Shown here: one piece after another, positions 1 to 64,000 of the stretch
How the letters are laid out: each line of letters begins with the position of its first letter
How positions within the stretch are numbered: position 1 is the stretch's first letter
Assembly: GCF_000255295.1 (NCBI RefSeq)
Contig: NC_017030.1
Coordinates: 62,001 to 126,000 of the forward strand
Length of the DNA stretch: 64,000 nt
Direction of reading: 5' to 3'
Origin: Corallococcus coralloides DSM 2259
GTDB taxonomy: Bacteria > Myxococcota > Myxococcia > Myxococcales > Myxococcaceae
The notes under the pieces: model-generated
Told to the model about the DNA's origin: nothing
What the model saw: only the letters and a program-made list of their open reading frames with translations
Database searches by the model: none
Translations under genes and position numbers: made by a program

Positions 1-149
1 CCGTCCTTCACGGCCGTCTTCACCTTGTTGAAGGTGTCGTAGCCCTTCTTCGCCTGCGTCCCGATGTCCTTCGCCGCCTTGATGGGGTCCTGCTGGACCT
101 GGCGGATGGTGTTGGAGACGGCACTGCGGGCGCGGTTGATGAGGCTCAT
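1..149 (-). CDS. N-terminal fragment of an unidentified small helical protein
   Basis: The frame begins with ATG (complement of 147-149) and runs off the left edge of the window, so only about 49 residues are visible. They start MSLINRARSAVSN and are rich in Lys, Ala and Gln with a heptad-like spacing, which suggests an amphipathic helix rather than a membrane segment or signal peptide. No domain was recognised. It lies downstream of the Cys-rich lipoprotein gene on the same strand with about 150 bp between them. No strong ribosome-binding site is visible. Coding status rests on the uninterrupted frame and its composition, so confidence is moderate. Confidence 0.5.
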   Translation of the reverse strand, partial: MSLINRARSAVSNTIRQVQQDPIKAAKDIGTQAKKGYDTFNKVKTAVKD

Positions 150-302
150 GTGGGGCTCACTCGTCGGAGTTCGAGGAATGGTTTGGAAGGGCTACTGACG
201 TCTTGAGGGGATTATCGCAGCAGCCGTCGATCAGTTGCGTAGCACCTCACATGTGCTGAAAAGGTGGGTGCGGGACATCGGTTGTGGCACGGTGCGTCAG
301 CG

Positions 303-2531
303 TCAGCGGCAGTCGGGGTCCGCGTCGTCGGCCCGGCCATCCGCGTCGTTGTCCGCGCCGTCATGGCAGTGGCCGGCCTCGGACGGGACCCATTCGGTGA
401 CGTGGAGGGTGTAGCGGATGGGGGTGTCCCGGTCCGGCCGGGCCATGCCGTCCACCACCACCAGCACGGACTGCCCCTGGGCCAGGGTGAGCTTCAGCGC
501 CGGGGCGGCCTTGGTGGTGGGATGTGGGTGCGCGGAGCAGCCCAGCTCCGTGCCCCGGCAGCCGGTGAGGAGGTACAGGGCGTGGCCGCCCGCGTCCGGG
601 TCGTTGCCGGGCGAGGTGTCGAAGACGAAGGTGCCAGCCTTCGGCGCCGTCCACAGGTGGGCGCGGTCCTGCTGGAGCAGCGCGCCGCAGGTGCCCTGGA
701 AGCCGTCGCCGGAGAGGGCCGTCTCGCCCTGGAAGGTGACGGGCAGGGCGCTGCCCAGGTCATGGTGGGCGCAGCCCTGGCCCTTGCAGCGGGGCTCGTC
801 GCGGCACTCGGTGTCCGCGCAGTCCACCCAGCGGTCCCCGTCGTTGTCCATGCCGTCGAAGCAGGCGCCGGCCTCGGTGGCGCGCAGCTCGTCGATGTGC
901 AGCTCGAAGGCACCTTGCGTGAAGGACCCGCCGGCCACGGCGTCCACCGTCACCAGGACCCGCTGGCCCTGCGCCAGCGCCACCGCCACCCGGGATCCGC
1001 CGCCGTAGCTGATGCCGCCCGTGGCGCACGCCAGCTCCTCGCCGCCGCAGCCGTCCGCGTACACGGCGATGACGGACCGCACCGCCGAGCGGGCCGTGTC
1101 GAAGGTGAAGGTGCCGGCCTTCGGCGCCGTCCACAGATAGCCCCGGTCCGGAGCACCCGCGCCTCCGCACGAGGCGGCATGGTCGTCCCGGGCCTCCACG
1201 GTGGAGCCCTTCAGCGACACCGGCAGCGCGCTGCCCAGGTCCCGGTCCACGCACACGGGCTCCGGAGGCGCGCAGACGTGGGGCACGCCCGTGCCGCCGC
1301 AGGTCTCCGGCGCCGCGCACGCGCCGCAGTCGAGCGTGCCGCCGCAGCCATCCGCCACCGCGCCGCACGTCGCCCCCAGGAAGCCGCAGGTGGCCGGCCG
1401 GCATCCCGGGACCGCGCAGACGTTGGGCACGCCGCCCGCGCCGCAGGTGAGTCCCTCGCCGCACGCGCCGCACTCGAGTGTCCCGCCGCAGCCGTCCGCG
1501 ACCCGGCCGCAGTTCTTGCCCAGGGCCTCGCAGGTGGACGGCGTGCACGCGGCCTTGCCGCAGACGTTGGGCGTGCCCGCGCCGCCGCAGGTCTCGGACG
1601 CGAGGCAGCCTCCGCACTCCAGCACCGCGCCGCAGCCGTCGGACACGCGGCCGCAGTTCGCCCCCAGGGCCGCGCAGGTCGTGGGCACGCAGCTGCCGGC
1701 GCCGCAGACGTTGGCCTCGCCCGCGCCGCCGCACGTCGCGTCGGCCGCGCAGGCGCCGCACTCCAGGACGCCGCCGCAGCCGTCCAGCACCTCGCCGCAG
1801 CTCTTCCCCAGCGCGGCGCAGGTGGCCGCCTGGCACAGCGGGGCCGCGCAGACGTTGGCCACGCCGCCCGCGCCGCAGGTGAGTCCCTCGCCGCACGCAC
1901 CGCAGTCGAGCACCCCGCCGCAGCCGTCGGACACGGTGCCGCAGTTCTTGCCCAGCGCCTCGCAGGTGGTGGGGACGCACGGCGCACGGCCGCACACGTT
2001 GGCGGTGCCGCCTCCGCCGCACGTCTCGTCCGGCCCGCACGCGCCGCACTCGAGCACCCTGCCGCAGCCATCCGGGACCTGGCCGCAGTTCTTGCCCGAT
2101 GCCTCGCAGGTGGTGGGGACGCAGGCCGGAGGACCGCAGGCATTGGGCACGCCGGCGCCTCCGCAGACCTCCGGGGTCGCGCACGTGCCGCAGTCGAGCA
2201 CGCCGCCGCAGCCGTCCGAGAGCGGCCCGCAGGTGGCGCCCCGCGCCTCGCAGGTGCTGGGGACACAGGGCAGGGGGCCGCAGACATTGGGCACGCCGCC
2301 CCCGCCGCAGGCCTGGTCCCCGGCGCACTCGCCACACTGGAGCGTGCCGCCGCACCCGTCGATGGCGTAGCCGCAGTCCAGCCCCTGGGACTCACACGTC
2401 ATGGGCATGCAGAGGGTCGGGGGCGGCCAGGCCAACCTGGAGGAGACCGTGTCCTCCGGCAGCGTCTGGCCGCACGCCGCCCACAGCCCCAGAAGCAGCA
2501 CCCAGCCTGGCCACCCGCCCGTCCGCCCCAT
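303..2531 (-). CDS. Cys-rich tandem-repeat lipoprotein
   Basis: A 742-residue predicted surface or secreted protein. The chosen ATG gives MGRTGGWPG, a hydrophobic stretch and a lipobox-like LWAAC with Cys at residue 20. Longer upstream starts would put about 70 Arg/Pro-rich residues before the signal. Residues 41-424 are eight tandem 48-residue modules with the pattern C-x4-C-x6-C-x6-C-x5-C-x2-C-x5-C-x8-C, each carrying a DGCGG-like core. Two beta-rich modules follow, each containing LWTAPKAGTF, in the style of PPC domains. Each module is followed by an Asp-rich DNDGD or DNDAD loop typical of calcium-binding repeats in myxobacterial surface proteins. The function is unknown; adhesion or matrix binding is an inference. 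It is transcribed divergently from the histidine kinase. Confidence 0.85.
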   Translation of the reverse strand: MGRTGGWPGWVLLLGLWAACGQTLPEDTVSSRLAWPPPTLCMPMTCESQGLDCGYAIDGCGGTLQCGECAGDQACGGGGVPNVCGPLPCVPSTCEARGATCGPLSDGCGGVLDCGTCATPEVCGGAGVPNACGPPACVPTTCEASGKNCGQVPDGCGRVLECGACGPDETCGGGGTANVCGRAPCVPTTCEALGKNCGTVSDGCGGVLDCGACGEGLTCGAGGVANVCAAPLCQAATCAALGKSCGEVLDGCGGVLECGACAADATCGGAGEANVCGAGSCVPTTCAALGANCGRVSDGCGAVLECGGCLASETCGGAGTPNVCGKAACTPSTCEALGKNCGRVADGCGGTLECGACGEGLTCGAGGVPNVCAVPGCRPATCGFLGATCGAVADGCGGTLDCGACAAPETCGGTGVPHVCAPPEPVCVDRDLGSALPVSLKGSTVEARDDHAASCGGAGAPDRGYLWTAPKAGTFTFDTARSAVRSVIAVYADGCGGEELACATGGISYGGGSRVAVALAQGQRVLVTVDAVAGGSFTQGAFELHIDELRATEAGACFDGMDNDGDRWVDCADTECRDEPRCKGQGCAHHDLGSALPVTFQGETALSGDGFQGTCGALLQQDRAHLWTAPKAGTFVFDTSPGNDPDAGGHALYLLTGCRGTELGCSAHPHPTTKAAPALKLTLAQGQSVLVVVDGMARPDRDTPIRYTLHVTEWVPSEAGHCHDGADNDADGRADDADPDCR
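1260..2411 (-). repeat. Eight tandem 144-bp coding repeats
   Basis: Each 144-bp unit encodes one 48-residue Cys-rich module of the lipoprotein gene. All eight keep exactly the same length, and the eight Cys and the DGC core are kept throughout. Other positions vary, so the units look old enough to have diverged but are still held in register. The perfect length conservation suggests a structural module stabilised by disulfides. Confidence 0.9.
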
Positions 2532-2803
2532 GCCCTGTTCCCGCCGCCCGTGAAGGTCCCACCCGCCATGGGACTGGGGACAAGGGTGGGGAGCGGTCCG
2601 GCCCTCGCGAAGCGGCGGCAAGCCCCGGTGCGTCTCCGGCGGTCGGAAAGGCGTCACTGTCCCGCCCCGCCCGCCGGGAAGGCGCGCACTGGTGGACACC
2701 GGGCGGGCCAGGGAGGGGGGGTGGGCGCGAGGGAGGCAGGGCCCCACCGTGAGTGGACGCGGGGGCGCGAATGGACGCGTACGTCCAGCGGGGAAGGGGA
2801 CGC

Positions 2804-5074
2804 ATGGCGGCAGCTCCCAGGCGCGCGCGGCAGGAGGAGGGGTGGGGGCTCGCGGTGAGCCTCCTGGTGGCGCTCGTCCTGCTGGTCCTGTCCGTGGTGG
2901 CGCTGCTGCTGACGCGCGCCTCCGTGCGGTCTCGGGTGATGGAGCGCTCGATAGACCTGCAGGAAGTGGGGCTCCTGGGGCGGGCCTTCAGCGACAAGGT
3001 GTCCCTGGCCAACAGCGCGTTGCTGGCGGGCGGGCAGTCGCTCTCCCGGGACACGGCGCAGGCACGGCGGCGCTTCCTGGGTACCGCGGACCGGTTGGCC
3101 GCGCGGCTGGAAACTCCCGAGGACCAGGCGCGGGTGCGGGAGGTGCTCGCCGCGGAGCAGACGCACGAAGCGGCCCTGCGCGCGCTCGTGGAAGCCCGCA
3201 CGCCCCAGGAGCAGAAGCTGGCGCGCGAGCGGCTCGCCCGGTCCCATGGGCGGGTGCGCGAGGCGCAGGCCCAACTGGAGCGCAAGGTGCAGGAGCGGCT
3301 GGCCGTGGAGAACCAGTCCTCGGTGCGGGTGGACCGGTGGGAGACGGCGCTGCTGCTGGTGGCCTGCCTGCTGGGGTTGACGGTGGCGGGGGTGCTGGCG
3401 TGGGTGCTCCACCGCCGGCTCCACCCGCTCCGGCGCGAGGCGGCGGCCAGCGCGCACCGCTTCCAGGCGCTGGTGGAGGGCGTGCGCGACTACGCCCTGG
3501 TGCTGCTGGACACGCGCGGGCGGGTGGCCAGCTGGAATCCGGGCGCCGAGCGCATCAAGGGCTGGAGCGAGGCGGAGATCCAGGGCCGGCCCACCTCCGT
3601 CTTCTACACCTCCGAGGATGCGGCGGCGGGCAAGCCGGAGCGGGACCTGTCCCGGGCCCTCCAGGAGGGGCGGCTGCGCACGGAGGGCTGGCGGCAGCGC
3701 AAGGACGGCTCGCGCTTCTGGGCGGAGGTGTCCATCACCGCGCTGCGCGACGAGGACGGCAAGCCCCAGGGCTTCTCCGTGGTGACGCGCGACATCACCG
3801 AGCAGCGGCGCCAGGAGCGGGTGCAGGAGTTGCTCGCGGAGGCCGGCCGCGTCTTCCACCAGTCCCTGGACCCCGACCTGACGGCGGCGGAGGTGGCGCG
3901 GCTGCTGGTGCCGGAGGTGGCGGACGGCTGCATCCTCTACCTGCTCACGCCCGCGGGTGAGCTGCGGCCCCGGGCGGTGACGCACGTGCAACCCGAACGC
4001 GAGGCGAGCCTGTGGGAGGCCCTGCGGCGGTTTCCGCCCCGCTCCGGCATGCCTCCGGTCGTCTGGGAGGTGATGCGCACCGGGCGCTCGCGGATGGACG
4101 TGGAGGTGGATACGGAAGACCTGGCGGCCTCCGCGGAGACCGAAGAGCACCGGCTGCTCATCGAGCGCGTCGCCATCGGCTCCTCCATGGTGGTGCCCCT
4201 GCGCGCGGGCAGCGACACGTTGGGCGCCTTCGTGCTGCTGACGGCCCGGGGCCACCGCCGCTTCACGCAGGCGGACCAGGTGCTGGTGGAGGAGCTGGCG
4301 GGCCGCGCGGCGCTGGCCCTGGAGAACACGCGGCTTTTGCGCGAGGCGCGCGAGGCGGTGGACCTCATCGCCGTCACCGCGCACGACCTGGGCAATCCCT
4401 TGCAAGCGCTGCAATTGCTGCTCAACAAGGTGCAGCGCTCGCAGGCAGCCGGCCGCGACGAGGACGTGCGCAAGGGATTGGTGGTGGCGCGCGGTCAGGC
4501 GCAGCGGTTGGCACAGCTGCTCCACAACCTGCTGGACCTGTCGCGGCTGTCCTCCGGCAAGCGGCTGCTGGACGCGGCGCCCATGGACCTGGGGGAGCTG
4601 GCGCGCGAGGTGGTGGAGCGCTTCTCGGAGGCCGCCGCCGAGGCGGGCTGCGACCTGCGGCTGGAGGTGGAGGCGGGACAGGTGGGCCAGTGGGACCGCA
4701 TCCGCCTGGACCGGGTGGTGACCAACCTCTTGTCCAACGCGCTGAAGTTCGGACGCGGCCACCCGGTGACGGTGTCGGTGTCGGCGCTGGACGCGGACCA
4801 CTCGCGGCTGCGGGTGCGCGACGAGGGCGTGGGTATCGCGCCGGAGGCCCAGCGCCGCGTCTTCGAGCGCTTCGAGCGCGAGCGCGCCGCGCGGACGAAG
4901 GCCGGCTACGGGCTGGGGCTCTACATCGCCCGCCAGCTGGTGGAGGCGCATGGCGGCGTCATCCGCCTGGAGAGCGTGCCGGGGCGGGGCGCCACCTTCA
5001 CGGTGGACCTGCCGCGCGTGCCCCGGCCCATGGAGGAGACGTCGGTGGCGGAGTCGCCTCCGATCCACCAGTGA
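2804..5074 (+). CDS. Membrane sensor histidine kinase (PAS-GAF-HisKA-HATPase)
   Basis: A 756-residue sensor kinase. ATG 2804 is preferred because GGGAAGGGG lies about 7 bases upstream; an in-frame ATG at 2771 and a GTG at 2753 lack such a site. One transmembrane helix lies at about residues 14-36 and a second at about 178-200, bracketing a helical extracytoplasmic segment. A PAS domain (about 226-335) ends in the usual DITEQ. A GAF domain (about 345-505) comes next, then the HisKA box with AHDLGNP (phospho-acceptor His about 527). The ATPase domain has an N-box NLLSNALKFG near 640 and GYGLGLYIA near 700. No receiver domain and no adjacent response regulator gene are present, so its partner must be encoded elsewhere. 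The signal is unknown. Confidence 0.93.
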   Translation: MAAAPRRARQEEGWGLAVSLLVALVLLVLSVVALLLTRASVRSRVMERSIDLQEVGLLGRAFSDKVSLANSALLAGGQSLSRDTAQARRRFLGTADRLAARLETPEDQARVREVLAAEQTHEAALRALVEARTPQEQKLARERLARSHGRVREAQAQLERKVQERLAVENQSSVRVDRWETALLLVACLLGLTVAGVLAWVLHRRLHPLRREAAASAHRFQALVEGVRDYALVLLDTRGRVASWNPGAERIKGWSEAEIQGRPTSVFYTSEDAAAGKPERDLSRALQEGRLRTEGWRQRKDGSRFWAEVSITALRDEDGKPQGFSVVTRDITEQRRQERVQELLAEAGRVFHQSLDPDLTAAEVARLLVPEVADGCILYLLTPAGELRPRAVTHVQPEREASLWEALRRFPPRSGMPPVVWEVMRTGRSRMDVEVDTEDLAASAETEEHRLLIERVAIGSSMVVPLRAGSDTLGAFVLLTARGHRRFTQADQVLVEELAGRAALALENTRLLREAREAVDLIAVTAHDLGNPLQALQLLLNKVQRSQAAGRDEDVRKGLVVARGQAQRLAQLLHNLLDLSRLSSGKRLLDAAPMDLGELAREVVERFSEAAAEAGCDLRLEVEAGQVGQWDRIRLDRVVTNLLSNALKFGRGHPVTVSVSALDADHSRLRVRDEGVGIAPEAQRRVFERFERERAARTKAGYGLGLYIARQLVEAHGGVIRLESVPGRGATFTVDLPRVPRPMEETSVAESPPIHQ

Positions 5075-5080
5075 CGCCCG

Positions 5081-5980
5081 CTAGAGGTGCAGCGAAGGCA
5101 CGGGGGCGACGAGGCCGGGCTGGATGGGGAAGTCCGCGGGCAGCTTCTCGCGCTCCTCCAGCCGCTCGAACTCCAGCGAGTCGTGCGCGCAGAACACCGT
5201 CACCTGTTCGCCGTGGCGCTGCACCAGCTCACGCAGCCGGCGCAGGTTGTACCAGCGCATCCACCCGTCCTTCTGCATCAGCTTCTGGTAGGCGCGCAGG
5301 CCGGCGGTGCACCGGTAGCGGTCCAGGTCCATCTCGCCGTGGTAGAAGTACGCGTCGCCCGCGTGCAGCAGCCACCCTTCCCCGGTGTCGATGGCCACGC
5401 CCGTGTGTCCCAGCGTGTGGCCGACGAGCGGCACCAGCAGGATTTCCGGCGGCAGTCCGGTGAGCTCGCGCACGCAGTCGAAGCCGAACCAGCCCTCGCC
5501 CCGGTGGGGGACGTAGGTTTCCCAGCGCGTCTCCTTGGACCACTGCTGCGGGCGGAAGCGCGCGCGGTCCAGCCAGGACTTCTGCGCGGTGGCCACGCGG
5601 TACTCGTCCGCCAGCACGTGCACGCGCGCGTGGGGGAAGTCATCCAGGCCGCCCGCATGGTCGAAGTCCAGGTGCGTGAGGACGATGTCTCGCACGTCGC
5701 TGGCCTGGAAGCCCATGCGCTCCAGTTGGCGGATGGCGGTGGACTCCTCCGTCAGGGCGGGGCGGCAGAGCACGTCGCGGAACAGGCCGTTGAGCCGCAC
5801 GCGGGGCGCGTACACGTCATTGAGGCCAAAGCCGGTGTCCACCAGCACCAGGCCGCGCGGCGTCTCCAACGCCAGACAGTGGCAGGTGAGCGCCGCCGGG
5901 CCGGTGAAGCCGCGCCGCCCGTCCATGAGCCGCCGGCCGGGCGGGCACATCGTGGTGCAGTTCAGGTGGTGGATGCGCAT
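5081..5980 (-). CDS. Metallo-beta-lactamase-fold hydrolase, lactonase-like
   Basis: 299 residues with the metallo-beta-lactamase fold. The metal motif is THLDFDHAGG (His103, Asp107, His108), with later ligands in GHTLGHTG and HAGDAYFY, and a C-terminal CAHD. The order and spacing resemble the AttM/AiiA N-acyl-homoserine lactonase group, but HLDFDH in place of HxHxDH and the lack of a close comparison leave the substrate open. A lactone or ester is plausible. The start ATG follows an AGGAG about 11 bases upstream. It converges on the histidine kinase gene with only 6 bp between stops. No signal peptide is seen, so it should be cytoplasmic. Confidence 0.88.
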   Translation of the reverse strand: MRIHHLNCTTMCPPGRRLMDGRRGFTGPAALTCHCLALETPRGLVLVDTGFGLNDVYAPRVRLNGLFRDVLCRPALTEESTAIRQLERMGFQASDVRDIVLTHLDFDHAGGLDDFPHARVHVLADEYRVATAQKSWLDRARFRPQQWSKETRWETYVPHRGEGWFGFDCVRELTGLPPEILLVPLVGHTLGHTGVAIDTGEGWLLHAGDAYFYHGEMDLDRYRCTAGLRAYQKLMQKDGWMRWYNLRRLRELVQRHGEQVTVFCAHDSLEFERLEEREKLPADFPIQPGLVAPVPSLHL

Positions 5981-6151
5981 GGCGGCTCTCGCTCCTGGTG
6001 AAAGGCGGCGGCCGTCCGGCGGCGGGTGAACCGACGCGGGAAGCCTCCTTCCGTTCGTTCAGGGCAAAAGTGCGCCGTGGGTTCCCTGGGAGGAATCACC
6101 GCGCCCGGGCAGGACAGGGGCTCGCCCGCTCGGGGGGCGGCAGGACGCCGC

Positions 6152-6586
6152 TCAGGGAGCGGGAGACTGCCCGGCCGCTTCCCCTTCGAGCGACGGAGCC
6201 GACATCAGCACCAGCGCTTCCGAGTCAGTGACCGGGCGGTGCTCGACGCCGCGGGGGACGATGAGCAATTCGCCCTCCTCCAGGTCCACGGTGCGCTCGC
6301 GCAACTCCACACGCAGGGTGCCCCGGGTGACGAAGAACAGGGCGTCTCCGGTGGCGTGCCGGCACCAGGGGCCGGTGCCCGTCAGCCGCACCATGTGCAC
6401 GGGCTGACCGTGGAGCGTGCCCACGGGGCGGGTAATGCCAGGCGCCGGCAGGTCGGTGGAGGCGTGGGCCAGGTTCACCTTCTCCACGGGGGGAAGGGAC
6501 GCGGAGGCCGGCGGGGCGCGGCGGCGCGAATCCCAGCGAGGGGGACGGCCGCCAGCGAGGGGTGGGGTCCGGAGAATCGTGCTCAT
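6152..6586 (-). CDS. Small cupin-domain protein
   Basis: 144 residues. After an Arg/Pro-rich N-terminus of about 30 residues, a single cupin_2 barrel is visible: the first motif runs through GPWCRHATGDALFFVTRG, and the second through EGELLIVPRGVEHRP, which ends the metal-binding half. Such proteins bind a metal or small ligand; no specific reaction can be assigned. GGAG stands about 11 bases before the ATG. It is on the same strand as the metallo-beta-lactamase-fold gene, 171 bp upstream of it, so co-transcription is possible but unproved. The long disordered N-terminus might mean that the true start is further in. Confidence 0.8.
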   Translation of the reverse strand: MSTILRTPPLAGGRPPRWDSRRRAPPASASLPPVEKVNLAHASTDLPAPGITRPVGTLHGQPVHMVRLTGTGPWCRHATGDALFFVTRGTLRVELRERTVDLEEGELLIVPRGVEHRPVTDSEALVLMSAPSLEGEAAGQSPAP

Positions 6587-6890
6587 GCGACAGGGACTCC
6601 TTCAGGGGGGACGCGGTCCCACCCCCTCTTGGGTTGTCTTGCTTTCTGCCAGAGACAGGGCCTGTGTTTCACCCCCTGCCACGGGGGCCGGTCCGGTATC
6701 CGACGGATGGCGCCGGTAAGATAGGGATTGCTCCGCCGGCATGCCTGAAGCCGGATGTCCGCTGCCGGAGACCCCACCGTGAGGTGACGAACGGGCGGCC
6801 CCGGGGGGCGACATCGCCTGGAGTCGCTGCCCCCTAGCGTCCCTGGCGCCGCGCGTTCCCACGCGCGGGGCTTTCCGGGGGACGCCTTCC
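6587..6890. other. Intergenic region between cupin gene and broken secreted-protein gene
   Basis: About 300 bp between divergently oriented genes. It must hold the promoter of the cupin gene, and perhaps of the fragmentary gene at 6891, but no convincing promoter boxes, tRNA or terminator hairpin were recognised. A GC-rich dyad-like stretch (GGTCCGG, TATCCGACGGAT) lies around 6690-6710. Confidence 0.4.
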
Positions 6891-7219
6891 ATGCGCCACA
6901 TCGTCCCGGTCCGTGCGGCACGGGCCCTGCCGCCGTTCGTGCTCTGGCTCGCGGTCATGGCCGCCGTGGCCCCGGCCCACTCGGACGGGCCGCCCACGCG
7001 CGAGGAATACTTCCGCTACGTGCCGCTTTCGTACTGGTGAAGGACTTCATCCCAGGGCTGCACGGTGTGGATGGCGGCCTGCGCGTGGGCTACATCCTGT
7101 CGCGCCACGAATTGGGCGTGAAGGACCTGACCAGCGACAACGGGTTGCAGGGCATCGTCGTGGAGCCGGTGCACGTGTATCGCAACACCTTCGAGCTGCT
7201 GGGCACGCTGAGCTTCTGA
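6891..7219 (+). pseudogene. Frameshifted secreted-protein gene, remnant
   Basis: A first frame (6891-7040) starts MRHIVPVRAARA, has a good Sec signal peptide ending near APAHS, and stops after 49 residues at VPLSYW. A second frame begins immediately with GTG at 7037, overlapping that stop, and continues to 7219 as a coherent stretch (VKDFIPGLHGVDGGLRVGYI and onward). The second frame has no signal of its own. The two are offset as expected for one missing base near 7035. Together they would make about 109 residues. Either this is a decayed or sequencing-error-split gene, or a translationally coupled pair. I favour a remnant. The family was not recognised. Confidence 0.45.
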
Positions 7220-7254
7220 CCGCCATCCGGCGCATGCTGGAGGGGCACCTGGAG

Positions 7255-8877
7255 TCAGCCCCTGCGCGTGGCCCGGTAGGCTTGGGCGGGATGCTTGGGG
7301 TTGTTGGGGTGGGTCCGTTCGAGGAGACCCTCTTCGACCATGGCCTTGAGATGGCGCTCCGTCAGCTTGTCCGGGCTGTAACTCAGCTTCTTGGCGAGCT
7401 CCGTGGGGTGCCAGGGCCGAAGCGAAGTGAGTGCCATGATGGCTTCGCGAAGGGCTGCCCTTCTGGGTCGGGGGCCTAGCTTTTCGACGATTTCACGTGC
7501 CTTCGCGTCGACTTCTTCTCGGCCGGGAACCCCCCCCAATCCGTCGGGAACCCCCCCCAATCCGCCCGGGGGAACCCCCCCCAATCCGCCCGGGGGAACT
7601 CCCCCCAATCCGCCGGGAACTCCCCCCAATCCGCCGGGAACTCCCCCCAATCCGCCGGTAGCTCCCCCCAGATTGGGCGCGAGCTCCCCCCGATCCGCGG
7701 TCAGGGTCTGTCCCACATTCACCCGCAGGGTGACGACCACGGCGCCCGTGACCTCGGCGAACTCCGGGGCGGAGAGCCCGGCGGCGCGGCACATCTCGGC
7801 GACGCGGTTCGTGCCCCGGCCCCATTTCTCGATGAGTCCGGCGCGGTAGAAGACCTCCGCGATGATGGGATTGCGCTGCACCGACAGATGTGGCCGTGTG
7901 AGCGATTCAGGCGTGATGCCTTTCGGATATCGCCCCGCGCTCCATATCTCCACGCGGTCGTCGAAGATCGCGAGCGACACTGCGCCACCCGCGATGCTGT
8001 AGTCACGGTGGATGAAGGCGTTGACCAGGAGCTCGCGCATCGCATCTGGCGGGATGAGCGGACGGTCGACACGCTGCAGGCGGCCCGGTTCGATGCGGCC
8101 TGCCAATGGGAAATGCCGCTGGCAGAACAGCTCGGCTTCCTCGAGCAGCCGGAAGGCCGGTCCGCGCACGTTGCGTTGGTCGAGGAACTCGGTCTTGTCG
8201 GTGCCTCGAAACCGGGCCATGCGCAGCTCGCACTGGGGATGGTGGGGAAGGAATGTCTTGCCAAAGAGCACGACGGCCGCGCGCAGGAGCCTGCCCTTGT
8301 GGCGTACGCCAAGGCGGTCGAGCAGCTCAGACAGTCCCCGTCCCACCGGTCCCACGAGGCGCCCCGCGGAGCGAGCCGCCTCGACGATGCGCAGCACCTC
8401 CTGGCGGTCGAGCTCCTGGAGCGGAACTTCATCGGCCTCCTGGTTCTCCCAGCGACGGCGGCTGTGCGCACGTTCCAGCAAGAGCAGCTCATAGCGCTCC
8501 TGCGCCATCTTGCGGGTTGTGTTGCCCACCCGCTCATAGGCGCGGCCGTCGAAGGTGTACGGCACGGAATCGCTGATGCCGTCCACGGTGAGCACGAGGA
8601 CGCTCCGCCCTGAAGCGACCTCCACGCTCTGGATGTGGAGGTCGAGCGGAGGTTCGAAGCGCTCCCGCGCCGTCGCGATGTCATGCAGGGTCTGTTCGCT
8701 CACCTGCTGGCCGATGAGCTCTCCGCCAGGCTTCACGCCCAGCAGCACCTGGCCTCCCTGTCCATTCGCGAAGGCGCAGAGCGTGTGCATCGCCTCGCGC
8801 AATTCACCGGTCGAGCGCTTCAACTCGAGTGTGACGGATTCTCCCCTGGCGGCGAGGCGGGCGAGGTCTGGGATCAT
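7255..8877 (-). CDS. AlbA_2 / ATP-binding regulator with repetitive Gly-rich linker
   Basis: 540 residues. The N-terminal AlbA_2 (Schlafen-like divergent AAA_4) domain is seen at about residues 10-130, including LELKRS and FANGQGGQVLLGV. A HATPase_c_4-type domain follows at about 280-390, with ELLVNAFIHRDYS and the ligand-loop region KWGRGTNR. Residues about 405-453 are tandem GGLGGVP or GGLGGVPP units, after which a winged-helix-like C-terminus begins (LREAIMALTSLRPWHPTELA). Proteins of this plan are usually annotated as transcriptional regulators or RecG-like ATP-binding proteins; the biochemical role is unsettled. The ATG has no clear ribosome-binding site. The linker is the unusual part, because its repeats are nearly perfect at DNA level. 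Confidence 0.85.
   Translation of the reverse strand: MIPDLARLAARGESVTLELKRSTGELREAMHTLCAFANGQGGQVLLGVKPGGELIGQQVSEQTLHDIATARERFEPPLDLHIQSVEVASGRSVLVLTVDGISDSVPYTFDGRAYERVGNTTRKMAQERYELLLLERAHSRRRWENQEADEVPLQELDRQEVLRIVEAARSAGRLVGPVGRGLSELLDRLGVRHKGRLLRAAVVLFGKTFLPHHPQCELRMARFRGTDKTEFLDQRNVRGPAFRLLEEAELFCQRHFPLAGRIEPGRLQRVDRPLIPPDAMRELLVNAFIHRDYSIAGGAVSLAIFDDRVEIWSAGRYPKGITPESLTRPHLSVQRNPIIAEVFYRAGLIEKWGRGTNRVAEMCRAAGLSAPEFAEVTGAVVVTLRVNVGQTLTADRGELAPNLGGATGGLGGVPGGLGGVPGGLGGVPPGGLGGVPPGGLGGVPDGLGGVPGREEVDAKAREIVEKLGPRPRRAALREAIMALTSLRPWHPTELAKKLSYSPDKLTERHLKAMVEEGLLERTHPNNPKHPAQAYRATRRG
7522..7672 (-). repeat. 21/24-bp tandem repeats with poly-C tracts inside a coding region
   Basis: Seven or so units of 21 or 24 bp, each containing a run of six to eight C on the plus strand followed by AATCCG. 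They encode seven- or eight-residue GGLGGVP(P) repeats. The unit lengths are multiples of three, so gain or loss of whole units would change linker length in frame. Slippage inside the C8 tracts would instead cause a frameshift. Confidence 0.88.
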
Positions 8878-8972
8878 GTCGGGCCCGTCTCTGCATCATC
8901 CGGGCCCGCCATGTCCGGCGCTGTTCCCTCCGGGCGGACGCCTCACCCGCGCGTGCGGCCTCCGGACCGGGA

Positions 8973-8990
8973 CCCTGCGTTCACGCAGGG
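8973..8990 (-). terminator. Possible terminator hairpin
   Basis: CCCTGCG and CGCAGGG form a perfect 7-bp stem around a TTCA loop, 34 bp downstream of the stop of the gene at 9025. No T-run follows on the minus strand, so if it acts as a terminator it is not a classical one. Confidence 0.3.
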
Positions 8991-9024
8991 AGACGGTGCG
9001 CCTTCGTGTGCCGACGTCCGCCGA

Positions 9025-9507
9025 CTACAGGCAGTCCACCAGGCCGTCGTAGAGGGTCGTGCTGGTGCCGGGCAGCGTGGCGTAGAGGGGCGAGGTCCCG
9101 GAGAGCGCCGTCAGCAGCGAGGTGAGGGTGGTGCCGCTGGCCAGCGGGCTCTGGCAGGTCCAGGTCTGCGTCTGCACGGAGATTCCGCCCGTGGATGGGT
9201 CGAGCTCTTCGTTGCTCGCGGCGAACACCCAGACGCACTGGCCAATGACACCCGTCCCGCTGTTGACGGAACACTGGAAGCGCAGCGACTGGATGTTGCT
9301 GTAGTCACCCTCGCAGAACGTGTCCCCACAGATGTCGTCGAAGTTGTCCTTCAGGTTCGAGCGCAGCTCCAGCCACGACAGGTACTCCGGCTGGGACGAC
9401 AGGTAGGACGTGGCATCGACATAGCCGGACAGCGGCTGCGCCACGCCCAGCGGAGCGGACAGGGTCAACCCCAGCGTCGACAGCGCCAGCCACGAACGGA
9501 TGTTCAT
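9025..9507 (-). CDS. Secreted protein of unknown function
   Basis: 160 residues starting MNIRSWLALSTLG, a clear Sec signal peptide likely cleaved after GVAQ. The start is chosen because AGGAAGG lies about 9 bases upstream; a longer frame would put 20 unlikely residues before the signal. The mature part has five Cys, one pair in DICGDTFCEGD, and a Ser/Thr-rich C-terminal half. No family was recognised. It lies alone between two other minus-strand genes, with dyads on both sides, which suggests its own transcript. Confidence 0.78.
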   Translation of the reverse strand: MNIRSWLALSTLGLTLSAPLGVAQPLSGYVDATSYLSSQPEYLSWLELRSNLKDNFDDICGDTFCEGDYSNIQSLRFQCSVNSGTGVIGQCVWVFAASNEELDPSTGGISVQTQTWTCQSPLASGTTLTSLLTALSGTSPLYATLPGTSTTLYDGLVDCL

Positions 9508-9578
9508 CACGGAGCACCTTCCTGGAAATGACCGCCCCAGGGACGGAACGGTCACCTGCAAGGCCATACGGTTTTGAC

Positions 9579-9609
9579 ACGAAGCTCAAGCAAACCTTCG
9601 TTCACGAAG
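9579..9609. promoter_or_regulatory. Clustered ACGAAG inverted repeats upstream of secreted-protein gene
   Basis: ACGAAG occurs at 9579-9584 and again at 9604-9609, with its reverse complement CTTCGT at 9596-9601. The last two form a 14-bp perfect inverted repeat with a 2-base centre. The cluster lies 70-100 bp upstream of the minus-strand start at 9507 in a locally AT-richer stretch and may be an operator. Confidence 0.3.
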
Positions 9610-9634
9610 ATTTCACGGTGATGTCTGATGACGG

Positions 9635-9663
9635 AGCCCGCTTCCTCGACGGGGAAGCGGGCT
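9635..9663 (-). terminator. Hairpin downstream of metallophosphatase gene
   Basis: AGCCCGCTTCC and GGAAGCGGGCT form a perfect 11-bp stem with a 7-base loop, starting 26 bp beyond the stop of the minus-strand gene that ends at 9689. The plus side is followed by TGTGTGTTT and the minus side by no T-run. A terminator for the metallophosphatase transcript is the simplest reading. Confidence 0.5.
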
Positions 9664-9688
9664 TGTGTGTTTCATCGAGAGGGCCCGC

Positions 9689-11125
9689 TCAGCGCACCCA
9701 GTTCACGTTGCTGTACGCCTTCGCTCCGTCCGCCCGCTCCGTGTTCGTCAGCGGCGCGTAGACGCGCGTGCTGATGGTGTTGGCGGCGGTGTCCACCTCC
9801 ACGAGCCGTGTCGGATTGGTGGTGCCGTCGTGGAACGTGTTGAGCATCTGGTAGATGGTGTTGCCGTTCACGCCGGTGTCGGTGCGGTAGGCGGCGTTGC
9901 CCACGTGGCCGGAGAAGACGAAGCGCACGTTGGCGTACTGCTTGATGAGGTTGTCGAACACGTACTGGGGGCTGTTGTTGCCGTAGCCACCGTTCGACTG
10001 CTCGATGCCGCCGCTGCCGTTCAGGTGCGAGTGGGTGATGATGATGACGTTGTGCTGGGGGAACTGGGCCAGCACGGTCTTCGCCCAGTTCACGGCGTTG
10101 GTGCGGGCCCACAGCTCCAGGTTCAACACCAGCCAGTTCAGGCCGCCCGCGTTGAACGTGTGATAGGCGTTGTCGCACTTGCCGGACTCGAACACGCCGC
10201 CCAGGGCCTTGAAGCGGGAGAGCGGGAAGTAGGTGTTGAAGGTGGTGGTGTTGCGCAGGTTGGCGTTGACGTTGCCGGGGCACGCGCTGCCGCCCTGGCA
10301 CACCGCCGCCGTGTCGTGGTTGCCCAGGGCGATGGCGTAGGGAATCTGGGCGGTGTCGAGCACCTGGTACGAATCACTGGCGCGCTGGTAGTGGAGATGG
10401 TCGGGCGTGTCCCAGTCCATCAGGTCGCCGGTGTGCAGCACGAAGCGGATGTCCTGGGCCGTCTTGTTGTCGGCGATCCACTGCATGCGCTGGGTGAGCC
10501 GGGTGGGGGCGTAGACCGTCTCCTGCTGCGTGTCGGGGATGACGACGAAGGTGAACTTCGTGTCCACCGTGGTGGGCGCGGCGTAGAACTTGATGCCCTC
10601 GTTGGTCCAGCCCGCGGCGGTGAGCGCGTCGCGCTCCGCCTGGGTGACGGCGTGGCGGTGTTTCTTCAGGCCCGGGTTGTCGAAGCGGTAGACGGGCACG
10701 AGGCACGCGTCCGCCGTCTTGGAGGCATAGAAGCCCACGCCCTCGTCGGTGGTGAAGCCGGAGGCGATGAGGTTCGAGCGCTCGGTGGCGTCGATGGTGA
10801 CGATGTGTTCACCCCGGCTGGGGCTGTAGAGCCGGTAGACGGGGGACAGACCGGTGCCGGAGGAGCTCGCGGCCTTGAAGGGCGTGCCCCGGTCGTCGGT
10901 ATAGCCGTAGGTGGTGGCCGCGTTGGCGGCCTCGTTCGCATTGAGGGTGAGGAGGCTGTCGCCCGTGGACGGACGCACCCGGTGATACACGGGCTTGCTG
11001 AGCGCGGCGCAGTCCAGCGCCGCCGTGGTGCGGCCCAGGTCCTGCGCATCAGGCGCCTCGCCAGGGCCGCAGGCGGACAGCACGCCGGTCAGGGCCAGGG
11101 ACGCGAGGAGAGAAGAAAGCTTCAA
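9689..11125 (-). CDS. Lipoprotein metallophosphoesterase with DUF5648-like repeats
   Basis: 478 residues. The start is a TTG with GGGAG 7 bases before it. The signal ends in the lipobox LSAC, so the protein should be lipid-anchored. Residues about 40-185 hold repeats of the PVYR(F/L)-type seen in DUF5648 domains (PVYHRVRP, PVYRLYSP, PVYRFDNP). A calcineurin-like phosphoesterase domain follows, with metal motifs in order: IPDTQ, HTGDLMDW, ALGNHD, THSHLNG and SGHVG. All expected metal ligands are present, so it is probably active on a phosphomonoester or diester. The substrate is unknown. It is transcribed away from the toxin gene at 11254, sharing the AT-rich intergenic region. Confidence 0.9.
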   Translation of the reverse strand: MKLSSLLASLALTGVLSACGPGEAPDAQDLGRTTAALDCAALSKPVYHRVRPSTGDSLLTLNANEAANAATTYGYTDDRGTPFKAASSSGTGLSPVYRLYSPSRGEHIVTIDATERSNLIASGFTTDEGVGFYASKTADACLVPVYRFDNPGLKKHRHAVTQAERDALTAAGWTNEGIKFYAAPTTVDTKFTFVVIPDTQQETVYAPTRLTQRMQWIADNKTAQDIRFVLHTGDLMDWDTPDHLHYQRASDSYQVLDTAQIPYAIALGNHDTAAVCQGGSACPGNVNANLRNTTTFNTYFPLSRFKALGGVFESGKCDNAYHTFNAGGLNWLVLNLELWARTNAVNWAKTVLAQFPQHNVIIITHSHLNGSGGIEQSNGGYGNNSPQYVFDNLIKQYANVRFVFSGHVGNAAYRTDTGVNGNTIYQMLNTFHDGTTNPTRLVEVDTAANTISTRVYAPLTNTERADGAKAYSNVNWVR

Positions 11126-11253
11126 GATGTGCTCCCAGTGAAGTCAAGATGTTCAAGTTAAAAATGAATTGCTGGGATGCGCATAGCATTGGTGGAAGGG
11201 CCGGAGAAGGCACCTGTCGAGGAGTGTCGCGAGTGTCACAGGGGCAGGACCGG
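11126..11253. promoter_or_regulatory. AT-rich divergent promoter region
   Basis: The 128 bp between the metallophosphatase start and the toxin lipoprotein start include a distinctly AT-rich stretch (around 11140-11175, with AAGTTAAAAATGAATTG) in an otherwise 70% GC neighbourhood. Two divergent promoters are expected here. No consensus pair of boxes is clear enough to name. Confidence 0.4.
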
Positions 11254-12579
11254 ATGATCGTGTGGGGACTGCTGGTCGTGCTGCTCACGGGCTGCGCCAG
11301 CGGGCCCACGGTGCGGTTGCGCACAGAGCAGGGGACGCGGACGTACGCCCCGGCGACGTGGGACCGGCGGGTGCCGGTCAGTGCGCGGGAGTTCGAGGAG
11401 GCGCTGGCGCGGCTGGTGGAGGTACCGCTGACGGTGCGGTCACCGAGGGTGGTGCGCACGATCGCGAAGAAGGGGGCGCAGCTGGACCTGGGGCTCGGGT
11501 TCATGCTGCGGGACGGGTACGGGAGATGGTGCCGGGCGCACGAGGCTCCAGGGGACTGTCTGTCGTTGCTGGAGGATGGGGCGGGCTTTGATGAGTTGGA
11601 CCGGCTGACGCTCGCGGTGGGTATGTCGCTGGACCCATTGCGCGCGAGCATTGGCGCGGCTCTGCAGGACACGCTGAATCCGGAGTTCTTCGTGTCCGTG
11701 GTGGCGGGGGCCATCACTTCGTGGGTGGTGCTGGCAGCGGCACCGGAGCCCCTGTTCACCAAGGCCGCGGCGGTGATTGCCGCTGTGTTCCTGGCGTACG
11801 TGGGCGTGCAGTCGTTCCTCGCGGTGGTCCGGGCGTGTGGTGCGCTGAAGGAGGCGACGGACCGGGCGAAGACGTTCCAGGAATTGGAGGAGGCGGCGGA
11901 AGTCTTCGCGCAGGCACTGGGACCTGAAGTGGCGCGCGTCTTCGTGCTCGCGGTGACGGTGCTGGTGAGTCACGGCGTGACGGCGGGGTTGTCATCCGCG
12001 CTCTCCTTGATGCCGCGTTTCCCGGATGCCGTGCGGCTGGGTTCGACCCAAGGGGGCTTCAACCCGGCGCGCGTGTTGGATGTGAGCGCGGTGGCGGTGG
12101 TGGACGGAGTGGTGGAGGTGACGCTCGCGTCCACGGCGGTGGCCATGGCCACGATGGGCCCGCCTCCTCCGAGCAGCAGTGCGGGAGGTCCGGGCAAGTG
12201 GGTGCAGGTGAATGAGTCGATGTCCGACCGTGCTCGCGACTATCAGGTCCAGGTGACCGGAGCCCCGAAGGGCTCCGCATACCGACTGCGGGAAGGGGAC
12301 ACGGTGGTGGACTACGACGGCTATGACCTGGTGGAGGATTTGCTGCTGGAGGCCAAGGGTCCGGGCTACGCGAAGTTCATCAAGGACGACATGTCGCTGA
12401 AGGAGTTCTACAAGGGGTTTGGAAAGGTGCTTGAGCAGGCGGAACGCCAGGAGGCCATGGCCCAGGGAAGACGCATTCGCTGGATCGTCGCGGAGGAGCG
12501 TTTTGCCACTCTTCTCAAGAAGGCATTTCTAGAGATAGGGCGCAGTATCGAAGTCGTCTGCATCGCTCCCCTTCAATGA
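11254..12579 (+). CDS. SitA-like lipoprotein toxin with Tox-REase-5-like tip
   Basis: 441 residues. The start was set at ATG 11254 because it gives a compact signal peptide, MIVWGLLVVLLTGC, with lipobox Cys14 and a GGGGCAGG upstream. Residues 20-300 are shared with the toxin at 16630-17973 (FEEA, WC..PGDCL, a hydrophobic stretch, AYVGV, DRA.TF, AVAM). The C-terminal tip from about 315 is different and carries VDYDGYD and LLEAKGPGY. These match the Asp and Glu-x-Lys core of a Tox-REase-5-type nuclease (about D353/D355, E366, K368). The next gene is an Imm52-like immunity protein. Myxobacterial SitA toxins are lipoproteins with variable nuclease ends passed by TraAB outer membrane exchange; assignment to that group is inference from architecture. 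Confidence 0.85.
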   Translation: MIVWGLLVVLLTGCASGPTVRLRTEQGTRTYAPATWDRRVPVSAREFEEALARLVEVPLTVRSPRVVRTIAKKGAQLDLGLGFMLRDGYGRWCRAHEAPGDCLSLLEDGAGFDELDRLTLAVGMSLDPLRASIGAALQDTLNPEFFVSVVAGAITSWVVLAAAPEPLFTKAAAVIAAVFLAYVGVQSFLAVVRACGALKEATDRAKTFQELEEAAEVFAQALGPEVARVFVLAVTVLVSHGVTAGLSSALSLMPRFPDAVRLGSTQGGFNPARVLDVSAVAVVDGVVEVTLASTAVAMATMGPPPPSSSAGGPGKWVQVNESMSDRARDYQVQVTGAPKGSAYRLREGDTVVDYDGYDLVEDLLLEAKGPGYAKFIKDDMSLKEFYKGFGKVLEQAERQEAMAQGRRIRWIVAEERFATLLKKAFLEIGRSIEVVCIAPLQ

Positions 12580-12593
12580 GGAGTCCTGGAACC

Positions 12594-13334
12594 ATGTCCG
12601 AGACGTATTACGCGGGTTGCTATTGGCTGGCGCGTTCAGAGCCGGTCGAGGCCTGTGCTCAGCGTCTGGCATCTTTCATCCAGCAGTTGGGCCCATTGGA
12701 GCCCACGTGGAACCGCTGGCATCAAGCGGCGGCCAACTTCGAGAAGGCTCGAAAGCGTCAAATTCAGCCGGACGAAGCAACGCTCGCGAAGCTCATGAAG
12801 AGCAAGGCCCATCGATTCATGGACCGCTCCAGCTTCTGGCTCTGGGCAGGTGAGAACGAAGAGGAAACCTCGGGGACCCATGGTTTCTGCGGAAGTGCCT
12901 CTCCACACAGCCCCTCCGTCTGTGTCGTCACCACCGGCAGCAGGGGCAGTGTCGGGGAGCGTTTGGTGACCGCTCCGGTTCTCACCGAAGTAATGCGCGC
13001 CATGGCCCTGGCATGGGAGCCGGAGGTCGGCATCGCGACCTCCCATGCGCATCTGGAACAGATCAAGGTCGATCAGTTTTCATCGCCCGGTACCTTCGTC
13101 GGCTGGGTCATGTACTTCGCCGACTTCCGTGGCCCCGTGCCTCCACTGCCCGCGCCCGTCCAGGTGGAGCACATCCCGGACCGGGGCACGCTCATCACCC
13201 TCACGCCGGAGAAGTTCACCGTCTCCAATCCGGCCCACGTCGCCCTGGCCGCGGACGTCCAGGCGCGCCTCCAGGAGGCGGGGCTGCTCAAGCCCCTGCG
13301 CCCCTGGGGCACCGGAGCCCCTCAGTCCGGGTAG
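12594..13334 (+). CDS. Imm52-like immunity protein
   Basis: 246 residues beginning MSETYYAGCYW. An AGGAG lies about 11 bases before this ATG, so it is preferred over an ATG at 12576 that overlaps the toxin stop. The N-terminal YYAGCYW, a conserved WNRW segment and later VGWVMYFADF fit the Imm52 family, the usual partner of Tox-REase-5 toxins. No signal peptide is present, consistent with cytoplasmic neutralisation of the nuclease. It directly follows the toxin gene (14 bp) and is probably co-translated. Its 3' end overlaps the convergent PilZ gene by 13 bp. The family call is from memory of motifs; context supports it strongly. Confidence 0.82.
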   Translation: MSETYYAGCYWLARSEPVEACAQRLASFIQQLGPLEPTWNRWHQAAANFEKARKRQIQPDEATLAKLMKSKAHRFMDRSSFWLWAGENEEETSGTHGFCGSASPHSPSVCVVTTGSRGSVGERLVTAPVLTEVMRAMALAWEPEVGIATSHAHLEQIKVDQFSSPGTFVGWVMYFADFRGPVPPLPAPVQVEHIPDRGTLITLTPEKFTVSNPAHVALAADVQARLQEAGLLKPLRPWGTGAPQSG

Positions 13335-14254
13335 AACATCGGGTCGCGCGTCGCCACGAACGACGAGATGGCGTTCGCCACCTCCGGCGGCAGCGTCGTG
13401 AACTGCACGCCCACGCCCGGCATCAGGTCCGGCGTGCGGTCGTTGCCGTCGCGCGCCCAGCGCACCACGCCGTTCACGGTCAGCGGCCGGCCTCCCGGCA
13501 GCGTGAAGTCCAGCTCCACCGGCGTGCCGCGCGGCACCGCCTCCACCGTGGCGATGAAAATGCCGCCCTCGCTGATGTCCATCGAGAAGCCGGTGAAGAA
13601 GTTGGAGTCACTGCGCGTGTCGATGGTCGTGTGCATCCGCACCCGGCCCGCCTTGCGCGCGTCGCTCTTCGCCGGAGTGGCGGCCACGGGCGCGCGCGCC
13701 GGGAGCCGCTCCGCGCGCGTCGGCGCCTCCGTGGACGGCTTCTCCTGGGACGGCCGCAGGGCCGGGGGCGGGACGACCTTCTGGGTCTCCGCCTCCGCCG
13801 CGCGGCGGGCCTTCGCCTCGGCCTCCGCGCGGGCCCTGGCGGCGTCCTCCACGCGCTTCAGGTCGGACTCGGCGGACGTCAGCGCCTTCTCCACCCTGGC
13901 GGCGTCCTCCTGCTGCACGCGCAGCGCGGACTGGAGGTCCAGCCCGGCCTGCCGGCGCGTGTCCAGCGCGGCCTCTCGCGCGTCCAGGGCCTTCTCACGC
14001 AGCCGCGCGAGCTCCGGGGACGGCTCGGGGGACTCGGTGTCCTCCAGGCGCATGGCCCACTGGGACAGGCGCGAGTCCCCAGCATGCTCCGGCCGGGTCA
14101 GGGCCTGGCGCATGCGGACAAGCCGCTCGCTCAACGCGGCGGCATCAGCGGTGGCGCGGGCCACCTGTTCGGCGAGCTGCGCTTCCAGCCGGGCCATGTC
14201 GGCTTCGGCGCGCGCGAGTTCGACTTCCCGGGAAGGGGTGGGGGACGGGGGCAT
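13322..14254 (-). CDS. Coiled-coil PilZ protein (TIGR02266-like)
   Basis: 310 residues. The first 160 or so are Ala/Glu/Arg-rich with heptad patterning, a long coiled coil. A Pro-rich linker (about 160-205) leads to a C-terminal PilZ domain with RxxxR (RKAGR), DISEGG and VVRWARD, ending in VGVQFTTL. These fit the myxobacterial TIGR02266 branch of PilZ. The RxxxR and D-x-S-x-x-G motifs needed for cyclic-di-GMP are present, so binding is possible. Roles of this family in motility and development regulators are known; the partner here is not. GGAG lies about 8 bases before the ATG. It runs convergent to the immunity gene. Confidence 0.85.
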   Translation of the reverse strand: MPPSPTPSREVELARAEADMARLEAQLAEQVARATADAAALSERLVRMRQALTRPEHAGDSRLSQWAMRLEDTESPEPSPELARLREKALDAREAALDTRRQAGLDLQSALRVQQEDAARVEKALTSAESDLKRVEDAARARAEAEAKARRAAEAETQKVVPPPALRPSQEKPSTEAPTRAERLPARAPVAATPAKSDARKAGRVRMHTTIDTRSDSNFFTGFSMDISEGGIFIATVEAVPRGTPVELDFTLPGGRPLTVNGVVRWARDGNDRTPDLMPGVGVQFTTLPPEVANAISSFVATRDPMFYPD

Positions 14255-14330
14255 GGGTGGGGCTCCAGGCGGAGGCCCAGTCTAGCGCCGCCCGGCCTCC
14301 CCCACGAGTCCCCCTTCCGGGGATACCCCG

Positions 14331-15689
14331 TCAGTCCGCGCCCTTGATGCAGGCCACCGGCTTGAGGCGGTGGGCCACCCGGGCGAGTCCTGCCTGCTCC
14401 ACCGTCTCCAGCACGTCGTCCAGGTTCTTGTAGCAGGGCCCGGACTCGTCCAGCGGCGTGGTGCGGGTGTTGAGCAGGATGCCGGCCTCCGCCATGCGCC
14501 GGTCCGTCTCCTCCTGCTGGAGCTGCCGGCGCGCGGCGGCGCGGGACAGCCGCCGGCCGGAGCCGTGGTTCACCGAGTAGATGGACTTCTCCGCCCCCGG
14601 CTCCGCGAAGAGGATGGCGCTGCCCGTCTCCATGGAGCCGGGGATGAGGATGGGGTGTCCGGTGGCCTCCCACGTCGTCCCCTTGAGGGCCGGATGTCCG
14701 GCGGGGAAGGCCCGCGTGGCGCCCTTGCGTGCGACGAACTTCCCGCCCTCGCGCTGGATGAGGTTGTGGCTGATCTCGTAGTAGATGTTCGCGGTGCCGC
14801 CGAACACGTCCTCGAGCGCCCCGCACACGGCCTCGCCGATGAGCAGCCGGTTGGCCACGGCGAAGTTGGCCGCCATGTTGTGCAGGTTCCAGTAGCTGCG
14901 GCCCAGGGCGCTGTCCGCGTCCAGCCAGACGAAGTCCTCGCTGCGGCTCTTGAGGCCCAGCTGCGCGGCGCCCGCCACGAAGAAGTGCTTGGCGATGTTC
15001 CAGCCGAAGCCCCGGCTGCCGGTGTGGAGCATCACCCAGACGCGCCCCGTCTCATCCACCTGCATCTCGGTGAAGTGGTTGCCGCCGCCCAGGCTGCCCA
15101 GCTGTCCGCGCTTGTCGAAGGCGCGCTCGGGGATGGACACGCCGGTGTCCTCCACGGGGATGAAGTCGCGCTCGGTGACCGAGCGGCTTCGGCCCAGGGC
15201 CTTGGCGCCATGGCGCAGGACTTCCTTGAGGGTGGGGTCACTGACCCTGCGCTGCTTGCGCGCCCGGGTGGCGCCCACGCCCACGGCGATGCGCTCGGTG
15301 ACCTCGTTGATCCACTGGCGGCGCTTCGCGGGGTCGGCGACGTCCTCCACGGTGAGGGAGGTCTGCAGCTGGACCATGCCGCAGCCGATGTCATAGCCGG
15401 CGGCGGTGGGCAGCAGGGTGCCGTCCGTCTCCACGATGGTGCCGATGGGGACGCCATAGCCCACGTGACAATCGGGCGTGACGGCGACGCGGGTGACGCC
15501 GGGGAAGGTGGCGGCGTTGACGACCTGATCGAAGACGGCGTCTTCCAGCGGGGGGGCTTCCGGATTGCCTTCCTCCCCCCAGAGGAGCTTGTCGGAGAGG
15601 AACAGGTCCGCGTGCACGCGCATGGTCTTGGTGCGCGGCAGGACGTAGTGGCCCTCGGAGACCTTTTCCAGGTGTTGCTTCCAGCTCAT
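14331..15689 (-). CDS. rtcB: RtcB-family RNA ligase
   Basis: 452 residues. RtcB joins RNA 2',3'-cyclic phosphate or 3'-phosphate ends to 5'-hydroxyl ends using GTP and Mn2+. Hallmarks are visible: TPDCHVGYGVPIG, AAGYDIGCGM with the metal Cys, SLGGGNHF, HTGSRGFG, and the guanylylated His in NHGSGRR (about H375). Length and motif order are those of the full enzyme. The start has GGGGG about 8 bases upstream. It stands alone between two toxin-immunity cassettes with a 76-bp gap to the PilZ gene downstream. No archease or RtcR regulator gene is adjacent. It may simply be housekeeping RNA repair. Confidence 0.95.
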   Translation of the reverse strand: MSWKQHLEKVSEGHYVLPRTKTMRVHADLFLSDKLLWGEEGNPEAPPLEDAVFDQVVNAATFPGVTRVAVTPDCHVGYGVPIGTIVETDGTLLPTAAGYDIGCGMVQLQTSLTVEDVADPAKRRQWINEVTERIAVGVGATRARKQRRVSDPTLKEVLRHGAKALGRSRSVTERDFIPVEDTGVSIPERAFDKRGQLGSLGGGNHFTEMQVDETGRVWVMLHTGSRGFGWNIAKHFFVAGAAQLGLKSRSEDFVWLDADSALGRSYWNLHNMAANFAVANRLLIGEAVCGALEDVFGGTANIYYEISHNLIQREGGKFVARKGATRAFPAGHPALKGTTWEATGHPILIPGSMETGSAILFAEPGAEKSIYSVNHGSGRRLSRAAARRQLQQEETDRRMAEAGILLNTRTTPLDESGPCYKNLDDVLETVEQAGLARVAHRLKPVACIKGAD

Positions 15690-15924
15690 GGTGAATCCCC
15701 CAGGTGGGTGAACCCGCGGCAGGGACGAAGCCCTCCCTCATCCCTGACGGTGCCGGTTTCCGGACACACGATTGGCTGCTTGCCTGGCGTGCGTCGAGAG
15801 GAAACCCCGTGGGGTGGACGGAGGGAACGGCCGGGAGTGCACGGAGCGGCATTCAGACAAGCCTGGGGGTTGCGGCGGCGGATCGGCATTCCCATTTCTG
15901 CAGCGTGCATCAAGGGGGTGGGCG

Positions 15925-16206
15925 ATGGGGTTTTTGACGGGGATGGTGCTGTCGGTGGCGTTGCAGGCGGGGCCGGTGGAGATGACCGCGGCTCCGGTGT
16001 TCAATCCATCGCTGTGCGCCAAGAAGCGCGTGGATCCATGCGGGTGCCATCACGTGTACGGCATCCGGCACTGCCACCAGAACCGGAAGAGCAACCACTG
16101 CGAGGCGCAGGTCCGCGCCTCCGAGCCGGATGTGGAGCAGGAGACCGCGGAGGCCACGAATCCGCTCCAGAGCCTCATCGACCCGGCGAAGTCCGTGTCC
16201 ATGTAG
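15925..16206 (+). CDS. Small secreted Cys/His-rich protein
   Basis: 93 residues from ATG 15925, preceded by AAGGGGG at a good distance. The N-terminus MGFLTGMVLSVALQAG looks like a short signal peptide. Residues about 30-62 carry five Cys and four His, including DPCGCHHVYG and HCHQNRKSNHCE, a pattern that could bind zinc or form disulfides. The remaining 30 residues are acidic and likely disordered. No family was recognised. It sits between RtcB and the second toxin-immunity pair, convergent with the immunity gene (76 bp). Whether it belongs to that cassette cannot be judged from sequence. Confidence 0.6.
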   Translation: MGFLTGMVLSVALQAGPVEMTAAPVFNPSLCAKKRVDPCGCHHVYGIRHCHQNRKSNHCEAQVRASEPDVEQETAEATNPLQSLIDPAKSVSM

Positions 16207-16282
16207 GACGGTTCCTGAGGGGGGTGGAAACCGGGCGTCCTTCCCTGAAGAGGGGGAGGGCGCCACGGTTCGTTGTGGGGGG

Positions 16283-16633
16283 CTATCCCGGGTCCAGGGC
16301 CCAGGTGCCTTCGTCCCACCGTTTCAGTGCTTCCGAGGCTTCGAAGGGCACGAGTCCCTGGCCCTTCGCGGCTTCCTCCAGGACAGTTCTGGCTTCCGCC
16401 GTCCGGTAGCGGAGCAGGTGGGCAGCGGCCATGACCCGCACGTCCATGCGCTCATGTTTGAGCAGTACGAGGAGCGCATCCCGCCCAGGATCGCCGTGGG
16501 CCAGGAGTTGATCGATCGCGGCCCCGTACTTCCTGGCGTGCTTGTTTCCGGTCTTCGCGTCTCCCTTCCAGATGGCATCGGTCTGGGCGGCGACGTGCAG
16601 TGCGACCTGTTCGACCAGCTTCTCCAAGGTCAT
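16283..16633 (-). CDS. DUF2019-like immunity protein
   Basis: 116 residues beginning MTLEKLVEQVALHV. The ATG overlaps the toxin stop codon as ATGA, giving a 4-base overlap and likely translational coupling; longer upstream starts would lie inside the toxin gene. The helical pattern and motifs (KYGAAIDQLLAHG, LKHERMDVRVMAAAHLL) match DUF2019, a small HEAT-like family found beside toxins. Position and coupling make an immunity role against the WHH nuclease the best reading. There is no signal peptide, as expected for a cytoplasmic antidote. Confidence 0.82.
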   Translation of the reverse strand: MTLEKLVEQVALHVAAQTDAIWKGDAKTGNKHARKYGAAIDQLLAHGDPGRDALLVLLKHERMDVRVMAAAHLLRYRTAEARTVLEEAAKGQGLVPFEASEALKRWDEGTWALDPG

Positions 16634-17973
16634 TGCCAGAGTCCCTTCGACACGTTCTCGATGGCCCGCAGCCCGAAGTCGCGCTGGGCCTCGTACGACT
16701 GGGTGCTCAACCATTGCCGCACGGTCAAGCCGCCTGAGCCCGTGAGGTTACGCCGGATCGAGGAATAGAACTGGCTGACGCGGGCATGCACTCCTTTGTC
16801 CAGCGGGATGACGTTCTCGGTGTTGTGAAGCGCCTGGGGACCGAACCGCTGCACGTTGCCCGGGGTCTGCTCGACGATGTGGTGCCACTCCTTGCCAGGA
16901 CCCGCCGGGCCCAGGGCCTTCTTGAAGCCGCTGAACGAGCCCCAGCCCCTGGGCGCACCCACAGGGGGCGTAGGTCCACCGCCATTGGCGGCCATGGCCA
17001 CCGCGCCAGGCGCGAGCGCGACCGTCACGGTCCCGGCGCTCACCGCCACCGTCTCCACGGATCCGACCGCCGCGAACCGCAAGCTCAGCTGGGACTCCGC
17101 CTGCACCGTCGCCAGGGCGGCTCCAGGGAGCCGAGGGACCTTCGCGGCCAACCCTGGGGCCGTGGAGCCGATCGCCGCCGTGGCCAGCAGGGCGAATGCG
17201 CGCGCCGCGTTGCGGCCCATGACCTTTCCGTAGCGCTCGCCCGCCTCGCGCAGTGCGCCGAACGTGGTGGCCCGATCCGCGGCTTCCACCAACTGCTTGA
17301 AGCCCACGATGAGGTTCCAGAAGGTGTCGACGCCCACGTAGGCGATGAGCGTGGCGGTCATCACCGCCGCGAGCCCCTTGGAGAAGGGTTCGGGTACCGC
17401 GAGCAGGACCATGTACGTGGTCCAGGTCCAAAGGACCGTCGTCAGCATGGCCTGGGGATCGGCCATGTCCTTGAAGGCATCCAGCATTTCCTCCAGCACG
17501 GCCCCCTGAGCGAGCGCCATGGCCAGGGCGTAGCGCCCGTCCCCGTTGACCGTAGGGCCCTCCAGCAGCAGACGCAGACAGTCACCAGGCCTGCCCGTGC
17601 GCTCGCACCAGCGCAGGTAGGCGCGCGTCAGCTCCACATCCGCACTGGAGGCATCGCCTTCCAGGTGCTCATCCGGCCCCAGTGGCGTGATGCGGCGGCT
17701 GCGCGGGTCATAGAGATACGAACCACTGCGCGGCTCCACCTGCCACAGTCGTCGTGCCTCTTCCTGGGGCCGCGAGGCCGGACGCACGGCTCGGGCCAGG
17801 ACCGCGACGGCTTCTTCGAAGTCCTCCTCGTCCACTTCCACCGGCGTGCCGCCTGCGGAGGGTGTGACCACAATGGGTGCACCCCTGCCTGTTTCCAGAC
17901 GCACCGACCGCGTGACACCGCCACAGCCCGTCAGCAGCACGACCACGAGCGGAATCAACCCCCAGCGTCGCAT
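16630..17973 (-). CDS. SitA-like lipoprotein toxin with WHH/HNH-type nuclease tip
   Basis: 447 residues. The signal MRRWGLIPLVVVLLTGC ends in a lipobox at Cys17, and GAGGA precedes the ATG by 7 bases. Residues 20-330 are homologous to the toxin at 11254-12579: FEEAV, YLRWCERTGRPGDCLRLL, VPEPFSKG, AYVGV, DRATTF and AVAMA are shared. The C-terminal end (about 355-447) is unrelated to that toxin and contains EWHHIVEQ (His364/365) and LHNTENVIPL, as in WHH-type HNH/endonuclease VII toxins. It is followed by an immunity gene overlapping by ATGA. A lipid-anchored, kin-discrimination toxin delivered by outer membrane exchange is inferred from the plan shared with known SitA proteins. Confidence 0.87.
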   Translation of the reverse strand: MRRWGLIPLVVVLLTGCGGVTRSVRLETGRGAPIVVTPSAGGTPVEVDEEDFEEAVAVLARAVRPASRPQEEARRLWQVEPRSGSYLYDPRSRRITPLGPDEHLEGDASSADVELTRAYLRWCERTGRPGDCLRLLLEGPTVNGDGRYALAMALAQGAVLEEMLDAFKDMADPQAMLTTVLWTWTTYMVLLAVPEPFSKGLAAVMTATLIAYVGVDTFWNLIVGFKQLVEAADRATTFGALREAGERYGKVMGRNAARAFALLATAAIGSTAPGLAAKVPRLPGAALATVQAESQLSLRFAAVGSVETVAVSAGTVTVALAPGAVAMAANGGGPTPPVGAPRGWGSFSGFKKALGPAGPGKEWHHIVEQTPGNVQRFGPQALHNTENVIPLDKGVHARVSQFYSSIRRNLTGSGGLTVRQWLSTQSYEAQRDFGLRAIENVSKGLWQ

Positions 17974-18070
17974 GCGAATGTCCTCTCTGGAGACTGAGAC
18001 GCTCCGTGAGAGTCATTTGAGCATGCAATGGCAGACGAATGCAGAGGGCATGCTCCGCGCGCAGCCCACC

Positions 18071-19189
18071 TCAATGCGCGGCGGCAGGCTCCCCAGGAAG
18101 CGCCTCTGAACGGCTCACCTCGAGGTCGCTCTCCGAGCGGATGATGACCCAGCGCGCCTGCGGCGACACGCGCAGGGCCACCACGTTCGGCGCCAGGCGG
18201 CGCATCTCCGGCTTGTAGGGCATCACCGCGGACGGATGCGGTTTCGGTTGGCCCCCAGACGCGCGATTCATCAGCGCGAGGACCTTCACCGTGGGGCGCT
18301 CCGGCGTTGGAGCAGGATGCAGCGTGGGCGGTGGCACGCGCGGAGGACTCCGCGGCAGCGCGGGCAGGCCCAACGCCACACCCGGCAGGGGCTTCTGGGG
18401 CACGCTCCTTCCCACAGTGACGGGCGCGATGCCCGGAGGCGTATTCCCTCCCCGCTGCGCGGCCCCCGCCGCCGGCTCCCCGAAGGCGGCCATCGACACG
18501 ATGACCTTCGGCAGCGGTGCAGCCTCCGGCGCACGCTGCGCCCCCGCCGCCACATGCGCCATGGAACGCGACATCGTCTCCGTCGCCGAATCCAGCGCGG
18601 GCGTCACGGTCGGTATGGCAGGCCGCGGATGGGACAGCACCGCCTGCCGTCCCGGCCCCGGCATCGCGCCCGGTGTCCCACGGACGTTCACCGGCGTGAT
18701 GGACGGCGCCACCGGAAGACTCCGCGGCGCGGCCGGCTCCTGCGTGGCGCTGAGCAGGATGGGCGGCGGCACGCTGCGCATCCGTCCGGGCGGCGGCGTT
18801 GGCGGCGGCAGCCGGTCGAAACGGTAGAGCTCCTCGTCCTCCAGGGCCGTCGGCGTCACCGCGCCCTGACCCATCCGCGCCAGTTCCTGCTGCAACGTCG
18901 GGTCGCGCGGATCCAACTCCAGCGCTGCCTTCAGGGCGCCCCGCGCGCGGGACTCACAACCCAGTGACAACAGCACTTTCGCGGCTTTGCGGTACGCGAC
19001 AATCGCTTGCTCCTTCTGCCCCGCGCGGCGGCAGGCCTCCGCCAGCCGGACGCGCACATTCGCGTCGCGCGGCAGCAACTTCACGAGCTGCGCGTACGTT
19101 TCCACGCACTGCGCATACCTCCCCCGCTGGTACAGCGCATGGGCGGCTTCCTTCAACTCCCGCAGCTTCATCGACTCGCGCTCGCTCAT
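18071..19189 (-). CDS. TPR protein with long Pro-rich tail
   Basis: 372 residues from ATG 19189, chosen because GGAG lies just upstream and the protein then begins directly with the helical repeat region. Residues about 8-115 are three tetratricopeptide-like repeats (AAHALYQRGRYAQCVETYAQL, AEACRRAGQKEQAIVAYRKA, ALKAALELDPRDPTLQQEL). The next 200 residues are Pro/Ala-rich and probably disordered. The C-terminal 40 residues are again ordered-looking (VVALRVSPQARWVIIRSES). A scaffold role is likely; no signal peptide is seen. It is divergent from the gene at 19515. Confidence 0.82.
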   Translation of the reverse strand: MSERESMKLRELKEAAHALYQRGRYAQCVETYAQLVKLLPRDANVRVRLAEACRRAGQKEQAIVAYRKAAKVLLSLGCESRARGALKAALELDPRDPTLQQELARMGQGAVTPTALEDEELYRFDRLPPPTPPPGRMRSVPPPILLSATQEPAAPRSLPVAPSITPVNVRGTPGAMPGPGRQAVLSHPRPAIPTVTPALDSATETMSRSMAHVAAGAQRAPEAAPLPKVIVSMAAFGEPAAGAAQRGGNTPPGIAPVTVGRSVPQKPLPGVALGLPALPRSPPRVPPPTLHPAPTPERPTVKVLALMNRASGGQPKPHPSAVMPYKPEMRRLAPNVVALRVSPQARWVIIRSESDLEVSRSEALPGEPAAAH

Positions 19190-19514
19190 GGGGGTCTCCG
19201 CGTCGGTGTCGCTCCCCTGAGCTAGCAGGCGACGTGCCGCGCTCCCGTGACGCGCGCTCGCGTTCACTGCCTCGCCCCCACCGCGCCCCCAGGCTGGAAA
19301 CCCTGTCATCCACCCGGCGGACCCCAAGGCAATCCACCGTGTCCCCGTGCACGCTGTCCGCTGAAGGACCCGGCAGGAACCCTGTAGAAATGGGAACCAC
19401 GCTGTAACAACGTCAGTGTCCGCAGCGCGGGGGCTCTCGGGAGACGTCGGATGCCCACGCATGGGACATTGGGGCAACTCCGGACTCCGCCGGAGTCACC
19501 CGGAGGTCGCATCC
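19190..19514. other. Divergent intergenic region
   Basis: About 325 bp separate the TPR gene and the pilus-domain gene and must carry both promoters. A somewhat AT-richer stretch occurs around 19380-19410 (CTGTAGAAATGGG, GCTGTAACAACG), but no convincing box pair, hairpin or RNA gene was recognised. Confidence 0.4.
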
Positions 19515-19841
19515 ATGGCTTCACGCTTCGTGGTCCTGACGTTGGGAACCCTGCTGCTCAGCACCCTGCCCGCGGGGGCAAGGGAGCCTGCCGCTCGCGC
19601 TGGGGACTCGAAGGAGCTTCCTGCCGCGGACGAGACGCTCACCCTGAAGAAGGGCGCGAAGCAGGTGCTGACGGTGCAGGGGATGAGCCGCGTGGCGCTG
19701 GGCGACCCGTCCATCGCGGACGTGAAGACGACCGGGAAGGACGGGGTGGAGGTCTCCGCGCTGGCGAAGGGGACGACCACGCTCATCATCTGGGGCGCTG
19801 ACGGCAAGCGCCGCACGTACCGCATCGTGGTGGACGGCTAG
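19515..19841 (+). CDS. Secreted pilus/secretin N-terminal-domain protein
   Basis: 108 residues from ATG 19515 with GGAGG about 9 bases upstream. A Sec signal peptide ends near PAGA. The mature part is a single T2SS/T3SS pilus-assembly N-terminal domain as found at the start of CpaC/RcpA secretins: KGAKQVLTVQGMSRVALGD, then IADVKTT, then ALAKGTTTLIIWG and a final RTYRIVV. In secretins this domain packs in the periplasm; here it occurs alone, without a secretin barrel. Stand-alone copies are common in myxobacteria. The exact role is unknown. Confidence 0.85.
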   Translation: MASRFVVLTLGTLLLSTLPAGAREPAARAGDSKELPAADETLTLKKGAKQVLTVQGMSRVALGDPSIADVKTTGKDGVEVSALAKGTTTLIIWGADGKRRTYRIVVDG

Positions 19842-19862
19842 CGTCCCCCGCGAGTCGGCCGC

Positions 19863-20315
19863 TCACGGCTCCGACAGCAGGAACAGCGCGTGCGAGCTGG
19901 CGATGGGCCGCGTGCGGTCGTCCTGCCAGGCCTCCACGCGCACGTTGGCCACGCGCCGCCCCTGCCGCGTGATGAACGCCCGCGCGAAGGTGTCCTGCGC
20001 CTTGCCCGAGCGCAGGAAGTCCACCGTGGTGGAGATGACCTTGGGCACGCGCTCGGTGTCCGTCTGGAGCAGCAGCTCGAAGATGGCGCTCGACTCCAGC
20101 AGCGCCCCCAGCGTGCCGCCGTGCAGCGCGGGCAGGATGCTGTTGCCAATGAGGTGCGGCGCGTAGCGCATGCGGCAGAGCATCTCGCCGGCCAGGTTCT
20201 CCACGCCAATGCCCATGAAGCGCGTGTAGGGGATGGCGTCCGTGAGGCGGTGGTACTCGCGCGACTGGCGCACCTGACGCACCAGGTCCGCGAGGGGAAG
20301 CGAAGGCGTGCTCAT
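19863..20315 (-). CDS. PaaI-family thioesterase, second of a coupled pair
   Basis: 150 residues of hot-dog thioesterase type. The motif region NSILPALHGGTLGALLESSA matches the PaaI/DUF4442-like active-site helix, and DRTRPIASSHALFLL forms the last strands. The ATG shares one base with the stop of the upstream thioesterase gene (TGATG), so translation is coupled. It probably hydrolyses an acyl-CoA; the pair may form a heteromer. Confidence 0.85.
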   Translation of the reverse strand: MSTPSLPLADLVRQVRQSREYHRLTDAIPYTRFMGIGVENLAGEMLCRMRYAPHLIGNSILPALHGGTLGALLESSAIFELLLQTDTERVPKVISTTVDFLRSGKAQDTFARAFITRQGRRVANVRVEAWQDDRTRPIASSHALFLLSEP

Positions 20316-20764
20316 CAGCTCTCCACCCGCATGAAGGTGCCCTGCGACGAGGCCACCGGCGTCGCCGGGTCGCCCTGGTGCACCAGCGCGCGCACGAAGG
20401 CGACCATGCGGGTGACCTTGTAGCACTCGGCCTGTGCGGTCAGCGGCAGGCCCGGACGCGCGGGGCGCAGGTAGTCGATTCGCAGGTCCAGCGTGACGAT
20501 GGCCGCGAACGCGTTCAGCGCCGCCATCACCGCCGTGCCGCTCGCCGCGTCGATGAGCGTGGTCACCGCGCCGCCCGCCACCACCCCCGTCTCCGGGTTG
20601 CCGACGAGCACGTCCGCGTAGGGCATCACCACCGTCGCGTCCGTGGTGCCCACCGCTTCCAGCCGCAACTGGAGCGCGTGGTTGTGGGGCACCGCCTCGG
20701 TGAACAGCACGCCCAACTTCTCGCGCCGCTCCTCCGGGTCCGTGGGAAGACTGAAGTCCGACAT
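20315..20764 (-). CDS. PaaI-family thioesterase, first of a coupled pair
   Basis: 149 residues from ATG 20764. Longer upstream starts exist in frame but would overlap the divergent promoter and lack a plausible N-terminus. The core VVAGGAVTTLIDAASGTAVM carries the hot-dog helix with its conserved Asp, and LRIDYLRPARPG is the usual beta-strand of PaaI proteins. It is transcribed with the next gene through a one-base TGATG overlap. Substrate is unknown. It lies divergent from the propeller-amidohydrolase gene. Confidence 0.85.
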   Translation of the reverse strand: MSDFSLPTDPEERREKLGVLFTEAVPHNHALQLRLEAVGTTDATVVMPYADVLVGNPETGVVAGGAVTTLIDAASGTAVMAALNAFAAIVTLDLRIDYLRPARPGLPLTAQAECYKVTRMVAFVRALVHQGDPATPVASSQGTFMRVES

Positions 20765-20924
20765 GGGCTGGATGCAGTAGCAGATTCGGAACGCGCCGGG
20801 GGAACGCACCGCGGCACGCCGCGCCCAGGAACACGCCTGCCCGTCCGCGAGTTCACGGGCGCCCTGCGAGCCCGCGCATCCTGGCAGGATGCCGCGCCCC
20901 GCGTCTTCCCCGAGGACACTTCCG

Positions 20925-23900
20925 GTGAACCGACCCCTCTCCTCCCTCTGCTTCGCACTGCTCGTCCCAGGCATGCTCCTGGCGGCGCAGCCCCTGCCCC
21001 GGCCCGCGAGTGCACCCGAGCCCGCACCGCCAGGGCAGGGTGAAGCGCCTCCGCAGGAACCGCCCAAGCCGCCCGCGCCCAAGGACACCGCGCGCGAGGC
21101 CGCCCGGGCGAGCGAGGGCGACGGTGGCACCCTGGCCCCCGTCGTCACCCCGGAGCAGCCGGACGCGAAGAAGGACGAGTGGAAGGTGGACGCGCCTCCG
21201 GGCGTGGCCAGCAGCCAGGTGCCCATCGACGTGCGCGAGGGCACGTGGATGAACGTGGACGTGAGCCCGCGCGGGGACGAGCTCCTCTTCGACCTGCTGG
21301 GAGACATCTACGCGCTGCCCATCGCGGGCGGCGAGGCTCGCGCGCTGACGTCTGGCGCCGCGTGGGACATGCAGCCGCGCTACAGCCCGGATGGGAAGTC
21401 CATCGCGTTCACCAGCGACCGGGGCGGCGGGGACAACGTCTGGGTGATGGACCGCGACGGCAAGAACCCGCGCGCGGTGACGCAGGAGAAGTTCCGCCTG
21501 CTCAACAGCCCGGCGTGGAGTCCGGACGGCCAGTTCCTGGTGGCGCGAAAGCACTTCACCGGCCGGCGCTCGCTGGGCGCGGGCGAGGTGTGGATGTACC
21601 ACCGCGCGGGCGGCGAAGGCGTGAAGCTCACCGAGCGCGCCAACGACCAGAAGGACCTGGGCGAGCCCGCGTTCTCCCCGGACGGCCGCTATGTCTACTT
21701 CAGCCAGGACGTCACGCCGGGGAAGTCCTTCGAGTACGACAAGGACCCGAACAAGGAGCTCTACGCCATCCAGCGGCTGGACCTGGACACGAAGGAGGTG
21801 GAGCCCTTCGTCACCGGCCCGGGTGGCTCCATCCGGCCCACGCCGTCGCCGGACGGCAAGCAGCTGGCGTTCGTGCGGCGGGTGCGCGGCAAGAGCGTGC
21901 TGTACGTGACGGACGTGAAGTCCGGGGCGGAGCGGCCGCTGTATGTCGGGCTCGACCGGGACATGCAGGAGACGTGGGCCATCCACGGCGTGTCCCCGGT
22001 GATGGCGTGGACGCCGGACAACAAGTCGCTGGTGTTCTGGGCGGGCGGGACGCTGCACCGCGTCGAGGTGGCGACGAAGAAGGTGACGCCCATCCCCTTC
22101 CACGTGAAGGGCACGCGCACGGTGTTCGCGGCGGTGAAGGGCGCGCGGCCCGTGGCGCCGGACCGCTTCGACGTGAAGATGCTGCGCTGGATGCAGGTGT
22201 CACCGGATGGCAAGAGGCTGGTGTACCAGGCGCTGGGCAAGCTGTACGTGAAGGAGCTGCCGTCGGGGACGCCTCGGCGGCTGACGCGGCAGAACGAGCA
22301 CCTGGAGTTCCATCCGTCGTTCTCGCGGGACGGGCGCTCCATCGTCTACACGACGTGGGACGACGACGCGCTGGGCGCGGTGCGCATGGTGTCGGCGACG
22401 GGCGGCGAGGGCCGCGTGGTGACGACGCAGCCGGGCTTCTACGTGGAGCCCTCGCTCAGTCCTGACGGCAAGTGGGTGGTGTACCGGACGACGGGCGACG
22501 GCTACCTGATGCCAGGCACGTGGAGCCGGGAGACGGGGCTGTTCGTGGTGCCGTCCACCGGTGGAGGCGTGGCGCGCAAGCTGACGCGGGATGGGGAGCA
22601 GCCGCACTTCGGCGCGAAGTCGGACCGCGTGTACTTCCTGCACGTGGAGTCCAAGGACGTGGAGGACGTGCGCACGCTGCGCAGCATCGGGCTGGACGGT
22701 GGCGAGCCGCGCACGCACCTGACGAGCGGGGGCGCGCTGGAGATGCGCGTGTCGCCGGACGACAAGTGGGTGGCCTTCCGCGAGGACTTCAACGCGTACG
22801 TGACGCCCTTCGTGCGCGGCGCGAAGGAGGCGCGGGTGGGGCCGTCCACCAAGGCGATGCCGGTGACGCAGGTGAGCCGTGACGCGGGCGAATACCTGCA
22901 CTGGTCTGGCGCGGACGCGCGGCTGTCGCTGCACTGGGCGCTGGGGTCCAAGCTCTACACGCGGGCGCTGAAGAACGCGTTCACGTTCATGGACGGCGCG
23001 CCCAAGACGCTGCCTCCGCCGGAGGTGGACGGGGTGGACGTGGCGTTCTCCCAGAAGTCGGACGTGCCGGAGGGGACGCTGGCGCTGGTGGGCGGGCGGA
23101 TTGTCACGATGAAGGGCGAGCAGGTGGTGGAGGAGGGCGTGGTGGTGGTGAAGGGCAACCGCATCGTGGCGCTGGGCCCGGTGGGGAAGGTGAACGTGCC
23201 CGCGTCCGCGAAGATCGTGGACGTGAAGGGCAAGACGTTGATGCCGGGCCTGATTGACGTGCACTGGCACGGGGCCATGGGCGTGGACGGGCTGATGCCG
23301 GAGCAGAGCTGGGTGCAGGCGGCGTCGCTGGCGTTCGGCGTGACGACGCTGCACGACCCGTCCAACCACTCGGAGACCATCTTCGCCGCGAGCGAGCTGG
23401 GCAAGGCGGGGATGCTGACGTCGCCGCGCATCTTCTCCACGGGCACCATCCTGTACGGGGCGGCGAGCGCGGACGCGCACGTCGAAATCGACACGCTGGA
23501 TGATGCGCGCCGGCACCTGCGGCGGATGAAGGCGTTGGGCGCGTTCAGCGTGAAGAGCTACAACCAGCCCCGGCGCGACCAGCGGCAGAAGGTGCTCCAG
23601 GCGGCGCGCGAGCTGGACATGCTGGTGGTGCCCGAGGGCGGCTCGCTGCTCCAGCACAACCTGACCATGGTGGTGGACGGGCACACGGGGCTGGAGCACT
23701 CGCTGCCGGTGGCGCGCATCTACGACGACGTGCGCCAGCTCTGGAAGGGCACGCAGGTGGGCTACACGCCGACGCTGGGCGTGGCCTACGGCGGGCTCAT
23801 GGGGGAGAACTACTGGTACCAGAAGACGAACGTCTGGGAGGACACGCGACTCTTGTCGTTCGTGCCCCGGCGCGTGGTGGACGGGCGTTCGCGTCGCCGC

Positions 23901-24368
23901 GTGATGATTCCGGACGAGGAGTTCAACCACCAGAACGTGGCCCGTGTGGCGAAGGAGCTGAACGACCTGGGCGTGAGCGTGCAGTTGGGCGCGCACGGTC
24001 AGCGTGAAGGCCTGGCGGCGCACTGGGAGCTGGCGATGTTCGTGCAGGGCGGCATGTCGCCGATGCAGGCCTTGCGCGCGGGCACGCTCAACGGCGCGCG
24101 CCACCTGGGCATGGACAAGGACCTGGGCTCGCTGGAGGTGGGGAAGTTGGCGGACCTGGTGGTGCTGGACAGGAACCCGCTGGAGGACATCTCCAACAGC
24201 CGCACGGTGCGCTACACGATGGTGAACGGCCGGCTGTACGACGCGAACACGCTGAACGAAGTGGGCACGCGGCAGCGCACGCGCGCGAAGTTCTACTTCG
24301 AGAAGGACGGCAACGAGGGCTGGAGCCCCCGCGCCACCACGCACGCCACGGAGCAGGTCTGCGATTAG
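20925..24368 (+). CDS. Secreted beta-propeller / amidohydrolase fusion
   Basis: 1147 residues from GTG 20925, chosen because GAGGA lies 8 bases upstream and the signal peptide then starts at once (NRPLSSLCFALLVPGM). An ATG at 20889 in frame has its purine stretch too close. A Pro-rich linker (about 25-80) is followed by TolB/PD40-like repeats to about residue 690, many with SPDGK or SPDGR. From about 725 an amidohydrolase domain begins: GGRIVTM, KTLMPGLIDVHWHG (metal His780 and His782), QLGAHGQREG and GKLADLVVLDRNP. Such fusions act in the periplasm and are often annotated as amidohydrolases or Xaa-Pro-type peptidases. The reaction cannot be fixed from sequence. Confidence 0.9.
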   Translation: MNRPLSSLCFALLVPGMLLAAQPLPRPASAPEPAPPGQGEAPPQEPPKPPAPKDTAREAARASEGDGGTLAPVVTPEQPDAKKDEWKVDAPPGVASSQVPIDVREGTWMNVDVSPRGDELLFDLLGDIYALPIAGGEARALTSGAAWDMQPRYSPDGKSIAFTSDRGGGDNVWVMDRDGKNPRAVTQEKFRLLNSPAWSPDGQFLVARKHFTGRRSLGAGEVWMYHRAGGEGVKLTERANDQKDLGEPAFSPDGRYVYFSQDVTPGKSFEYDKDPNKELYAIQRLDLDTKEVEPFVTGPGGSIRPTPSPDGKQLAFVRRVRGKSVLYVTDVKSGAERPLYVGLDRDMQETWAIHGVSPVMAWTPDNKSLVFWAGGTLHRVEVATKKVTPIPFHVKGTRTVFAAVKGARPVAPDRFDVKMLRWMQVSPDGKRLVYQALGKLYVKELPSGTPRRLTRQNEHLEFHPSFSRDGRSIVYTTWDDDALGAVRMVSATGGEGRVVTTQPGFYVEPSLSPDGKWVVYRTTGDGYLMPGTWSRETGLFVVPSTGGGVARKLTRDGEQPHFGAKSDRVYFLHVESKDVEDVRTLRSIGLDGGEPRTHLTSGGALEMRVSPDDKWVAFREDFNAYVTPFVRGAKEARVGPSTKAMPVTQVSRDAGEYLHWSGADARLSLHWALGSKLYTRALKNAFTFMDGAPKTLPPPEVDGVDVAFSQKSDVPEGTLALVGGRIVTMKGEQVVEEGVVVVKGNRIVALGPVGKVNVPASAKIVDVKGKTLMPGLIDVHWHGAMGVDGLMPEQSWVQAASLAFGVTTLHDPSNHSETIFAASELGKAGMLTSPRIFSTGTILYGAASADAHVEIDTLDDARRHLRRMKALGAFSVKSYNQPRRDQRQKVLQAARELDMLVVPEGGSLLQHNLTMVVDGHTGLEHSLPVARIYDDVRQLWKGTQVGYTPTLGVAYGGLMGENYWYQKTNVWEDTRLLSFVPRRVVDGRSRRRVMIPDEEFNHQNVARVAKELNDLGVSVQLGAHGQREGLAAHWELAMFVQGGMSPMQALRAGTLNGARHLGMDKDLGSLEVGKLADLVVLDRNPLEDISNSRTVRYTMVNGRLYDANTLNEVGTRQRTRAKFYFEKDGNEGWSPRATTHATEQVCD

Positions 24369-24379
24369 GCGTCGTACTC

Positions 24380-24786
24380 GTGTTGTGTGGAGCGCTCGCG
24401 GGCTGCGCAGGCGGCCCGCGACAGCTCCGGCAGTCCATTGGCCCGGGGCCTGGGCCGGGCTGTGTCAGCACCGTGGATTGCCAATGCAAGAGCGGCTCGG
24501 CGGCGGCTTGCGAGCAGGTGGAGATGATGAAGCCGCCTCGGAGGCCCAACCCGTTTCCGCCTCCTGGGACGACGGAGGAATCCCGTGAGATGGAAACCGA
24601 ACGCGACCGGGAAATCTGTGCTGAGCACTACCTTCGCTGTGTCGACGCGGGTGGAGACCGCAAGTCCGGACGGGTCGAGGCGAGAGCCGGTGCGCATCCT
24701 GCCGGGCCTACTGTGCGGCTCATGGCTTCTGGCCTGAGGCCATCTACACCTGGAATGGGAGGCCGCTCGAATGCATGGGAAAATAA
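24380..24786 (+). pseudogene. Frameshifted small lipoprotein toxin-like gene
   Basis: The first frame reads a lipoprotein signal (LCGALAGC), a short Pro-rich stretch, and EICAEHYLRCVDAGGDRKSGRVE. A base appears to be missing near 24680. After it the coherent reading moves to another frame, SRCASCRAYCAAHGFWPEA, and ends at TAA 24784-24786. The joined protein would have paired Cys motifs and a GFWP tail, as in several myxobacterial lipoprotein toxin-like families. Restoring one G would give VEGESRC. The start is uncertain: GTG 24380 is the first standard start, while a CTG at 24359 would give a better signal. True pseudogene, programmed frameshift and sequence error are all possible. Confidence 0.6.
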
Positions 24787-25238
24787 GGAAGGCTTTCGAG
24801 GATCCGTCCTTCCGCGATCCGGACTGGCGTGCCTTCATCGAGGACATCGAAGAGACAGGCGAGCTTGCCCCAAGAGACTGGCCACGCTTCCGCGCCGGCC
24901 TCAAACAAGTGGAGCGGCGTCATGAGGGTCAGGTGCCTCCAGCTGCGCTTCGCCGGTATCTCGCCAAGATGACGTTCATGTGCGCCGCGCATTGGGGGCA
25001 GACCCCACGGATCGTAAGAGGCGCCCTGCGTGCGTACCTGAAGCATCCGGTGGACACCCGGATGTACTCCTACACGGCCGCGGAGTACTGGCAGTGGGCG
25101 TTCAAGGTCTCTCCCGCGGACCTGCCCGCCGCGGAGGCCATGCTCGCGGAGGTCCGCGAGTACCTGCCATCCCTGGACGACCACGAGCGCCGCAACACGG
25201 AAGGCCTGCTGGCCTTCCTGGAGCGCCAGCGCGGCTGA
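24771..25238 (+). CDS. Putative immunity protein beside frameshifted toxin gene
   Basis: 155 residues starting MHGKIRKAFEDPSF. The ATG lies 16 bases inside the end of the repaired frame of the gene before it, so the two were probably translated as a coupled pair. The protein is soluble and mostly helical, with Trp-rich segments (DPDWRAFI, AAEYWQWAFKV) and no signal peptide. The family was not recognised. Its position is that of an antidote gene, and its intact frame fits an orphan immunity gene kept after toxin loss. It converges on the large histidine kinase with only 4 bp between stops. Confidence 0.72.
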   Translation: MHGKIRKAFEDPSFRDPDWRAFIEDIEETGELAPRDWPRFRAGLKQVERRHEGQVPPAALRRYLAKMTFMCAAHWGQTPRIVRGALRAYLKHPVDTRMYSYTAAEYWQWAFKVSPADLPAAEAMLAEVREYLPSLDDHERRNTEGLLAFLERQRG

Positions 25239-25242
25239 CCCC

Positions 25243-28200
25243 TCAGCGGGCCGTCGCGGCCACCTGGGCCAGGGCCTGCTGGATCTGCGGCAGCGCGTAG
25301 GGCTTGGGCAGCACCACCACGCCCAACCACTGCTGCGGATCCCCATCCAGCGCCGAACGGCCGTGGCCGGACGCGATGATGATCCGCATGGCGGGCTTTC
25401 GCAGCGCCACCTCGCGCGCCAGGTCCACGCCGGACATGCCCGGCAGCGTGACGTCCGTGAAGAGCACGTCGAACCGCTCCGCCGCCAGCGCCACCCGCGC
25501 CTCCTCCGCGCTCGCCACCGACATCACCGCGTGGCCCAGCAGCCCCAGCAGCTCACTGGCGGACGCGCGGATGTCCTCGTCATCCTCCACCAGCAGCACG
25601 TGCATCCGCCGCGCGGCCTCCTGCGTCGCCGACGTCTCCCCGGTGCGAGGCGCCTCCGGCCACTGGAGCTTCGGCGTCGCCATCCGCTGCTGCCGCTGGT
25701 CCAGCAGCGTGCGCACCTTGCGCGCCAGGTCCTCGCGCCGGTACGGCTTGGACAAGAGGCTCACGCCCGGGTCCAACCGGCCGCCGTGCACGATGGCGTT
25801 CTCCGTGTAGCCGGACGTGAAGAGCACCTCGATGTCCGGCTGCAGCGCCTTCGCCTGCCGCGCCAGCTCCGGACTGCGCACCGGCCCCGGCATCACCACG
25901 TCCGTGAAGAGCAGGTCCACCGCCACGCCGCTCTTCAGGATGGACATCGCGCTCTGGCCGTCCACCGCGCGCAGCACGCGGTAGCCCAGCTCCGTCAGCA
26001 TCTCCACCACCGTCGCGCGCACCTCCGCGTCGTCCTCCACCGCGAGGATGGTCTCCCTCCCGCCCTCCACCGGCCCCATCACCACCTCCGTCACCGGCGC
26101 CTCCGGCTGGAAGGCGCGCGGCAGGTACACCTTGACCGTCGTGCCATGACCCAGCTCGCTGTAGAGCTTCACGTGCCCGCCGGACTGCTTCACGAAGCCG
26201 TACACCATGCTCAGCCCCAGGCCCGTGCCCCGGCCCTCCGGCTTCGTGGTGAAGAAGGGCTCGAACGCGCGCTCCATCACCTCCTGCGACATGCCCCCGC
26301 CCGTGTCCGACACCGCCAGCAGCACGTACGCCCCGGCCATCACCTCCGGGTGCGCCTGCGCGTAGTGGTCGTCCAGCGATGCGTTGCTCAACTCCAGCGT
26401 CAGCTTCCCGGCGCCCCCCATCGCGTCGCGCGCGTTGATGGCCAGGTTGAGGATGACGTTCTCCAACTGGTGCGGATCCGCCATCGTGTTCCACAGCCCG
26501 CCGCCGATGACCGTCTCCACCTCCACGTCCTCGCCCAGCGCGCGGCGGAGCAGGTCGTCCATGCCCCGCACCAGCCGGCCCAGGCTCAGGGAGCGCGGCT
26601 CCAGCGGCTGCCGCCGCGAGAACGCCAGCAACTGCCCGGACAGCCGCGCCCCTCGCTCCACCGCGCTCAGCGCCGAGCGCACCCGGTTCATGCCCCGCTC
26701 GTTGCCCGCCACGTCACGCTGGAGCAGCTGCAGGTTGCCGCCCACCACCTGGAGCAGGTTGTTGAAGTCATGCGCCACGCCGCCCGTGAGCTTGCCCACC
26801 GCCTCCATCTTCTGAGCCTGCCGCAGCTGCTCCTCCGTCTGCCGCTGCTCGGTGACGTCGCGCCCGCTGGCGTACAGCACGCCGTCCTCCGGCACCGGCA
26901 CCGCCGTCCAGGAGATGCGCCGGTAACCGCCGTGCTTGCAGCGGTAGGCGCTCTCGAAGTTCAGCGTGGGATTTCCTCCCTCCAGGCGGTGCACCTCGGC
27001 GCGCGTTCGCGAGTAGTCCTCCGGGCGCTCCAGCCACTCCGACGTGCGGCCCAGCAGCTCCTCCTCCGTCCACCCCAGCATGTGCGTCCAGGCCGGGTTG
27101 ACGCTGAGGAACTTCCCCTCCGACAGGCTCCCCACCACCAGCAGGTCCTGGGACACGTTCCATACGCGGTCCCGCTCCAGGGTGCGCTGCGCCACGCGCT
27201 GCTCCAGCGTCTCGTTGGCCTTCTTCAGGTCCGCCAGCGCCTTGAGCCTGGACAGCGTCGCCCACACGCGGTCGGCCACGTTGCGCGACAGCTCGATCTC
27301 CTCCGCGGTCCACGTGCGCGGCTGCACGTCGTGAAGGAACAGCACCGCCACGAACCGGCCATGCTCCAGGAGCGGGATGTTGAACAGGGCCCGGATGCCC
27401 ACCTGCTCCAGCGTGTCCGCATGGGGCGCCGTGCGCGGGTCCTTCCGCACGTCCGGAATGGCCACGACCTCGCCCTTCAGGAGGTCTTCCAGGAACACGC
27501 CGTAGTCGTGGAAGCGGTGCACGCCCTCCACGCGCACCACGTCCGGTGAGGCCACCCAGTTCGGGTGCATCAGCACCAGCGCATGCGTCGCGTCCACCGT
27601 GCCGTAGCCCGCGCGCGGCACGCCCAGCATCCGCCCCACCACCTCCATGGCCAGCTGCGCGGCGGCATCCGGGGACGAGGCCTCGCGCAGCCGGTCCGCC
27701 ATCTCCAGCAGCGCGGTCTGCCGCAGCTCCGCCCGCTTGCGCGCGTCGATGTCCACCAGCACGCCGGGAAAGCGCAGCGGCGCGCCCTGCGCGGAAAGGT
27801 GACAGTGGCCGCTGGCCTCCACCCACCGGTTCGCCCCGTCGGCGTGGAGCACGCGGTACTCGGCGCGGTACGCACCGCCCGTCTTCAAGACGCGGGCGAT
27901 GGCCGCTTCCACCCCGGGCCGGTCCTCCGGGTGGATGGCGGCCACGAACTGGGAGATGGGCAGACCTTCGCGCGCCTGCACGGGGTCCAATGAGAAGGAA
28001 TGCGCGAAGCGCTCGTCCGCGACGACGCGGTTGCTGGGCACGTCCCACACCCAGGTGCCAATCATTGCCTCGGCGTTCAGCGCCAATTGCACGCGCTCGT
28101 TCGCCTCGCGCAAGGCATCGTTGGCCTGGTGGCGCTCGGTGACGTCCTGGGTGATGCCCACCAACTGCACCGGCTTGCCGGCCGCGTCGTACACCAGTGA

Positions 28201-28656
28201 CGCGCGCCGGTGGATCCACCGCACGTCCCCGGTGTCCTGACGGCGGATGCGGTACTCCACCGACGGCGTGACCTGCCCAGAGGCCCGCGTCCGCGCGTTG
28301 GACACGTGGTGCCGGTCCTCCTCCAGCGCGAGCGCCTCGATGACCGGCGCGGGCAGGGTGTCCGAAACCGGCACGCCGTACAGCCGGCAGAACTGTGGCG
28401 TCACCGTCAGCTGATTGGTGGCGATGTCCAGCGTGAACACGCCAATACCACCCGCTTCCTGGGCCAACCGCAGCTGTTCCTGCTTCACGTGCGCGTCGGC
28501 GTTTCCGCCAGGGGACGCCGGGGACGCCAGAACCTGGGGGACCGGGTCGGGAGCCGTGCCAACGCCGTCATCCAGACCCGCGGCGCGCAGGCGGAATCGC
28601 AGACGTTCGACCTCGGCCCTCAGGGCCTGTTCCGTTTCGGAAAGGGGCACGCTCAT
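25243..28656 (-). CDS. Large soluble hybrid histidine kinase (PAS-PAS-GAF-PAS-HK-REC-REC)
   Basis: 1137 residues from ATG 28656; a TTG at 28731 would add 25 Pro-rich residues, and neither start has a good ribosome-binding site. There is no transmembrane segment. Order: a short coiled coil, PAS (about 60-185, ending DVTERHQ), PAS (about 190-315), GAF (about 320-480), and PAS (about 500-620, ending GRDVTEQRQ). The HisKA follows with GGVAHDFNNLLQ (His about 629), then the ATPase (NLAINARDAM, DTGGGM, GTGLGLSMV). Two receiver domains finish it, with phospho-Asp in LLFTDVVMPG (about 916) and DVLFTDVTLPG (about 1068). Its plan fits a cytoplasmic phosphorelay node. No response regulator is adjacent. 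Confidence 0.92.
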   Translation of the reverse strand: MSVPLSETEQALRAEVERLRFRLRAAGLDDGVGTAPDPVPQVLASPASPGGNADAHVKQEQLRLAQEAGGIGVFTLDIATNQLTVTPQFCRLYGVPVSDTLPAPVIEALALEEDRHHVSNARTRASGQVTPSVEYRIRRQDTGDVRWIHRRASLVYDAAGKPVQLVGITQDVTERHQANDALREANERVQLALNAEAMIGTWVWDVPSNRVVADERFAHSFSLDPVQAREGLPISQFVAAIHPEDRPGVEAAIARVLKTGGAYRAEYRVLHADGANRWVEASGHCHLSAQGAPLRFPGVLVDIDARKRAELRQTALLEMADRLREASSPDAAAQLAMEVVGRMLGVPRAGYGTVDATHALVLMHPNWVASPDVVRVEGVHRFHDYGVFLEDLLKGEVVAIPDVRKDPRTAPHADTLEQVGIRALFNIPLLEHGRFVAVLFLHDVQPRTWTAEEIELSRNVADRVWATLSRLKALADLKKANETLEQRVAQRTLERDRVWNVSQDLLVVGSLSEGKFLSVNPAWTHMLGWTEEELLGRTSEWLERPEDYSRTRAEVHRLEGGNPTLNFESAYRCKHGGYRRISWTAVPVPEDGVLYASGRDVTEQRQTEEQLRQAQKMEAVGKLTGGVAHDFNNLLQVVGGNLQLLQRDVAGNERGMNRVRSALSAVERGARLSGQLLAFSRRQPLEPRSLSLGRLVRGMDDLLRRALGEDVEVETVIGGGLWNTMADPHQLENVILNLAINARDAMGGAGKLTLELSNASLDDHYAQAHPEVMAGAYVLLAVSDTGGGMSQEVMERAFEPFFTTKPEGRGTGLGLSMVYGFVKQSGGHVKLYSELGHGTTVKVYLPRAFQPEAPVTEVVMGPVEGGRETILAVEDDAEVRATVVEMLTELGYRVLRAVDGQSAMSILKSGVAVDLLFTDVVMPGPVRSPELARQAKALQPDIEVLFTSGYTENAIVHGGRLDPGVSLLSKPYRREDLARKVRTLLDQRQQRMATPKLQWPEAPRTGETSATQEAARRMHVLLVEDDEDIRASASELLGLLGHAVMSVASAEEARVALAAERFDVLFTDVTLPGMSGVDLAREVALRKPAMRIIIASGHGRSALDGDPQQWLGVVVLPKPYALPQIQQALAQVAATAR

Positions 28657-29279
28657 GAGCGGGGGGACCGAGGGTCGAGGGGGGCGACCTCCGGCCGTGG
28701 CACTGTCGCCCGGGTCCTCCGGGGTGGGCAACGGAGAATTCCGAAGGAGTCATTCCCCCGGGACCGGGGCATCCTCCCCGGTGTCGGCGTTCGCGCCCGG
28801 CTGTCCCGGGTCAACGCCCGAGGGCGTGTCGCCAGTCCGCCGTGCCGGCGCGCGAGCCCCTCTGTCCCGTCGCTTTGACGCAGGGCAGCCAGGACGTCAG
28901 GGCGTCCCGGGCCTGGGAATAGAGCGCGCGGCGGCGTGTCCAGGGCTTGCAGAACCTGGCAGACGTCACGGGTCACCCAGGGCAAATGCGCGCCATGGGA
29001 CGTCCCGCGTAGCGGAGAGTCGTGAACACTCACATCACCCGCGGGTCGCAATGCTCACTTCCCGCCTTGACGCTGCCAGGAATTTCTTTAAAGAATGCAC
29101 GCACGTCCTCTTCTTCTTGGAAGATGGCGTATGTACCGGGCCTCGCGTTCCCCAACCGCGGAACCGGTGCGTGACGTCCCAGTTGAGCCCCGCGCGCCGC
29201 GTTCCCCCTCTCGGCGCGCGGTGGCCCCTGGGACTTCCACCCCGCCCCGCTCACTCATCAGGTCCCCTCGAGGATTCGA
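28657..29279. other. Long divergent intergenic region
   Basis: About 620 bp between the hybrid kinase and the M28 peptidase gene. No credible gene was found; short open frames across it lack coding features. It must hold both promoters. The most distinctive spot is an AT-rich island around 29081-29096. Confidence 0.5.
29067..29096 (+). promoter_or_regulatory. Possible sigma-70-type promoter with AT-rich palindrome
   Basis: TTGACG (29067-29072), an 18-base spacer and AAGAAT (29091-29096) resemble -35 and -10 boxes, about 185 bp upstream of the M28 peptidase start. The 12-bp perfect palindrome TTCTTTAAAGAA (29084-29095) overlaps the -10 box and could be an operator. A 12-bp palindrome is not rare by chance in 64 kb, so this is tentative. 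Confidence 0.35.
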
Positions 29280-30788
29280 GTGTCCACGTCCACCTTCGTC
29301 CTGCCCGTCTCGCTGGCCCTGCAGCTGCTCACCTCGGCGTCGCCTTCCCCCCAGAACACGGCGACCGCGCCCTCCCAGGAGCCCGCGCCGAAGTCCCCGG
29401 CCACCTCGTCGGTGAAGGCCACGCCCCCGGCCGTGACGAAGCTGAGCGCCGCGCAGCAGGCCACGGCGGCGAAGCTGATGGGGCCCGCGCTCGCGGAAGG
29501 CCATGCGTACGCGCGGCTGGCGGAGCTGACGGACGGCATCGGGCCGCGCCTGTCCGGCTCCGAGTCCGCGGAGGCCGCGGTGCAGTGGGCCCTGCGCAGC
29601 TTCCAGGCGGATGGGGTGAAGGCGTGGAAGGAGCCGGTGAAGGTGCCACGCTGGGTGCGGGGCGAGGAGCACGGCGAAATCCTCGCCTCCGAGCGCACGC
29701 GCGGCCTGCCGCTGGCGCTGCTGGCCCTGGGCGGCAGCGCGCCCACGCCGCCGGAGGGCATCACGGCGGAGGTGGTGGAGGTGGGCTCGCTGGAGGAACT
29801 GGCGGCGCTGGGTGACAAGGTGAAGGGCCGCATCGTGTTCTTCAACCACACCATGTCGGAGGCGGCGGACTACGGCCGCTTCGCGGGGCTGCGAGGCCGG
29901 GGGCCGGCGGCGGCGGCGAAGCAGGGCGCGGTGGCCGCGCTGGTGCGCTCGCTGGCCACGGCGTCGCTGCGCACGCCGCACACGGGCTCCACGCGCTTCG
30001 ACGAAGGCGGCCCGCGCCTGCCCGCGGCGGCGGTGTCGGTGGAGGACGCGCTCACGCTGCACCGGATGCTCCAGGGCGGGACGGTGAAGGTGCGGCTGGT
30101 GCTGGGGTGCTCCGATTTGCCGGACGCGGACTCGTCCAACGTGGTGGCGGAGGTGCGGGGCCGCGAGAAGCCGGACGAGGTGGTGCTGCTGGGCGCGCAC
30201 CTGGACTCGTGGGACGTGGGCACGGGCGCGCACGACGACGGCGCGGGCGTGGTGATGGTGATGGAGGCCGCGCGGCTCATCGCGAAGCTGCCCCAGGCGC
30301 CCCGGCGCACGGTGCGCGTGGTGCTGTTCATGAACGAGGAGAACGGGCTGCGCGGCGGCCGCGCGTACGCGGAGCGGCACGCGAAGGAGCTGTCCAAGCA
30401 TGTGGCCGCCATCGAGATGGACGCGGGCGGAGGGCGCCCCCTGGGCGTGAGCCTGCACGCGGGCCCGGGCGGTGAGGCGCTGCTGTGGCCGTGGCTGGCG
30501 CCGCTGGAAGGGCTGGGCGCGGCGAAGTTCCTGGTGGGGCACGCGACGGGCGCGGACCTGAGCCCCATGGAGCCCGCGCACGTGCCCTTCGTGGGCGTGC
30601 GCGTGGACAGCAGCCGCTACTTCGACGTGCACCACTCCATGGCGGACACGCTGGACAAGGTGGACCCCCAGGACCTGTCGCGCAGCACCGCCGCGGTGAC
30701 GTGGATGGCGTACGCGCTGGCGGAGTCACCGGGCACGCTCGCGCGCCCCACCGCGCCGGAGTCGGACGACCCGCCGAAGAAGAAGTAG
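29280..30788 (+). CDS. Secreted M28-family zinc aminopeptidase / carboxypeptidase Q-like
   Basis: 502 residues from a GTG with GAGGA about 6 bases upstream. The N-terminus (STSTFVLPVSLALQLL) looks like a signal peptide, followed by a Pro/Ala-rich spacer to about 60. A PA-type insert lies near 165-260. The M28 peptidase core has zinc ligands in LGAHLDSWD (His307), GAHDDGAG (Asp319) and NEENGLRGG (catalytic and metal Glu353/354), then AIEMDAGG and a final VHHSMADT. This order fits carboxypeptidase Q-like exopeptidases acting on short peptides outside the cytoplasm. A Lys-rich end (PPKKK) closes the protein. It converges on the MFS gene. Confidence 0.92.
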   Translation: MSTSTFVLPVSLALQLLTSASPSPQNTATAPSQEPAPKSPATSSVKATPPAVTKLSAAQQATAAKLMGPALAEGHAYARLAELTDGIGPRLSGSESAEAAVQWALRSFQADGVKAWKEPVKVPRWVRGEEHGEILASERTRGLPLALLALGGSAPTPPEGITAEVVEVGSLEELAALGDKVKGRIVFFNHTMSEAADYGRFAGLRGRGPAAAAKQGAVAALVRSLATASLRTPHTGSTRFDEGGPRLPAAAVSVEDALTLHRMLQGGTVKVRLVLGCSDLPDADSSNVVAEVRGREKPDEVVLLGAHLDSWDVGTGAHDDGAGVVMVMEAARLIAKLPQAPRRTVRVVLFMNEENGLRGGRAYAERHAKELSKHVAAIEMDAGGGRPLGVSLHAGPGGEALLWPWLAPLEGLGAAKFLVGHATGADLSPMEPAHVPFVGVRVDSSRYFDVHHSMADTLDKVDPQDLSRSTAAVTWMAYALAESPGTLARPTAPESDDPPKKK

Positions 30789-30798
30789 CAGGTCGCTG

Positions 30799-32559
30799 CT
30801 ACGCCTCCGCCGGGGTCTTTCGCGGCCCGCCCCGGCGCAACGGCAGCTCCGGCAGCAGCAGCGTGACGAGCAGGGCCGCCAGCGCGACGAAGATGGCGAA
30901 GCGGTACACCGCCATCGTCGCGCGGGTGAAGGACTCCTTCAGCGCGCGCTCCACACGGTCCACGGTGGACAGCGCGCGGGCCTCGTCCGCGTCCACGCGC
31001 GCGCGGGCCTCGGGCCCCTCCTGCAATGCCTGTCGCCGCTCCTCGGCGAAACCCTCCCGCAGCTTCGCCTTCACCTGCTCCGGCTGGAATCGCTGTCCCT
31101 GCGGCGCGCCCTCTCCTCCGCTCAGGCCTCCCGGCGCGGACGCGTGCAATTCCTGCCGCACGTCCGGAGGCAGCCCGCGCGTGGCCTGCTGCGTGCGCGC
31201 CTGCATCTCCCGGCCCAGCGTGCCCGCGAACACGGTGCCCAGGAGCGCCACGCCCACCGTCATGCCCAGCTGCCGGAAGAACGTCGCCGCGGACGTGGCC
31301 ACGCCAATGCGCTGGGGCGGCACGGCGTTCTGCACGGCCACGGTGTAGAGCGGGATGGAGGGGCCCAGGCCCAGGCCCACCAGCACCATCTTCACCGTGA
31401 CCTCGGCCTGGCTGGAGTCGGGCGTCAGCGTGAAGCCCATCACCGCGAAGCCGCCCATGAGGAACAGCAGCGCTCCCACCATCAGCGCCTTGTAGCGGCC
31501 CAGCCGCGACGCCAGCTGCCCGGACAGCACGTTGCCCGCCACCACGCCCAGCGTCAGCGGCGTCAGCGTCAGCCCGGAGTTCGTCGCGGACAGCCCCACC
31601 ACGTTCACCATGAACAGCGGCAGGAAGGTGACGGACGCCAGGAACACCGCGCCGATGATGAACACCGCCGCGTTGCCCGCGGAGAACGCGCGCAGGCGGA
31701 ACAGCGACGGCTCCAGCAGCGGCTCCTTCGCACGGCGCTCCCGCCACACGAAGAGCCCCAGCCCCACCGCCGACAGCGCGAACAGTCCCAGGATGGGCGC
31801 GGAGCCCCACGGGAACCCGCCCGCCCGGGGCGCCGCCGCGCCATGGCCCAGGCTGAGCGCGAGCAGCAGCGGCACCACGCCCACCGCCAGCGTCACCGCC
31901 CCCAACACGTCCAGCTTCCCGCCGTGCACGCCCTCCGGCTTGAGCGGCGGCATGCGCAGGAAGATGAGCGCCAGCGCGAGCGCGCCCACCGGCAGGTTGA
32001 TGAAGAACACCCAGTGCCAGCCCAGCGCGTCGGTGATGAAGCCGCCGGCCAGCGGGCCAATGACGCTGGACAGGCCGAACACCGCGCCGAACAGGCCCTG
32101 GTACTTGCCCCGGTCGCGCGGCGGGAACAGGTCCGCCACCACCGCCAGCGAACCGGTGAAGAGCGCCGCGCTGCCCAGCCCCTGCACCGCGCGGCAGAGG
32201 ATGAGCACCAGCGTGGAGCGGGCCGCGCCGCACAGGAAGCTGCCGGTGAGGAACACGGCGATGCCCGCCACCAGCACCGCGCGGCGGCCCAGCAGGTCGG
32301 ACAGCTTGCCCCACACGGGCACCATCATCGTGGAGGCCACCAGGTACGCGGTGGTGAGCCACGGGTAGTGCTCCGGCGCGATGTGGAGGTCCGCCTGGAT
32401 GGTGGGCCCCGCCGTGGCCACGATGGTCTGGTCCAACGCCGCCAGCAGCAGCCCCAGCAGCGCTCCCGCCAGCGTGAAGGCCTTCTGGGAACGGCTGAAC
32501 CGCTCGGACGCCGGAGCGGCGTGGGAGTCCAGGGCGGTGTCGGCGGCGGTGTCGGCCAT
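30799..32559 (-). CDS. MFS drug exporter, DHA2 (14-TMS) family
   Basis: 586 residues. After a short cytoplasmic N-terminus, 14 predicted transmembrane helices begin at about residue 28 (AFTLAGALLGLLLAALDQT, the DHA2 motif C-like start with LDQTIV). The loop 2-3 motif GKLSDLLGRR is the MFS signature. Members (EmrB/QacA) export drugs or metabolites by proton antiport. About 100 residues after the last central helices form an unusual charged, Gln/Glu/Arg-rich segment (about 475-545) before a final helix pair near the C-terminus. A perfect 14-bp palindrome lies 28 bp upstream and may bind a regulator. Substrate is unknown. Confidence 0.93.
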   Translation of the reverse strand: MADTAADTALDSHAAPASERFSRSQKAFTLAGALLGLLLAALDQTIVATAGPTIQADLHIAPEHYPWLTTAYLVASTMMVPVWGKLSDLLGRRAVLVAGIAVFLTGSFLCGAARSTLVLILCRAVQGLGSAALFTGSLAVVADLFPPRDRGKYQGLFGAVFGLSSVIGPLAGGFITDALGWHWVFFINLPVGALALALIFLRMPPLKPEGVHGGKLDVLGAVTLAVGVVPLLLALSLGHGAAAPRAGGFPWGSAPILGLFALSAVGLGLFVWRERRAKEPLLEPSLFRLRAFSAGNAAVFIIGAVFLASVTFLPLFMVNVVGLSATNSGLTLTPLTLGVVAGNVLSGQLASRLGRYKALMVGALLFLMGGFAVMGFTLTPDSSQAEVTVKMVLVGLGLGPSIPLYTVAVQNAVPPQRIGVATSAATFFRQLGMTVGVALLGTVFAGTLGREMQARTQQATRGLPPDVRQELHASAPGGLSGGEGAPQGQRFQPEQVKAKLREGFAEERRQALQEGPEARARVDADEARALSTVDRVERALKESFTRATMAVYRFAIFVALAALLVTLLLPELPLRRGGPRKTPAEA

Positions 32560-32586
32560 GGCTCGGGCACGGGCTCAGGGCGCGTG

Positions 32587-32600
32587 CATTCGCGCGAATG
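32587..32600. promoter_or_regulatory. 14-bp palindrome upstream of MFS exporter
   Basis: CATTCGCGCGAATG is a perfect inverted repeat 28 bp upstream of the MFS start codon, where a repressor of a drug exporter would typically bind. A few 14-bp palindromes are expected by chance in 64 kb, so the position is the main argument. Confidence 0.4.
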
Positions 32601-32805
32601 TGGGGACGGCGGCGGGGGCTGACCACGCCCGCCTGCCCGGCTGCTCTCCGTCCGGAAGGCGATGCGCCGTCGGGCAGCCATCGGAAGTACCGTTCATCCG
32701 GCAAGGGCCTTTCGGGAGGCGCGGTGCGCGGCTCTATCCTGCGCGCCCTTCATGTTGGACGTCGGACGCGCCGGACACGTGAGCGCGTCCTGCCCAGGAG
32801 TGAAC

Positions 32806-34803
32806 ATGCGGATCCGTGGAGCGCTGACCTGCGCCGTGATGCTGTCCCTGTCGGCGGGCTGTAAGGACGACCCGAAGCCCCAGCCCGACGCGGGAGTCCC
32901 GGACGCGGGCGCCGACGCGGGCTCCCAGGACGACGCAGGCACCGCCGGGCCCACCCTCTCCGAGACGCCCCGCTGGGAGGTCGAAGGGGATGGACTCGAG
33001 CCGAAGGAGTGCTTCGGCCGCGGCGTGGCGCTGGGCGACGTCAACGGCGATGGCCGCCGGGACCTGGTGGTCATCTCTCCGCCGTGCACGAGCGCCCCCA
33101 CCAACCCCGGCCGCGTGATGGTGTACCCCGGAGAGGGGGCCTACTTCTCCAAGACGCCCGTCACCTCCAAGCTGTCGTGGGTGCATCCCAGCCCGCGCAC
33201 GTCGGGCTACCAGATGGTGGTGGCCACGGGCGACGTCGACGGGGACGCGTACGCGGACGTGCTGGTGAAGAGCTACTACGGCGTCAGCGTCTTCAAGGGC
33301 GGGCCGGACCTGTCCCAGGTGTTCGCCCAGCCGCTGTTCCGCGCGCCGGACTCCTCGATTGTGCGCTTCCACTCCGCGCGGCTGCTGGACCTGGACGGGG
33401 ACGGGCTGGACGACCTCGTCGTCACGACCTTCAGCGGCAGCATCACCCTGTACCGCGCGACGCCCGGGGGAGCGGAGGGCCCCTTCACCAACGTGCGCGT
33501 GCTCTCCGGTTACGCGTCACCCGCCGGAGACACGGATGGGGACGGCACCCAGGACCTGCTCGTCTCCCTTCTCGACGAGCCGAGCGGCCAGGGCCTCTTC
33601 CTGGGCTGCAAGGCGGACAGCACGCGCGCCTGTGAGGGTCCGCTCACCACGCAGCCGGTGTGGAAGGGCACGGCGGAGAGCATGCGGGGGATTCCGGACC
33701 TGAACGGGGACGGCCGTCCGGAGGTGCTCGCGGGACTCCGGGGCAGCATGCGCCTGCACCTGTCCGATGCCTCCGTCCAGGGCTACTCCGCCACGCCCGT
33801 GTGGACGTTGATGGACGACCCGGCCTTCCCCAACCTCGCCGCCCAGAGCGCCACGGTGGGCTCCATGGCGGAGGGCGGCACGGGCCACGACTTCGTGCTC
33901 GTCTCGCTGGGGCGCGTGTACCTCTTCCGCCCCACGCAAGACGTGTCCGGTCCGCTGGAGCCGGTGTGGTCATGGCCGCGCGCCAACCACCTCCTGCCCC
34001 AGACGATGCTGGGCTTCACCCTCCCCAGCGTGGCCAGCCCCGGCGACCTGGACGGGGACGGATACGACGACCTGGTGGTGGGCCTCTCGCAGGAGCACGA
34101 CGGCACGCGCGCCCCGGGACGGGTGCGGGTGTACGGCGGCGGCGTGGTGCCGGACTCGCAGGAGCCCGCGCCCGCGCTGATGCCCACGAAGACGTGCAAC
34201 CTCCAGGTGGATCCGGTGAACGGCAAGCCGGACCTCACGGTGGATCGGGACGTCATCGCCCGCTCGCTCTACATCGAGCGGCGCGCCTTCGCGGCGGACT
34301 CCTGCGAGGTGCGTGAAGGCTGCGTGCCCGCGGGCGGCGAGCGGCGCTTGCTGCGCTTCACCACGTCCATCATGAACATGGGCACCGCGCCGGCGGTGGT
34401 GCCCTCGCCGCAGGAGCGCCCGGACCTCTTCGTCTATGACGAGTGCCACCAGCACGACCACCTGGTGAACTTCGCCGGCTACGACCTCAAGGATGCCTCC
34501 GGCAACTCCCTGTCCGTGGGGCGCAAGCAGGGCTTCTACATGGTGGACTACACCCAGTACTGCGCGGACGGCACCCCGTTCTCCTGGTACGACCCGGGCA
34601 CGGGCATCTCGCCGGGCTGGTCGGACGTCTACACGGCGGACACCGCCTGCCAGTGGCTGGATGTCACGGACACCCCGGATGGCGACTACACCGTGCGGGT
34701 GGGCGTGGATGAGAACCACATCATCGACGAGCTCGACGCGCTCCCCAACGAGGCCACCGTCAAGGTGCGCCTGAAGGGGGACACCGTGACCGTGCTGCCC
34801 TGA
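32806..34803 (+). CDS. FG-GAP / lysyl-oxidase-like lipoprotein, copy 1
   Basis: 665 residues from ATG 32806 with AGGAG upstream. The signal ends in lipobox LSAGC, then a DAG-rich spacer. Residues about 60-450 are FG-GAP/VCBS repeats with calcium loops such as DVNGDGRRDL, DVDGDAYADV, DLDGDGLDDL and DLNGDGRPEV, expected to fold as an integrin-like propeller. The C-terminal 200 residues match the lysyl oxidase family: ECHQHDHL (His548, 550, 552) corresponds to the copper site, GRKQGFYMVD to the strand with the cofactor Lys, and VYTADTACQWLDVTD to the segment with the cofactor Tyr. If active it would oxidise amines with a lysine tyrosylquinone cofactor on the cell surface. A paralogue follows directly. 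Confidence 0.88.
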   Translation: MRIRGALTCAVMLSLSAGCKDDPKPQPDAGVPDAGADAGSQDDAGTAGPTLSETPRWEVEGDGLEPKECFGRGVALGDVNGDGRRDLVVISPPCTSAPTNPGRVMVYPGEGAYFSKTPVTSKLSWVHPSPRTSGYQMVVATGDVDGDAYADVLVKSYYGVSVFKGGPDLSQVFAQPLFRAPDSSIVRFHSARLLDLDGDGLDDLVVTTFSGSITLYRATPGGAEGPFTNVRVLSGYASPAGDTDGDGTQDLLVSLLDEPSGQGLFLGCKADSTRACEGPLTTQPVWKGTAESMRGIPDLNGDGRPEVLAGLRGSMRLHLSDASVQGYSATPVWTLMDDPAFPNLAAQSATVGSMAEGGTGHDFVLVSLGRVYLFRPTQDVSGPLEPVWSWPRANHLLPQTMLGFTLPSVASPGDLDGDGYDDLVVGLSQEHDGTRAPGRVRVYGGGVVPDSQEPAPALMPTKTCNLQVDPVNGKPDLTVDRDVIARSLYIERRAFAADSCEVREGCVPAGGERRLLRFTTSIMNMGTAPAVVPSPQERPDLFVYDECHQHDHLVNFAGYDLKDASGNSLSVGRKQGFYMVDYTQYCADGTPFSWYDPGTGISPGWSDVYTADTACQWLDVTDTPDGDYTVRVGVDENHIIDELDALPNEATVKVRLKGDTVTVLP

Positions 34804-34902
34804 AGCGAAAGGGCAAACCGCGCGCATTGTTTCTTCGCGAAGTGACTCTTCAGGACAGGGCCGGTGGAAGGCCGGCCATTCATTCCCCGGGGGAACAACA
34901 CG

Positions 34903-36903
34903 ATGCGGATGCGATTCGCGCGGTCTTGCGCGGTGGTGGGGCTTTTGGTCCTGACGGGCTGCAAGGATGATCCGAAGCCCCAGCCCGATGCAGGCACGCC
35001 GGACGCGGGCTCCACCCTCTCCGAAACACCGCGCTGGCAGGTGACCGGCGACGGCGCGAACCCCCGCGAGTGCTTCGGTCGCACGGTGGCGCTGGGCGAC
35101 GTCAACGGCGACGGGCACAAGGACCTGCTGGTGACGTCCGCGCCCTGCGCGAGCTTCCAGAGGGATCCCGGCCGCGTGATGGTGTACGCGGGCGAGGCGC
35201 GCGACTTCTCGAAGACGCCCGTCACCACGACACTGACGTGGGTGCACCCCAGTCCCCTCGCCTCCAGCTACAAGATGACGGTAAGCACGGGCGACATCGA
35301 CGGGGACGCGTACGCGGACGTGCTCGTCGCCACCTCCTTTGGTGTCAGCGTCTTCAAGGGCGGACCGGACCTGTCCCAGGTGCTGACGCAGCCGGTGTTC
35401 CGCGCGCCGGACGCCTCCACCCTGCGCTTCAGCGGCGCGCAGCTGCTGGACCTGGACGGGGACGGGAGGGATGAGCTCACCGTCTCCACGACGCCCAACA
35501 GGAACCTCACCGTGTACCGGGCGACGCCGGGCGCACCGGAGGGGGCCTTCACCGCCGTGCGCACGCTGAGCGGCGTCCCCGTCCCCGCGGGCGACGCCGA
35601 CGGGGACGGGGTCCAGGACCTGGCCGTGACCCACACCGACGCCACGGTGGACCTCTACCTGGGGTGCAAGGCGGGCAGCGCTCGCGTCTGTGAAGGGCCT
35701 CTCACGGCGCAGCCCGTGTGGACCGGCCAGGCCGAGTCCTTCGCCGCGCTGCCCGACCTGAACGGAGACGGCCGCTCGGAGGCGCTCCTGCTCCTGAACG
35801 GCAGCCAGCGCCTGCACCTGTCCGACGCCGCCGGCCCGGGCTACGCGCCACAAATCACCTGGCAGGTCATGGACGACGCGGCCTTCCCCCTCTTCGGGCA
35901 GTCCTTCCTCACCTTCAGCCAGACCGTCGTCCCCGTGGGCTCCATGGTGGAGGGCGGCACGGGCCACGACTTCGCCATCGGCGCCATCGGCCGCGCGTAC
36001 CTCTTCCGCCCCACCGCGAACGTGTCCGGCCCGCTGGAGCCGGTGTGGGCGTGGCCGCGCGCCAACCGGCTCGACCTCCGCACGTCGATGGGCACCGACT
36101 ACCTGGGCATGGCCTCCGCGGGCGACCTGGACGGGGACGGGTATGACGACCTGGTGGTGGGCGTGTCCTCGGGACTCAGCGGCACGCCCGCGGGAGGCGA
36201 CGGCACGCCCGCGCCGGGCCGGGTGATGGTGTTCGGCGGCGGCGCGGTGCCGGACTCGGAGGAGCCCGCGCCCGCGCTGGCGCCCACGAAGACGTGCAAC
36301 CTCCAGGTGGATCCGGTCAACGGCAAGCCGGACCTCACGGTGGACCGGGACGTCCTCGCGCGCACGCTCTACATCGACCGGCGCTCCTTCACGGCGGACT
36401 CCTGCGAGGTGCGCGAGGGCTGCGTGCCCGCGGGCGGCGAGCGGCGCCTCTTGCGCTTCACCACCTCCATCATGAACATGGGCACGGCCCCGCTGGTGGT
36501 GCCCTCCCCGGAGGAGCGGCCGGACCTCTTCGTCTACGACGAGTGCCACGACCACCACCACCTGACGAACTTCGCCGGCTACGACCTCAAGGACGCCGCC
36601 GGCAACTCCCTGTCCGTGGGGCGCAAGCAGGGCTTCTACATGATCGACTTCACCCAGCACTGCGCGGACGGCACCCCGTTCTCCGTGTACGACCCGGGCA
36701 CGGGCATCTCGCCGGGCTGGTCGGACGTCTACACCGCGGACCTGCCCTGCCAGTGGCTGGACGTCACCGACACCCCGGACGGCGAGTACACCGTGCGCGT
36801 GGGCGTGGACGAAAACCACATCGTGGATGAGGCCGACACGCTCCCCAACGAGGTCACCGTCAAGGTGCGCCTGACCGGTGACACGGTGACCGTGCTGCCC
36901 TGA
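34903..36903 (+). CDS. FG-GAP / lysyl-oxidase-like lipoprotein, copy 2
   Basis: 666 residues, a close tandem duplicate of the preceding gene. ATG 34903 is chosen to give a lipoprotein signal ending VLTGC; an ATG two codons later is equally possible. The DAG-rich spacer is shorter than in copy 1. Calcium-loop repeats run from about 55 to 445 and the C-terminal lysyl-oxidase-like domain has ECHDHHHL (His549, 551, 552, 553), GRKQGFYMID and VYTADLPCQWLDVTD. The last 600 bp are far more alike between the copies than the middle. Copy 2 lies about 100 bp after copy 1 with an intervening non-coding gap, so the two may be one transcript. Confidence 0.88.
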   Translation: MRMRFARSCAVVGLLVLTGCKDDPKPQPDAGTPDAGSTLSETPRWQVTGDGANPRECFGRTVALGDVNGDGHKDLLVTSAPCASFQRDPGRVMVYAGEARDFSKTPVTTTLTWVHPSPLASSYKMTVSTGDIDGDAYADVLVATSFGVSVFKGGPDLSQVLTQPVFRAPDASTLRFSGAQLLDLDGDGRDELTVSTTPNRNLTVYRATPGAPEGAFTAVRTLSGVPVPAGDADGDGVQDLAVTHTDATVDLYLGCKAGSARVCEGPLTAQPVWTGQAESFAALPDLNGDGRSEALLLLNGSQRLHLSDAAGPGYAPQITWQVMDDAAFPLFGQSFLTFSQTVVPVGSMVEGGTGHDFAIGAIGRAYLFRPTANVSGPLEPVWAWPRANRLDLRTSMGTDYLGMASAGDLDGDGYDDLVVGVSSGLSGTPAGGDGTPAPGRVMVFGGGAVPDSEEPAPALAPTKTCNLQVDPVNGKPDLTVDRDVLARTLYIDRRSFTADSCEVREGCVPAGGERRLLRFTTSIMNMGTAPLVVPSPEERPDLFVYDECHDHHHLTNFAGYDLKDAAGNSLSVGRKQGFYMIDFTQHCADGTPFSVYDPGTGISPGWSDVYTADLPCQWLDVTDTPDGEYTVRVGVDENHIVDEADTLPNEVTVKVRLTGDTVTVLP

Positions 36904-37054
36904 AACCAAGAAAATCCCGCCGTGAAACGCCGTCCGGTGAAGGCTGCGTGCAATGAGCTGCCCTCCTGGGCGTAGAGTGCCTGACGCGGCCCGCCCGCCG
37001 GGGACCCTCCCGGTGCGGTGGGCCGCATGGCTTCCAGCGTGAAGGGGTGGTTTC

Positions 37055-38281
37055 GTGAACTTCCGGGTCGACGTGTGGGAGGGCGCGCGCATCGCGCTGA
37101 CCTCGCTGCGCTCCAACCGGCTGCGGACGGTGCTCACCACGGTGGGCATCGGCGTGGGCGTGTGCACCCTGCTGGCCATCGTCGGCATCATCCAGGGGCT
37201 GAACAGCTCGTTCGCGGACCAGCTCAGCAAGATTGGCTCCAACACGCTGCAGGTGTCCAAGTTCCCCTGGGTGATGAACGGGGACTGGTGGGCGTACCGC
37301 AACCGCAAGAAGCTCTCGCTGGACCTGGTGGAGCCCATGCGCACCGCCTCCGAGCACGTCATCGCGGTGGCCCCCATGATGTTCGTCAACGCGGAGGTGT
37401 CCTTCCAGAACCGGAAGCTCGCCTCCGTGCAGACCATGGGCACCAGCCCCGACTACGCCATGACGTCCTCCGTGGAGATGGCGCAGGGGCGCTTCCTCAC
37501 GCAGGCGGACGTGGACAACCGCTCCTCCGTCGTGGTGATTGGCGCGGAGATCGGCAAGGTGCTCTTCCCGGGCATCAACCCGGTGGGCCACCGCATCCTC
37601 GTGGACCGCCGCCCCTACCGCGTCGCGGGCGTCATCGTGGAGCGCGGCACGCTGCTGGGGCAGAACGTGGACCTGGTGGTGATGCTGCCGTACACCGCGT
37701 TCCAGGGGCACTTCGGCACCCAGCGCGACGTGACCCTGGTGCTCGCGGTGGACCAGCAGGAGAACGTCCCCCGCGTGCAGGACCGGCTCACGGAGACGCT
37801 GCGCCGTGAGCGCAACACCAAGCCCGGCGCGCCGGACGACTTCGCCATCAACCGGCCGGACCAACTGGCCAACATGTACGCGCAGCTCACCGGCGCGCTC
37901 TACGGCGCGGCCACCGGCGTCGGGCTCATCACGCTGCTCGTGGGCGGCATCGGCATCATGAACATCATGCTGGTGTCCGTGCGCGAGCGGACCCGCGAGA
38001 TTGGCGTGAGGCGGGCGCTGGGCGCTCGCAAGCACACCATCATCCTCCAGTTCCTCATGGAGGCGGCCAGCGTGTCCGCGGTGGGCGGCGCCATGGGCAC
38101 CGCGGTGGGCATGGGCCTCGCGTGGCTGGTGAACTACCTCACGCCCCTGGCGGCGGCGGTGCAGCCCATGACGGTGGTGCTGGGCGTGGGCTTCTCCGCG
38201 GTGGTGGGCCTGCTGTTCGGCATCTGGCCGGCGGCGCGCGCCGCGAACCTGGACCCCGTGGAAGCGCTCCGCCACGACTAG
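37055..38281 (+). CDS. MacB/FtsX-type ABC transporter permease 1
   Basis: 408 residues from a GTG with AAGGGGTGG upstream. An N-terminal transmembrane helix (about 22-45, RLRTVLTTVGIGVGVCTLL) is followed by an extracytoplasmic MacB-type periplasmic core domain to about 265. The FtsX domain has three helices, with the conserved LLVGGIGIMNIMLVSVRERT and REIGVRRALGA, and an ending AANLDPVEALRHD. Such permeases work with an ABC ATPase in lipoprotein export, efflux or peptide resistance. No ATPase gene is adjacent. It is followed after 21 bp by a second permease, so the two are likely co-transcribed and may form a heterodimer. Confidence 0.92.
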   Translation: MNFRVDVWEGARIALTSLRSNRLRTVLTTVGIGVGVCTLLAIVGIIQGLNSSFADQLSKIGSNTLQVSKFPWVMNGDWWAYRNRKKLSLDLVEPMRTASEHVIAVAPMMFVNAEVSFQNRKLASVQTMGTSPDYAMTSSVEMAQGRFLTQADVDNRSSVVVIGAEIGKVLFPGINPVGHRILVDRRPYRVAGVIVERGTLLGQNVDLVVMLPYTAFQGHFGTQRDVTLVLAVDQQENVPRVQDRLTETLRRERNTKPGAPDDFAINRPDQLANMYAQLTGALYGAATGVGLITLLVGGIGIMNIMLVSVRERTREIGVRRALGARKHTIILQFLMEAASVSAVGGAMGTAVGMGLAWLVNYLTPLAAAVQPMTVVLGVGFSAVVGLLFGIWPAARAANLDPVEALRHD

Positions 38282-38302
38282 GCGCGAGCGGGAGACCTGA
38301 CC

Positions 38303-39529
38303 ATGTGGATGGCTTTCTGGGACACGGTACGGCTGGCGTTCGGCACGTTCCGCTCCAACCCCCTGCGCTCCTTCCTCACGCTGCTGGGCATCGTCATCGG
38401 CGTCACCACCGTGGTGTCCATGATGTCCCTCATCGAGGGGCTCAAGAACCAGGTGAACGACCAGATGTCGGAGCTGGGCAGCGACTGCTTCCAGGTGCAG
38501 CGGCTGCCCTTCGGCCAGGGTGAGCTGTCCATCGCGGAGCTCGCCCGCCGGCCGCGCTTCACCTACGCGGACCTGGACGCCATCCGCACGCAGCCCTCCA
38601 TCTCGCAGGCCGCGGGCGAGGACTCCAAGGGCGGCCAGAAGGCCTCCACCGCCGACCGCGAGTCGCGTCCCAACGTGAACGTCTGGGCCGGCACGGCGGA
38701 GTACTTCAACACCAACTCGGTGAGCCTCTCCAGCGGGCGGCCCTTCACGGACGCGGAGTTCGTGGACGGCCGGCGCGTGGCGGTGATTGGCCAGGACCTG
38801 GCGGACACGCTGTGGCCCGGCCTGGACCCCCTGAACCGCGAGTTCCGCCTCCTGGGCCGCACCTTCCAGGTGGTGGGCACGCTCAAGCGCCGGGGCGGGT
38901 TCCTGGGCGGCGGCAGCCAGGACAACCAGGCCATGATTCCGCTGTCCACCTTCGCGTCCATGTTCGGCGTGCGCGACTTCCGCATCAGCATCCAGGCGAA
39001 GTCCCCGGAGGTGCTCCAGCGGGCCCAGGATGAGGTGACGCTGCTCATGCGCCGCCGCCACGGGCTCAAGCCGGACGAACCGGACGACTTCTTCCTCTAC
39101 AACAATGCGTCCGCCACGCAGATGTTCAACAGCCTCTCCGCGGCGGTGTCCGCGGCCAGCTTCGGCGTGTGCATCCTGTCGCTGCTGGTGGGCGGCATCG
39201 GCATCCTGAACATCATGCTGGTCGCCGTGACGGAGCGGACGCGGGAGATTGGCATCCGCAAGGCGCTGGGGGCCAAGCGCTACCGCATCCTCGCGCAGTT
39301 CGCGCTGGAGGCGGTGGTGCTGTCCTTGGTGGGCGGCGCGGTGGGCGTGGCGCTGGGCGTGGGCCTGGCGCACCTGGCGCGCTGGATGATCAACCTGCCC
39401 ACGGAGGTCCCCATGTGGTCCGTCATCGTGTCGCTGGTGATGAGCTGCGGGGTGGGGCTGGCGTTCGGCATCTACCCGGCGGCGCGCGCCGCGAAGCTGG
39501 ACCCCGTGGAGGCGATGCGCACGGAGTAG
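38303..39529 (+). CDS. MacB/FtsX-type ABC transporter permease 2
   Basis: 408 residues from ATG 38303 with GGGAG about 8 bases upstream. It has the same plan and length as the preceding permease: N-terminal helix (SFLTLLGIVIGVTTVVSMM), periplasmic core domain, and a C-terminal FtsX domain with LLVGGIGILNIMLVAVTERT and REIGIRKALGA, ending AAKLDPVEAMRTE. The two are clearly paralogous. A strong rho-independent terminator follows 30 bp after the stop, which closes this transcription unit. Confidence 0.92.
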   Translation: MWMAFWDTVRLAFGTFRSNPLRSFLTLLGIVIGVTTVVSMMSLIEGLKNQVNDQMSELGSDCFQVQRLPFGQGELSIAELARRPRFTYADLDAIRTQPSISQAAGEDSKGGQKASTADRESRPNVNVWAGTAEYFNTNSVSLSSGRPFTDAEFVDGRRVAVIGQDLADTLWPGLDPLNREFRLLGRTFQVVGTLKRRGGFLGGGSQDNQAMIPLSTFASMFGVRDFRISIQAKSPEVLQRAQDEVTLLMRRRHGLKPDEPDDFFLYNNASATQMFNSLSAAVSAASFGVCILSLLVGGIGILNIMLVAVTERTREIGIRKALGAKRYRILAQFALEAVVLSLVGGAVGVALGVGLAHLARWMINLPTEVPMWSVIVSLVMSCGVGLAFGIYPAARAAKLDPVEAMRTE

Positions 39530-39558
39530 CCCGCGCTCTTCCCGCAGGAGGCATGAAG

Positions 39559-39597
39559 AAGGCCCCGACCCGGCATGAAGCGGGCGGGGCCTTTTTT
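39559..39597 (+). terminator. Rho-independent terminator after permease pair
   Basis: AAGGCCCCG-A-CCCG pairs with CGGG-C-GGGGCCTT around a GCATGAAG loop, with one internal mismatch, and is followed by TTTTTT. This is the best classical terminator in the window and ends the permease transcript just before the convergent small-peptide gene. Confidence 0.88.
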
Positions 39598-39622
39598 CAT
39601 CACGGTCGTAGCCGGCCCGGGA

Positions 39623-39796
39623 CTACGGGCAGGGGTACGTACAGGTGATCTGCCCGGTGATGGGGTTCTTGAAACACGTGGGCGTGCAGTCCTGCGCGTC
39701 GGCGGAGGACGGCGTGGCGGCGATGCCCAGGCCCATCACGGTGGCGGCGGCGGCGAGGACGAAGGCGATGCGACGGACGTTCTTGCGAGCCTGCAT
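39623..39796 (-). CDS. Small secreted Cys peptide
   Basis: 57 residues starting MQARKNVRRIAFVLA. GGGAG lies about 9 bases before the ATG. A strong signal peptide runs to about residue 35 with a likely cut at ADAQ-DC. The mature peptide would be only about 22 residues, with four Cys (DCTPTCFKNPITGQ then TCTYPCP). Four Cys in so few residues suggest a disulfide-linked peptide or a tiny metal-binding protein. No family was recognised. It lies alone, separated from the next minus-strand gene by 166 bp, in the shadow of the permease terminator. Confidence 0.65.
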   Translation of the reverse strand: MQARKNVRRIAFVLAAAATVMGLGIAATPSSADAQDCTPTCFKNPITGQITCTYPCP

Positions 39797-39962
39797 GGTG
39801 TCGTCTCCCTGCGATGTGTTGGCGCTGCACGGAGCACTCTAGGGACCGGGACTGACAACACCACTGGCGAGATTGCAGGCACGCGCGCACGCGCGGAGGG
39901 CGGGGCACCGAGGCGCCGCACGCGGGAAGAAAATTGAAACGCCGATGCGGCGAAACGATGCG

Positions 39963-40874
39963 TCAATGCCTGGGAGTGGGGGTGCGGCTCCACTGATAGC
40001 CCACGGTCGCGCCGCTGCCGATGAGCGAGAACGCGAGGTACTGGCGCAGGAAGTCCAGCCGTTCGCTGGTGCCGGCCAGGTGGCGCAGGCCTTCATGCGC
40101 GGCGATGCCCAGCAGCATTCCCACGGTCGCGCCGCCGAGCGCGCCCAGGTACGCGTGTCCGCGATCCTGGCTGTCGCCGAACGCGACCTCTCCCATGCCC
40201 CAGGTGCCGAGCGCGGCGATGGGCGGCGTGACGACCATGGTGGCGCCGAACGCGCCCACTTCCAGCTCCATCTGCCGTCCCAGCGGATAGGAGGGATGCA
40301 CGAAGAGGAAGCGCCCCGGAAGCGACGCGAGCACGGTGCCCGCGGCGGCCTCCGCGGCGTTGGCGCCCAGGCGCGTGTCACCGCCCACGCGGGTCGCGGC
40401 CCAGACGGTGCCCAGGGGCAGCAGCGCGACGCCGCCATGCGCGGCCCAGGTGCCGGCGGACAACGGTGCCTCCGTGTACGGCTCGCCGTGCGGAATGAAG
40501 GGCCGCAGCTGGCGAGGCGGCACGGCGGGAGGCGGAGGAGCCGCGTCCAGGAACGGCGCATCCCGCACGGTAGGCCTCAGCGGAGGCGGTGGCGGTTCGG
40601 GCTCGGAGGACGGAGGCCGCTCCGAGGGCGAAGCGGGGGACGCGGGCGCATCCGCTTCGCGCGGCTCATCGCGAGGCCCGAGAGTGTTGCCCGCTCGTGG
40701 CGCGGGCGCTTCGAGCGCGTTCGGTGTGGGAGGCGGATCCACGTGAGGCGCGGATGAAACATCCCCCGCGGGAGGAACCTCTTGCGGTCCCACCGTGGCG
40801 GCCCCGGCCGGCGCCCCCAGCAGGCCAGCCAACAGGAGCGCTCCGTACGCGGGTGCCATCCCCTGTCGCCCCAT
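39963..40874 (-). CDS. Putative envelope protein with Pro-rich N-terminal half
   Basis: 303 residues from ATG 40874 with AGGAGG about 11 bases upstream. A signal peptide (MGRQGMAPAYGALLLAGLLG) is followed by a Pro/Ala/Glu-rich, probably disordered region to about 145. The second half has hydrophobic Gly/Ala-rich stretches (AAHGGVALLPLGTVWAAT, LGALGGATVGMLLGIAAH) and could span or line the membrane. The family was not recognised. The gene is divergent from the phospholipase D family gene at 41069, sharing a 194-bp promoter region. Confidence 0.7.
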   Translation of the reverse strand: MGRQGMAPAYGALLLAGLLGAPAGAATVGPQEVPPAGDVSSAPHVDPPPTPNALEAPAPRAGNTLGPRDEPREADAPASPASPSERPPSSEPEPPPPPLRPTVRDAPFLDAAPPPPAVPPRQLRPFIPHGEPYTEAPLSAGTWAAHGGVALLPLGTVWAATRVGGDTRLGANAAEAAAGTVLASLPGRFLFVHPSYPLGRQMELEVGAFGATMVVTPPIAALGTWGMGEVAFGDSQDRGHAYLGALGGATVGMLLGIAAHEGLRHLAGTSERLDFLRQYLAFSLIGSGATVGYQWSRTPTPRH

Positions 40875-41068
40875 GCCGTGTCCGTCCTCCTGTGCACCCG
40901 TGTCCGCACCCAGCAGTGCGCACGCGGCGCGTTCAGCACCACCGGCCTCTCGTGCCATGGGGACCAAGCGTCGGCGGGTGGACGGTGTTCGTGTCCATCC
41001 ACGCGCTTCCTCGACTCTGAGACACACGGCGGATGCGGAAGGCGCGGGGCTGCCCTAGTTTCCGGACC

Positions 41069-42313
41069 GTGCGGCTGGTCTGGCCCATCCTGCTCGCCCT
41101 GCTCGCCGCGGGGTGTCCCTACCCGAACCACCGACAGGACCTGCGCCTGCGCGCGTTGCCGGAGGACCCGGCCGCGAGGGACCTCGCCATCGAGCAGACG
41201 ATGGGCGTCCCGATGGAGCCCGGCAACGGCGTGGAGCTGGTGCAGAACGGCCAGGTCTTCGACGTCATCGAGGAGGAGATCCGCGCCGCGCGCTCCAGCA
41301 TCCACATCGCCAGCTACATCTGGCGTCCGGGAATCCCGTCGGACCGGCTGCTCATCGCACTGCGCGAGCGGGCTCCTGGCGTGCAGTGCCGGGTCATCGT
41401 GGATCCGCTGGGCAGCGTGAACTTCGAGGTCGTGGCCCCGGTGCTCGCGGACGCCGGCTGCGACGTGCGCATCTACCGTCCCTACCAGGGCGCGGTGACG
41501 TCGCTGGACGCGGTGCGGATCCGCGCGCGCATGCACCGCAAGATGGTCATCCGCGACGGCGAGGTCGCGCTGACGGGCGGCTTCGGCATCTGGCGCAGCT
41601 GGCTGGGCAACGGCGACGCGGCGGAGACCTGGCGCGACACCAACGTGCGCGTGCGGGGCCCTGTTGTGCGAGGCATGCAGCTCGCCTTCGCGCAGAACTG
41701 GCAGGAGTCCGGCGGCGCCTTCCTGCCCCCGGAGTCCTTCCCGGAGCTCGCGCCCGCGGGCAACGCGAGGGCCCTCTTCGTCGCCAGCACGGGGCACCGC
41801 TTCCTCTCGGAGGCGTCGAAGATGTGGCTGCTGTCCATCGCCGCCGCGAAGCACCGGCTGTGGATCGCCAACTCGTACTTCATCCCGTCGGAAGCCATCA
41901 GCGACATGCTCATCCTCAAGGCGCGCGAGGGCGTGGACGTGCGGGTGCTGGTGCCGGGCCGCTACCACGACGTGAAGCCCGTGTTCAACGCGCAGCGGGC
42001 GTCCTACGCGCGGCTCCTCGCGGCCGGCGTGCGCATCTACGAGTACGAGATCTCGATGATGCATTCCAAGACGCTGGTCGCGGACGACACGCTGAGCATC
42101 GTGGGCTCCACCAACCTGGATCCGCTGGCGCTCAGCCACACCGACGAGGCTTCGGTGATGGTGGAAGACCCGGTGTTCGCGGACGAGCTGGCGAAGTCCT
42201 TCGAGGTGGACCTCACGCACTCGGCGGAGGTCCACTGGCACGGCTGGAAGCGGCGAGGCCTGCTTCAGAGGCTGGGCGAGCAGCTGCCGTGGTTCATCGG
42301 CGACTTCCTGTGA
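41069..42313 (+). CDS. Phospholipase D / cardiolipin synthase-family lipoprotein
   Basis: 414 residues. GTG 41069 gives a direct lipoprotein signal (RLVWPILLALLAAGC); an ATG at 41033 would add 12 residues including a Cys. Two HKD motifs are intact: MHRKMVIRDGEVALTGG (His156) and MHSKTLVADDTLSIVGSTN (His332), so the phosphatidyl-transfer chemistry of the PLD superfamily is available. Size and order fit ClsB-like cardiolipin synthases, but a lipoprotein anchor is unusual for them, so a secreted phospholipase or phosphatidyltransferase on the periplasmic side is also possible. It is followed after 99 bp by the GH123-like gene on the same strand. Confidence 0.88.
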   Translation: MRLVWPILLALLAAGCPYPNHRQDLRLRALPEDPAARDLAIEQTMGVPMEPGNGVELVQNGQVFDVIEEEIRAARSSIHIASYIWRPGIPSDRLLIALRERAPGVQCRVIVDPLGSVNFEVVAPVLADAGCDVRIYRPYQGAVTSLDAVRIRARMHRKMVIRDGEVALTGGFGIWRSWLGNGDAAETWRDTNVRVRGPVVRGMQLAFAQNWQESGGAFLPPESFPELAPAGNARALFVASTGHRFLSEASKMWLLSIAAAKHRLWIANSYFIPSEAISDMLILKAREGVDVRVLVPGRYHDVKPVFNAQRASYARLLAAGVRIYEYEISMMHSKTLVADDTLSIVGSTNLDPLALSHTDEASVMVEDPVFADELAKSFEVDLTHSAEVHWHGWKRRGLLQRLGEQLPWFIGDFL

Positions 42314-42412
42314 GCTGACACGGCTGGGGAGTGGCTGTCCGCCTGCCTGTCCAGCTGACAAGGGACGTCAGCTGCGGGAAGGCAGGCGGGGCCGGGTCGC
42401 GTTGGTCTCTTC

Positions 42413-44350
42413 ATGCCTTCGATTCGACCGTTCCGTGCCGCGCTGTTGTCGCTGACCGTGGGCCTGCCGGTGTTCGCGGCCGGGCCCGCAGTGTGGGGCG
42501 AGGGGATGATGGTGAAGGTGCGGCCGGGGACCGCCGTCCGGAGCGCCACCGAGGTGCGGCTCACCGCCGCGCGCAACGAGTTCGTCTCCTTCCAGGTCGC
42601 GCTGCACGGCGGCGACACGGGGCTGAAGGGCGTCCGCGCGAAGCTGCCCGCGTTGGAAGGCCCCACGAAGCTGACGGGGCCGGACGTGACGCTGTACCGA
42701 CAGGCGCTGATCACCACGAAGCAGGCATCAGTCGCGGGAGAGTCCGTGGGCGCGTGGCCGGACGGGCTGGTGCCGGACACGGACGAGATCGCCGGAGAGA
42801 CGCGAAGCGCCTTCCCCTTCGACGTGCCGGCGAAAGAGGCACGGGCCCTGTGGGTGGACGTGCACGTGCCGAAGGATGCGCCGCCCGGCGACTACACGGG
42901 CACGGTGACGGTGGAGGCGGACGGAGGCTTCCAGCGGCAGGTGACGGCGAGGCTGACGGTGGTGGACGCGGCGCTGCCGAGCACGTCCTCGCTGTCGTCC
43001 GCGTTCCTGCTCTGGCCGCCGCACGTGTGCCGAGCGCACACGGGTCGCGAGGACTGCACGCCGGAGGAGCTGCAGCCGTTGCTCACGCGTTACCAGCGGA
43101 TGGCATTGGAGCACCGCTTCACGCTCTCCAGCCTCTTCCCGCGCAAGCCGTGGCCGCCGGAGTGGAGCAGCTTCGACGCGACGTGGGGACCGTACCTGGA
43201 GGGCACGGCGCCCAATCGGCTTCAGGGCGCGCGGATGACGAGCCTGGAGTACGTGGGGCCGCTCGACGCGGCGAACCTGAAGGACTTCACGGCGCACATG
43301 AAGGCAAAGGGCTGGCTGGACCGGGCCTACGTGCAACTGGGGGACGAACCGCCCTACGGAACGCCCTTCGCGCAGGTGCACGCGACGGGAGAGCTGGTGC
43401 GCCAGGCGGCGCCCGGGCTGCGCACGATGCTGACGACGAACTCGCGCGAGCTGAAGGCCAACGGCCTGGAGGACGCGGTGGACACGGCGGTGCCGCTGGT
43501 GAACCACCTGGACGGCACGGACGCGAACTTCCGGGGCGACCAGCGGGGGACGTACACGCGCTTCCTGGAACGCCCGGGAACAGCGTTGTGGATGTATCAG
43601 AGCTGCATGAGCCACGGCTGTGCGTATGGGACGAACGCGCCGGAGAACAAGCCGGGGGCGGGCTGGCCGTCGTACATGCTGGACCGGTCGGCGGCGAAGG
43701 CGCGCGCGATGGAGTGGGTGACGTTCCTGCAGGGAGCGACGGGCGAGCTCTACTACCAGTCGGTGGGCATGCTCTCCACGGCATGGACGGACCAGTACCG
43801 CTTCAACGGCAACGGGGACGGGACGCTCTTCTACCCGGGCACGCCGGAAGCCATTGGCGGGAAGACGGACGTGCCGGTGGCATCGCTGCGGCTCAAGCTC
43901 ATCCGCCAGGGCATGCAGGACTACGAGTGGCTCAAGGCGGTGAGTGACGCGGGAGACCCGGACTTCGCGCGCAAGGTGGCCAGGGACCTGATTCCGGCCG
44001 CATCGCGAGTGACGGACGACGGCGCCGCGTTCGACGCGGCAAGGCTGAAGCTCATCCAGCGTTACGAGGAGCTGACCGCGACCCAAACGCCGGACGCGGG
44101 AACACAGCAGCCGGCGGACGGAGGCACGGAGCCCCTGCCGGACGAAGCCGCGGGAGGTCCCTCGCAGGGGTCACCCGGATCCACTTCCGACGTGACGCCG
44201 GACGCGGTCGATGACGCCCAGGCGGGAGGCTGCACCACGGGTGGAGGCGGAACGGCGGCGGTCGCGGGAGGCCTGTTGTTCGCGGCCTGGGCGCTCGGCG
44301 GCATGCGTCGTCGTCACGCTCGCGTGACCGTGTCCGCCCGGACGAAATAG
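42413..44350 (+). CDS. GH123/DUF4091-like secreted protein with MYXO-CTERM tail
   Basis: 645 residues. A signal peptide (MPSIRPFRAALLSLTVG) precedes a beta-sandwich (about 35-190) and a DUF4091 / glycoside hydrolase 123-type catalytic barrel (about 200-555), with AYVQLGDEPPYG carrying the candidate catalytic Asp-Glu and a final GMQDYEWLKAV. Residues 560-605 are a disordered spacer. The end is a MYXO-CTERM-type sorting signal: a Gly-Cys pair, a hydrophobic helix (AAVAGGLLFAAWALGG) and Arg-Arg-Arg. Such tails are processed by myxosortase to leave proteins lipid-anchored at the surface. No clear ribosome-binding site is seen. GH123 enzymes act on N-acetylgalactosamine glycans; the substrate here is unknown. 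Confidence 0.87.
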   Translation: MPSIRPFRAALLSLTVGLPVFAAGPAVWGEGMMVKVRPGTAVRSATEVRLTAARNEFVSFQVALHGGDTGLKGVRAKLPALEGPTKLTGPDVTLYRQALITTKQASVAGESVGAWPDGLVPDTDEIAGETRSAFPFDVPAKEARALWVDVHVPKDAPPGDYTGTVTVEADGGFQRQVTARLTVVDAALPSTSSLSSAFLLWPPHVCRAHTGREDCTPEELQPLLTRYQRMALEHRFTLSSLFPRKPWPPEWSSFDATWGPYLEGTAPNRLQGARMTSLEYVGPLDAANLKDFTAHMKAKGWLDRAYVQLGDEPPYGTPFAQVHATGELVRQAAPGLRTMLTTNSRELKANGLEDAVDTAVPLVNHLDGTDANFRGDQRGTYTRFLERPGTALWMYQSCMSHGCAYGTNAPENKPGAGWPSYMLDRSAAKARAMEWVTFLQGATGELYYQSVGMLSTAWTDQYRFNGNGDGTLFYPGTPEAIGGKTDVPVASLRLKLIRQGMQDYEWLKAVSDAGDPDFARKVARDLIPAASRVTDDGAAFDAARLKLIQRYEELTATQTPDAGTQQPADGGTEPLPDEAAGGPSQGSPGSTSDVTPDAVDDAQAGGCTTGGGGTAAVAGGLLFAAWALGGMRRRHARVTVSARTK

Positions 44351-44400
44351 GCGCGGGAAGGACAGACGAAGAGCGCGCCTGCCGCAACGCGCCAGAACCA

Positions 44401-45085
44401 CGGGCCCACCCTGTCGGAGGCAGACCGGGCAAACTTGTCCGACAGTCGGACCGGTTTTGGAAAACCGCGTCCCGGCCCGGGCCCACCTTGCCGGAGGCAC
44501 ACGGCGCGAACCTGTCCGACAGTCGGACCGGTTTGGGAGTACCGCTGCCCTGGCCTCCGGGGCCCACCTTGCCGGAGGCACACCGCGCGAACTTGTCCGA
44601 CAGTCGGACTGGTTTTGGAAACCGCAGCCTGGACTCCCGCCCCCCTGCCGGAGGCACTCCGCGCGAGTCTGTCCGACAGTCGGACCGGTTTGGGAGTACT
44701 GCTGCCGGGCCCCCTGGGGCCCACCTTGCCGGAGGCACACGGCGCGAACCTGTCCGACAGTCGGACCGGTTTTGGGAAACCGCATCCCGGCCCTCGGTCC
44801 TTCCTATCCGAGGCGCACCCCAGAAACCTGTCGGACAGGTTTCGGAGCACCGCGCCCCGAGCCCCTGGGCCTATCCCTGCCGGAGGCACACCGCGCGAAC
44901 TTGTCCGACAGTCGGACAGGTTTTGAAGCGCTGCGTCCCGGACCCAGGCCCTCCTTGCCGGAGGCACACGGCGCGAACCTGTCCGACAGTCGGACAGGTT
45001 TGGGACGCCCGCGGCTCGGGGGCTCCTGTTCCATCCGGGCAGCGGAAACCTGTCCGACAGTCGGACAGGTTTTGGGGCACCGCGG
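44401..45085. repeat. Array of about nine palindrome-centred intergenic repeats
   Basis: Between two plus-strand genes, a core GTCCGACAGTCGGAC occurs at 44437, 44514, 44595, 44671, 44752, 44903, 44981 and 45052, with a shortened form (CCTGTCGGACAGG) at 44827. Most copies are flanked by CTTGCCGGAGGCACA and CGCGAAC before, and by GGTTTTGG or GGTTTGGG after. The full dyad reads CTGTCCGACAGTCGGACAG in the last copies. Spacing is 71-81 bp. The segments between cores are GC-rich and differ from copy to copy. No gene is credible here, although GC bias leaves several frames open. Confidence 0.92.
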
Positions 45086-45203
45086 CCCGGACCCCGGGTC
45101 CTGGTAGCCAGGTCGGGCCCGTGTCGGACGGGGGAGGTACAAGCCCGGTTGCCTGCCCGGAAGCGCCGCGCGGGCTCCGGGGCGTCATGCTAGAGGGCGG
45201 CGC

Positions 45204-45728
45204 ATGAGCACGGACGTGGTGAAGCGAGCCGTCATCCGCGAGGCGCGGCCCGAGGACGACAAGGCGATTGGCGAGCTGTTGGTGGACGCCTACGTCACGC
45301 AGTACGCGAAGAAGCTGCCGGAGGTCGTCTACTCCGACGAGCGCAAGGCGTTCCTGCGCGACATCGAATCCAGGCGCAAGGTGTGCACCATCATGGTGGC
45401 GGAAGTGGACGGAGAGGTCGCGGGCACGGTGGCCCTGTACCCGCCCGGCGCGCCCGGCACCGAAGCATGGCTGCCCCGCACGGCGGACCTGCGCGCCCTG
45501 GCCACCTCGGTGCGCTACCACGGCCAGGGTCTGGCCCAGCCGCTGCTGGCGGAGGCGGAAGTCCTCGCGAAGCGCTGGGGCGTGGACGCCATCTCCCTCC
45601 ACGTGCGCCGGGGCGCGTTGGGCGTCGCGCGCATGTACCAGCGCCGGGGCTACCAGCGTACGCCGGAAGGCGACATGGACCGTCTCCCGGACGTGTTCCT
45701 GGAAGCGTACCTGCTGCCCCTGAAGTGA
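45204..45728 (+). CDS. GNAT-family N-acetyltransferase
   Basis: 174 residues. The GNAT fold is visible: an N-terminal strand (VIREARPEDDKAIGELL), a central strand (IMVAEVDGEVAGTVAL), the acetyl-CoA loop of motif A as VRYHGQGLAQPLL, and the final ISLHVRRGALGVARMYQRRGYQ. The substrate is unknown. It starts right after the palindrome array, with GAGGGCGGCGC before the ATG. The next gene is 182 bp away on the same strand. Confidence 0.9.
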   Translation: MSTDVVKRAVIREARPEDDKAIGELLVDAYVTQYAKKLPEVVYSDERKAFLRDIESRRKVCTIMVAEVDGEVAGTVALYPPGAPGTEAWLPRTADLRALATSVRYHGQGLAQPLLAEAEVLAKRWGVDAISLHVRRGALGVARMYQRRGYQRTPEGDMDRLPDVFLEAYLLPLK

Positions 45729-45910
45729 CGCATGTCAGGCGGGAGCGCGTTCATCCGTAGAGAGCGCATCCCGTCTGACGCCGGAGGGTCCGCGAACGCT
45801 CGCGTGACCCGGGCACCGGAAGGGATCGCGCGCCGGAGTCGTGGCGTGCGCCCTGCCCCGGAAGGGGCGCCGGTCGGCACCACACCGACCCCCACCCCGG
45901 TGTTCCCACC

Positions 45911-47140
45911 ATGATGATTCCCATTCCCGAGCAGTCGCTCGTGCTGCTCCTGGGCCCCTCCGGTTCCGGCAAGTCCACCCTCGCGAACGCGCACTTCCTC
46001 CCCGAGGACGTGCTCCCAGGCACAGGCAACGAAACGAAGCTCCACGACGAGGTGGCGCGAAGGCTCACGAAGGGCACGCTCACCGTCATTGACGGCGTCC
46101 CCCTCAGCGCCGAGTCACGCCGCCACTACGTGACCCTGGCGCGCGAGCACCACGTGGCCCTGGTCGCGGTGGCCATGGACACGCCGGAAGCGCTCTGTCT
46201 GGAGCGCAACCGCACGCGCTCCGGGTCGCATGCCAGTCCCAAAGCCCTGCGCAACCAGGTGCAGCAGCTCCAGAACGCGCTGAAGGGGCTGACGAAGGAA
46301 GGCATCCGGCACGTGCATGTGCTCACGCCGGAGACGGTGGGCGCGGTGGCCTTCGAGCACCGCCCCCTGCCCAGCCACCGCCAGGACGAGCACGGCCCCT
46401 TCGACATCATCGGAGACATCCACGGCTGCTTCGATGAGCTGAAGGCCCTGCTGACGGAGCTGGGTTACACGGTCGCGCCAAGAGCGGACGGCAGTCCCGG
46501 CTTCGACGTGGGCACACCCGCCGGGCGCAAGGTCGTGTTCCTGGGCGACCTGGTGGACCGGGGGCCCGGCGTGACGGACGTGCTGCGCCTGGTGATGGGG
46601 ATGGTGGAGGCGGGCACGGCGCTGTGCGCGCCGGGCAACCACGAGTTCAAGTTGCTCAAGAAGCTGCGGGGCAAGGACGTGCGCGTAGGGCGCGGGCTCG
46701 CGATGACGCTGGAGCAGCTGGAGCGTGAGCCGCCCGGATTCTCCCAGGCGGTCGCCGACTTCATCGAAGCCCGCTCGCCGCACTACGTCCTGGACGATGG
46801 CCACCTGGTGGTGGCGCACGCGGGCCTGAAGGAGTCCATGCACGGCCGGGACACCCCGGAGGTGCGCGACTTCGCCCTCTACGGAGAGACCACCGGCGAG
46901 GCGGACGCCTACGGCCTGCCGGTGCGAGCCGACTGGGCCCGGGACTATCGGGGACAGGCGATGGTCGTGTACGGCCACACCCCCGTGCCCGAAGCGGAAT
47001 GGGTGAACAACACCCTCTGCGTGGACACGGGCTGTGTGTTCGGAGGGAAGCTGACCGCGCTGCGCTATCCGGAGCGACAACTCGTCTCCGTGCCCGCGCA
47101 GCGCGGGTACTGGAAGTCACGGAGCCACGCGGCTCCGTGA
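45911..47140 (+). CDS. Pnkp-like polynucleotide kinase-phosphatase without ligase domain
   Basis: 409 residues. The N-terminal 150 residues are a P-loop kinase (GPSGSGKST at 15-23) like the 5'-hydroxyl kinase module of bacterial Pnkp. The rest is a calcineurin-like phosphoesterase with FDIIGDIHGCFDEL (Asp169, His171), FLGDLVDRGP, CAPGNHEFKL, VVAHAGL and VVYGHTP, matching the Pnkp 3'/2',3'-cyclic phosphatase module. Full bacterial Pnkp is about 850 residues and has a C-terminal nucleotidyltransferase ligase domain and a Hen1 partner. Both are missing here, so end-healing without sealing is suggested. A role in RNA or DNA end repair is inferred. The start ATGATG has no clear ribosome-binding site. 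Confidence 0.88.
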   Translation: MMIPIPEQSLVLLLGPSGSGKSTLANAHFLPEDVLPGTGNETKLHDEVARRLTKGTLTVIDGVPLSAESRRHYVTLAREHHVALVAVAMDTPEALCLERNRTRSGSHASPKALRNQVQQLQNALKGLTKEGIRHVHVLTPETVGAVAFEHRPLPSHRQDEHGPFDIIGDIHGCFDELKALLTELGYTVAPRADGSPGFDVGTPAGRKVVFLGDLVDRGPGVTDVLRLVMGMVEAGTALCAPGNHEFKLLKKLRGKDVRVGRGLAMTLEQLEREPPGFSQAVADFIEARSPHYVLDDGHLVVAHAGLKESMHGRDTPEVRDFALYGETTGEADAYGLPVRADWARDYRGQAMVVYGHTPVPEAEWVNNTLCVDTGCVFGGKLTALRYPERQLVSVPAQRGYWKSRSHAAP

Positions 47141-47155
47141 CCCTCCAGGAGAACG

Positions 47156-47902
47156 TCAGGCCGCCGCGGCGGTGACGCTGCCCACGCTCCGGCGCGCCGC
47201 CTCCATGCAGTCGTCCAGGAAGCGCAGGTAGCAGTCCAGCCCGCGCGAACCGAACGACGCCAGCCGCCGGCCTTCCTCGGGATGGGTGCTCAAGAGCCCC
47301 TCCATCATCCGCTCGTTGAGCGCGGTGTGACCCACGTCCACCTCCGCGTGCTCGCGCAGGAAGGTGAGCGTGTCCAGCGTTCCCTGTCCCAGCACCGCGC
47401 GCACGTTCGCCAGGATGCGCGGCACCAGCACCACCGCCAGGTAGCCCACCTCGTACTCGATGGCCGCCTGGCCCAGCGGCAGGTCACCGGTGATGGCCTC
47501 GTCGTGCACCTGCCGGTACTCGCGCATCGCGGCCGTGGGCGCCTGGGCGACCAGCGCCTCCGCGTCCAGCTGCTGCGAGTGGTTCGCGTTCCACTGCGCC
47601 GTCAGCACGCGCGCGTCCTGGATGGTCATCAGGTGATGGCCGGCCTCGTGCTTCGCGTGGGTGATGAGCTGCCGGCCCACCTTCTCCTGGCCCAGCGCGA
47701 TGCAGCGCTCACCGGCGCCGCGGATCCATCCGTCCACGGGCTCGGTCATGTACGCGCCCCGGGCGGACCACTCGATGAGGAAGCGCGCCATCAGGTCCGG
47801 CGTGATGTCCGGCGCCAGGAGCGTGCGCACGACGGGCTCCGTGTCCAGGCGGGCGCGGGTTTCCATGACATGCGGCAGGTACTGCGTCTGGATGAGGCTC
47901 AT
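47156..47902 (-). CDS. Haem-oxygenase-like iron-containing redox enzyme
   Basis: 248 residues starting MSLIQTQYLPHV; AAGGAG lies 6 bases before the ATG. The helical fold and metal-ligand patterns fit the haem-oxygenase-like diiron oxidase/oxygenase family (pfam Haem_oxygenas_2): THAKHEAGHHL, HDEAITGDLP, EYEVGY and LREHAEVDVGHTALNE. Related enzymes cut or oxidise small acids, amino acids or fatty-acid-like substrates with O2. The ATG overlaps the stop of the PilZ/GNAT-like gene by 4 bases (ATGA), so the two are translated together. Substrate is unknown. Confidence 0.82.
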   Translation of the reverse strand: MSLIQTQYLPHVMETRARLDTEPVVRTLLAPDITPDLMARFLIEWSARGAYMTEPVDGWIRGAGERCIALGQEKVGRQLITHAKHEAGHHLMTIQDARVLTAQWNANHSQQLDAEALVAQAPTAAMREYRQVHDEAITGDLPLGQAAIEYEVGYLAVVLVPRILANVRAVLGQGTLDTLTFLREHAEVDVGHTALNERMMEGLLSTHPEEGRRLASFGSRGLDCYLRFLDDCMEAARRSVGSVTAAAA

Positions 47903-49638
47903 GACAGCTCCTTCTGGGGGTGGGAGAGCGGACGGGGTGCCGTCTGCTCGTGGATGTGCTCCAGGAACTCGGGAGCGAGGTCGGCGGGGATGAGCCACAG
48001 GTAGGGCTTCGCGTCGGGCGCCGGGTCGTGCAGGCCCGAGGACTCCACGTCACCCGCCTCTTCAGCCAGGAAGGTGAAGCCGTCGCGGCCCCGGTCCGCG
48101 AACCAGCGGCGGGCCCCATCCATCAGCGCCGGATAGGCCTGCCGCGCACGCGGCGACAGCGCGAACACCCGCACGGAGTCCAGCAGCCCGAAGGGATTGG
48201 TGCCGGGAGGGCCCGACTCCAGGACGGCCACGGCCACCGGCTTCGCGCCCTCGCGAGCGACCAGCAGGTGCCGCTCACGCTCCAGTCCCACCGTCTGCCA
48301 GGCCCGCGTCACGTCCCGCAGGTCCAGCGTCTCCAGGCGCAGGTCCAACGCCTCGGCGTAGCAGGCAGGGCGGGTGAGGGCGATCCGCTCCACGAGCAGC
48401 CGCCGCTCCGCCTCCGTCGCGGGCCCCAGCTCCAGCCCCGTCGAAGGCAGGGCAGGGGAATGGCCACACTCGACGTCAATCATTCGCATCGGCAGCATCA
48501 GCGTCCGTCCCGTCGCCGCCATGCGGTCCGCGAAGCCGACGTGCGACCGGTACGTGAAGGGCACGGTCGATTCGATGTACGCCGCGAACCACCGGAACCC
48601 GCTGTCCCGCTGCGCGTGCTCCACGCAGTGCACATACAGCTCACGCAGCATCTGGCCCTTGAGGCGCTCGAACCGCGTGGCGTCCTGGCGCCGCGCCAGT
48701 TGGTGCACCATCCACACGGAGCGGTAGGGCTTCATCGCGGAGAGGGTCGCCTCCACGCCGTGCTCGGAAGGCCACACCACCTCGGTGAGGACCGAGCCCA
48801 TCGAACCCGCCTGTCGGCCCAGTTCGATGAAGCTCCGCCGCCGCGACTCGAAGTCCTCCGCGGACCGGCCGGCCAGGTTGAAGTAGCCGGAGTCGATGAA
48901 CAGCCGCCACTGCTCTTCCGCCCGCGCCCCATCGACACACGTCGTCGGATGAAGGGCCCGCGCCACCAGCGCCTGCCATCGCTCGGAGTCCTCGGCGGTC
49001 AGGGGCGTCACCAGGAGTCCGCACTGGAGCTCGCCATCGGCGCGGTCCGACACATGGCGCACCTCCCCGCGCAGCGACAGGACCTCACCCGCGACCGTGC
49101 GCAGCTCGATGGGCTGGAGCACCCGGCCCGGCGAGAGGCGTTCTCCGGCGCCCAGCCGCAGCGCCATCCCATGCAGGGACACATCCACCGCGTCGCGCTC
49201 CCGGCCCAGCCATCCCGGCAGCGGCAGACGCACGCGCAGGTCCAAAGGCGCGGGAGCACGCCGGTGCGCCCGGCGGCGCACCTGGATCAACTGACGAGGC
49301 AGCGGCGTCACCCACGTCCCCGGCTCCGCCGGCTCGCCGGACAGGAGCATCCGGTAGACGCAGCCATGGCCAAACACCTCCACCTCCCACGCCTCCGCGC
49401 CCGGATCCACCGTCAGCCCGGACCAGTGAAGGACTCCGCCTTCCAGCTCCAGCGTCTCCAGCCGCAGCGGCGACGCCGCCTCTCCCCGTCGCAGCAGGGC
49501 GAGCGAGCCCAGTGCGGCGGCGGTGGCGAGGATGATGCGGATGCGCTCGGAGTCGGTGATGTCCCACCGGATCTCCCATTCCAGGACCGGTGCCTCGGAC
49601 AACGGACGCAGCTGTGCGCGAGCGAAAGGCGCTCCCAC
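47899..49638 (-). CDS. PilZ domain protein fused to a GNAT-like region
   Basis: 579 residues from a GTG with GGAGAG about 8 bases upstream. After an N-terminal domain of about 105 residues, a PilZ domain carries RRRAHR (the RxxxR motif) and DVSLHGMAL (D-x-S-x-x-G), the classical cyclic-di-GMP contacts. The following 330 residues resemble acyl/acetyl-transferase modules in pattern (residues about 430-560: HLLVAREGAKPVAVAVLESG and later VRVFALSP), but I cannot match a family with certainty. The stop overlaps the next gene (the haem-oxygenase-like protein), so the products probably act together, perhaps with cyclic-di-GMP controlling a modification. The pairing is the notable feature. Confidence 0.8.
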   Translation of the reverse strand: MGAPFARAQLRPLSEAPVLEWEIRWDITDSERIRIILATAAALGSLALLRRGEAASPLRLETLELEGGVLHWSGLTVDPGAEAWEVEVFGHGCVYRMLLSGEPAEPGTWVTPLPRQLIQVRRRAHRRAPAPLDLRVRLPLPGWLGRERDAVDVSLHGMALRLGAGERLSPGRVLQPIELRTVAGEVLSLRGEVRHVSDRADGELQCGLLVTPLTAEDSERWQALVARALHPTTCVDGARAEEQWRLFIDSGYFNLAGRSAEDFESRRRSFIELGRQAGSMGSVLTEVVWPSEHGVEATLSAMKPYRSVWMVHQLARRQDATRFERLKGQMLRELYVHCVEHAQRDSGFRWFAAYIESTVPFTYRSHVGFADRMAATGRTLMLPMRMIDVECGHSPALPSTGLELGPATEAERRLLVERIALTRPACYAEALDLRLETLDLRDVTRAWQTVGLERERHLLVAREGAKPVAVAVLESGPPGTNPFGLLDSVRVFALSPRARQAYPALMDGARRWFADRGRDGFTFLAEEAGDVESSGLHDPAPDAKPYLWLIPADLAPEFLEHIHEQTAPRPLSHPQKELS

Positions 49639-49787
49639 GGTGGACTCTCCAGATGAATGACGTCGGGGGGTGCGCGAATCACCCGGGACTGCCGTGGATC
49701 CGCGCTTGAACGGGATACGGAACCGGACCTTGGGTCTGGTCGTTCAATCCCGCCGGAAGCCCTCCTCATCCGAAGGTCACGGGTGGG

Positions 49788-50483
49788 TTACTTCGATGGA
49801 ACCGGCCCCGGCGCACCGCCCGTGAGCCGGAAGATCCGGTGGGCAGAAAGGACGTACTTCCGCTCCGCGCCCTGCGTCCGCAAGGTCCACGCCGCGCGCC
49901 GGGGAGGGGTGTTCAGCAGCCGCGCCAGCACGGCCCGAGCAGGCTCCCGGGTCACGGCCTCCAGCGTGACCCGGCTCTCCAGCGGGAGCCCTGCCGTGCG
50001 CCCCAGCTCAACCTGCGTCCCGCTCTGCTTCGAGACCTCCGCGCACAGAAGCCGGAGGAGCTCTCCCAGGGGGCGCTCCTGACGGGGCAGGGTGAGGGGT
50101 GTCTCCAGGGAAGAACCCTGCTCGGGCGTGACGTGCCAGAGCCCTCCCGCCTGCACCAACCGGAAGCGCGGTGCTTCCTTCCCGGCCTGCTGCGCGAGCA
50201 GCCGAGTGAGAACCTCCTCCTGGAGTCTGGCATCCGTCCGGGTGGCGTCCGTGACGTCATAGCTCAGGGTGATGGAGCCCTTCGGCGCGGGCCTGTCGGG
50301 CGGCTCCTCATAGGTGATGCCCCAGCCCTCGCGGGTCTCCAGCTGCTTCACCGCGGCGGCGAGCGGCTGGGGCACGTCCTGGACGGTGAGCTGGACCTCT
50401 TCACTCCAGACAGTCCTCCCGGCAAGGCAGACAGACAGCAGCATGGCGGCGCGAATCCCAGACTTCATCATGGACAGGGGCAT
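49788..50483 (-). CDS. Secreted protein of unknown function
   Basis: 231 residues from ATG 50483, chosen because AAAGGAG lies 8 bases upstream; two further Met codons follow within six residues. The signal peptide (SGIRAAMLLSVCLAG) is clear. The mature part is soluble with a repeated alternating-strand pattern (VQLTVQDVPQPLAAAVKQLE, RVTLEAVTREPARAVLARLL) similar to secretin-like or STN modules, which bind partner proteins in the periplasm. No confident family. It is divergent from the DUF6483-like gene at 50793 and runs in the same direction as the PilZ/GNAT-like gene 150 bp further on. Confidence 0.72.
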   Translation of the reverse strand: MPLSMMKSGIRAAMLLSVCLAGRTVWSEEVQLTVQDVPQPLAAAVKQLETREGWGITYEEPPDRPAPKGSITLSYDVTDATRTDARLQEEVLTRLLAQQAGKEAPRFRLVQAGGLWHVTPEQGSSLETPLTLPRQERPLGELLRLLCAEVSKQSGTQVELGRTAGLPLESRVTLEAVTREPARAVLARLLNTPPRRAAWTLRTQGAERKYVLSAHRIFRLTGGAPGPVPSK

Positions 50484-50792
50484 GACCTGACTCCTTTGGA
50501 TGGAAGGGATTGGCAAGCGCCGTGCCGTCTGGATGTCCTGGAAGTTCCTCGTGGGGGCGGAGCCTCGCCGTCGAGGTCCGCGACAGTTTGTCATGGGCAC
50601 GCCATGCCGCCGTGCACCCCAGGCAGGAACGAGGCCTGGCGCCTCGAACAACCGGGAGTGCGTCCGCCGGACACTTCCCCCTCACGCCAGGGCACTGAGA
50701 CCAAGAAACCCCCTGGGTTTCATGTGACAGGAACGTGCCCTCAGGGCGGGAAACGTGCGGACGCCCCGAGTCGGGCTTACCCTGCGAGGCCC
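50484..50792. other. Divergent intergenic region
   Basis: About 310 bp that must contain promoters for both neighbours. No boxes, hairpin or RNA gene were recognised. Confidence 0.4.
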
Positions 50793-51233
50793 ATGTCCCT
50801 CCGCAAGGACTTCATCGAGCGCGCCATCGAGCAGTTCGTCGCCGCCATCGCCAGCATCCTCAAGGCCCGGAAGGAGAAGCGGTACGGGGACGCACGCGCC
50901 CTCATCCGCGACACCTCCCTCACCGTGCTGGGCATGGAGTACGGCGCGCTCGTCCTCGCGGACGCCGAGTCCACCTCGCGCCTGCTCGGCACCGCCGCGC
51001 GCGTGCGGATGCTCGCGAAGCTGGTGCGCGAGGACGGCGAGCTGATGCGCGAGCAGGGCGACCCCCTCACCGCCGACTCGCGCTTCCTGCTGTCGCTGGA
51101 GCTGTACCTGGAGGCCATCTCGCTCGGCCTCAACCCGGACACCGAGGACGCCACCGCCATCGCGGAGCTGCGCACCCTCACGGACACCACCACCCTGTCG
51201 GAGCGGCACCAGCGGATGCTCTCCCAGGCCTGA
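50793..51233 (+). CDS. DUF6483-like small helical protein
   Basis: 146 residues starting MSLRKDFIERAIEQF, a highly helical, soluble protein. Segments IEQFVAAIASILKARKEKRYGDA and EDGELMREQGDP recall DUF6483, a family of small cytoplasmic proteins of unknown role. The match is by memory and uncertain. GCGAGG precedes the ATG. It is followed by about 200 bp before the dehydrogenase gene of the uracil cluster, so it is probably a separate unit. Confidence 0.75.
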   Translation: MSLRKDFIERAIEQFVAAIASILKARKEKRYGDARALIRDTSLTVLGMEYGALVLADAESTSRLLGTAARVRMLAKLVREDGELMREQGDPLTADSRFLLSLELYLEAISLGLNPDTEDATAIAELRTLTDTTTLSERHQRMLSQA

Positions 51234-51435
51234 CGAAGCGCGGCGCGCACGTTCGCGCACCCGTGTGGAGGCAAGCCCCTCCGCGTGCATCGGTCGGGTT
51301 TGCGACACAGCAACATGGGGAGATCCATCGCTTCCGATCAGGCGAGGACACGGTGACGCTCCCCGCCTTGCCCTGGCTTCCGGGTTTGCGTCTATCCTTG
51401 CCGCCCATTCGTCACGCAACACCGGGGGGGTGCGC

Positions 51436-52920
51436 GTGTCCTTTGTTCGGTTACCCGAGAGCGTGGTCTCTTGTCGCAACCTCGTGGGCGGAGAGTGGGT
51501 CTCTCCGGCTGGAGCGTCCGCGCAGGAGGTCCGCAGTCCCTATACAGGCGCGCTCATCGGCCGGGTGCCGCTGACGCCCGCCTCGGGTGTCGCCCAGGCC
51601 GTGGAGGCCGCGAAGGCCGCCGCGCAAGGCTGGCGCGTCACTCCACTGCGCGAGCGCACCCAATTCCTGCAACGCTTCCGCACGCTCTTGGAGACGCACC
51701 TGGAAAGGCTCGCGCACCTGGCCGCGAGCGAATCCGGCAAGACGGTGGCGGAGGGCCGCGCGGGCCTGCTCAAGGGAATGGAGGTCTGTGATTTCGCCCT
51801 GTCGCTGCAGAACCTGGACAGCGGCGCGCACCTGGAGGTGAGCCGGGGCGTCACCTGTGAGTACCGCCGCGAGCCCCTGGGCGTCGTCGCCGGCATCACG
51901 CCGTTCAACTTCCCGGCGATGGTGCCCCTGTGGCTGTTCCCCATCGCCGTCACGGTGGGCAACGCCTTCATCCTCAAGCCGTCGGAGAAGGTCCCGCTCA
52001 CCGCGACCGCCATGGGCGAGCTGATGGTGGAGGCGGGCTATCCGCCCGGCGTCTTCTCCGTGGTGCATGGAGCAAGGCCCGCGGTGGACGCGCTCCTGGA
52101 GCACCCGGACGTGAAGGCCCTGGCCTTCGTGGGCTCGTCCCCGGTCGCGCGGCACGTCTACGTGGAGGGCAGCCGCCACGGCAAGCGCGTGCTGGCGCTG
52201 GGCGGCGCGAAGAACCACCTCATCGTCGTGCCGGACGCGGACCCGGAGCTCACGCCGCAGGCGGTGGTGGACTCGTTCACCGGCTGCGCGGGTCAGCGCT
52301 GCATGGCGGCCAGCGTGATGCTCGCGGTGGGAGACGTGCAGCCGCTCGTGGACGACATCCTCCGGCGAGCCTCGCGTCTGGAGGTCGGCCCGGGCATGGG
52401 CGCGCTCATCGACCGGGGCGCGGTGGACCGGCTGGAGACGGCCATCGCCCGGGCCCAGGCGGACGGGGCGCGAGTGCTCCTGGACGGACGAGGCAAGCGG
52501 CCCGCGGGCGAGGCCTACGCGAACGGCCACTGGCTGGGGCCCACGGTGTTGGACAACGTGCGCCCGGACATGGAGGCCGCGCGGCGCGAACTGTTCGGCC
52601 CGGTGCTGTCCATCGTGCGCGTGCCCACGTTGTCGGCGGCGCTCGCGGTGGAGAACGCGTCGCCCTATGGCAACGCGGCGTCCATCTTCACCACCAATGG
52701 CGCGGTGGCCCAGTCGGTGGTGGAGGGCGCCAGGGCCGGCATGGTGGGCGTGAACGTGGGCGTGCCGGTGCCGCGCGAGCCCTTCTCCTTCGGCGGCACG
52801 GGAGAATCGAAGTTCGGCCACGGGGACATCACGGGACCGTCGAGCCTCGACTTCTGGAGCCAGCTCAAGAAGGTGACGCGCAAGTGGTCCGCGCGCACCG
52901 ACGGCTCCTGGATGAGTTGA
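51436..52920 (+). CDS. mmsA: CoA-acylating methylmalonate/malonate-semialdehyde dehydrogenase
   Basis: 494 residues, the normal length for MmsA/IolA. It converts malonate or methylmalonate semialdehyde, CoA and NAD+ to acetyl-CoA or propionyl-CoA and CO2. Visible hallmarks are PFNFPAMVPLWLFPIA, LKPSEKVPL, the NAD loop FVGSSPVARHVY, GGAKNHLIV, and CAGQRCMA with the catalytic Cys at about 289 in the GQRC context. GTG 51436 is taken as the start; a GTG two codons earlier is also possible. It sits 66 bp before the uracil catabolism genes, and malonate semialdehyde is a product expected from that route, so a role in finishing uracil breakdown is likely. Confidence 0.9.
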   Translation: MSFVRLPESVVSCRNLVGGEWVSPAGASAQEVRSPYTGALIGRVPLTPASGVAQAVEAAKAAAQGWRVTPLRERTQFLQRFRTLLETHLERLAHLAASESGKTVAEGRAGLLKGMEVCDFALSLQNLDSGAHLEVSRGVTCEYRREPLGVVAGITPFNFPAMVPLWLFPIAVTVGNAFILKPSEKVPLTATAMGELMVEAGYPPGVFSVVHGARPAVDALLEHPDVKALAFVGSSPVARHVYVEGSRHGKRVLALGGAKNHLIVVPDADPELTPQAVVDSFTGCAGQRCMAASVMLAVGDVQPLVDDILRRASRLEVGPGMGALIDRGAVDRLETAIARAQADGARVLLDGRGKRPAGEAYANGHWLGPTVLDNVRPDMEAARRELFGPVLSIVRVPTLSAALAVENASPYGNAASIFTTNGAVAQSVVEGARAGMVGVNVGVPVPREPFSFGGTGESKFGHGDITGPSSLDFWSQLKKVTRKWSARTDGSWMS

Positions 52921-52986
52921 CGTCGCTGCTTCGCCCATTCCCAGACATCTGTCTTTTCCCACGCGCCCCGCGAGGAGGGTGCACCC

Positions 52987-54240
52987 ATGGCTGACAAGAA
53001 GCCGGTCAATCACATCCGTCTCACGTCCCATCCCGATGGCCAGGCCCCCGGAGTCCCCCTGCGCTGGGGCGAGTCGGAGCCGCTGCGCCGGGGCCCGGTG
53101 GTGGCCACGCTCTCCGACCCCGCGAACCGGAACGTCATCGGCACGCACTCGGGCGCGTACTCCATCTACCGGGCGCTGGCGGTGTCCGCGGGCAAGCTGC
53201 CGCAGGACCACAAGGCGGACCTGACCAACACCTCGCCGGCGGCGCAGGTGGGGCCGCATCCGGCGTGGAGCGACCCCAAGCGCATCGTGTCGCTGGACCC
53301 CTGGGGCGCGGTGGCCTCGCAGGTGTTCCGGGCCTACGCCGAGCAGGGCGTGGACTACCGGCCCACCATCGCCGTCACCCGGGCCCACATCAACATGCCG
53401 GAGGTGCGCGAGGCCATGGCCGCCGGGCGCCTGAAGGTGGACGGCGACCTGGTCGCGGCGAATGGCGACGTGAAGGTCGTGAAGGCCGCGGTGGAGCCCG
53501 TCTGGTACCTGCCCGGAATCGCCGAACGCTTCGGCCTCACGGAGGGAGCGCTGCGCCGGGGCCTCTTCGAGCACACCGGAGGCATGTACCCGGAGCTCAT
53601 CACCCGCCCGGACCTGCACGTCTTCCTGCCGCCCATCGGCGGTCTGTCGCTGTATGTGTTTGGAAACATCAACTCGCTCGCGGACCGGGACGTGCCGCTC
53701 GCGGCGCGGGTGCATGACGAGTGCAACGGCTCGGACGTCTTCGGCAGCGACATCTGCACCTGCCGGCCCTACCTGGTGCACGGCATCGAGGAGTGCGTGC
53801 GGATGGCGCAGCAGGGCGGGGTGGGGCTCATCGTCTACCACCGCAAGGAGGGCCGGGCCCTGGGCGAGGTGACCAAGTTCCTCGTCTACAACGCACGCAA
53901 GCGCCAGGAGGGCGGAGACTCCGCGGCCACGTACTTCCATCGCACGGAGTGCGTGGCGGGCGTGCAGGACATGCGCTTCCAGGAGCTGATGCCGGACGTG
54001 CTGCACTGGCTGGGCATCACGCGCATCCACCGCTTCATCTCCATGAGCGACATGAAGCACGACGCCATCGTGCGCTCGGGCATCGAGATTCTCGAGCGGG
54101 TGCCCATCCCGGACGGGCTCATCCCCGCCGACGCGAAGGTGGAGATGGAGGCGAAGAAGGCCGCGGGCTACTTCACGCGCGGGCCGGTGGCGGACGCGGG
54201 GGAGCTGGCGCAGGTGAAGGGACGGGACCTCGATGCTTGA
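52987..54240 (+). CDS. GTP cyclohydrolase II-like URC1 protein
   Basis: 417 residues from ATG 52987 with GGAGG about 8 bases upstream. The C-terminal half shows a GTP cyclohydrolase II fold: RVHDECNGSDVFGSDICTC with zinc Cys246, 257 and 259, then VYHRKEGRALGEVTKF in place of the usual YLRQEGRGIGL. The N-terminal 190 residues are a domain not present in riboflavin enzymes. Length, this extension and the neighbours (DUF1688 and uracil phosphoribosyltransferase) fit URC1 of the yeast URC uracil catabolism pathway rather than RibA. The next gene overlaps by 8 bases. The exact chemistry of URC1 is still uncertain. Confidence 0.85.
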   Translation: MADKKPVNHIRLTSHPDGQAPGVPLRWGESEPLRRGPVVATLSDPANRNVIGTHSGAYSIYRALAVSAGKLPQDHKADLTNTSPAAQVGPHPAWSDPKRIVSLDPWGAVASQVFRAYAEQGVDYRPTIAVTRAHINMPEVREAMAAGRLKVDGDLVAANGDVKVVKAAVEPVWYLPGIAERFGLTEGALRRGLFEHTGGMYPELITRPDLHVFLPPIGGLSLYVFGNINSLADRDVPLAARVHDECNGSDVFGSDICTCRPYLVHGIEECVRMAQQGGVGLIVYHRKEGRALGEVTKFLVYNARKRQEGGDSAATYFHRTECVAGVQDMRFQELMPDVLHWLGITRIHRFISMSDMKHDAIVRSGIEILERVPIPDGLIPADAKVEMEAKKAAGYFTRGPVADAGELAQVKGRDLDA

Positions 54241-55441
54241 CGCGATCCGGGTGCAGGAGGTGTCCCCCACGGTGGCGTGGCTGCGCAGCCCGGCGGCCAT
54301 CCGCGAGCGCTGTCACCAGGTGTTGGACCTGGGGCTCGCCGGCCGGCTGGAGTTCTTCCGGGTGGAGCCGTCCCGGCTGCCCACGGTGGTGGACCGGGTG
54401 CTGGCGGTGACGCACGAGGCGTACCCCCGGCTGGACATCCCGGTGCACAGCCGCTGGAGGCACTTCGACGCGGGAGGAGTGCCCAGGCTCGCGCAGCTGG
54501 AGGCGAAGCTGGCCCCGCTGCCGCCGGAGGAGCGAGCCAGGGCGAAGGTGGACCTGGGCGTGGTGAGCGTGCTGCTGGACGCGGGCAGCGGACCCTCATG
54601 GCGCTACCAGGAGCCCGGAGGCGCGTCCTACGTGCGCTCGGAGGGACTGGCGGTGGCATCGCTGCGCATGTTCATGGCGGGCGGCTTCTCATCGGATCCA
54701 GACCGGCCGCTGCGCGCGGACGCGGAGGCGCTGGGCCGCATGACGCGCGAGCAATTGGAGCGCGGCTTCCAGGTGTCCGAGTCCAATCCGCTCCTGGGAG
54801 TAGAGGGCCGGCTGCACCTCATGCAGGCGCTGTCGCGAGTGCTGCCCAGGCCGGGGTCGCTGTTCGACATGCTGGCCGCGCACCGCCGCAGCGTGAGGGC
54901 GGCGGAGGTGCTGGGCACGGTGCTGGAGGTCCTGGGCCCCATCTGGCCGGGTCGCACGACGGTGGACGGCGTGAACCTGGGGGACGTGTGGCCGCATCCG
55001 GCGCTCGGGCCGCCAGGGAGCGCGGACGCGCTGGTGCCCTTCCACAAGTTGTCCCAGTGGCTGGCGTACTCGCTGGTGGAGCCACTGGCGGAAGCAGGCG
55101 TGACGGTGACGGAGCTGGACGCGCTCACCGGCCTGCCGGAGTACCGCAACGGCGGCCTCTTCGTGGACCTGGGCGTGCTGGTGCCGCAGGACCCCCGCAT
55201 GACGACGGAGGTCTACGGCCCGGGTGACCCGCCCATCGTGGAGTGGCGGGCGCTGACGGTGGCGCTCTTGGACCGGGTGGCCGCGCTGGTGCGAGGGCGT
55301 CTGGAGTTGAGCGCGGAGGAGCTGCCGCTGGCGAAGGTGCTCCAGGGCGGCACGTGGACGGCGGGTCGCCGGGTGGCGGCGGAGCTGCGCCCCGGAGGCG
55401 TGCCGCCCATCCGCATCCGCAGTGACGGCACGGTGTTCTGA
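54233..55441 (+). CDS. DUF1688 / URC4-like protein
   Basis: 402 residues. ATG 54233 overlaps the URC1 stop by 8 bases, so translation is coupled. The protein is cytoplasmic and includes TVAWLRSPAAIRERCHQVLD, DIPVHSRWRHFDAGG, SESNPLLGVEGRLHLM and GGLFVDLGVL, characteristic blocks of DUF1688, the family that contains yeast URC4. URC4 is required for growth on uracil as nitrogen source; its reaction is not settled. The association with GTP cyclohydrolase II and UPRT genes in one operon is seen in fungi and some bacteria and supports the assignment here. Confidence 0.86.
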   Translation: MLDAIRVQEVSPTVAWLRSPAAIRERCHQVLDLGLAGRLEFFRVEPSRLPTVVDRVLAVTHEAYPRLDIPVHSRWRHFDAGGVPRLAQLEAKLAPLPPEERARAKVDLGVVSVLLDAGSGPSWRYQEPGGASYVRSEGLAVASLRMFMAGGFSSDPDRPLRADAEALGRMTREQLERGFQVSESNPLLGVEGRLHLMQALSRVLPRPGSLFDMLAAHRRSVRAAEVLGTVLEVLGPIWPGRTTVDGVNLGDVWPHPALGPPGSADALVPFHKLSQWLAYSLVEPLAEAGVTVTELDALTGLPEYRNGGLFVDLGVLVPQDPRMTTEVYGPGDPPIVEWRALTVALLDRVAALVRGRLELSAEELPLAKVLQGGTWTAGRRVAAELRPGGVPPIRIRSDGTVF

Positions 55442-55465
55442 AACACAAATCCAGGAGGAGGACGC

Positions 55466-56110
55466 ATGGACTTCCCGAACTGCACGGTGGTGGATCACCC
55501 GCTGGTGAAGCACAAGCTGACGGTGATGCGCAGGACGGACACGAGCACGGCGTCCTTCCGGGCGCTGCTGGAGGAGATCTCCCTCATGCTCGGGTACGAG
55601 GCGCTGCGAGACCTGAAGCTGCGCGAGGAGGAGATTGAAACGCCCATGGCGCGCACCACGGGCTGGGCGCTGGACGGCAAGAAGCTGGTGCTGGTGCCCA
55701 TCCTGAGAGCGGGGCAGGGCATCCTGGACGGCCTGCTCCAACTCGTCCCCTCCGCGCGAGTGGGCCACATCGGCCTGTACCGCGACCCGGAGTCGCTGGG
55801 AGCCGTGGAGTACTACTACCGCGTGCCCGCCAACCTGGAGGACCGCGACGTCATCGTCTGCGACCCCATGCTCGCGACGGGCAACTCCGCGGTGGCGGCG
55901 CTCCAGCGGGTGAAGCGAAGCCGCCCGGGCTCCTTGCGCTTCGTGTGTCTGCTCGCGTGTCCGGAGGGCCTGACGAACCTGCGCGAGCACCACCCCGACG
56001 TGCGGGTCTTCACCGCCGCCATCGACGAGAAGCTGGACTCGCACGGCTACATCCTGCCCGGCCTGGGCGACGCGGGAGACCGCCTCTTCGGCACGAAGTC
56101 AGTGGACTGA
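55466..56110 (+). CDS. upp: Uracil phosphoribosyltransferase (URC6-like)
   Basis: 214 residues from ATG 55466 with GGAGGAGG upstream. It makes UMP from uracil and PRPP. The PRPP loop [14 protein letters not shown], the uracil site [16 protein letters not shown] and the N-terminal [16 protein letters not shown] are as in Upp. Only 24 bp separate it from the DUF1688 gene, so it closes the URC-type operon. In that pathway uracil is first converted to UMP by this enzyme. Confidence 0.95.
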
Positions 56111-56153
56111 CTAGTCTCGATTTGCCGGATTGACGGTGAGGCATGAATCCATC

Positions 56154-56939
56154 ATGTCTCACCGCATGAAGACCTCCCGTTTCGCGTCCGCGTTGATGGC
56201 ATTGGGGTTCCTCGCCTGTGGTGGGGAGCCGGATGAGTTGCCGGTCCCCGGCGTTCAGACCCAGGAGATCCTCGGCGGAGGCGTCGCCGCCCGGTACGAG
56301 CTGCCCCACCAGGTGCGCCTCCACGTGACGGGCGCGTTCACCTGCGGAGGCACGCTCATCCGGGCCGGCTGGGTGGTGACGGCCGCCCACTGTGTCCAGG
56401 GCGTCACGCCCGCGTCCATGCGCGTCTACGCGGGAGACCTGCGGCTGGGCGCGGTGGAGGCGGACGAGCAGTACCGAGCAGTGTCGCGCAAGGTGATGCA
56501 CCCGTCCTACGACGGGTCGGCCCACGACGTCGCGCTCCTCCAACTCGCCCAGCCCTTCAACCTGTCCCAGGCGGTGCAGACGCTGACGCTGCCGGATGCG
56601 CCCGCGCCCATGGGAGTTCCGTATGTTGCAAGCGGCTGGGGCCGCACCCAGACGGCGCTCACCTCCGATGCGCTCAAGCGCGTGAACCTGAGCATCACCT
56701 CCACGGCCACCTGCCGAGACCTGGTGGGAAGCGACTACGTCAACGGCGCGATGCTGTGCACGGCGCCGAGCACCACCGCCAACGTCTGCACGAAGGACGA
56801 CGGCGGACCCCTGGCCTTCAACGGGAAGCTGTATGGGATTGTGAGCGCTTTCGGCTCCAGCCAGTGCAACACGTTCTCCATGTTCACCAACGTGGCCACC
56901 TACACGCCGTGGATCCGCTCCGTCATCAACGGGACGTGA
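56154..56939 (+). CDS. Trypsin-fold lipoprotein lacking the catalytic serine
   Basis: 261 residues. The signal ends in a lipobox-like LGFLAC. The S1 fold is clear: activation-like ILGGGVA, catalytic His in TAAHC (about His79), Asp in HDVALLQL (Asp125), and VASGWG. The expected GDSGGP is replaced by KDDGGP, so the nucleophile Ser is Asp216 (codon GAC). An SAFGS stretch follows. Unless another residue substitutes, it should not hydrolyse peptides and may be a binding or regulatory pseudoprotease. The chosen ATG 56154 has GTGAGGC about 11 bases upstream; an ATG four codons later is also possible. It lies in the same direction as the uracil operon, 43 bp after it. Confidence 0.85.
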   Translation: MSHRMKTSRFASALMALGFLACGGEPDELPVPGVQTQEILGGGVAARYELPHQVRLHVTGAFTCGGTLIRAGWVVTAAHCVQGVTPASMRVYAGDLRLGAVEADEQYRAVSRKVMHPSYDGSAHDVALLQLAQPFNLSQAVQTLTLPDAPAPMGVPYVASGWGRTQTALTSDALKRVNLSITSTATCRDLVGSDYVNGAMLCTAPSTTANVCTKDDGGPLAFNGKLYGIVSAFGSSQCNTFSMFTNVATYTPWIRSVINGT

Positions 56940-56996
56940 TGCACTGAGCCAACGCTGTTTCACGCCTTGGCTCTTGAGAACTGGGAAAGACGGATT

Positions 56997-57021
56997 TAAA
57001 CGTTGAACGGTCTAAACGTTT
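56997..57021 (+). promoter_or_regulatory. Paired TAAACGTT repeats upstream of golvesin gene
   Basis: TAAACGTT occurs at 56997-57004 and again at 57013-57020, 16 bp apart, about 30-50 bp before the golvesin gene start. AACGTT within each is itself a palindrome. A TTGAGA (56974-56979) 17 bases before the first could be a -35 box. An operator or a promoter element is likely. Confidence 0.4.
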
Positions 57022-57046
57022 CTATCCATTTCCCGGGAGTCCAGGC

Positions 57047-58450
57047 ATGCGCGCGTCGTGGCGGTCCACCCTGATGGCGGTGATGTTGGGCGCGGTCTTC
57101 GCGGAAGGAGTGGAGGCGGCGGAGCCCGGTGCGCAGCACTGGACGGAGAACCTTTCCGCCGGAACGGGCACGTCGGAGCTCGTGGGCACGCGAGACGGGC
57201 TGCTCTACGAACCCAACGCCGTGATGCGCCGCCCTGAAGGCCTGAGCCGGCTCACGGGCCTCTTCGAGTTCCCGGCGCGCACGCTCGAGCAGCCCGTGGA
57301 CACCTTCCGCCCGCGAATCCAGGCGACTGTTGGCCTGGGGCAGGGCGTCGAAGTGGACGTGCGCGTGAGAACCCCCGGAGGAGCCTGGACCGAGTGGCGC
57401 ACCGCCAACGGAGACGAAGCCGTGCGCCTGCCCCGTTCAGGCACGGAGGTGCAGGTGCGCCTCGCGCTCATCGCGGACGAGCGAGGCCGCGGCCCGGTGG
57501 TGCAGGAGGTGGGTCTGGAGGGCTGGCGCGAAGGCGGCACGGAGGAGGCGCTCCAGGCGCTCGCGCCGCTGACCTACCGCGTCTACGCCACCCGTGAGGG
57601 CCTGGTGGGAGGCACCACGGCGAACGGCCACGTCATCAAGACGAACGACCGCTTCGCGGCGCTGCCGTCGCGGCGAGGACTCGCGTCGAACGGAGGCTCT
57701 GAGTACCAGGTGCGCGTCTGTTATTCGAAGACGGCGAAGTGCACGACGACGTCCGTCTGGGACGTGGGCCCGTGGAACACGAAGGACGACTACTGGAACC
57801 CGTCCAGCGTGCGCGAGATGTGGAAGACGCTGCCGCAGGGCAAGCCGGAGGCGCAGGCGGCGTACCAGGACAACTTCAACGGCGGGCTGGACCAGTTCGG
57901 TCGCCGGCCGGCGAACCCCGCGGGCATCGACCTCGCGGACGGGACGTTCTGGCTGGACCTGGGCATGTCGAACAATGACTGGGTGGACGTGACGTACCTG
58001 TGGACGTCCGGCGGTGGTTCGTCGACGGGGCTGGTCGTCGACAGCAACAACGCGAACAACGACCAGTCCAAGGGCTACATCCAGCTCACGGGCACCAGCT
58101 GGGCGTCCTCCACGAACGTGGCGGGCTACTACGGCACCAGCTACCTGGTGTCTCCGGGAGCGGCAGTGTCGGAGCCAGCGACGTTCTGGTTCTACCTGTC
58201 CGCGGCGGGAACGAAGACGGTGGACGCGTGGTGGACGGCGGCGAGCGACCGCTCCACGGCCGCGCCCTTCATCGTCACGAACGCCTCCGGCACGCAGCTG
58301 GCGAACGTGAAGGTGAACCAGACGGTCAACGGCGCAAGGTGGAACACGCTCGGCACGTGGAGCTTCCCGGCGGGGTGGAACAAGGTCCAACTGAGCCGCT
58401 GGGTGACGGCGGGGACCTACGTGGTCGCGGACGCCATCCAGGTCCGTTAG
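57047..58450 (+). CDS. Secreted golvesin-domain protein
   Basis: 467 residues from ATG 57047 with GGGAG 7 bases upstream. A signal peptide ends near VEAAEP. A beta-rich N-terminal half (about 30-170) includes the peptide RPRIQATVGLGQGVEVDVRV and Cys residues in a middle domain (VRVCYSKTAKCTTTSVWD). The C-terminal 130 residues match the golvesin C-terminal domain: WASSTNVAGYYGTSYL, TFWFYLSAAGTKTVDAWW and AGTYVVADAIQVR. Golvesin-type domains occur in secreted hydrolases and structural proteins of myxobacteria; the role here is unknown. The gene starts a run of plus-strand genes to 62928. Confidence 0.85.
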   Translation: MRASWRSTLMAVMLGAVFAEGVEAAEPGAQHWTENLSAGTGTSELVGTRDGLLYEPNAVMRRPEGLSRLTGLFEFPARTLEQPVDTFRPRIQATVGLGQGVEVDVRVRTPGGAWTEWRTANGDEAVRLPRSGTEVQVRLALIADERGRGPVVQEVGLEGWREGGTEEALQALAPLTYRVYATREGLVGGTTANGHVIKTNDRFAALPSRRGLASNGGSEYQVRVCYSKTAKCTTTSVWDVGPWNTKDDYWNPSSVREMWKTLPQGKPEAQAAYQDNFNGGLDQFGRRPANPAGIDLADGTFWLDLGMSNNDWVDVTYLWTSGGGSSTGLVVDSNNANNDQSKGYIQLTGTSWASSTNVAGYYGTSYLVSPGAAVSEPATFWFYLSAAGTKTVDAWWTAASDRSTAAPFIVTNASGTQLANVKVNQTVNGARWNTLGTWSFPAGWNKVQLSRWVTAGTYVVADAIQVR

Positions 58451-58513
58451 GCCTCATGGACGCACGGGTTGTCCGGGCGGTAGAACGGTGCCCCTTCTCC
58501 GAGGAAGTCATCC

Positions 58514-59272
58514 ATGGCGTCGTTGCGCACCGTGCTCCCGCCTCCCGTGGAGGAGCCCCAGCTCTACACCGACCTTGCCGGCTGGTGGCCGTTGTTCTCG
58601 CCACCGGAGGAGTATGGGGAGGAGGCGGAAGACCTGCTCCCCATGTTGCATCCGGAGGAGGGCCCGGCGCGCACGATGCTGGAGTTGGGCTCGGGCGGAG
58701 GAAGCCTGGCCTTCCACCTGAAGAAGCACTTCACGCTGACGCTGACGGACCGCTCGCCGGAGATGGTGGCGGTGAGCCGCAAGGTGAATCCGGAGTGTGA
58801 GCACCGCGTGGGGGACATGCGCACGCTGCGGCTGGGGCGCACGTTCGACCGGGTGATGGTGCACGACGCCATCATGTACGCGGTGGAGCGCGAGGACGCG
58901 CGAGCCACGGTCCACACGGCGGCGGCGCACTGCCGTCCGGGAGGCCGGGTGGTGCTGTTGCCGGACTGCGTGCGTGAGACCTTCGAGCCCCTCACCGAGT
59001 CCGGAGGCCACGACGGGCCGGACGGGCGCGGAATGCGCTACCTCATGTGGACGTGGGATCCGGATCCGGACGACGAGACGTTCGAGACCGCGTTCGCCTA
59101 TCTGCTGCGCGAAGCGGACGGAACAGTGAGCATGTCGCAGGAGCGCCACCGCTTCGGACTGTTCCGGCGTGACGACTGGCTCGAATGGATGCGAGAGGCC
59201 GGCTGTCCCGCGACGACGAGGCGGGACCCCTGGAACCGGGAAGTGCTCATCGGAGTGCGGGAGCAGGACTGA
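58514..59272 (+). CDS. Class I SAM-dependent methyltransferase
   Basis: 252 residues. GAGGAAG precedes the ATG. The SAM-binding motif I is MLELGSGGGSLAFHL and the acidic strand end is LTLTDRSPEMV, with later DRVMVHDAIMY. This is a Methyltransf_25-like domain with no clear substrate signature. The stop overlaps the CapA-like gene's ATG (TGATG), so the two are coupled. A small-molecule or polymer substrate is possible. Confidence 0.9.
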   Translation: MASLRTVLPPPVEEPQLYTDLAGWWPLFSPPEEYGEEAEDLLPMLHPEEGPARTMLELGSGGGSLAFHLKKHFTLTLTDRSPEMVAVSRKVNPECEHRVGDMRTLRLGRTFDRVMVHDAIMYAVEREDARATVHTAAAHCRPGGRVVLLPDCVRETFEPLTESGGHDGPDGRGMRYLMWTWDPDPDDETFETAFAYLLREADGTVSMSQERHRFGLFRRDDWLEWMREAGCPATTRRDPWNREVLIGVREQD

Positions 59273-60546
59273 TGCGAGGGTGGGGGGCCCTGCTGGTGTT
59301 CATCCCGTTGTGGGGGATGGCCGCGCCCGCGCGAGTGGAGCTCGTCTTTGGCGGAGACGTGATTCCGCACGGCGAGGTGAAGTCGGTGGCGAAGGCCCAC
59401 GCGCGCAGCGGAAACCACGAGGGCTGGGACCACGTCTTCGGCCCGCTGTCGGACGTGCTGCGCACGGCGGACGTGGGCGTGGTGAACCTGGAGACGCCAG
59501 TCACCGCCAACACCCAGGCCTTCACGAAGGAGCTGGTCTTCAACGCGCCCCCAGCCATGGTGCAGGCGTTGGTGACCGCCGGAGTGAAGGTGGTGTCCAC
59601 GGGCAACAACCACGCAAGGGATCAGCACGTGGAAGGCCTGGGGGAGACGCTGCGACACCTGGACGCGGCGGGGCTGCGCCACACAGGCACGGGGCTCACG
59701 AAGGACGCGGCCTGGGAGCCGGTGTTCATGGAGGTCCGAGGCATCAAGCTGGGCTTCCTCTCCTTCACGAGGAGCCTGAACGGCTTCAGCAACCCGAAGG
59801 AAGCGGACGCGCCGCACGTGGCGCTGTTGCCCTATCCGGAGCACGCCTCGAGAAGGGGGCTGAAGCCGGAGGAGGCCCTGGAGCGGGTGCGAGCAGCGGC
59901 AGCGAAGTGTGACGCGCTCTTCGTGATGGGGCACTGGGGGCGCGAGTACGCGGACACGCCGCACCCATTGGACAGGGCCTTGGGGCAGTCCTTCCTGGAA
60001 GCAGGAGCCTTCGCGGTCATTGGCCACCATCCGCACGTGCTCCAGCCCTTGGAGGCCTACACGACGAAGTCCGGGCGCCGGGGCTTCATCGCCTACTCAT
60101 TGGGCAACCTGGTGGCGAACCAGGCGCGCTTCTACCGGCACGTGAAGGGACAGCTGGGCAAGGACGGAGACAAGCGGGACACCCTGCTCCTGAGAGTCGG
60201 AGTGACCCGAGCGGAGCCCGGAGCCCCGGTGTCCCTGGCGGAGGTTTCCGTGCTGCCGGTCTGGATTGAAAACAACGCCCAGGGCCGCAAGGCGAAGGCG
60301 AAGCGGAACATCCAACCCGTGCTCATCGACCGCGAGATTGAAGAAGTCTCGCGAAGGTTGGCCGCCCTCACGCAGCGCACCGCGACGCCCGACAAGGCGA
60401 CCCGAGCCGAGAAGGCCGCCCTGGAGCAGCGCCTGACCAACGCCCGTTACCGCCGCGAACGCATCCTGAGGATGCTGCCCGCGGAGTTCCAGGTGGCCAC
60501 CCCGGAGCTGAGGCGAAGAGAGCTGACGGCTCAGGCCGCGCACTGA
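59272..60546 (+). CDS. CapA-family metallophosphoesterase-like protein
   Basis: 424 residues from ATG 59272, one base overlapping the methyltransferase stop. A signal peptide (MRGWGALLVFIPLWGMAA) is followed by the PGA_cap/CapA fold: LVFGGDVIPHG, VVNLETPVT, STGNNHARDQHVEG, MGHWGREYAD, FAVIGHHPHVLQ and FIAYSLGNLV. In Bacillus, CapA acts in poly-gamma-glutamate capsule synthesis or export; many bacteria have related periplasmic proteins of unknown role. A C-terminal Lys/Arg-rich, likely coiled-coil tail of about 90 residues follows. The coupled methyltransferase suggests a shared pathway. A strong hairpin lies just after the stop. Confidence 0.9.
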   Translation: MRGWGALLVFIPLWGMAAPARVELVFGGDVIPHGEVKSVAKAHARSGNHEGWDHVFGPLSDVLRTADVGVVNLETPVTANTQAFTKELVFNAPPAMVQALVTAGVKVVSTGNNHARDQHVEGLGETLRHLDAAGLRHTGTGLTKDAAWEPVFMEVRGIKLGFLSFTRSLNGFSNPKEADAPHVALLPYPEHASRRGLKPEEALERVRAAAAKCDALFVMGHWGREYADTPHPLDRALGQSFLEAGAFAVIGHHPHVLQPLEAYTTKSGRRGFIAYSLGNLVANQARFYRHVKGQLGKDGDKRDTLLLRVGVTRAEPGAPVSLAEVSVLPVWIENNAQGRKAKAKRNIQPVLIDREIEEVSRRLAALTQRTATPDKATRAEKAALEQRLTNARYRRERILRMLPAEFQVATPELRRRELTAQAAH

Positions 60547-60556
60547 ACACACTCTG

Positions 60557-60583
60557 GGACACCGCGTCTTGCACGCGGTGTCC
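60557..60583 (+). terminator. Hairpin terminator after CapA-family gene
   Basis: GGACACCGCG and CGCGGTGTCC form a perfect 10-bp stem with a 7-base loop, beginning 11 bp after the stop. There is no T-run, but its position suggests it ends the methyltransferase-CapA transcript. Confidence 0.6.
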
Positions 60584-60624
60584 GGGCTGACGCATGTGAA
60601 CGCTCCCCTCATCCCGGAGCGTTC

Positions 60625-62928
60625 GTGTCCCATCCCCTCCCATGGTTCCGCTGGAGTCCCCTGGCGCTGACGCTGGCGGCCTCCCTCTCCTGTGCCCCCA
60701 CCGAGGACCTGGAGCCCCCGCCACAACCCACCACCCAGAAGCAGGGCGTGGACGTGCCGGGCTTCGCCGAGCTGCACCACCACATGTTCGCCGAGGAGGC
60801 CTTCGGAGGCGGCTGGTTCCACGGCGGCGTCAACGGCACGCTCGACACCTGTGACGGAGGCTGGCCCGAGAGCGACCACGCCCGCGTCCGCATGGACCTG
60901 AGCGGCCTGCTCAACCTGTGTCCGAACTCCGGAGGCGTGGACCTGAGTGGAGTCCCCATCCTGTCCCAGCTCTTCGGAGTCGCGGGAGCGGTGGGCTCGG
61001 AGTTCCTCGGGAAGATTGAAGGAACAGAAGGGGACACCGGCCTGCACATGGGCCGCCGCCAGCCCGGCACGGAGTGGCCCCGCTGGGACACCATCGCCCA
61101 CCAGCAATCCTGGGGAGGGTGGCTCAAGCAGGCGCACCAGGGAGGCATGTCGCTGGTGGTGGTGTCCGCCGTGAGCAACGGCTTCCTCTGCGAAGCGCTG
61201 CCCCCGCAGAACCGCAAGCGCGCCTGCGACGAGATGATGGACGTGGAGGTCCAGCTCCAGATGGCCCACGCCTTCGACGCGGCCAATGACTGGGTGGAGA
61301 TTGCCCTGTCGCCCGCGGACGCAAGGCGGATCATCTCGCAGGGCAGGCTCGCCATGGTCCTCTCCATCGAGACCAGCAAGCTCTTCGGCGCGAAGGACTG
61401 GCGCGCGGAGCTGAACCGCTTCCACACGCTGGGCGTGCGCACGCTCCAGCCCGTGCACCAACTGGACAACCGCTTCGGCGGAGCGGCCCCGCACAACGCC
61501 ATCTTCCAGGCCGCGCAGTTCCTGGAGAACTGCCACATCGACACGGACTGCGGAATCACCGCCGCCGGCTTCACGCTGGGCTTCGACGTGGACGCGCAGT
61601 GCCGCAACGTGAAGGGCCTCACCGCGGACGGCCAGCAGCTGCTCCAGGCGATGATGGACAAGGGCATGCTCATCGACCTGGCGCACCTGTCGGAGAAGGG
61701 CGTGCGTGACGCGTACGCTGTCTCCCAGGCGAACCGCTACTACCCGCTCTTCATCAGCCACGGCCACTTCCGCGAGGTGATGAACGGCAAGCTCGCCCAG
61801 CACGAGAAGACCACGCCCGCCTGGGTGGTGCAGATGCTCCGCCGCACGGGAGGCATGTTCGGCCTGCGCACCGCGCACGACGAGACGCGCACGTACACGC
61901 CCGCGAACATCGCCAACGACTGCCAGGGCTCCAGCCGCTCCTTCGCGCAGGCCTACGAGTACGGCCGACAGGGGCTCAAGGTCCCCATGGCCTTCGGCGC
62001 GGACTTCAACGGCTTCATCCAGCAGACGCGGCCCCGCTTCGGCCCCAACGGAGCATGCTCCGCGGGCTTCCAGGCAGAGGCCGACGCGCAGGCCCACCAG
62101 CAGGAACTGGAGGCGCCGGGCCGGCTGGGCACGCCGTTCGACGAACGGGGCCTGGCCCACGTGGGCCTCCTGCCGGACCTGCTCCAGGACATGCGCAACC
62201 TGGGCGCGGACACCACGCCGCTGGACCGCTCGGCGGAGCTGTTCATCCGCATGTGGGAGCGCACCGCGAGCACCGCGCGCAACGGCAGCATGGCGGACCC
62301 CGCGCTGGACATCGACACGGGAGGCATCGCGCCGTGGGTGTTGCCGGACGAGCGTGAGAAGGCGTACCCCACCGTCTGCGGCAAGGCCTACGCACCGGAC
62401 TCCAAGACGCTGGGCCAGGGCTGCCGCTTCGACGACGAGTGCCAGAGCGAGCAGTGCACCTCCGTGCTCTGCGCCACCTTCGACGGCCGCTGCGTCTGCA
62501 ATGACGACGGCGACTGCGGCACGTCCCGCTACTGCCAGAACGACATCCCGGCCAACCCCGGTGACAACGACTGCGTGGACCGCAAGACGGACGGCACGTC
62601 GTGCAGCCGCGACGGCCAGTGTCTCTCCGGAGCCTGCGGAGGCTGCTTCAACGCGGTGGGCTGGTGCTACACGCCGCGCTCCAAGGCCTACGGGCAGACC
62701 TGCAAGTCCGACCGCGAATGCACCACCGACCGCTGCAGCGCGGACTGCTACCTGAACCCCACGGGAAGCTGCCTCTGCGACAGCGACTCGCACTGTGGAG
62801 CGAACCAGTTCTGCGGCTGGGGGCTCAACTCCGGTAAGTGCGTGAACAAGCGAGGCCGGGGCGCGGCCTGCTCCAGCGATCGCGAGTGCGCCTCCGGCAC
62901 CTGCCGCTGGTCGTTCACCTGCAAGTAG
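60625..62928 (+). CDS. Lipoprotein M19-like dipeptidase with Cys-rich C-terminus
   Basis: 767 residues from a GTG with GGAG upstream. A signal with lipobox LAASLSC is followed by a Pro-rich spacer. The amidohydrolase/peptidase M19-like barrel (about 45-570) has early metal-type motifs AELHHHMF, a middle VLSIETSKLF, LIDLAHLSEKGV, FISHGH and FGADFNGF, similar to renal dipeptidase but with inserts. Residues about 585-767 hold over 20 Cys in repeated CRFDDECQSEQC and CSRDGQCLSGAC-type modules, like Dickkopf/EGF-like Cys motifs common in myxobacterial surface proteins. A surface metal-dependent dipeptidase or hydrolase is likely. It converges on the ClC gene (7 bp). Confidence 0.85.
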   Translation: MSHPLPWFRWSPLALTLAASLSCAPTEDLEPPPQPTTQKQGVDVPGFAELHHHMFAEEAFGGGWFHGGVNGTLDTCDGGWPESDHARVRMDLSGLLNLCPNSGGVDLSGVPILSQLFGVAGAVGSEFLGKIEGTEGDTGLHMGRRQPGTEWPRWDTIAHQQSWGGWLKQAHQGGMSLVVVSAVSNGFLCEALPPQNRKRACDEMMDVEVQLQMAHAFDAANDWVEIALSPADARRIISQGRLAMVLSIETSKLFGAKDWRAELNRFHTLGVRTLQPVHQLDNRFGGAAPHNAIFQAAQFLENCHIDTDCGITAAGFTLGFDVDAQCRNVKGLTADGQQLLQAMMDKGMLIDLAHLSEKGVRDAYAVSQANRYYPLFISHGHFREVMNGKLAQHEKTTPAWVVQMLRRTGGMFGLRTAHDETRTYTPANIANDCQGSSRSFAQAYEYGRQGLKVPMAFGADFNGFIQQTRPRFGPNGACSAGFQAEADAQAHQQELEAPGRLGTPFDERGLAHVGLLPDLLQDMRNLGADTTPLDRSAELFIRMWERTASTARNGSMADPALDIDTGGIAPWVLPDEREKAYPTVCGKAYAPDSKTLGQGCRFDDECQSEQCTSVLCATFDGRCVCNDDGDCGTSRYCQNDIPANPGDNDCVDRKTDGTSCSRDGQCLSGACGGCFNAVGWCYTPRSKAYGQTCKSDRECTTDRCSADCYLNPTGSCLCDSDSHCGANQFCGWGLNSGKCVNKRGRGAACSSDRECASGTCRWSFTCK

Positions 62929-62935
62929 CGCCCGC

Positions 62936-64000
62936 TCAGCGAGGCGCCTCGGATTCCTTCCGGGGCGCCGCGTGCAGGTCGCGCAACGCGACGACACGGT
63001 CCAGCAGAGGTCCGCCCAGCTTCTTCCGGGCGATGCGCTGCGACGGATAGATGCCCCGGTGGCCGGTGAGCAGGTACGCCACCGTGGCGACGATGGCCAC
63101 GTGGGGCAGCACGGAGGCGCCCACCAGCTCCACCGCCATCAGGGACAGCGCGAGCGGCGTATTGGCCGCCGCCGCGAACAGCGCCGCCATCCCCACCGCC
63201 GCGCCCAGGTCCACGGGCAGTCCCAACAGCCGAGCGAGGACATTGCCCAGCGCCGCGCCAATGAAGAACAGCGGAGTCACCTCACCACCCAGGAACCCCG
63301 CGCCCAGCGTCACCACCGTGAACACGAGCTTCCAGGCGAACGCACCCCAGGGCAGCGACACATCCTCGAACGCGCGAAGGATGCCGGGCACACCCAGGCC
63401 CAGGTAGTCGCTGGTTCCCGCGAGCTTCCAAAGCCCCACCACCCCCAGGCCGCCCAGGGCCATGTGCACGGGAAGCCAGGGCACACGGCGCTCCAGGACC
63501 CGCTTCAATCCATGGGTGCCCTCGATGAAGGCCACCGCCACGCCCGCGATACCCACCGCGAACACCAGCCACTTGCCCAGCACGGGCAACGTCAGAGCCA
63601 GCGCCTGGGGCACCGGATACACGGTGTGATGGATGCCCAGCCCGCGAGTCACCATGTCGCCCACGACAGCGGCCGTGAGCGCGGGCAGGAGCGCCTCGTA
63701 GCCCAGCCGGCCCACGCACACGACCTCCAGCCCGAACACCGTGCCCGCCAGCGGCGTGCCGAACACCGAACCGAAGCCGCCCGCGATGCCCGCCGCCAGC
63801 AGCTCGCGCCGCGTCTCCGGAGTCACGCGGAAGCGCCAGGCAATCTGGTCCGCCAGGCTCGCGCCCATCTGCACCGCGGTGCCCTCGCGTCCCGCGCTCC
63901 CACCGAACAGGTGCGTGAGCACCGTGCCCAGCAGCACCATGGGCGCCATGCGAAGGGGAATCACCGCGTCGCCCGCGTGCACCGTGTCCAGCACCAGGTT
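62936..64000 (-). CDS. ClC-family chloride channel or transporter, 5' end beyond window
   Basis: A partial coding region of at least 353 residues; the start lies past the right edge. The ClC fold is shown by the motif GREGTAVQMG (the GKxGP-type segment), many hydrophobic helices, GEVTPLFFIGAALG (corresponding to the selectivity-filter loop GxFxPxLxxGA) and ANTPLALSLMAVELVG. ClC proteins carry chloride or fluoride passively or in exchange for protons. A short cytoplasmic tail is predicted, without a CBS pair visible. It converges on the M19-like gene. Confidence 0.92.
   Translation of the reverse strand, partial: NLVLDTVHAGDAVIPLRMAPMVLLGTVLTHLFGGSAGREGTAVQMGASLADQIAWRFRVTPETRRELLAAGIAGGFGSVFGTPLAGTVFGLEVVCVGRLGYEALLPALTAAVVGDMVTRGLGIHHTVYPVPQALALTLPVLGKWLVFAVGIAGVAVAFIEGTHGLKRVLERRVPWLPVHMALGGLGVVGLWKLAGTSDYLGLGVPGILRAFEDVSLPWGAFAWKLVFTVVTLGAGFLGGEVTPLFFIGAALGNVLARLLGLPVDLGAAVGMAALFAAAANTPLALSLMAVELVGASVLPHVAIVATVAYLLTGHRGIYPSQRIARKKLGGPLLDRVVALRDLHAAPRKESEAPR

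Follow-up and report, generated by a model that had tools for sequence, protein, structure and literature searches.

A palindrome array in Corallococcus coralloides and its likely recognition by a multicopy FadR-type GntR family

REPs show a bias towards the 3' ends of genes. Known members of the FadR subfamily are single genes that serve a modest regulon at promoters, and SlmA, Noc and MatP are likewise single conserved genes, with stable sets of sites. For FadR, the accessible part of PMC4494728 lists the Arg-35 contact as "Arg-G, specific" and reports that HTH position 28, which is FadR Arg-35, correlates with the K of TKGT in FadR-type regulators. The nearest precedent for extended sites is NanR, for which an excerpt of PMC8012715 describes three dimers on (GGTATA)3. 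Among the matches listed from the open-licence literature, we found no description of the Corallococcus repeat treated here or of its GntR multiplication. The accessible part of PMC6306037, on 23 Corallococcus genomes, makes no mention of repeats, palindromes, mobile elements, GntR or intergenic DNA, and none of the four myxobacterial genus names appears in the accessible part of PMC3733652.

Here we describe an intergenic array of nine palindromes in Corallococcus coralloides DSM 2259. We consider it likely, on the strength of sequence comparisons, that the array is a cluster, enlarged by local amplification, of a palindrome dispersed through the genome and recognised by a multicopy FadR-type GntR family. 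The new part is the GntR partner gene of the palindrome.

The array and its counterparts in relatives

The window, by which we mean the whole stretch of 64,000 nucleotides that was analysed, carries the array in the 853 bp that separate a GH123-like gene from a GNAT acetyltransferase gene, the latter present in 16/16 genomes of the genus. From the stop of the GH123-like gene to the first 25-bp dyad there are 81 bp. Genes were called with a custom codon-usage script in place of a standard gene finder. The features, in window coordinates, are as follows.

42413–44350, + strand: upstream neighbour, GH123-like protein gene
44401–45085, no strand: tandem array, nine units of ~77 bp
44432–44456, + strand: palindrome copy 1, AACTTGTCCGACAGTCGGACCGGTT, right half altered
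44509–44533, + strand: palindrome copy 2, right half altered (GACCGGTT)
44590–44614, + strand: palindrome copy 3, right half altered (GACTGGTT)
44666–44690, + strand: palindrome copy 4, both halves altered (AGTCTGTC / GACCGGTT)
44747–44771, + strand: palindrome copy 5, right half altered (GACCGGTT)
44824–44842, no strand: shortened copy 6, AAACCTGTCGGACAGGTTT, the dyad minus one 8-bp unit (GTCnGACA)
44898–44922, + strand: palindrome copy 7, AACTTGTCCGACAGTCGGACAGGTT
44976–45000, + strand: palindrome copy 8, perfect 25-bp consensus
45047–45071, + strand: palindrome copy 9, perfect 25-bp consensus, 27 bp including the flanking A/T
45204–45728, + strand: downstream neighbour, GNAT acetyltransferase gene

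An earlier note on this DNA had described a 15-base core recurring eight times exactly and once in a shortened form, at regular spacing and beyond chance, and all of this was borne out. The core GTCCGACAGTCGGAC has eight exact matches, at 44437, 44514, 44595, 44671, 44752, 44903, 44981 and 45052, and a single shortened copy, AAACCTGTCGGACAGGTTT, occupies 44824–44842. Measured start to start, the spacings are 77, 81, 76, 81, 151 (spanning the short copy), 78 and 71 bp; Tandem Repeats Finder reported a period of 81 with 7.8 copies. With up to three mismatches allowed, a 17-mer scan returned 16 strand-matches at 8 sites; 100 shuffles gave 0.34 on average. The conserved boxes described before the core, GCCGGAGGCACA and CGCGAAC, are exact in copies 2, 3, 5, 7 and 8, but altered in copies 1, 4 and 6 and absent from copy 9. 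The lengths had to be revised: the dyad of the last copies, given as 19–21 bp, was found to cover 25 bp in copy 8 and 27 bp in copy 9, and the conserved element is not 15 but 25 bp long, with five flanking bases on each side kept in 141 copies outside the window. Five of the eight full copies in the array have a right arm changed to GACCGGTT or GACTGGTT, which leaves their long dyad imperfect. Shortened copy 6 has the GT-N3-AC layout of ordinary FadR-type operators. Elsewhere in the window, we observed a strong tandem repeat with a period of 144 and its multiples (1262–2377) and a 21-bp tandem repeat of ~8 copies (7522–7698).

Palindromes at the orthologous spot were counted in 11/16 genus genomes, the upstream gene being missing from the fetched stretch in the other five. 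Nine were found in C. coralloides, seven in G006, four in G011 (one of them degenerate), two in G003, one each in G010, G008, G013, G001 and G004, and none in G002 and G007. Because relatives carry seven, four, two, one or no copies at this spot, the array is a local amplification of one resident element. For 7/9 units of the C. coralloides genome (G000), the best match lies within that genome or is a tie with single-copy relatives, which indicates that amplification of the resident element was for the most part a separate event in each lineage. The last unit, that of copy 9, has its best match in the last unit of G006 (90%), and the orthologous copy in G004 has three 8-bp units. The array would have grown from a single ~77-bp unit, through either unequal exchange or slippage. 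The suggestion that the array is held by function finds no support in numbers that vary this much from genome to genome, and since five of the eight full copies have an altered right half, we do not think that it is a nine-site platform under selection.

The dispersed palindrome and its placement

The earlier note had proposed searching the core against the host genome and related genomes. When this was done, 158 cores were found in the C. coralloides genome (one contig of 10,080,619 bp; 0 for the reversed-pattern control) and 4–158 in each congener. Overall, the core was present in 18/59 genomes, namely C. coralloides, 15/15 congeners and 2/43 others (12 copies in G022 and one in G036), while the reversed-pattern controls gave 0 in all 16 genus genomes. 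A repeat scattered singly at hundreds of sites without spacing had been named there as a refuting finding; the 158 sites are indeed dispersed, but half of the retrieved clusters hold two to eight of them, in part with gaps of 69–82 bp. Retrieval yielded 149 sites in 70 clusters, 35 of them single and 35 with 2–8 sites, and 25/79 gaps within clusters measured 69–82 bp; the other 9/158 sites were never retrieved and so stand outside the cluster counts.

Across 141 dispersed copies outside the window, the conserved unit is the 25-bp dyad AACCTGTCCGACAGTCGGACAGGTT, which can be parsed as AACCT, two 8-bp units GTCnGACA, and GGTT. Two such units were present in 143/153 copies at the loci searched in this genome and one, giving a 17-bp layout, in 10/153. 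A small excess of the box CGGAGGC was seen beside dispersed copies, with 12–13/15 matches in 8/141 against 0/564 controls. The earlier idea of a mobile repeat family holds as far as dispersal goes. Two clusters and one GntR cassette have empty counterpart sites in relatives, where the terminal inverted repeats and target-site duplication of a MITE or IS-derived element might have shown, but the flanks were too diverged for the ends to be placed, and no insertion was found whose ends are precise. Phages searched with one palindrome copy at E 0.01 gave no match, and Rfam gave none at the gathering score (seven with E up to 1, the best at E 0.0033 with 29.8 of 90 bits).

According to the custom gene caller, 65/70 retrieved clusters lie outside called genes and 5/70 inside. 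Leaving out clusters within 1600 bp of a GntR gene, 58 clusters remained, of which 36 lie between tandem genes, 14 between convergent and 4 between divergent genes, with 4 in called genes; 29/36 of the tandem-gene clusters are nearer the stop of the upstream gene. This placement bears on the idea of a true regulon, in which the dispersed sites would be operators for GntR control of the neighbouring genes. FadR-type proteins are established regulators, and the GntR genes themselves carry a site at a similar upstream distance. However, with 4/58 clusters divergent and the majority near gene 3' ends, a promoter regulon is unlikely, and the number of cores ranges from 4 to 158 between congeners and varies even at the one orthologous spot.

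The same 3'-end bias (14 convergent clusters against 4 divergent, and the tandem clusters nearer the upstream stop) would suit palindromes that act in RNA, as intrinsic terminators or as mRNA-stabilising hairpins at gene ends in the manner of REPs. The perfect copies 8 and 9 do fold strongly as RNA (z -5.0 to -5.6), with a short T run after them, but copies 1 and 2, with their altered arms, fold less well (z -1.1 and -2.7), and a terminator scan gave 1 against 1.1 expected, which is chance level. The two arms vary independently over the 141 copies: at outward position 2, 107 pairs were seen where 104.9 were expected. The idea of a hairpin kept by compensatory change was rejected on this count. 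Missing co-variation makes it less likely that a hairpin is maintained, whether in RNA or in single-stranded DNA, and favours protein-read half-sites or decay. The RNA hairpins considered in the earlier note are weakened accordingly. As the residue-33 rule described below would also be left unexplained, we regard an RNA-level role as improbable.

Separately, the single asymmetric base of the dyad was observed to follow the direction of replication. In the first half of the genome A is on the + strand at 59/76 sites, and in the second half T is found at 36/46 (Fisher p 1.6e-9 per site and 6e-4 per cluster, assuming an origin near coordinate 1 and a terminus half way). Expressed by presumed leading strand, the central A lies there at 95/122 sites in this genome and 57/72 in the relative G013. 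The bias is apparently independent of gene strand.

A multicopy GntR gene and its residue 33

A comparison of 400 kb of three genomes brought out a gene cassette between two palindromes at 239–240 kb, which is missing from the same place in G006 and codes for a GntR protein. Pfam identified its wHTH (PF00392, 49.1 bits, cut-off 27), while no C-terminal Pfam domain was matched by sequence at E 0.01. In a structural model built from 25 sequences (pLDDT 82, pTM 0.65), the best solved match by VIA-align was the FadR–DNA complex 1hw2 (Z 16.6, rmsd 6.2, 220 aligned), and the PdhR C-terminal domain 5tpm matched with Z 13.2 and rmsd 2.6 over 136 aligned; in Foldseek the top rank went to McbR, followed by FadR. 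The model supports a FadR-type architecture, subject to the caution that helical proteins always call for, and by predicted fold only, a C-terminal all-helical FCD/FadR_C domain is present. The match to PHROGs was limited to the wHTH part, and plasmids and phages searched with the protein at E 1e-10 gave no match. One GntR gene is reported as down-regulated in an Archangium in the accessible part of PMC6997564, and is unlinked to the multicopy family.

The gene has 12 copies in C. coralloides and 1–15 in 15/16 genus genomes, this one included. Eight of the nine other palindrome-rich congeners carry 8–15 copies and the ninth, G007 (70 cores), carries 3; the six palindrome-poor congeners have 0–4. 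Copy number and core number are correlated over the 16 genomes (Spearman rho 0.90, p 2e-6, uncorrected for kinship). A palindrome lies roughly 90–160 bp upstream of 12/12 copies in C. coralloides and, in a reading of 30 loci, upstream at 29/30, the one miss being cut by a contig end. Binding of the GntR protein to its own upstream copy would set the GntR level; from the sequence by itself, though, autoregulation is not distinguishable from a different role of the upstream palindrome. Family-wide, the gene was found in 21/76 genomes, with 38 copies in G076, 16 in G089 and 1–5 in others outside the genus, and the named hits belong to Corallococcus, Hyalangium, Archangium and one unplaced Myxococcaceae. 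The reading frame extends beyond residue 235 in many copies (L017, L195–L203), and the 3' part of such extended frames holds a second hairpin (e.g. LSDCRTG in L017). We also observed a TGTCAG(A) near the start codon, at about -50, which is conserved in several genera and resembles a half-site or promoter box.

Dispersed dyads together with a dedicated DNA-binding protein might also be taken for a chromosome-organising set of sites, of the SlmA, Noc or MatP kind, read by a repurposed GntR protein, and the central A on the presumed leading strand in both genomes would fit such a set. Against this, four congeners (G002, G005, G014 and G015) hold 4–6 cores and 0–1 gene, which speaks against an essential role, and the gene is patchy in the family. 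We therefore hold a chromosome-organising function to be very improbable.

Recognition by the GntR protein is the reading to which the operator classes point. Two classes were distinguished, AACTGG..CCAGTT (TG) and AACCTG..CAGGTT (CT), and 91/158 cores of C. coralloides fit one or the other exactly. Column 33 was picked by scanning all columns of the alignment and was the only one in which residues did not overlap between classes: R in 10/10 TG copies and A, Q, K or V in 26/26 CT-like copies, the scan leaving out 21 copies without a readable upstream dyad and L171 (class "other", residue R). By upstream operator, R was paired with TG in 15/15 and non-R with CT in 50/50. With 3' hairpins added, under a stricter pattern and a position limit that exclude other sequence in or after the gene, the pairings became 22/22 and 55/55, or 77 callable of 97 distinct proteins, with identical proteins counted once and L210, L225, L230, L232, L261 and L262 omitted from the set. 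The 20 uncallable proteins comprise 17 non-R and 3 R, the three R being cut by contig ends. In 20 copies read later, R was found with TG in 8/8 and other residues with CT, TT or CC in 12/12; among these, L274 and L275, which the pattern failed to match, were judged by eye, and in L266 the dyad is degenerate and further upstream. A tree built without column 33 gave four operator changes and four residue changes. Three independent pairs fell on supported branches, all of them concordant, which is too few for significance (sign test p 0.25).

Residue 33 corresponds to FadR 35 by ranges of equal length, 8–72 in the query and 10–74 in 1hw1. TGGT with Arg and CTGT without it is the expected read-out from the FadR contact. 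The palindromes contain TKGT/ACMA-like boxes at a GT-AC spacing of 3 bp, TGGT in the TG class and CTGT-CCG-ACAG in the CT class, where the first base (C or T) sets CTGT apart from TKGT. On the pairs counted, residue 33 of the GntR protein predicts one step of the putative operator: Arg goes with AACTGG, and other residues with AACCTG or alike. The earlier proposal of protein binding gains from this in so far as a GntR partner was found whose specificity residue co-varies with the operator, and from that co-variation we infer that GntR binds the dyad. A GntR dimer would do so via the half-sites AACCTGTC/GACAGGTT (or AACTGGTC/GACCAGTT), and residue 33 (FadR Arg35) would read the middle base pair. 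Since 143/153 copies contain an extra 8 bp compared with the shorter FadR-type sites, a different or double binding mode would be needed.

Dispersed sites, spread and known systems

Were the dispersed sites read by the GntR proteins, site class would be expected to match the protein classes of each genome. TG sites numbered 48 in G001, 42 in G011, 16 in G003 and 9 in G004, where 8, 6, 3 and 2 R-type copies, respectively, were read. The single TG site of C. coralloides lies beside the sole R-type copy of its 12. G007 has one TG site, and the two of its three GntR copies that were read are both Q-type. The other 10 genus genomes have no TG sites; one of them is without the gene, and in the others one or two copies were read, none with R. 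CT sites were found in 15/16 genus genomes, the exception being G014, with 6 cores and no gene copy at E 1e-30. As far as copies were read, the class of the dispersed palindromes follows the residue-33 rule genome by genome.

The pattern recurs in G089, of another genus, with 135 hairpins of a different sequence; 98 of the 100 listed belong to the TG type, a number of them within gene copies, and the remaining two listed, of CAG type, sit in its two Q-type copies (4/16 GntR copies were read, two R and two Q). G029 carries 18 hairpins, some of them in runs spaced at 60 and 80 bp, while 28 were counted in G018. In G076, 38 GntR genes stand against 26 hairpin matches, at least 13 of which lie in the 3' part of the gene copies listed, and an upstream palindrome was absent in 9/9 sampled copies, so site abundance is not always in step with the gene. 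Some GntR copies of G076 (L187, L189, L190, L192) were observed next to inverted repeats like GAACTCCTAACAAAAATAAGGTTTGAGG, or enclosed by them, with a terminal TA, and L188 and L191 start with CTAAGCgCTCGG and end with GGGAGCTTAG or alike. The GntR gene may ride in IS-like elements in this genome.

REPs of the classical kind, mobilised by a RAYT/Y1 HUH transposase, share several traits with the repeat described here: dispersed palindromes biased towards gene 3' ends, which occur singly or in clusters with a spacing often near 70 bp, and a partner gene that carries the repeat. Yet Y1_Tnp (PF01797) was found in 0/16 genus genomes, with the control positive in 5/14 known genomes, and next to the dyad, where a REP would carry a conserved foot of the GTAG/CGTC type, the first bases outside it, outward positions 7–8, are unconserved (141 copies, positions to 8 covered). 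A RAYT/Y1 transposase was thus rejected as the partner, and movement of this kind is extremely improbable. As in REP/RAYT, there is a gene whose own flanking repeat matches it class by class, and here the GntR gene takes this role.

GntR proteins probably recognise the palindromes, which would have spread in the manner of REPs and whose partner is a transcription factor and not a Y1 transposase. Gene and sites would spread together as a REP-like pair, leaving sites mostly near gene 3' ends, where harm is least. As a tentative possibility, we propose that the FadR-type factor and its operators multiply together without a transposase, as a matched pair in each Myxococcaceae lineage, with the factor in a RAYT-like role. 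Propagation might run via repair or replication-coupled copying directed at the sites, as the central base follows the direction of replication. A repeat family in a much-studied bacterial group gains a candidate binding protein and a one-residue rule, and regulator–operator pairs, matched and mismatched, become available as a natural series. REP-like palindromes that appear to co-evolve with a transcription factor in several genus-level groups of Myxococcaceae also raise the question of how the sites spread.

Among known systems, the likeness to REP/REPIN with RAYT (TnpA-REP) lies in the short intergenic palindromes, single and in groups ~71 bp apart, and in a partner gene with the repeat in its flanks (both from an excerpt of PMC3116915), as well as in the co-evolution of partner gene and repeat described in part of PMC8266576. 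The partner described here differs in being a FadR-fold GntR protein by prediction, with up to 38 copies (in G076), and the Y1 gene was not found in any of the 16 genus genomes. With FadR, PdhR and NanR it shares the GntR wHTH, a FadR-like predicted fold, the GT-N3-AC layout and an Arg at the 35-position paired with G. Unlike in that subfamily, gene and site are both multiplied here and the sites avoid promoters; normal sites are also shorter, whereas most palindromes here are 25 bp long with one extra 8-bp unit. SlmA–SBS, Noc–NBS and MatP–matS offer a likeness in that a regulator-type DNA-binding protein is combined with many dispersed dyads, but here the numbers of both sites and genes vary more than tenfold within one genus.
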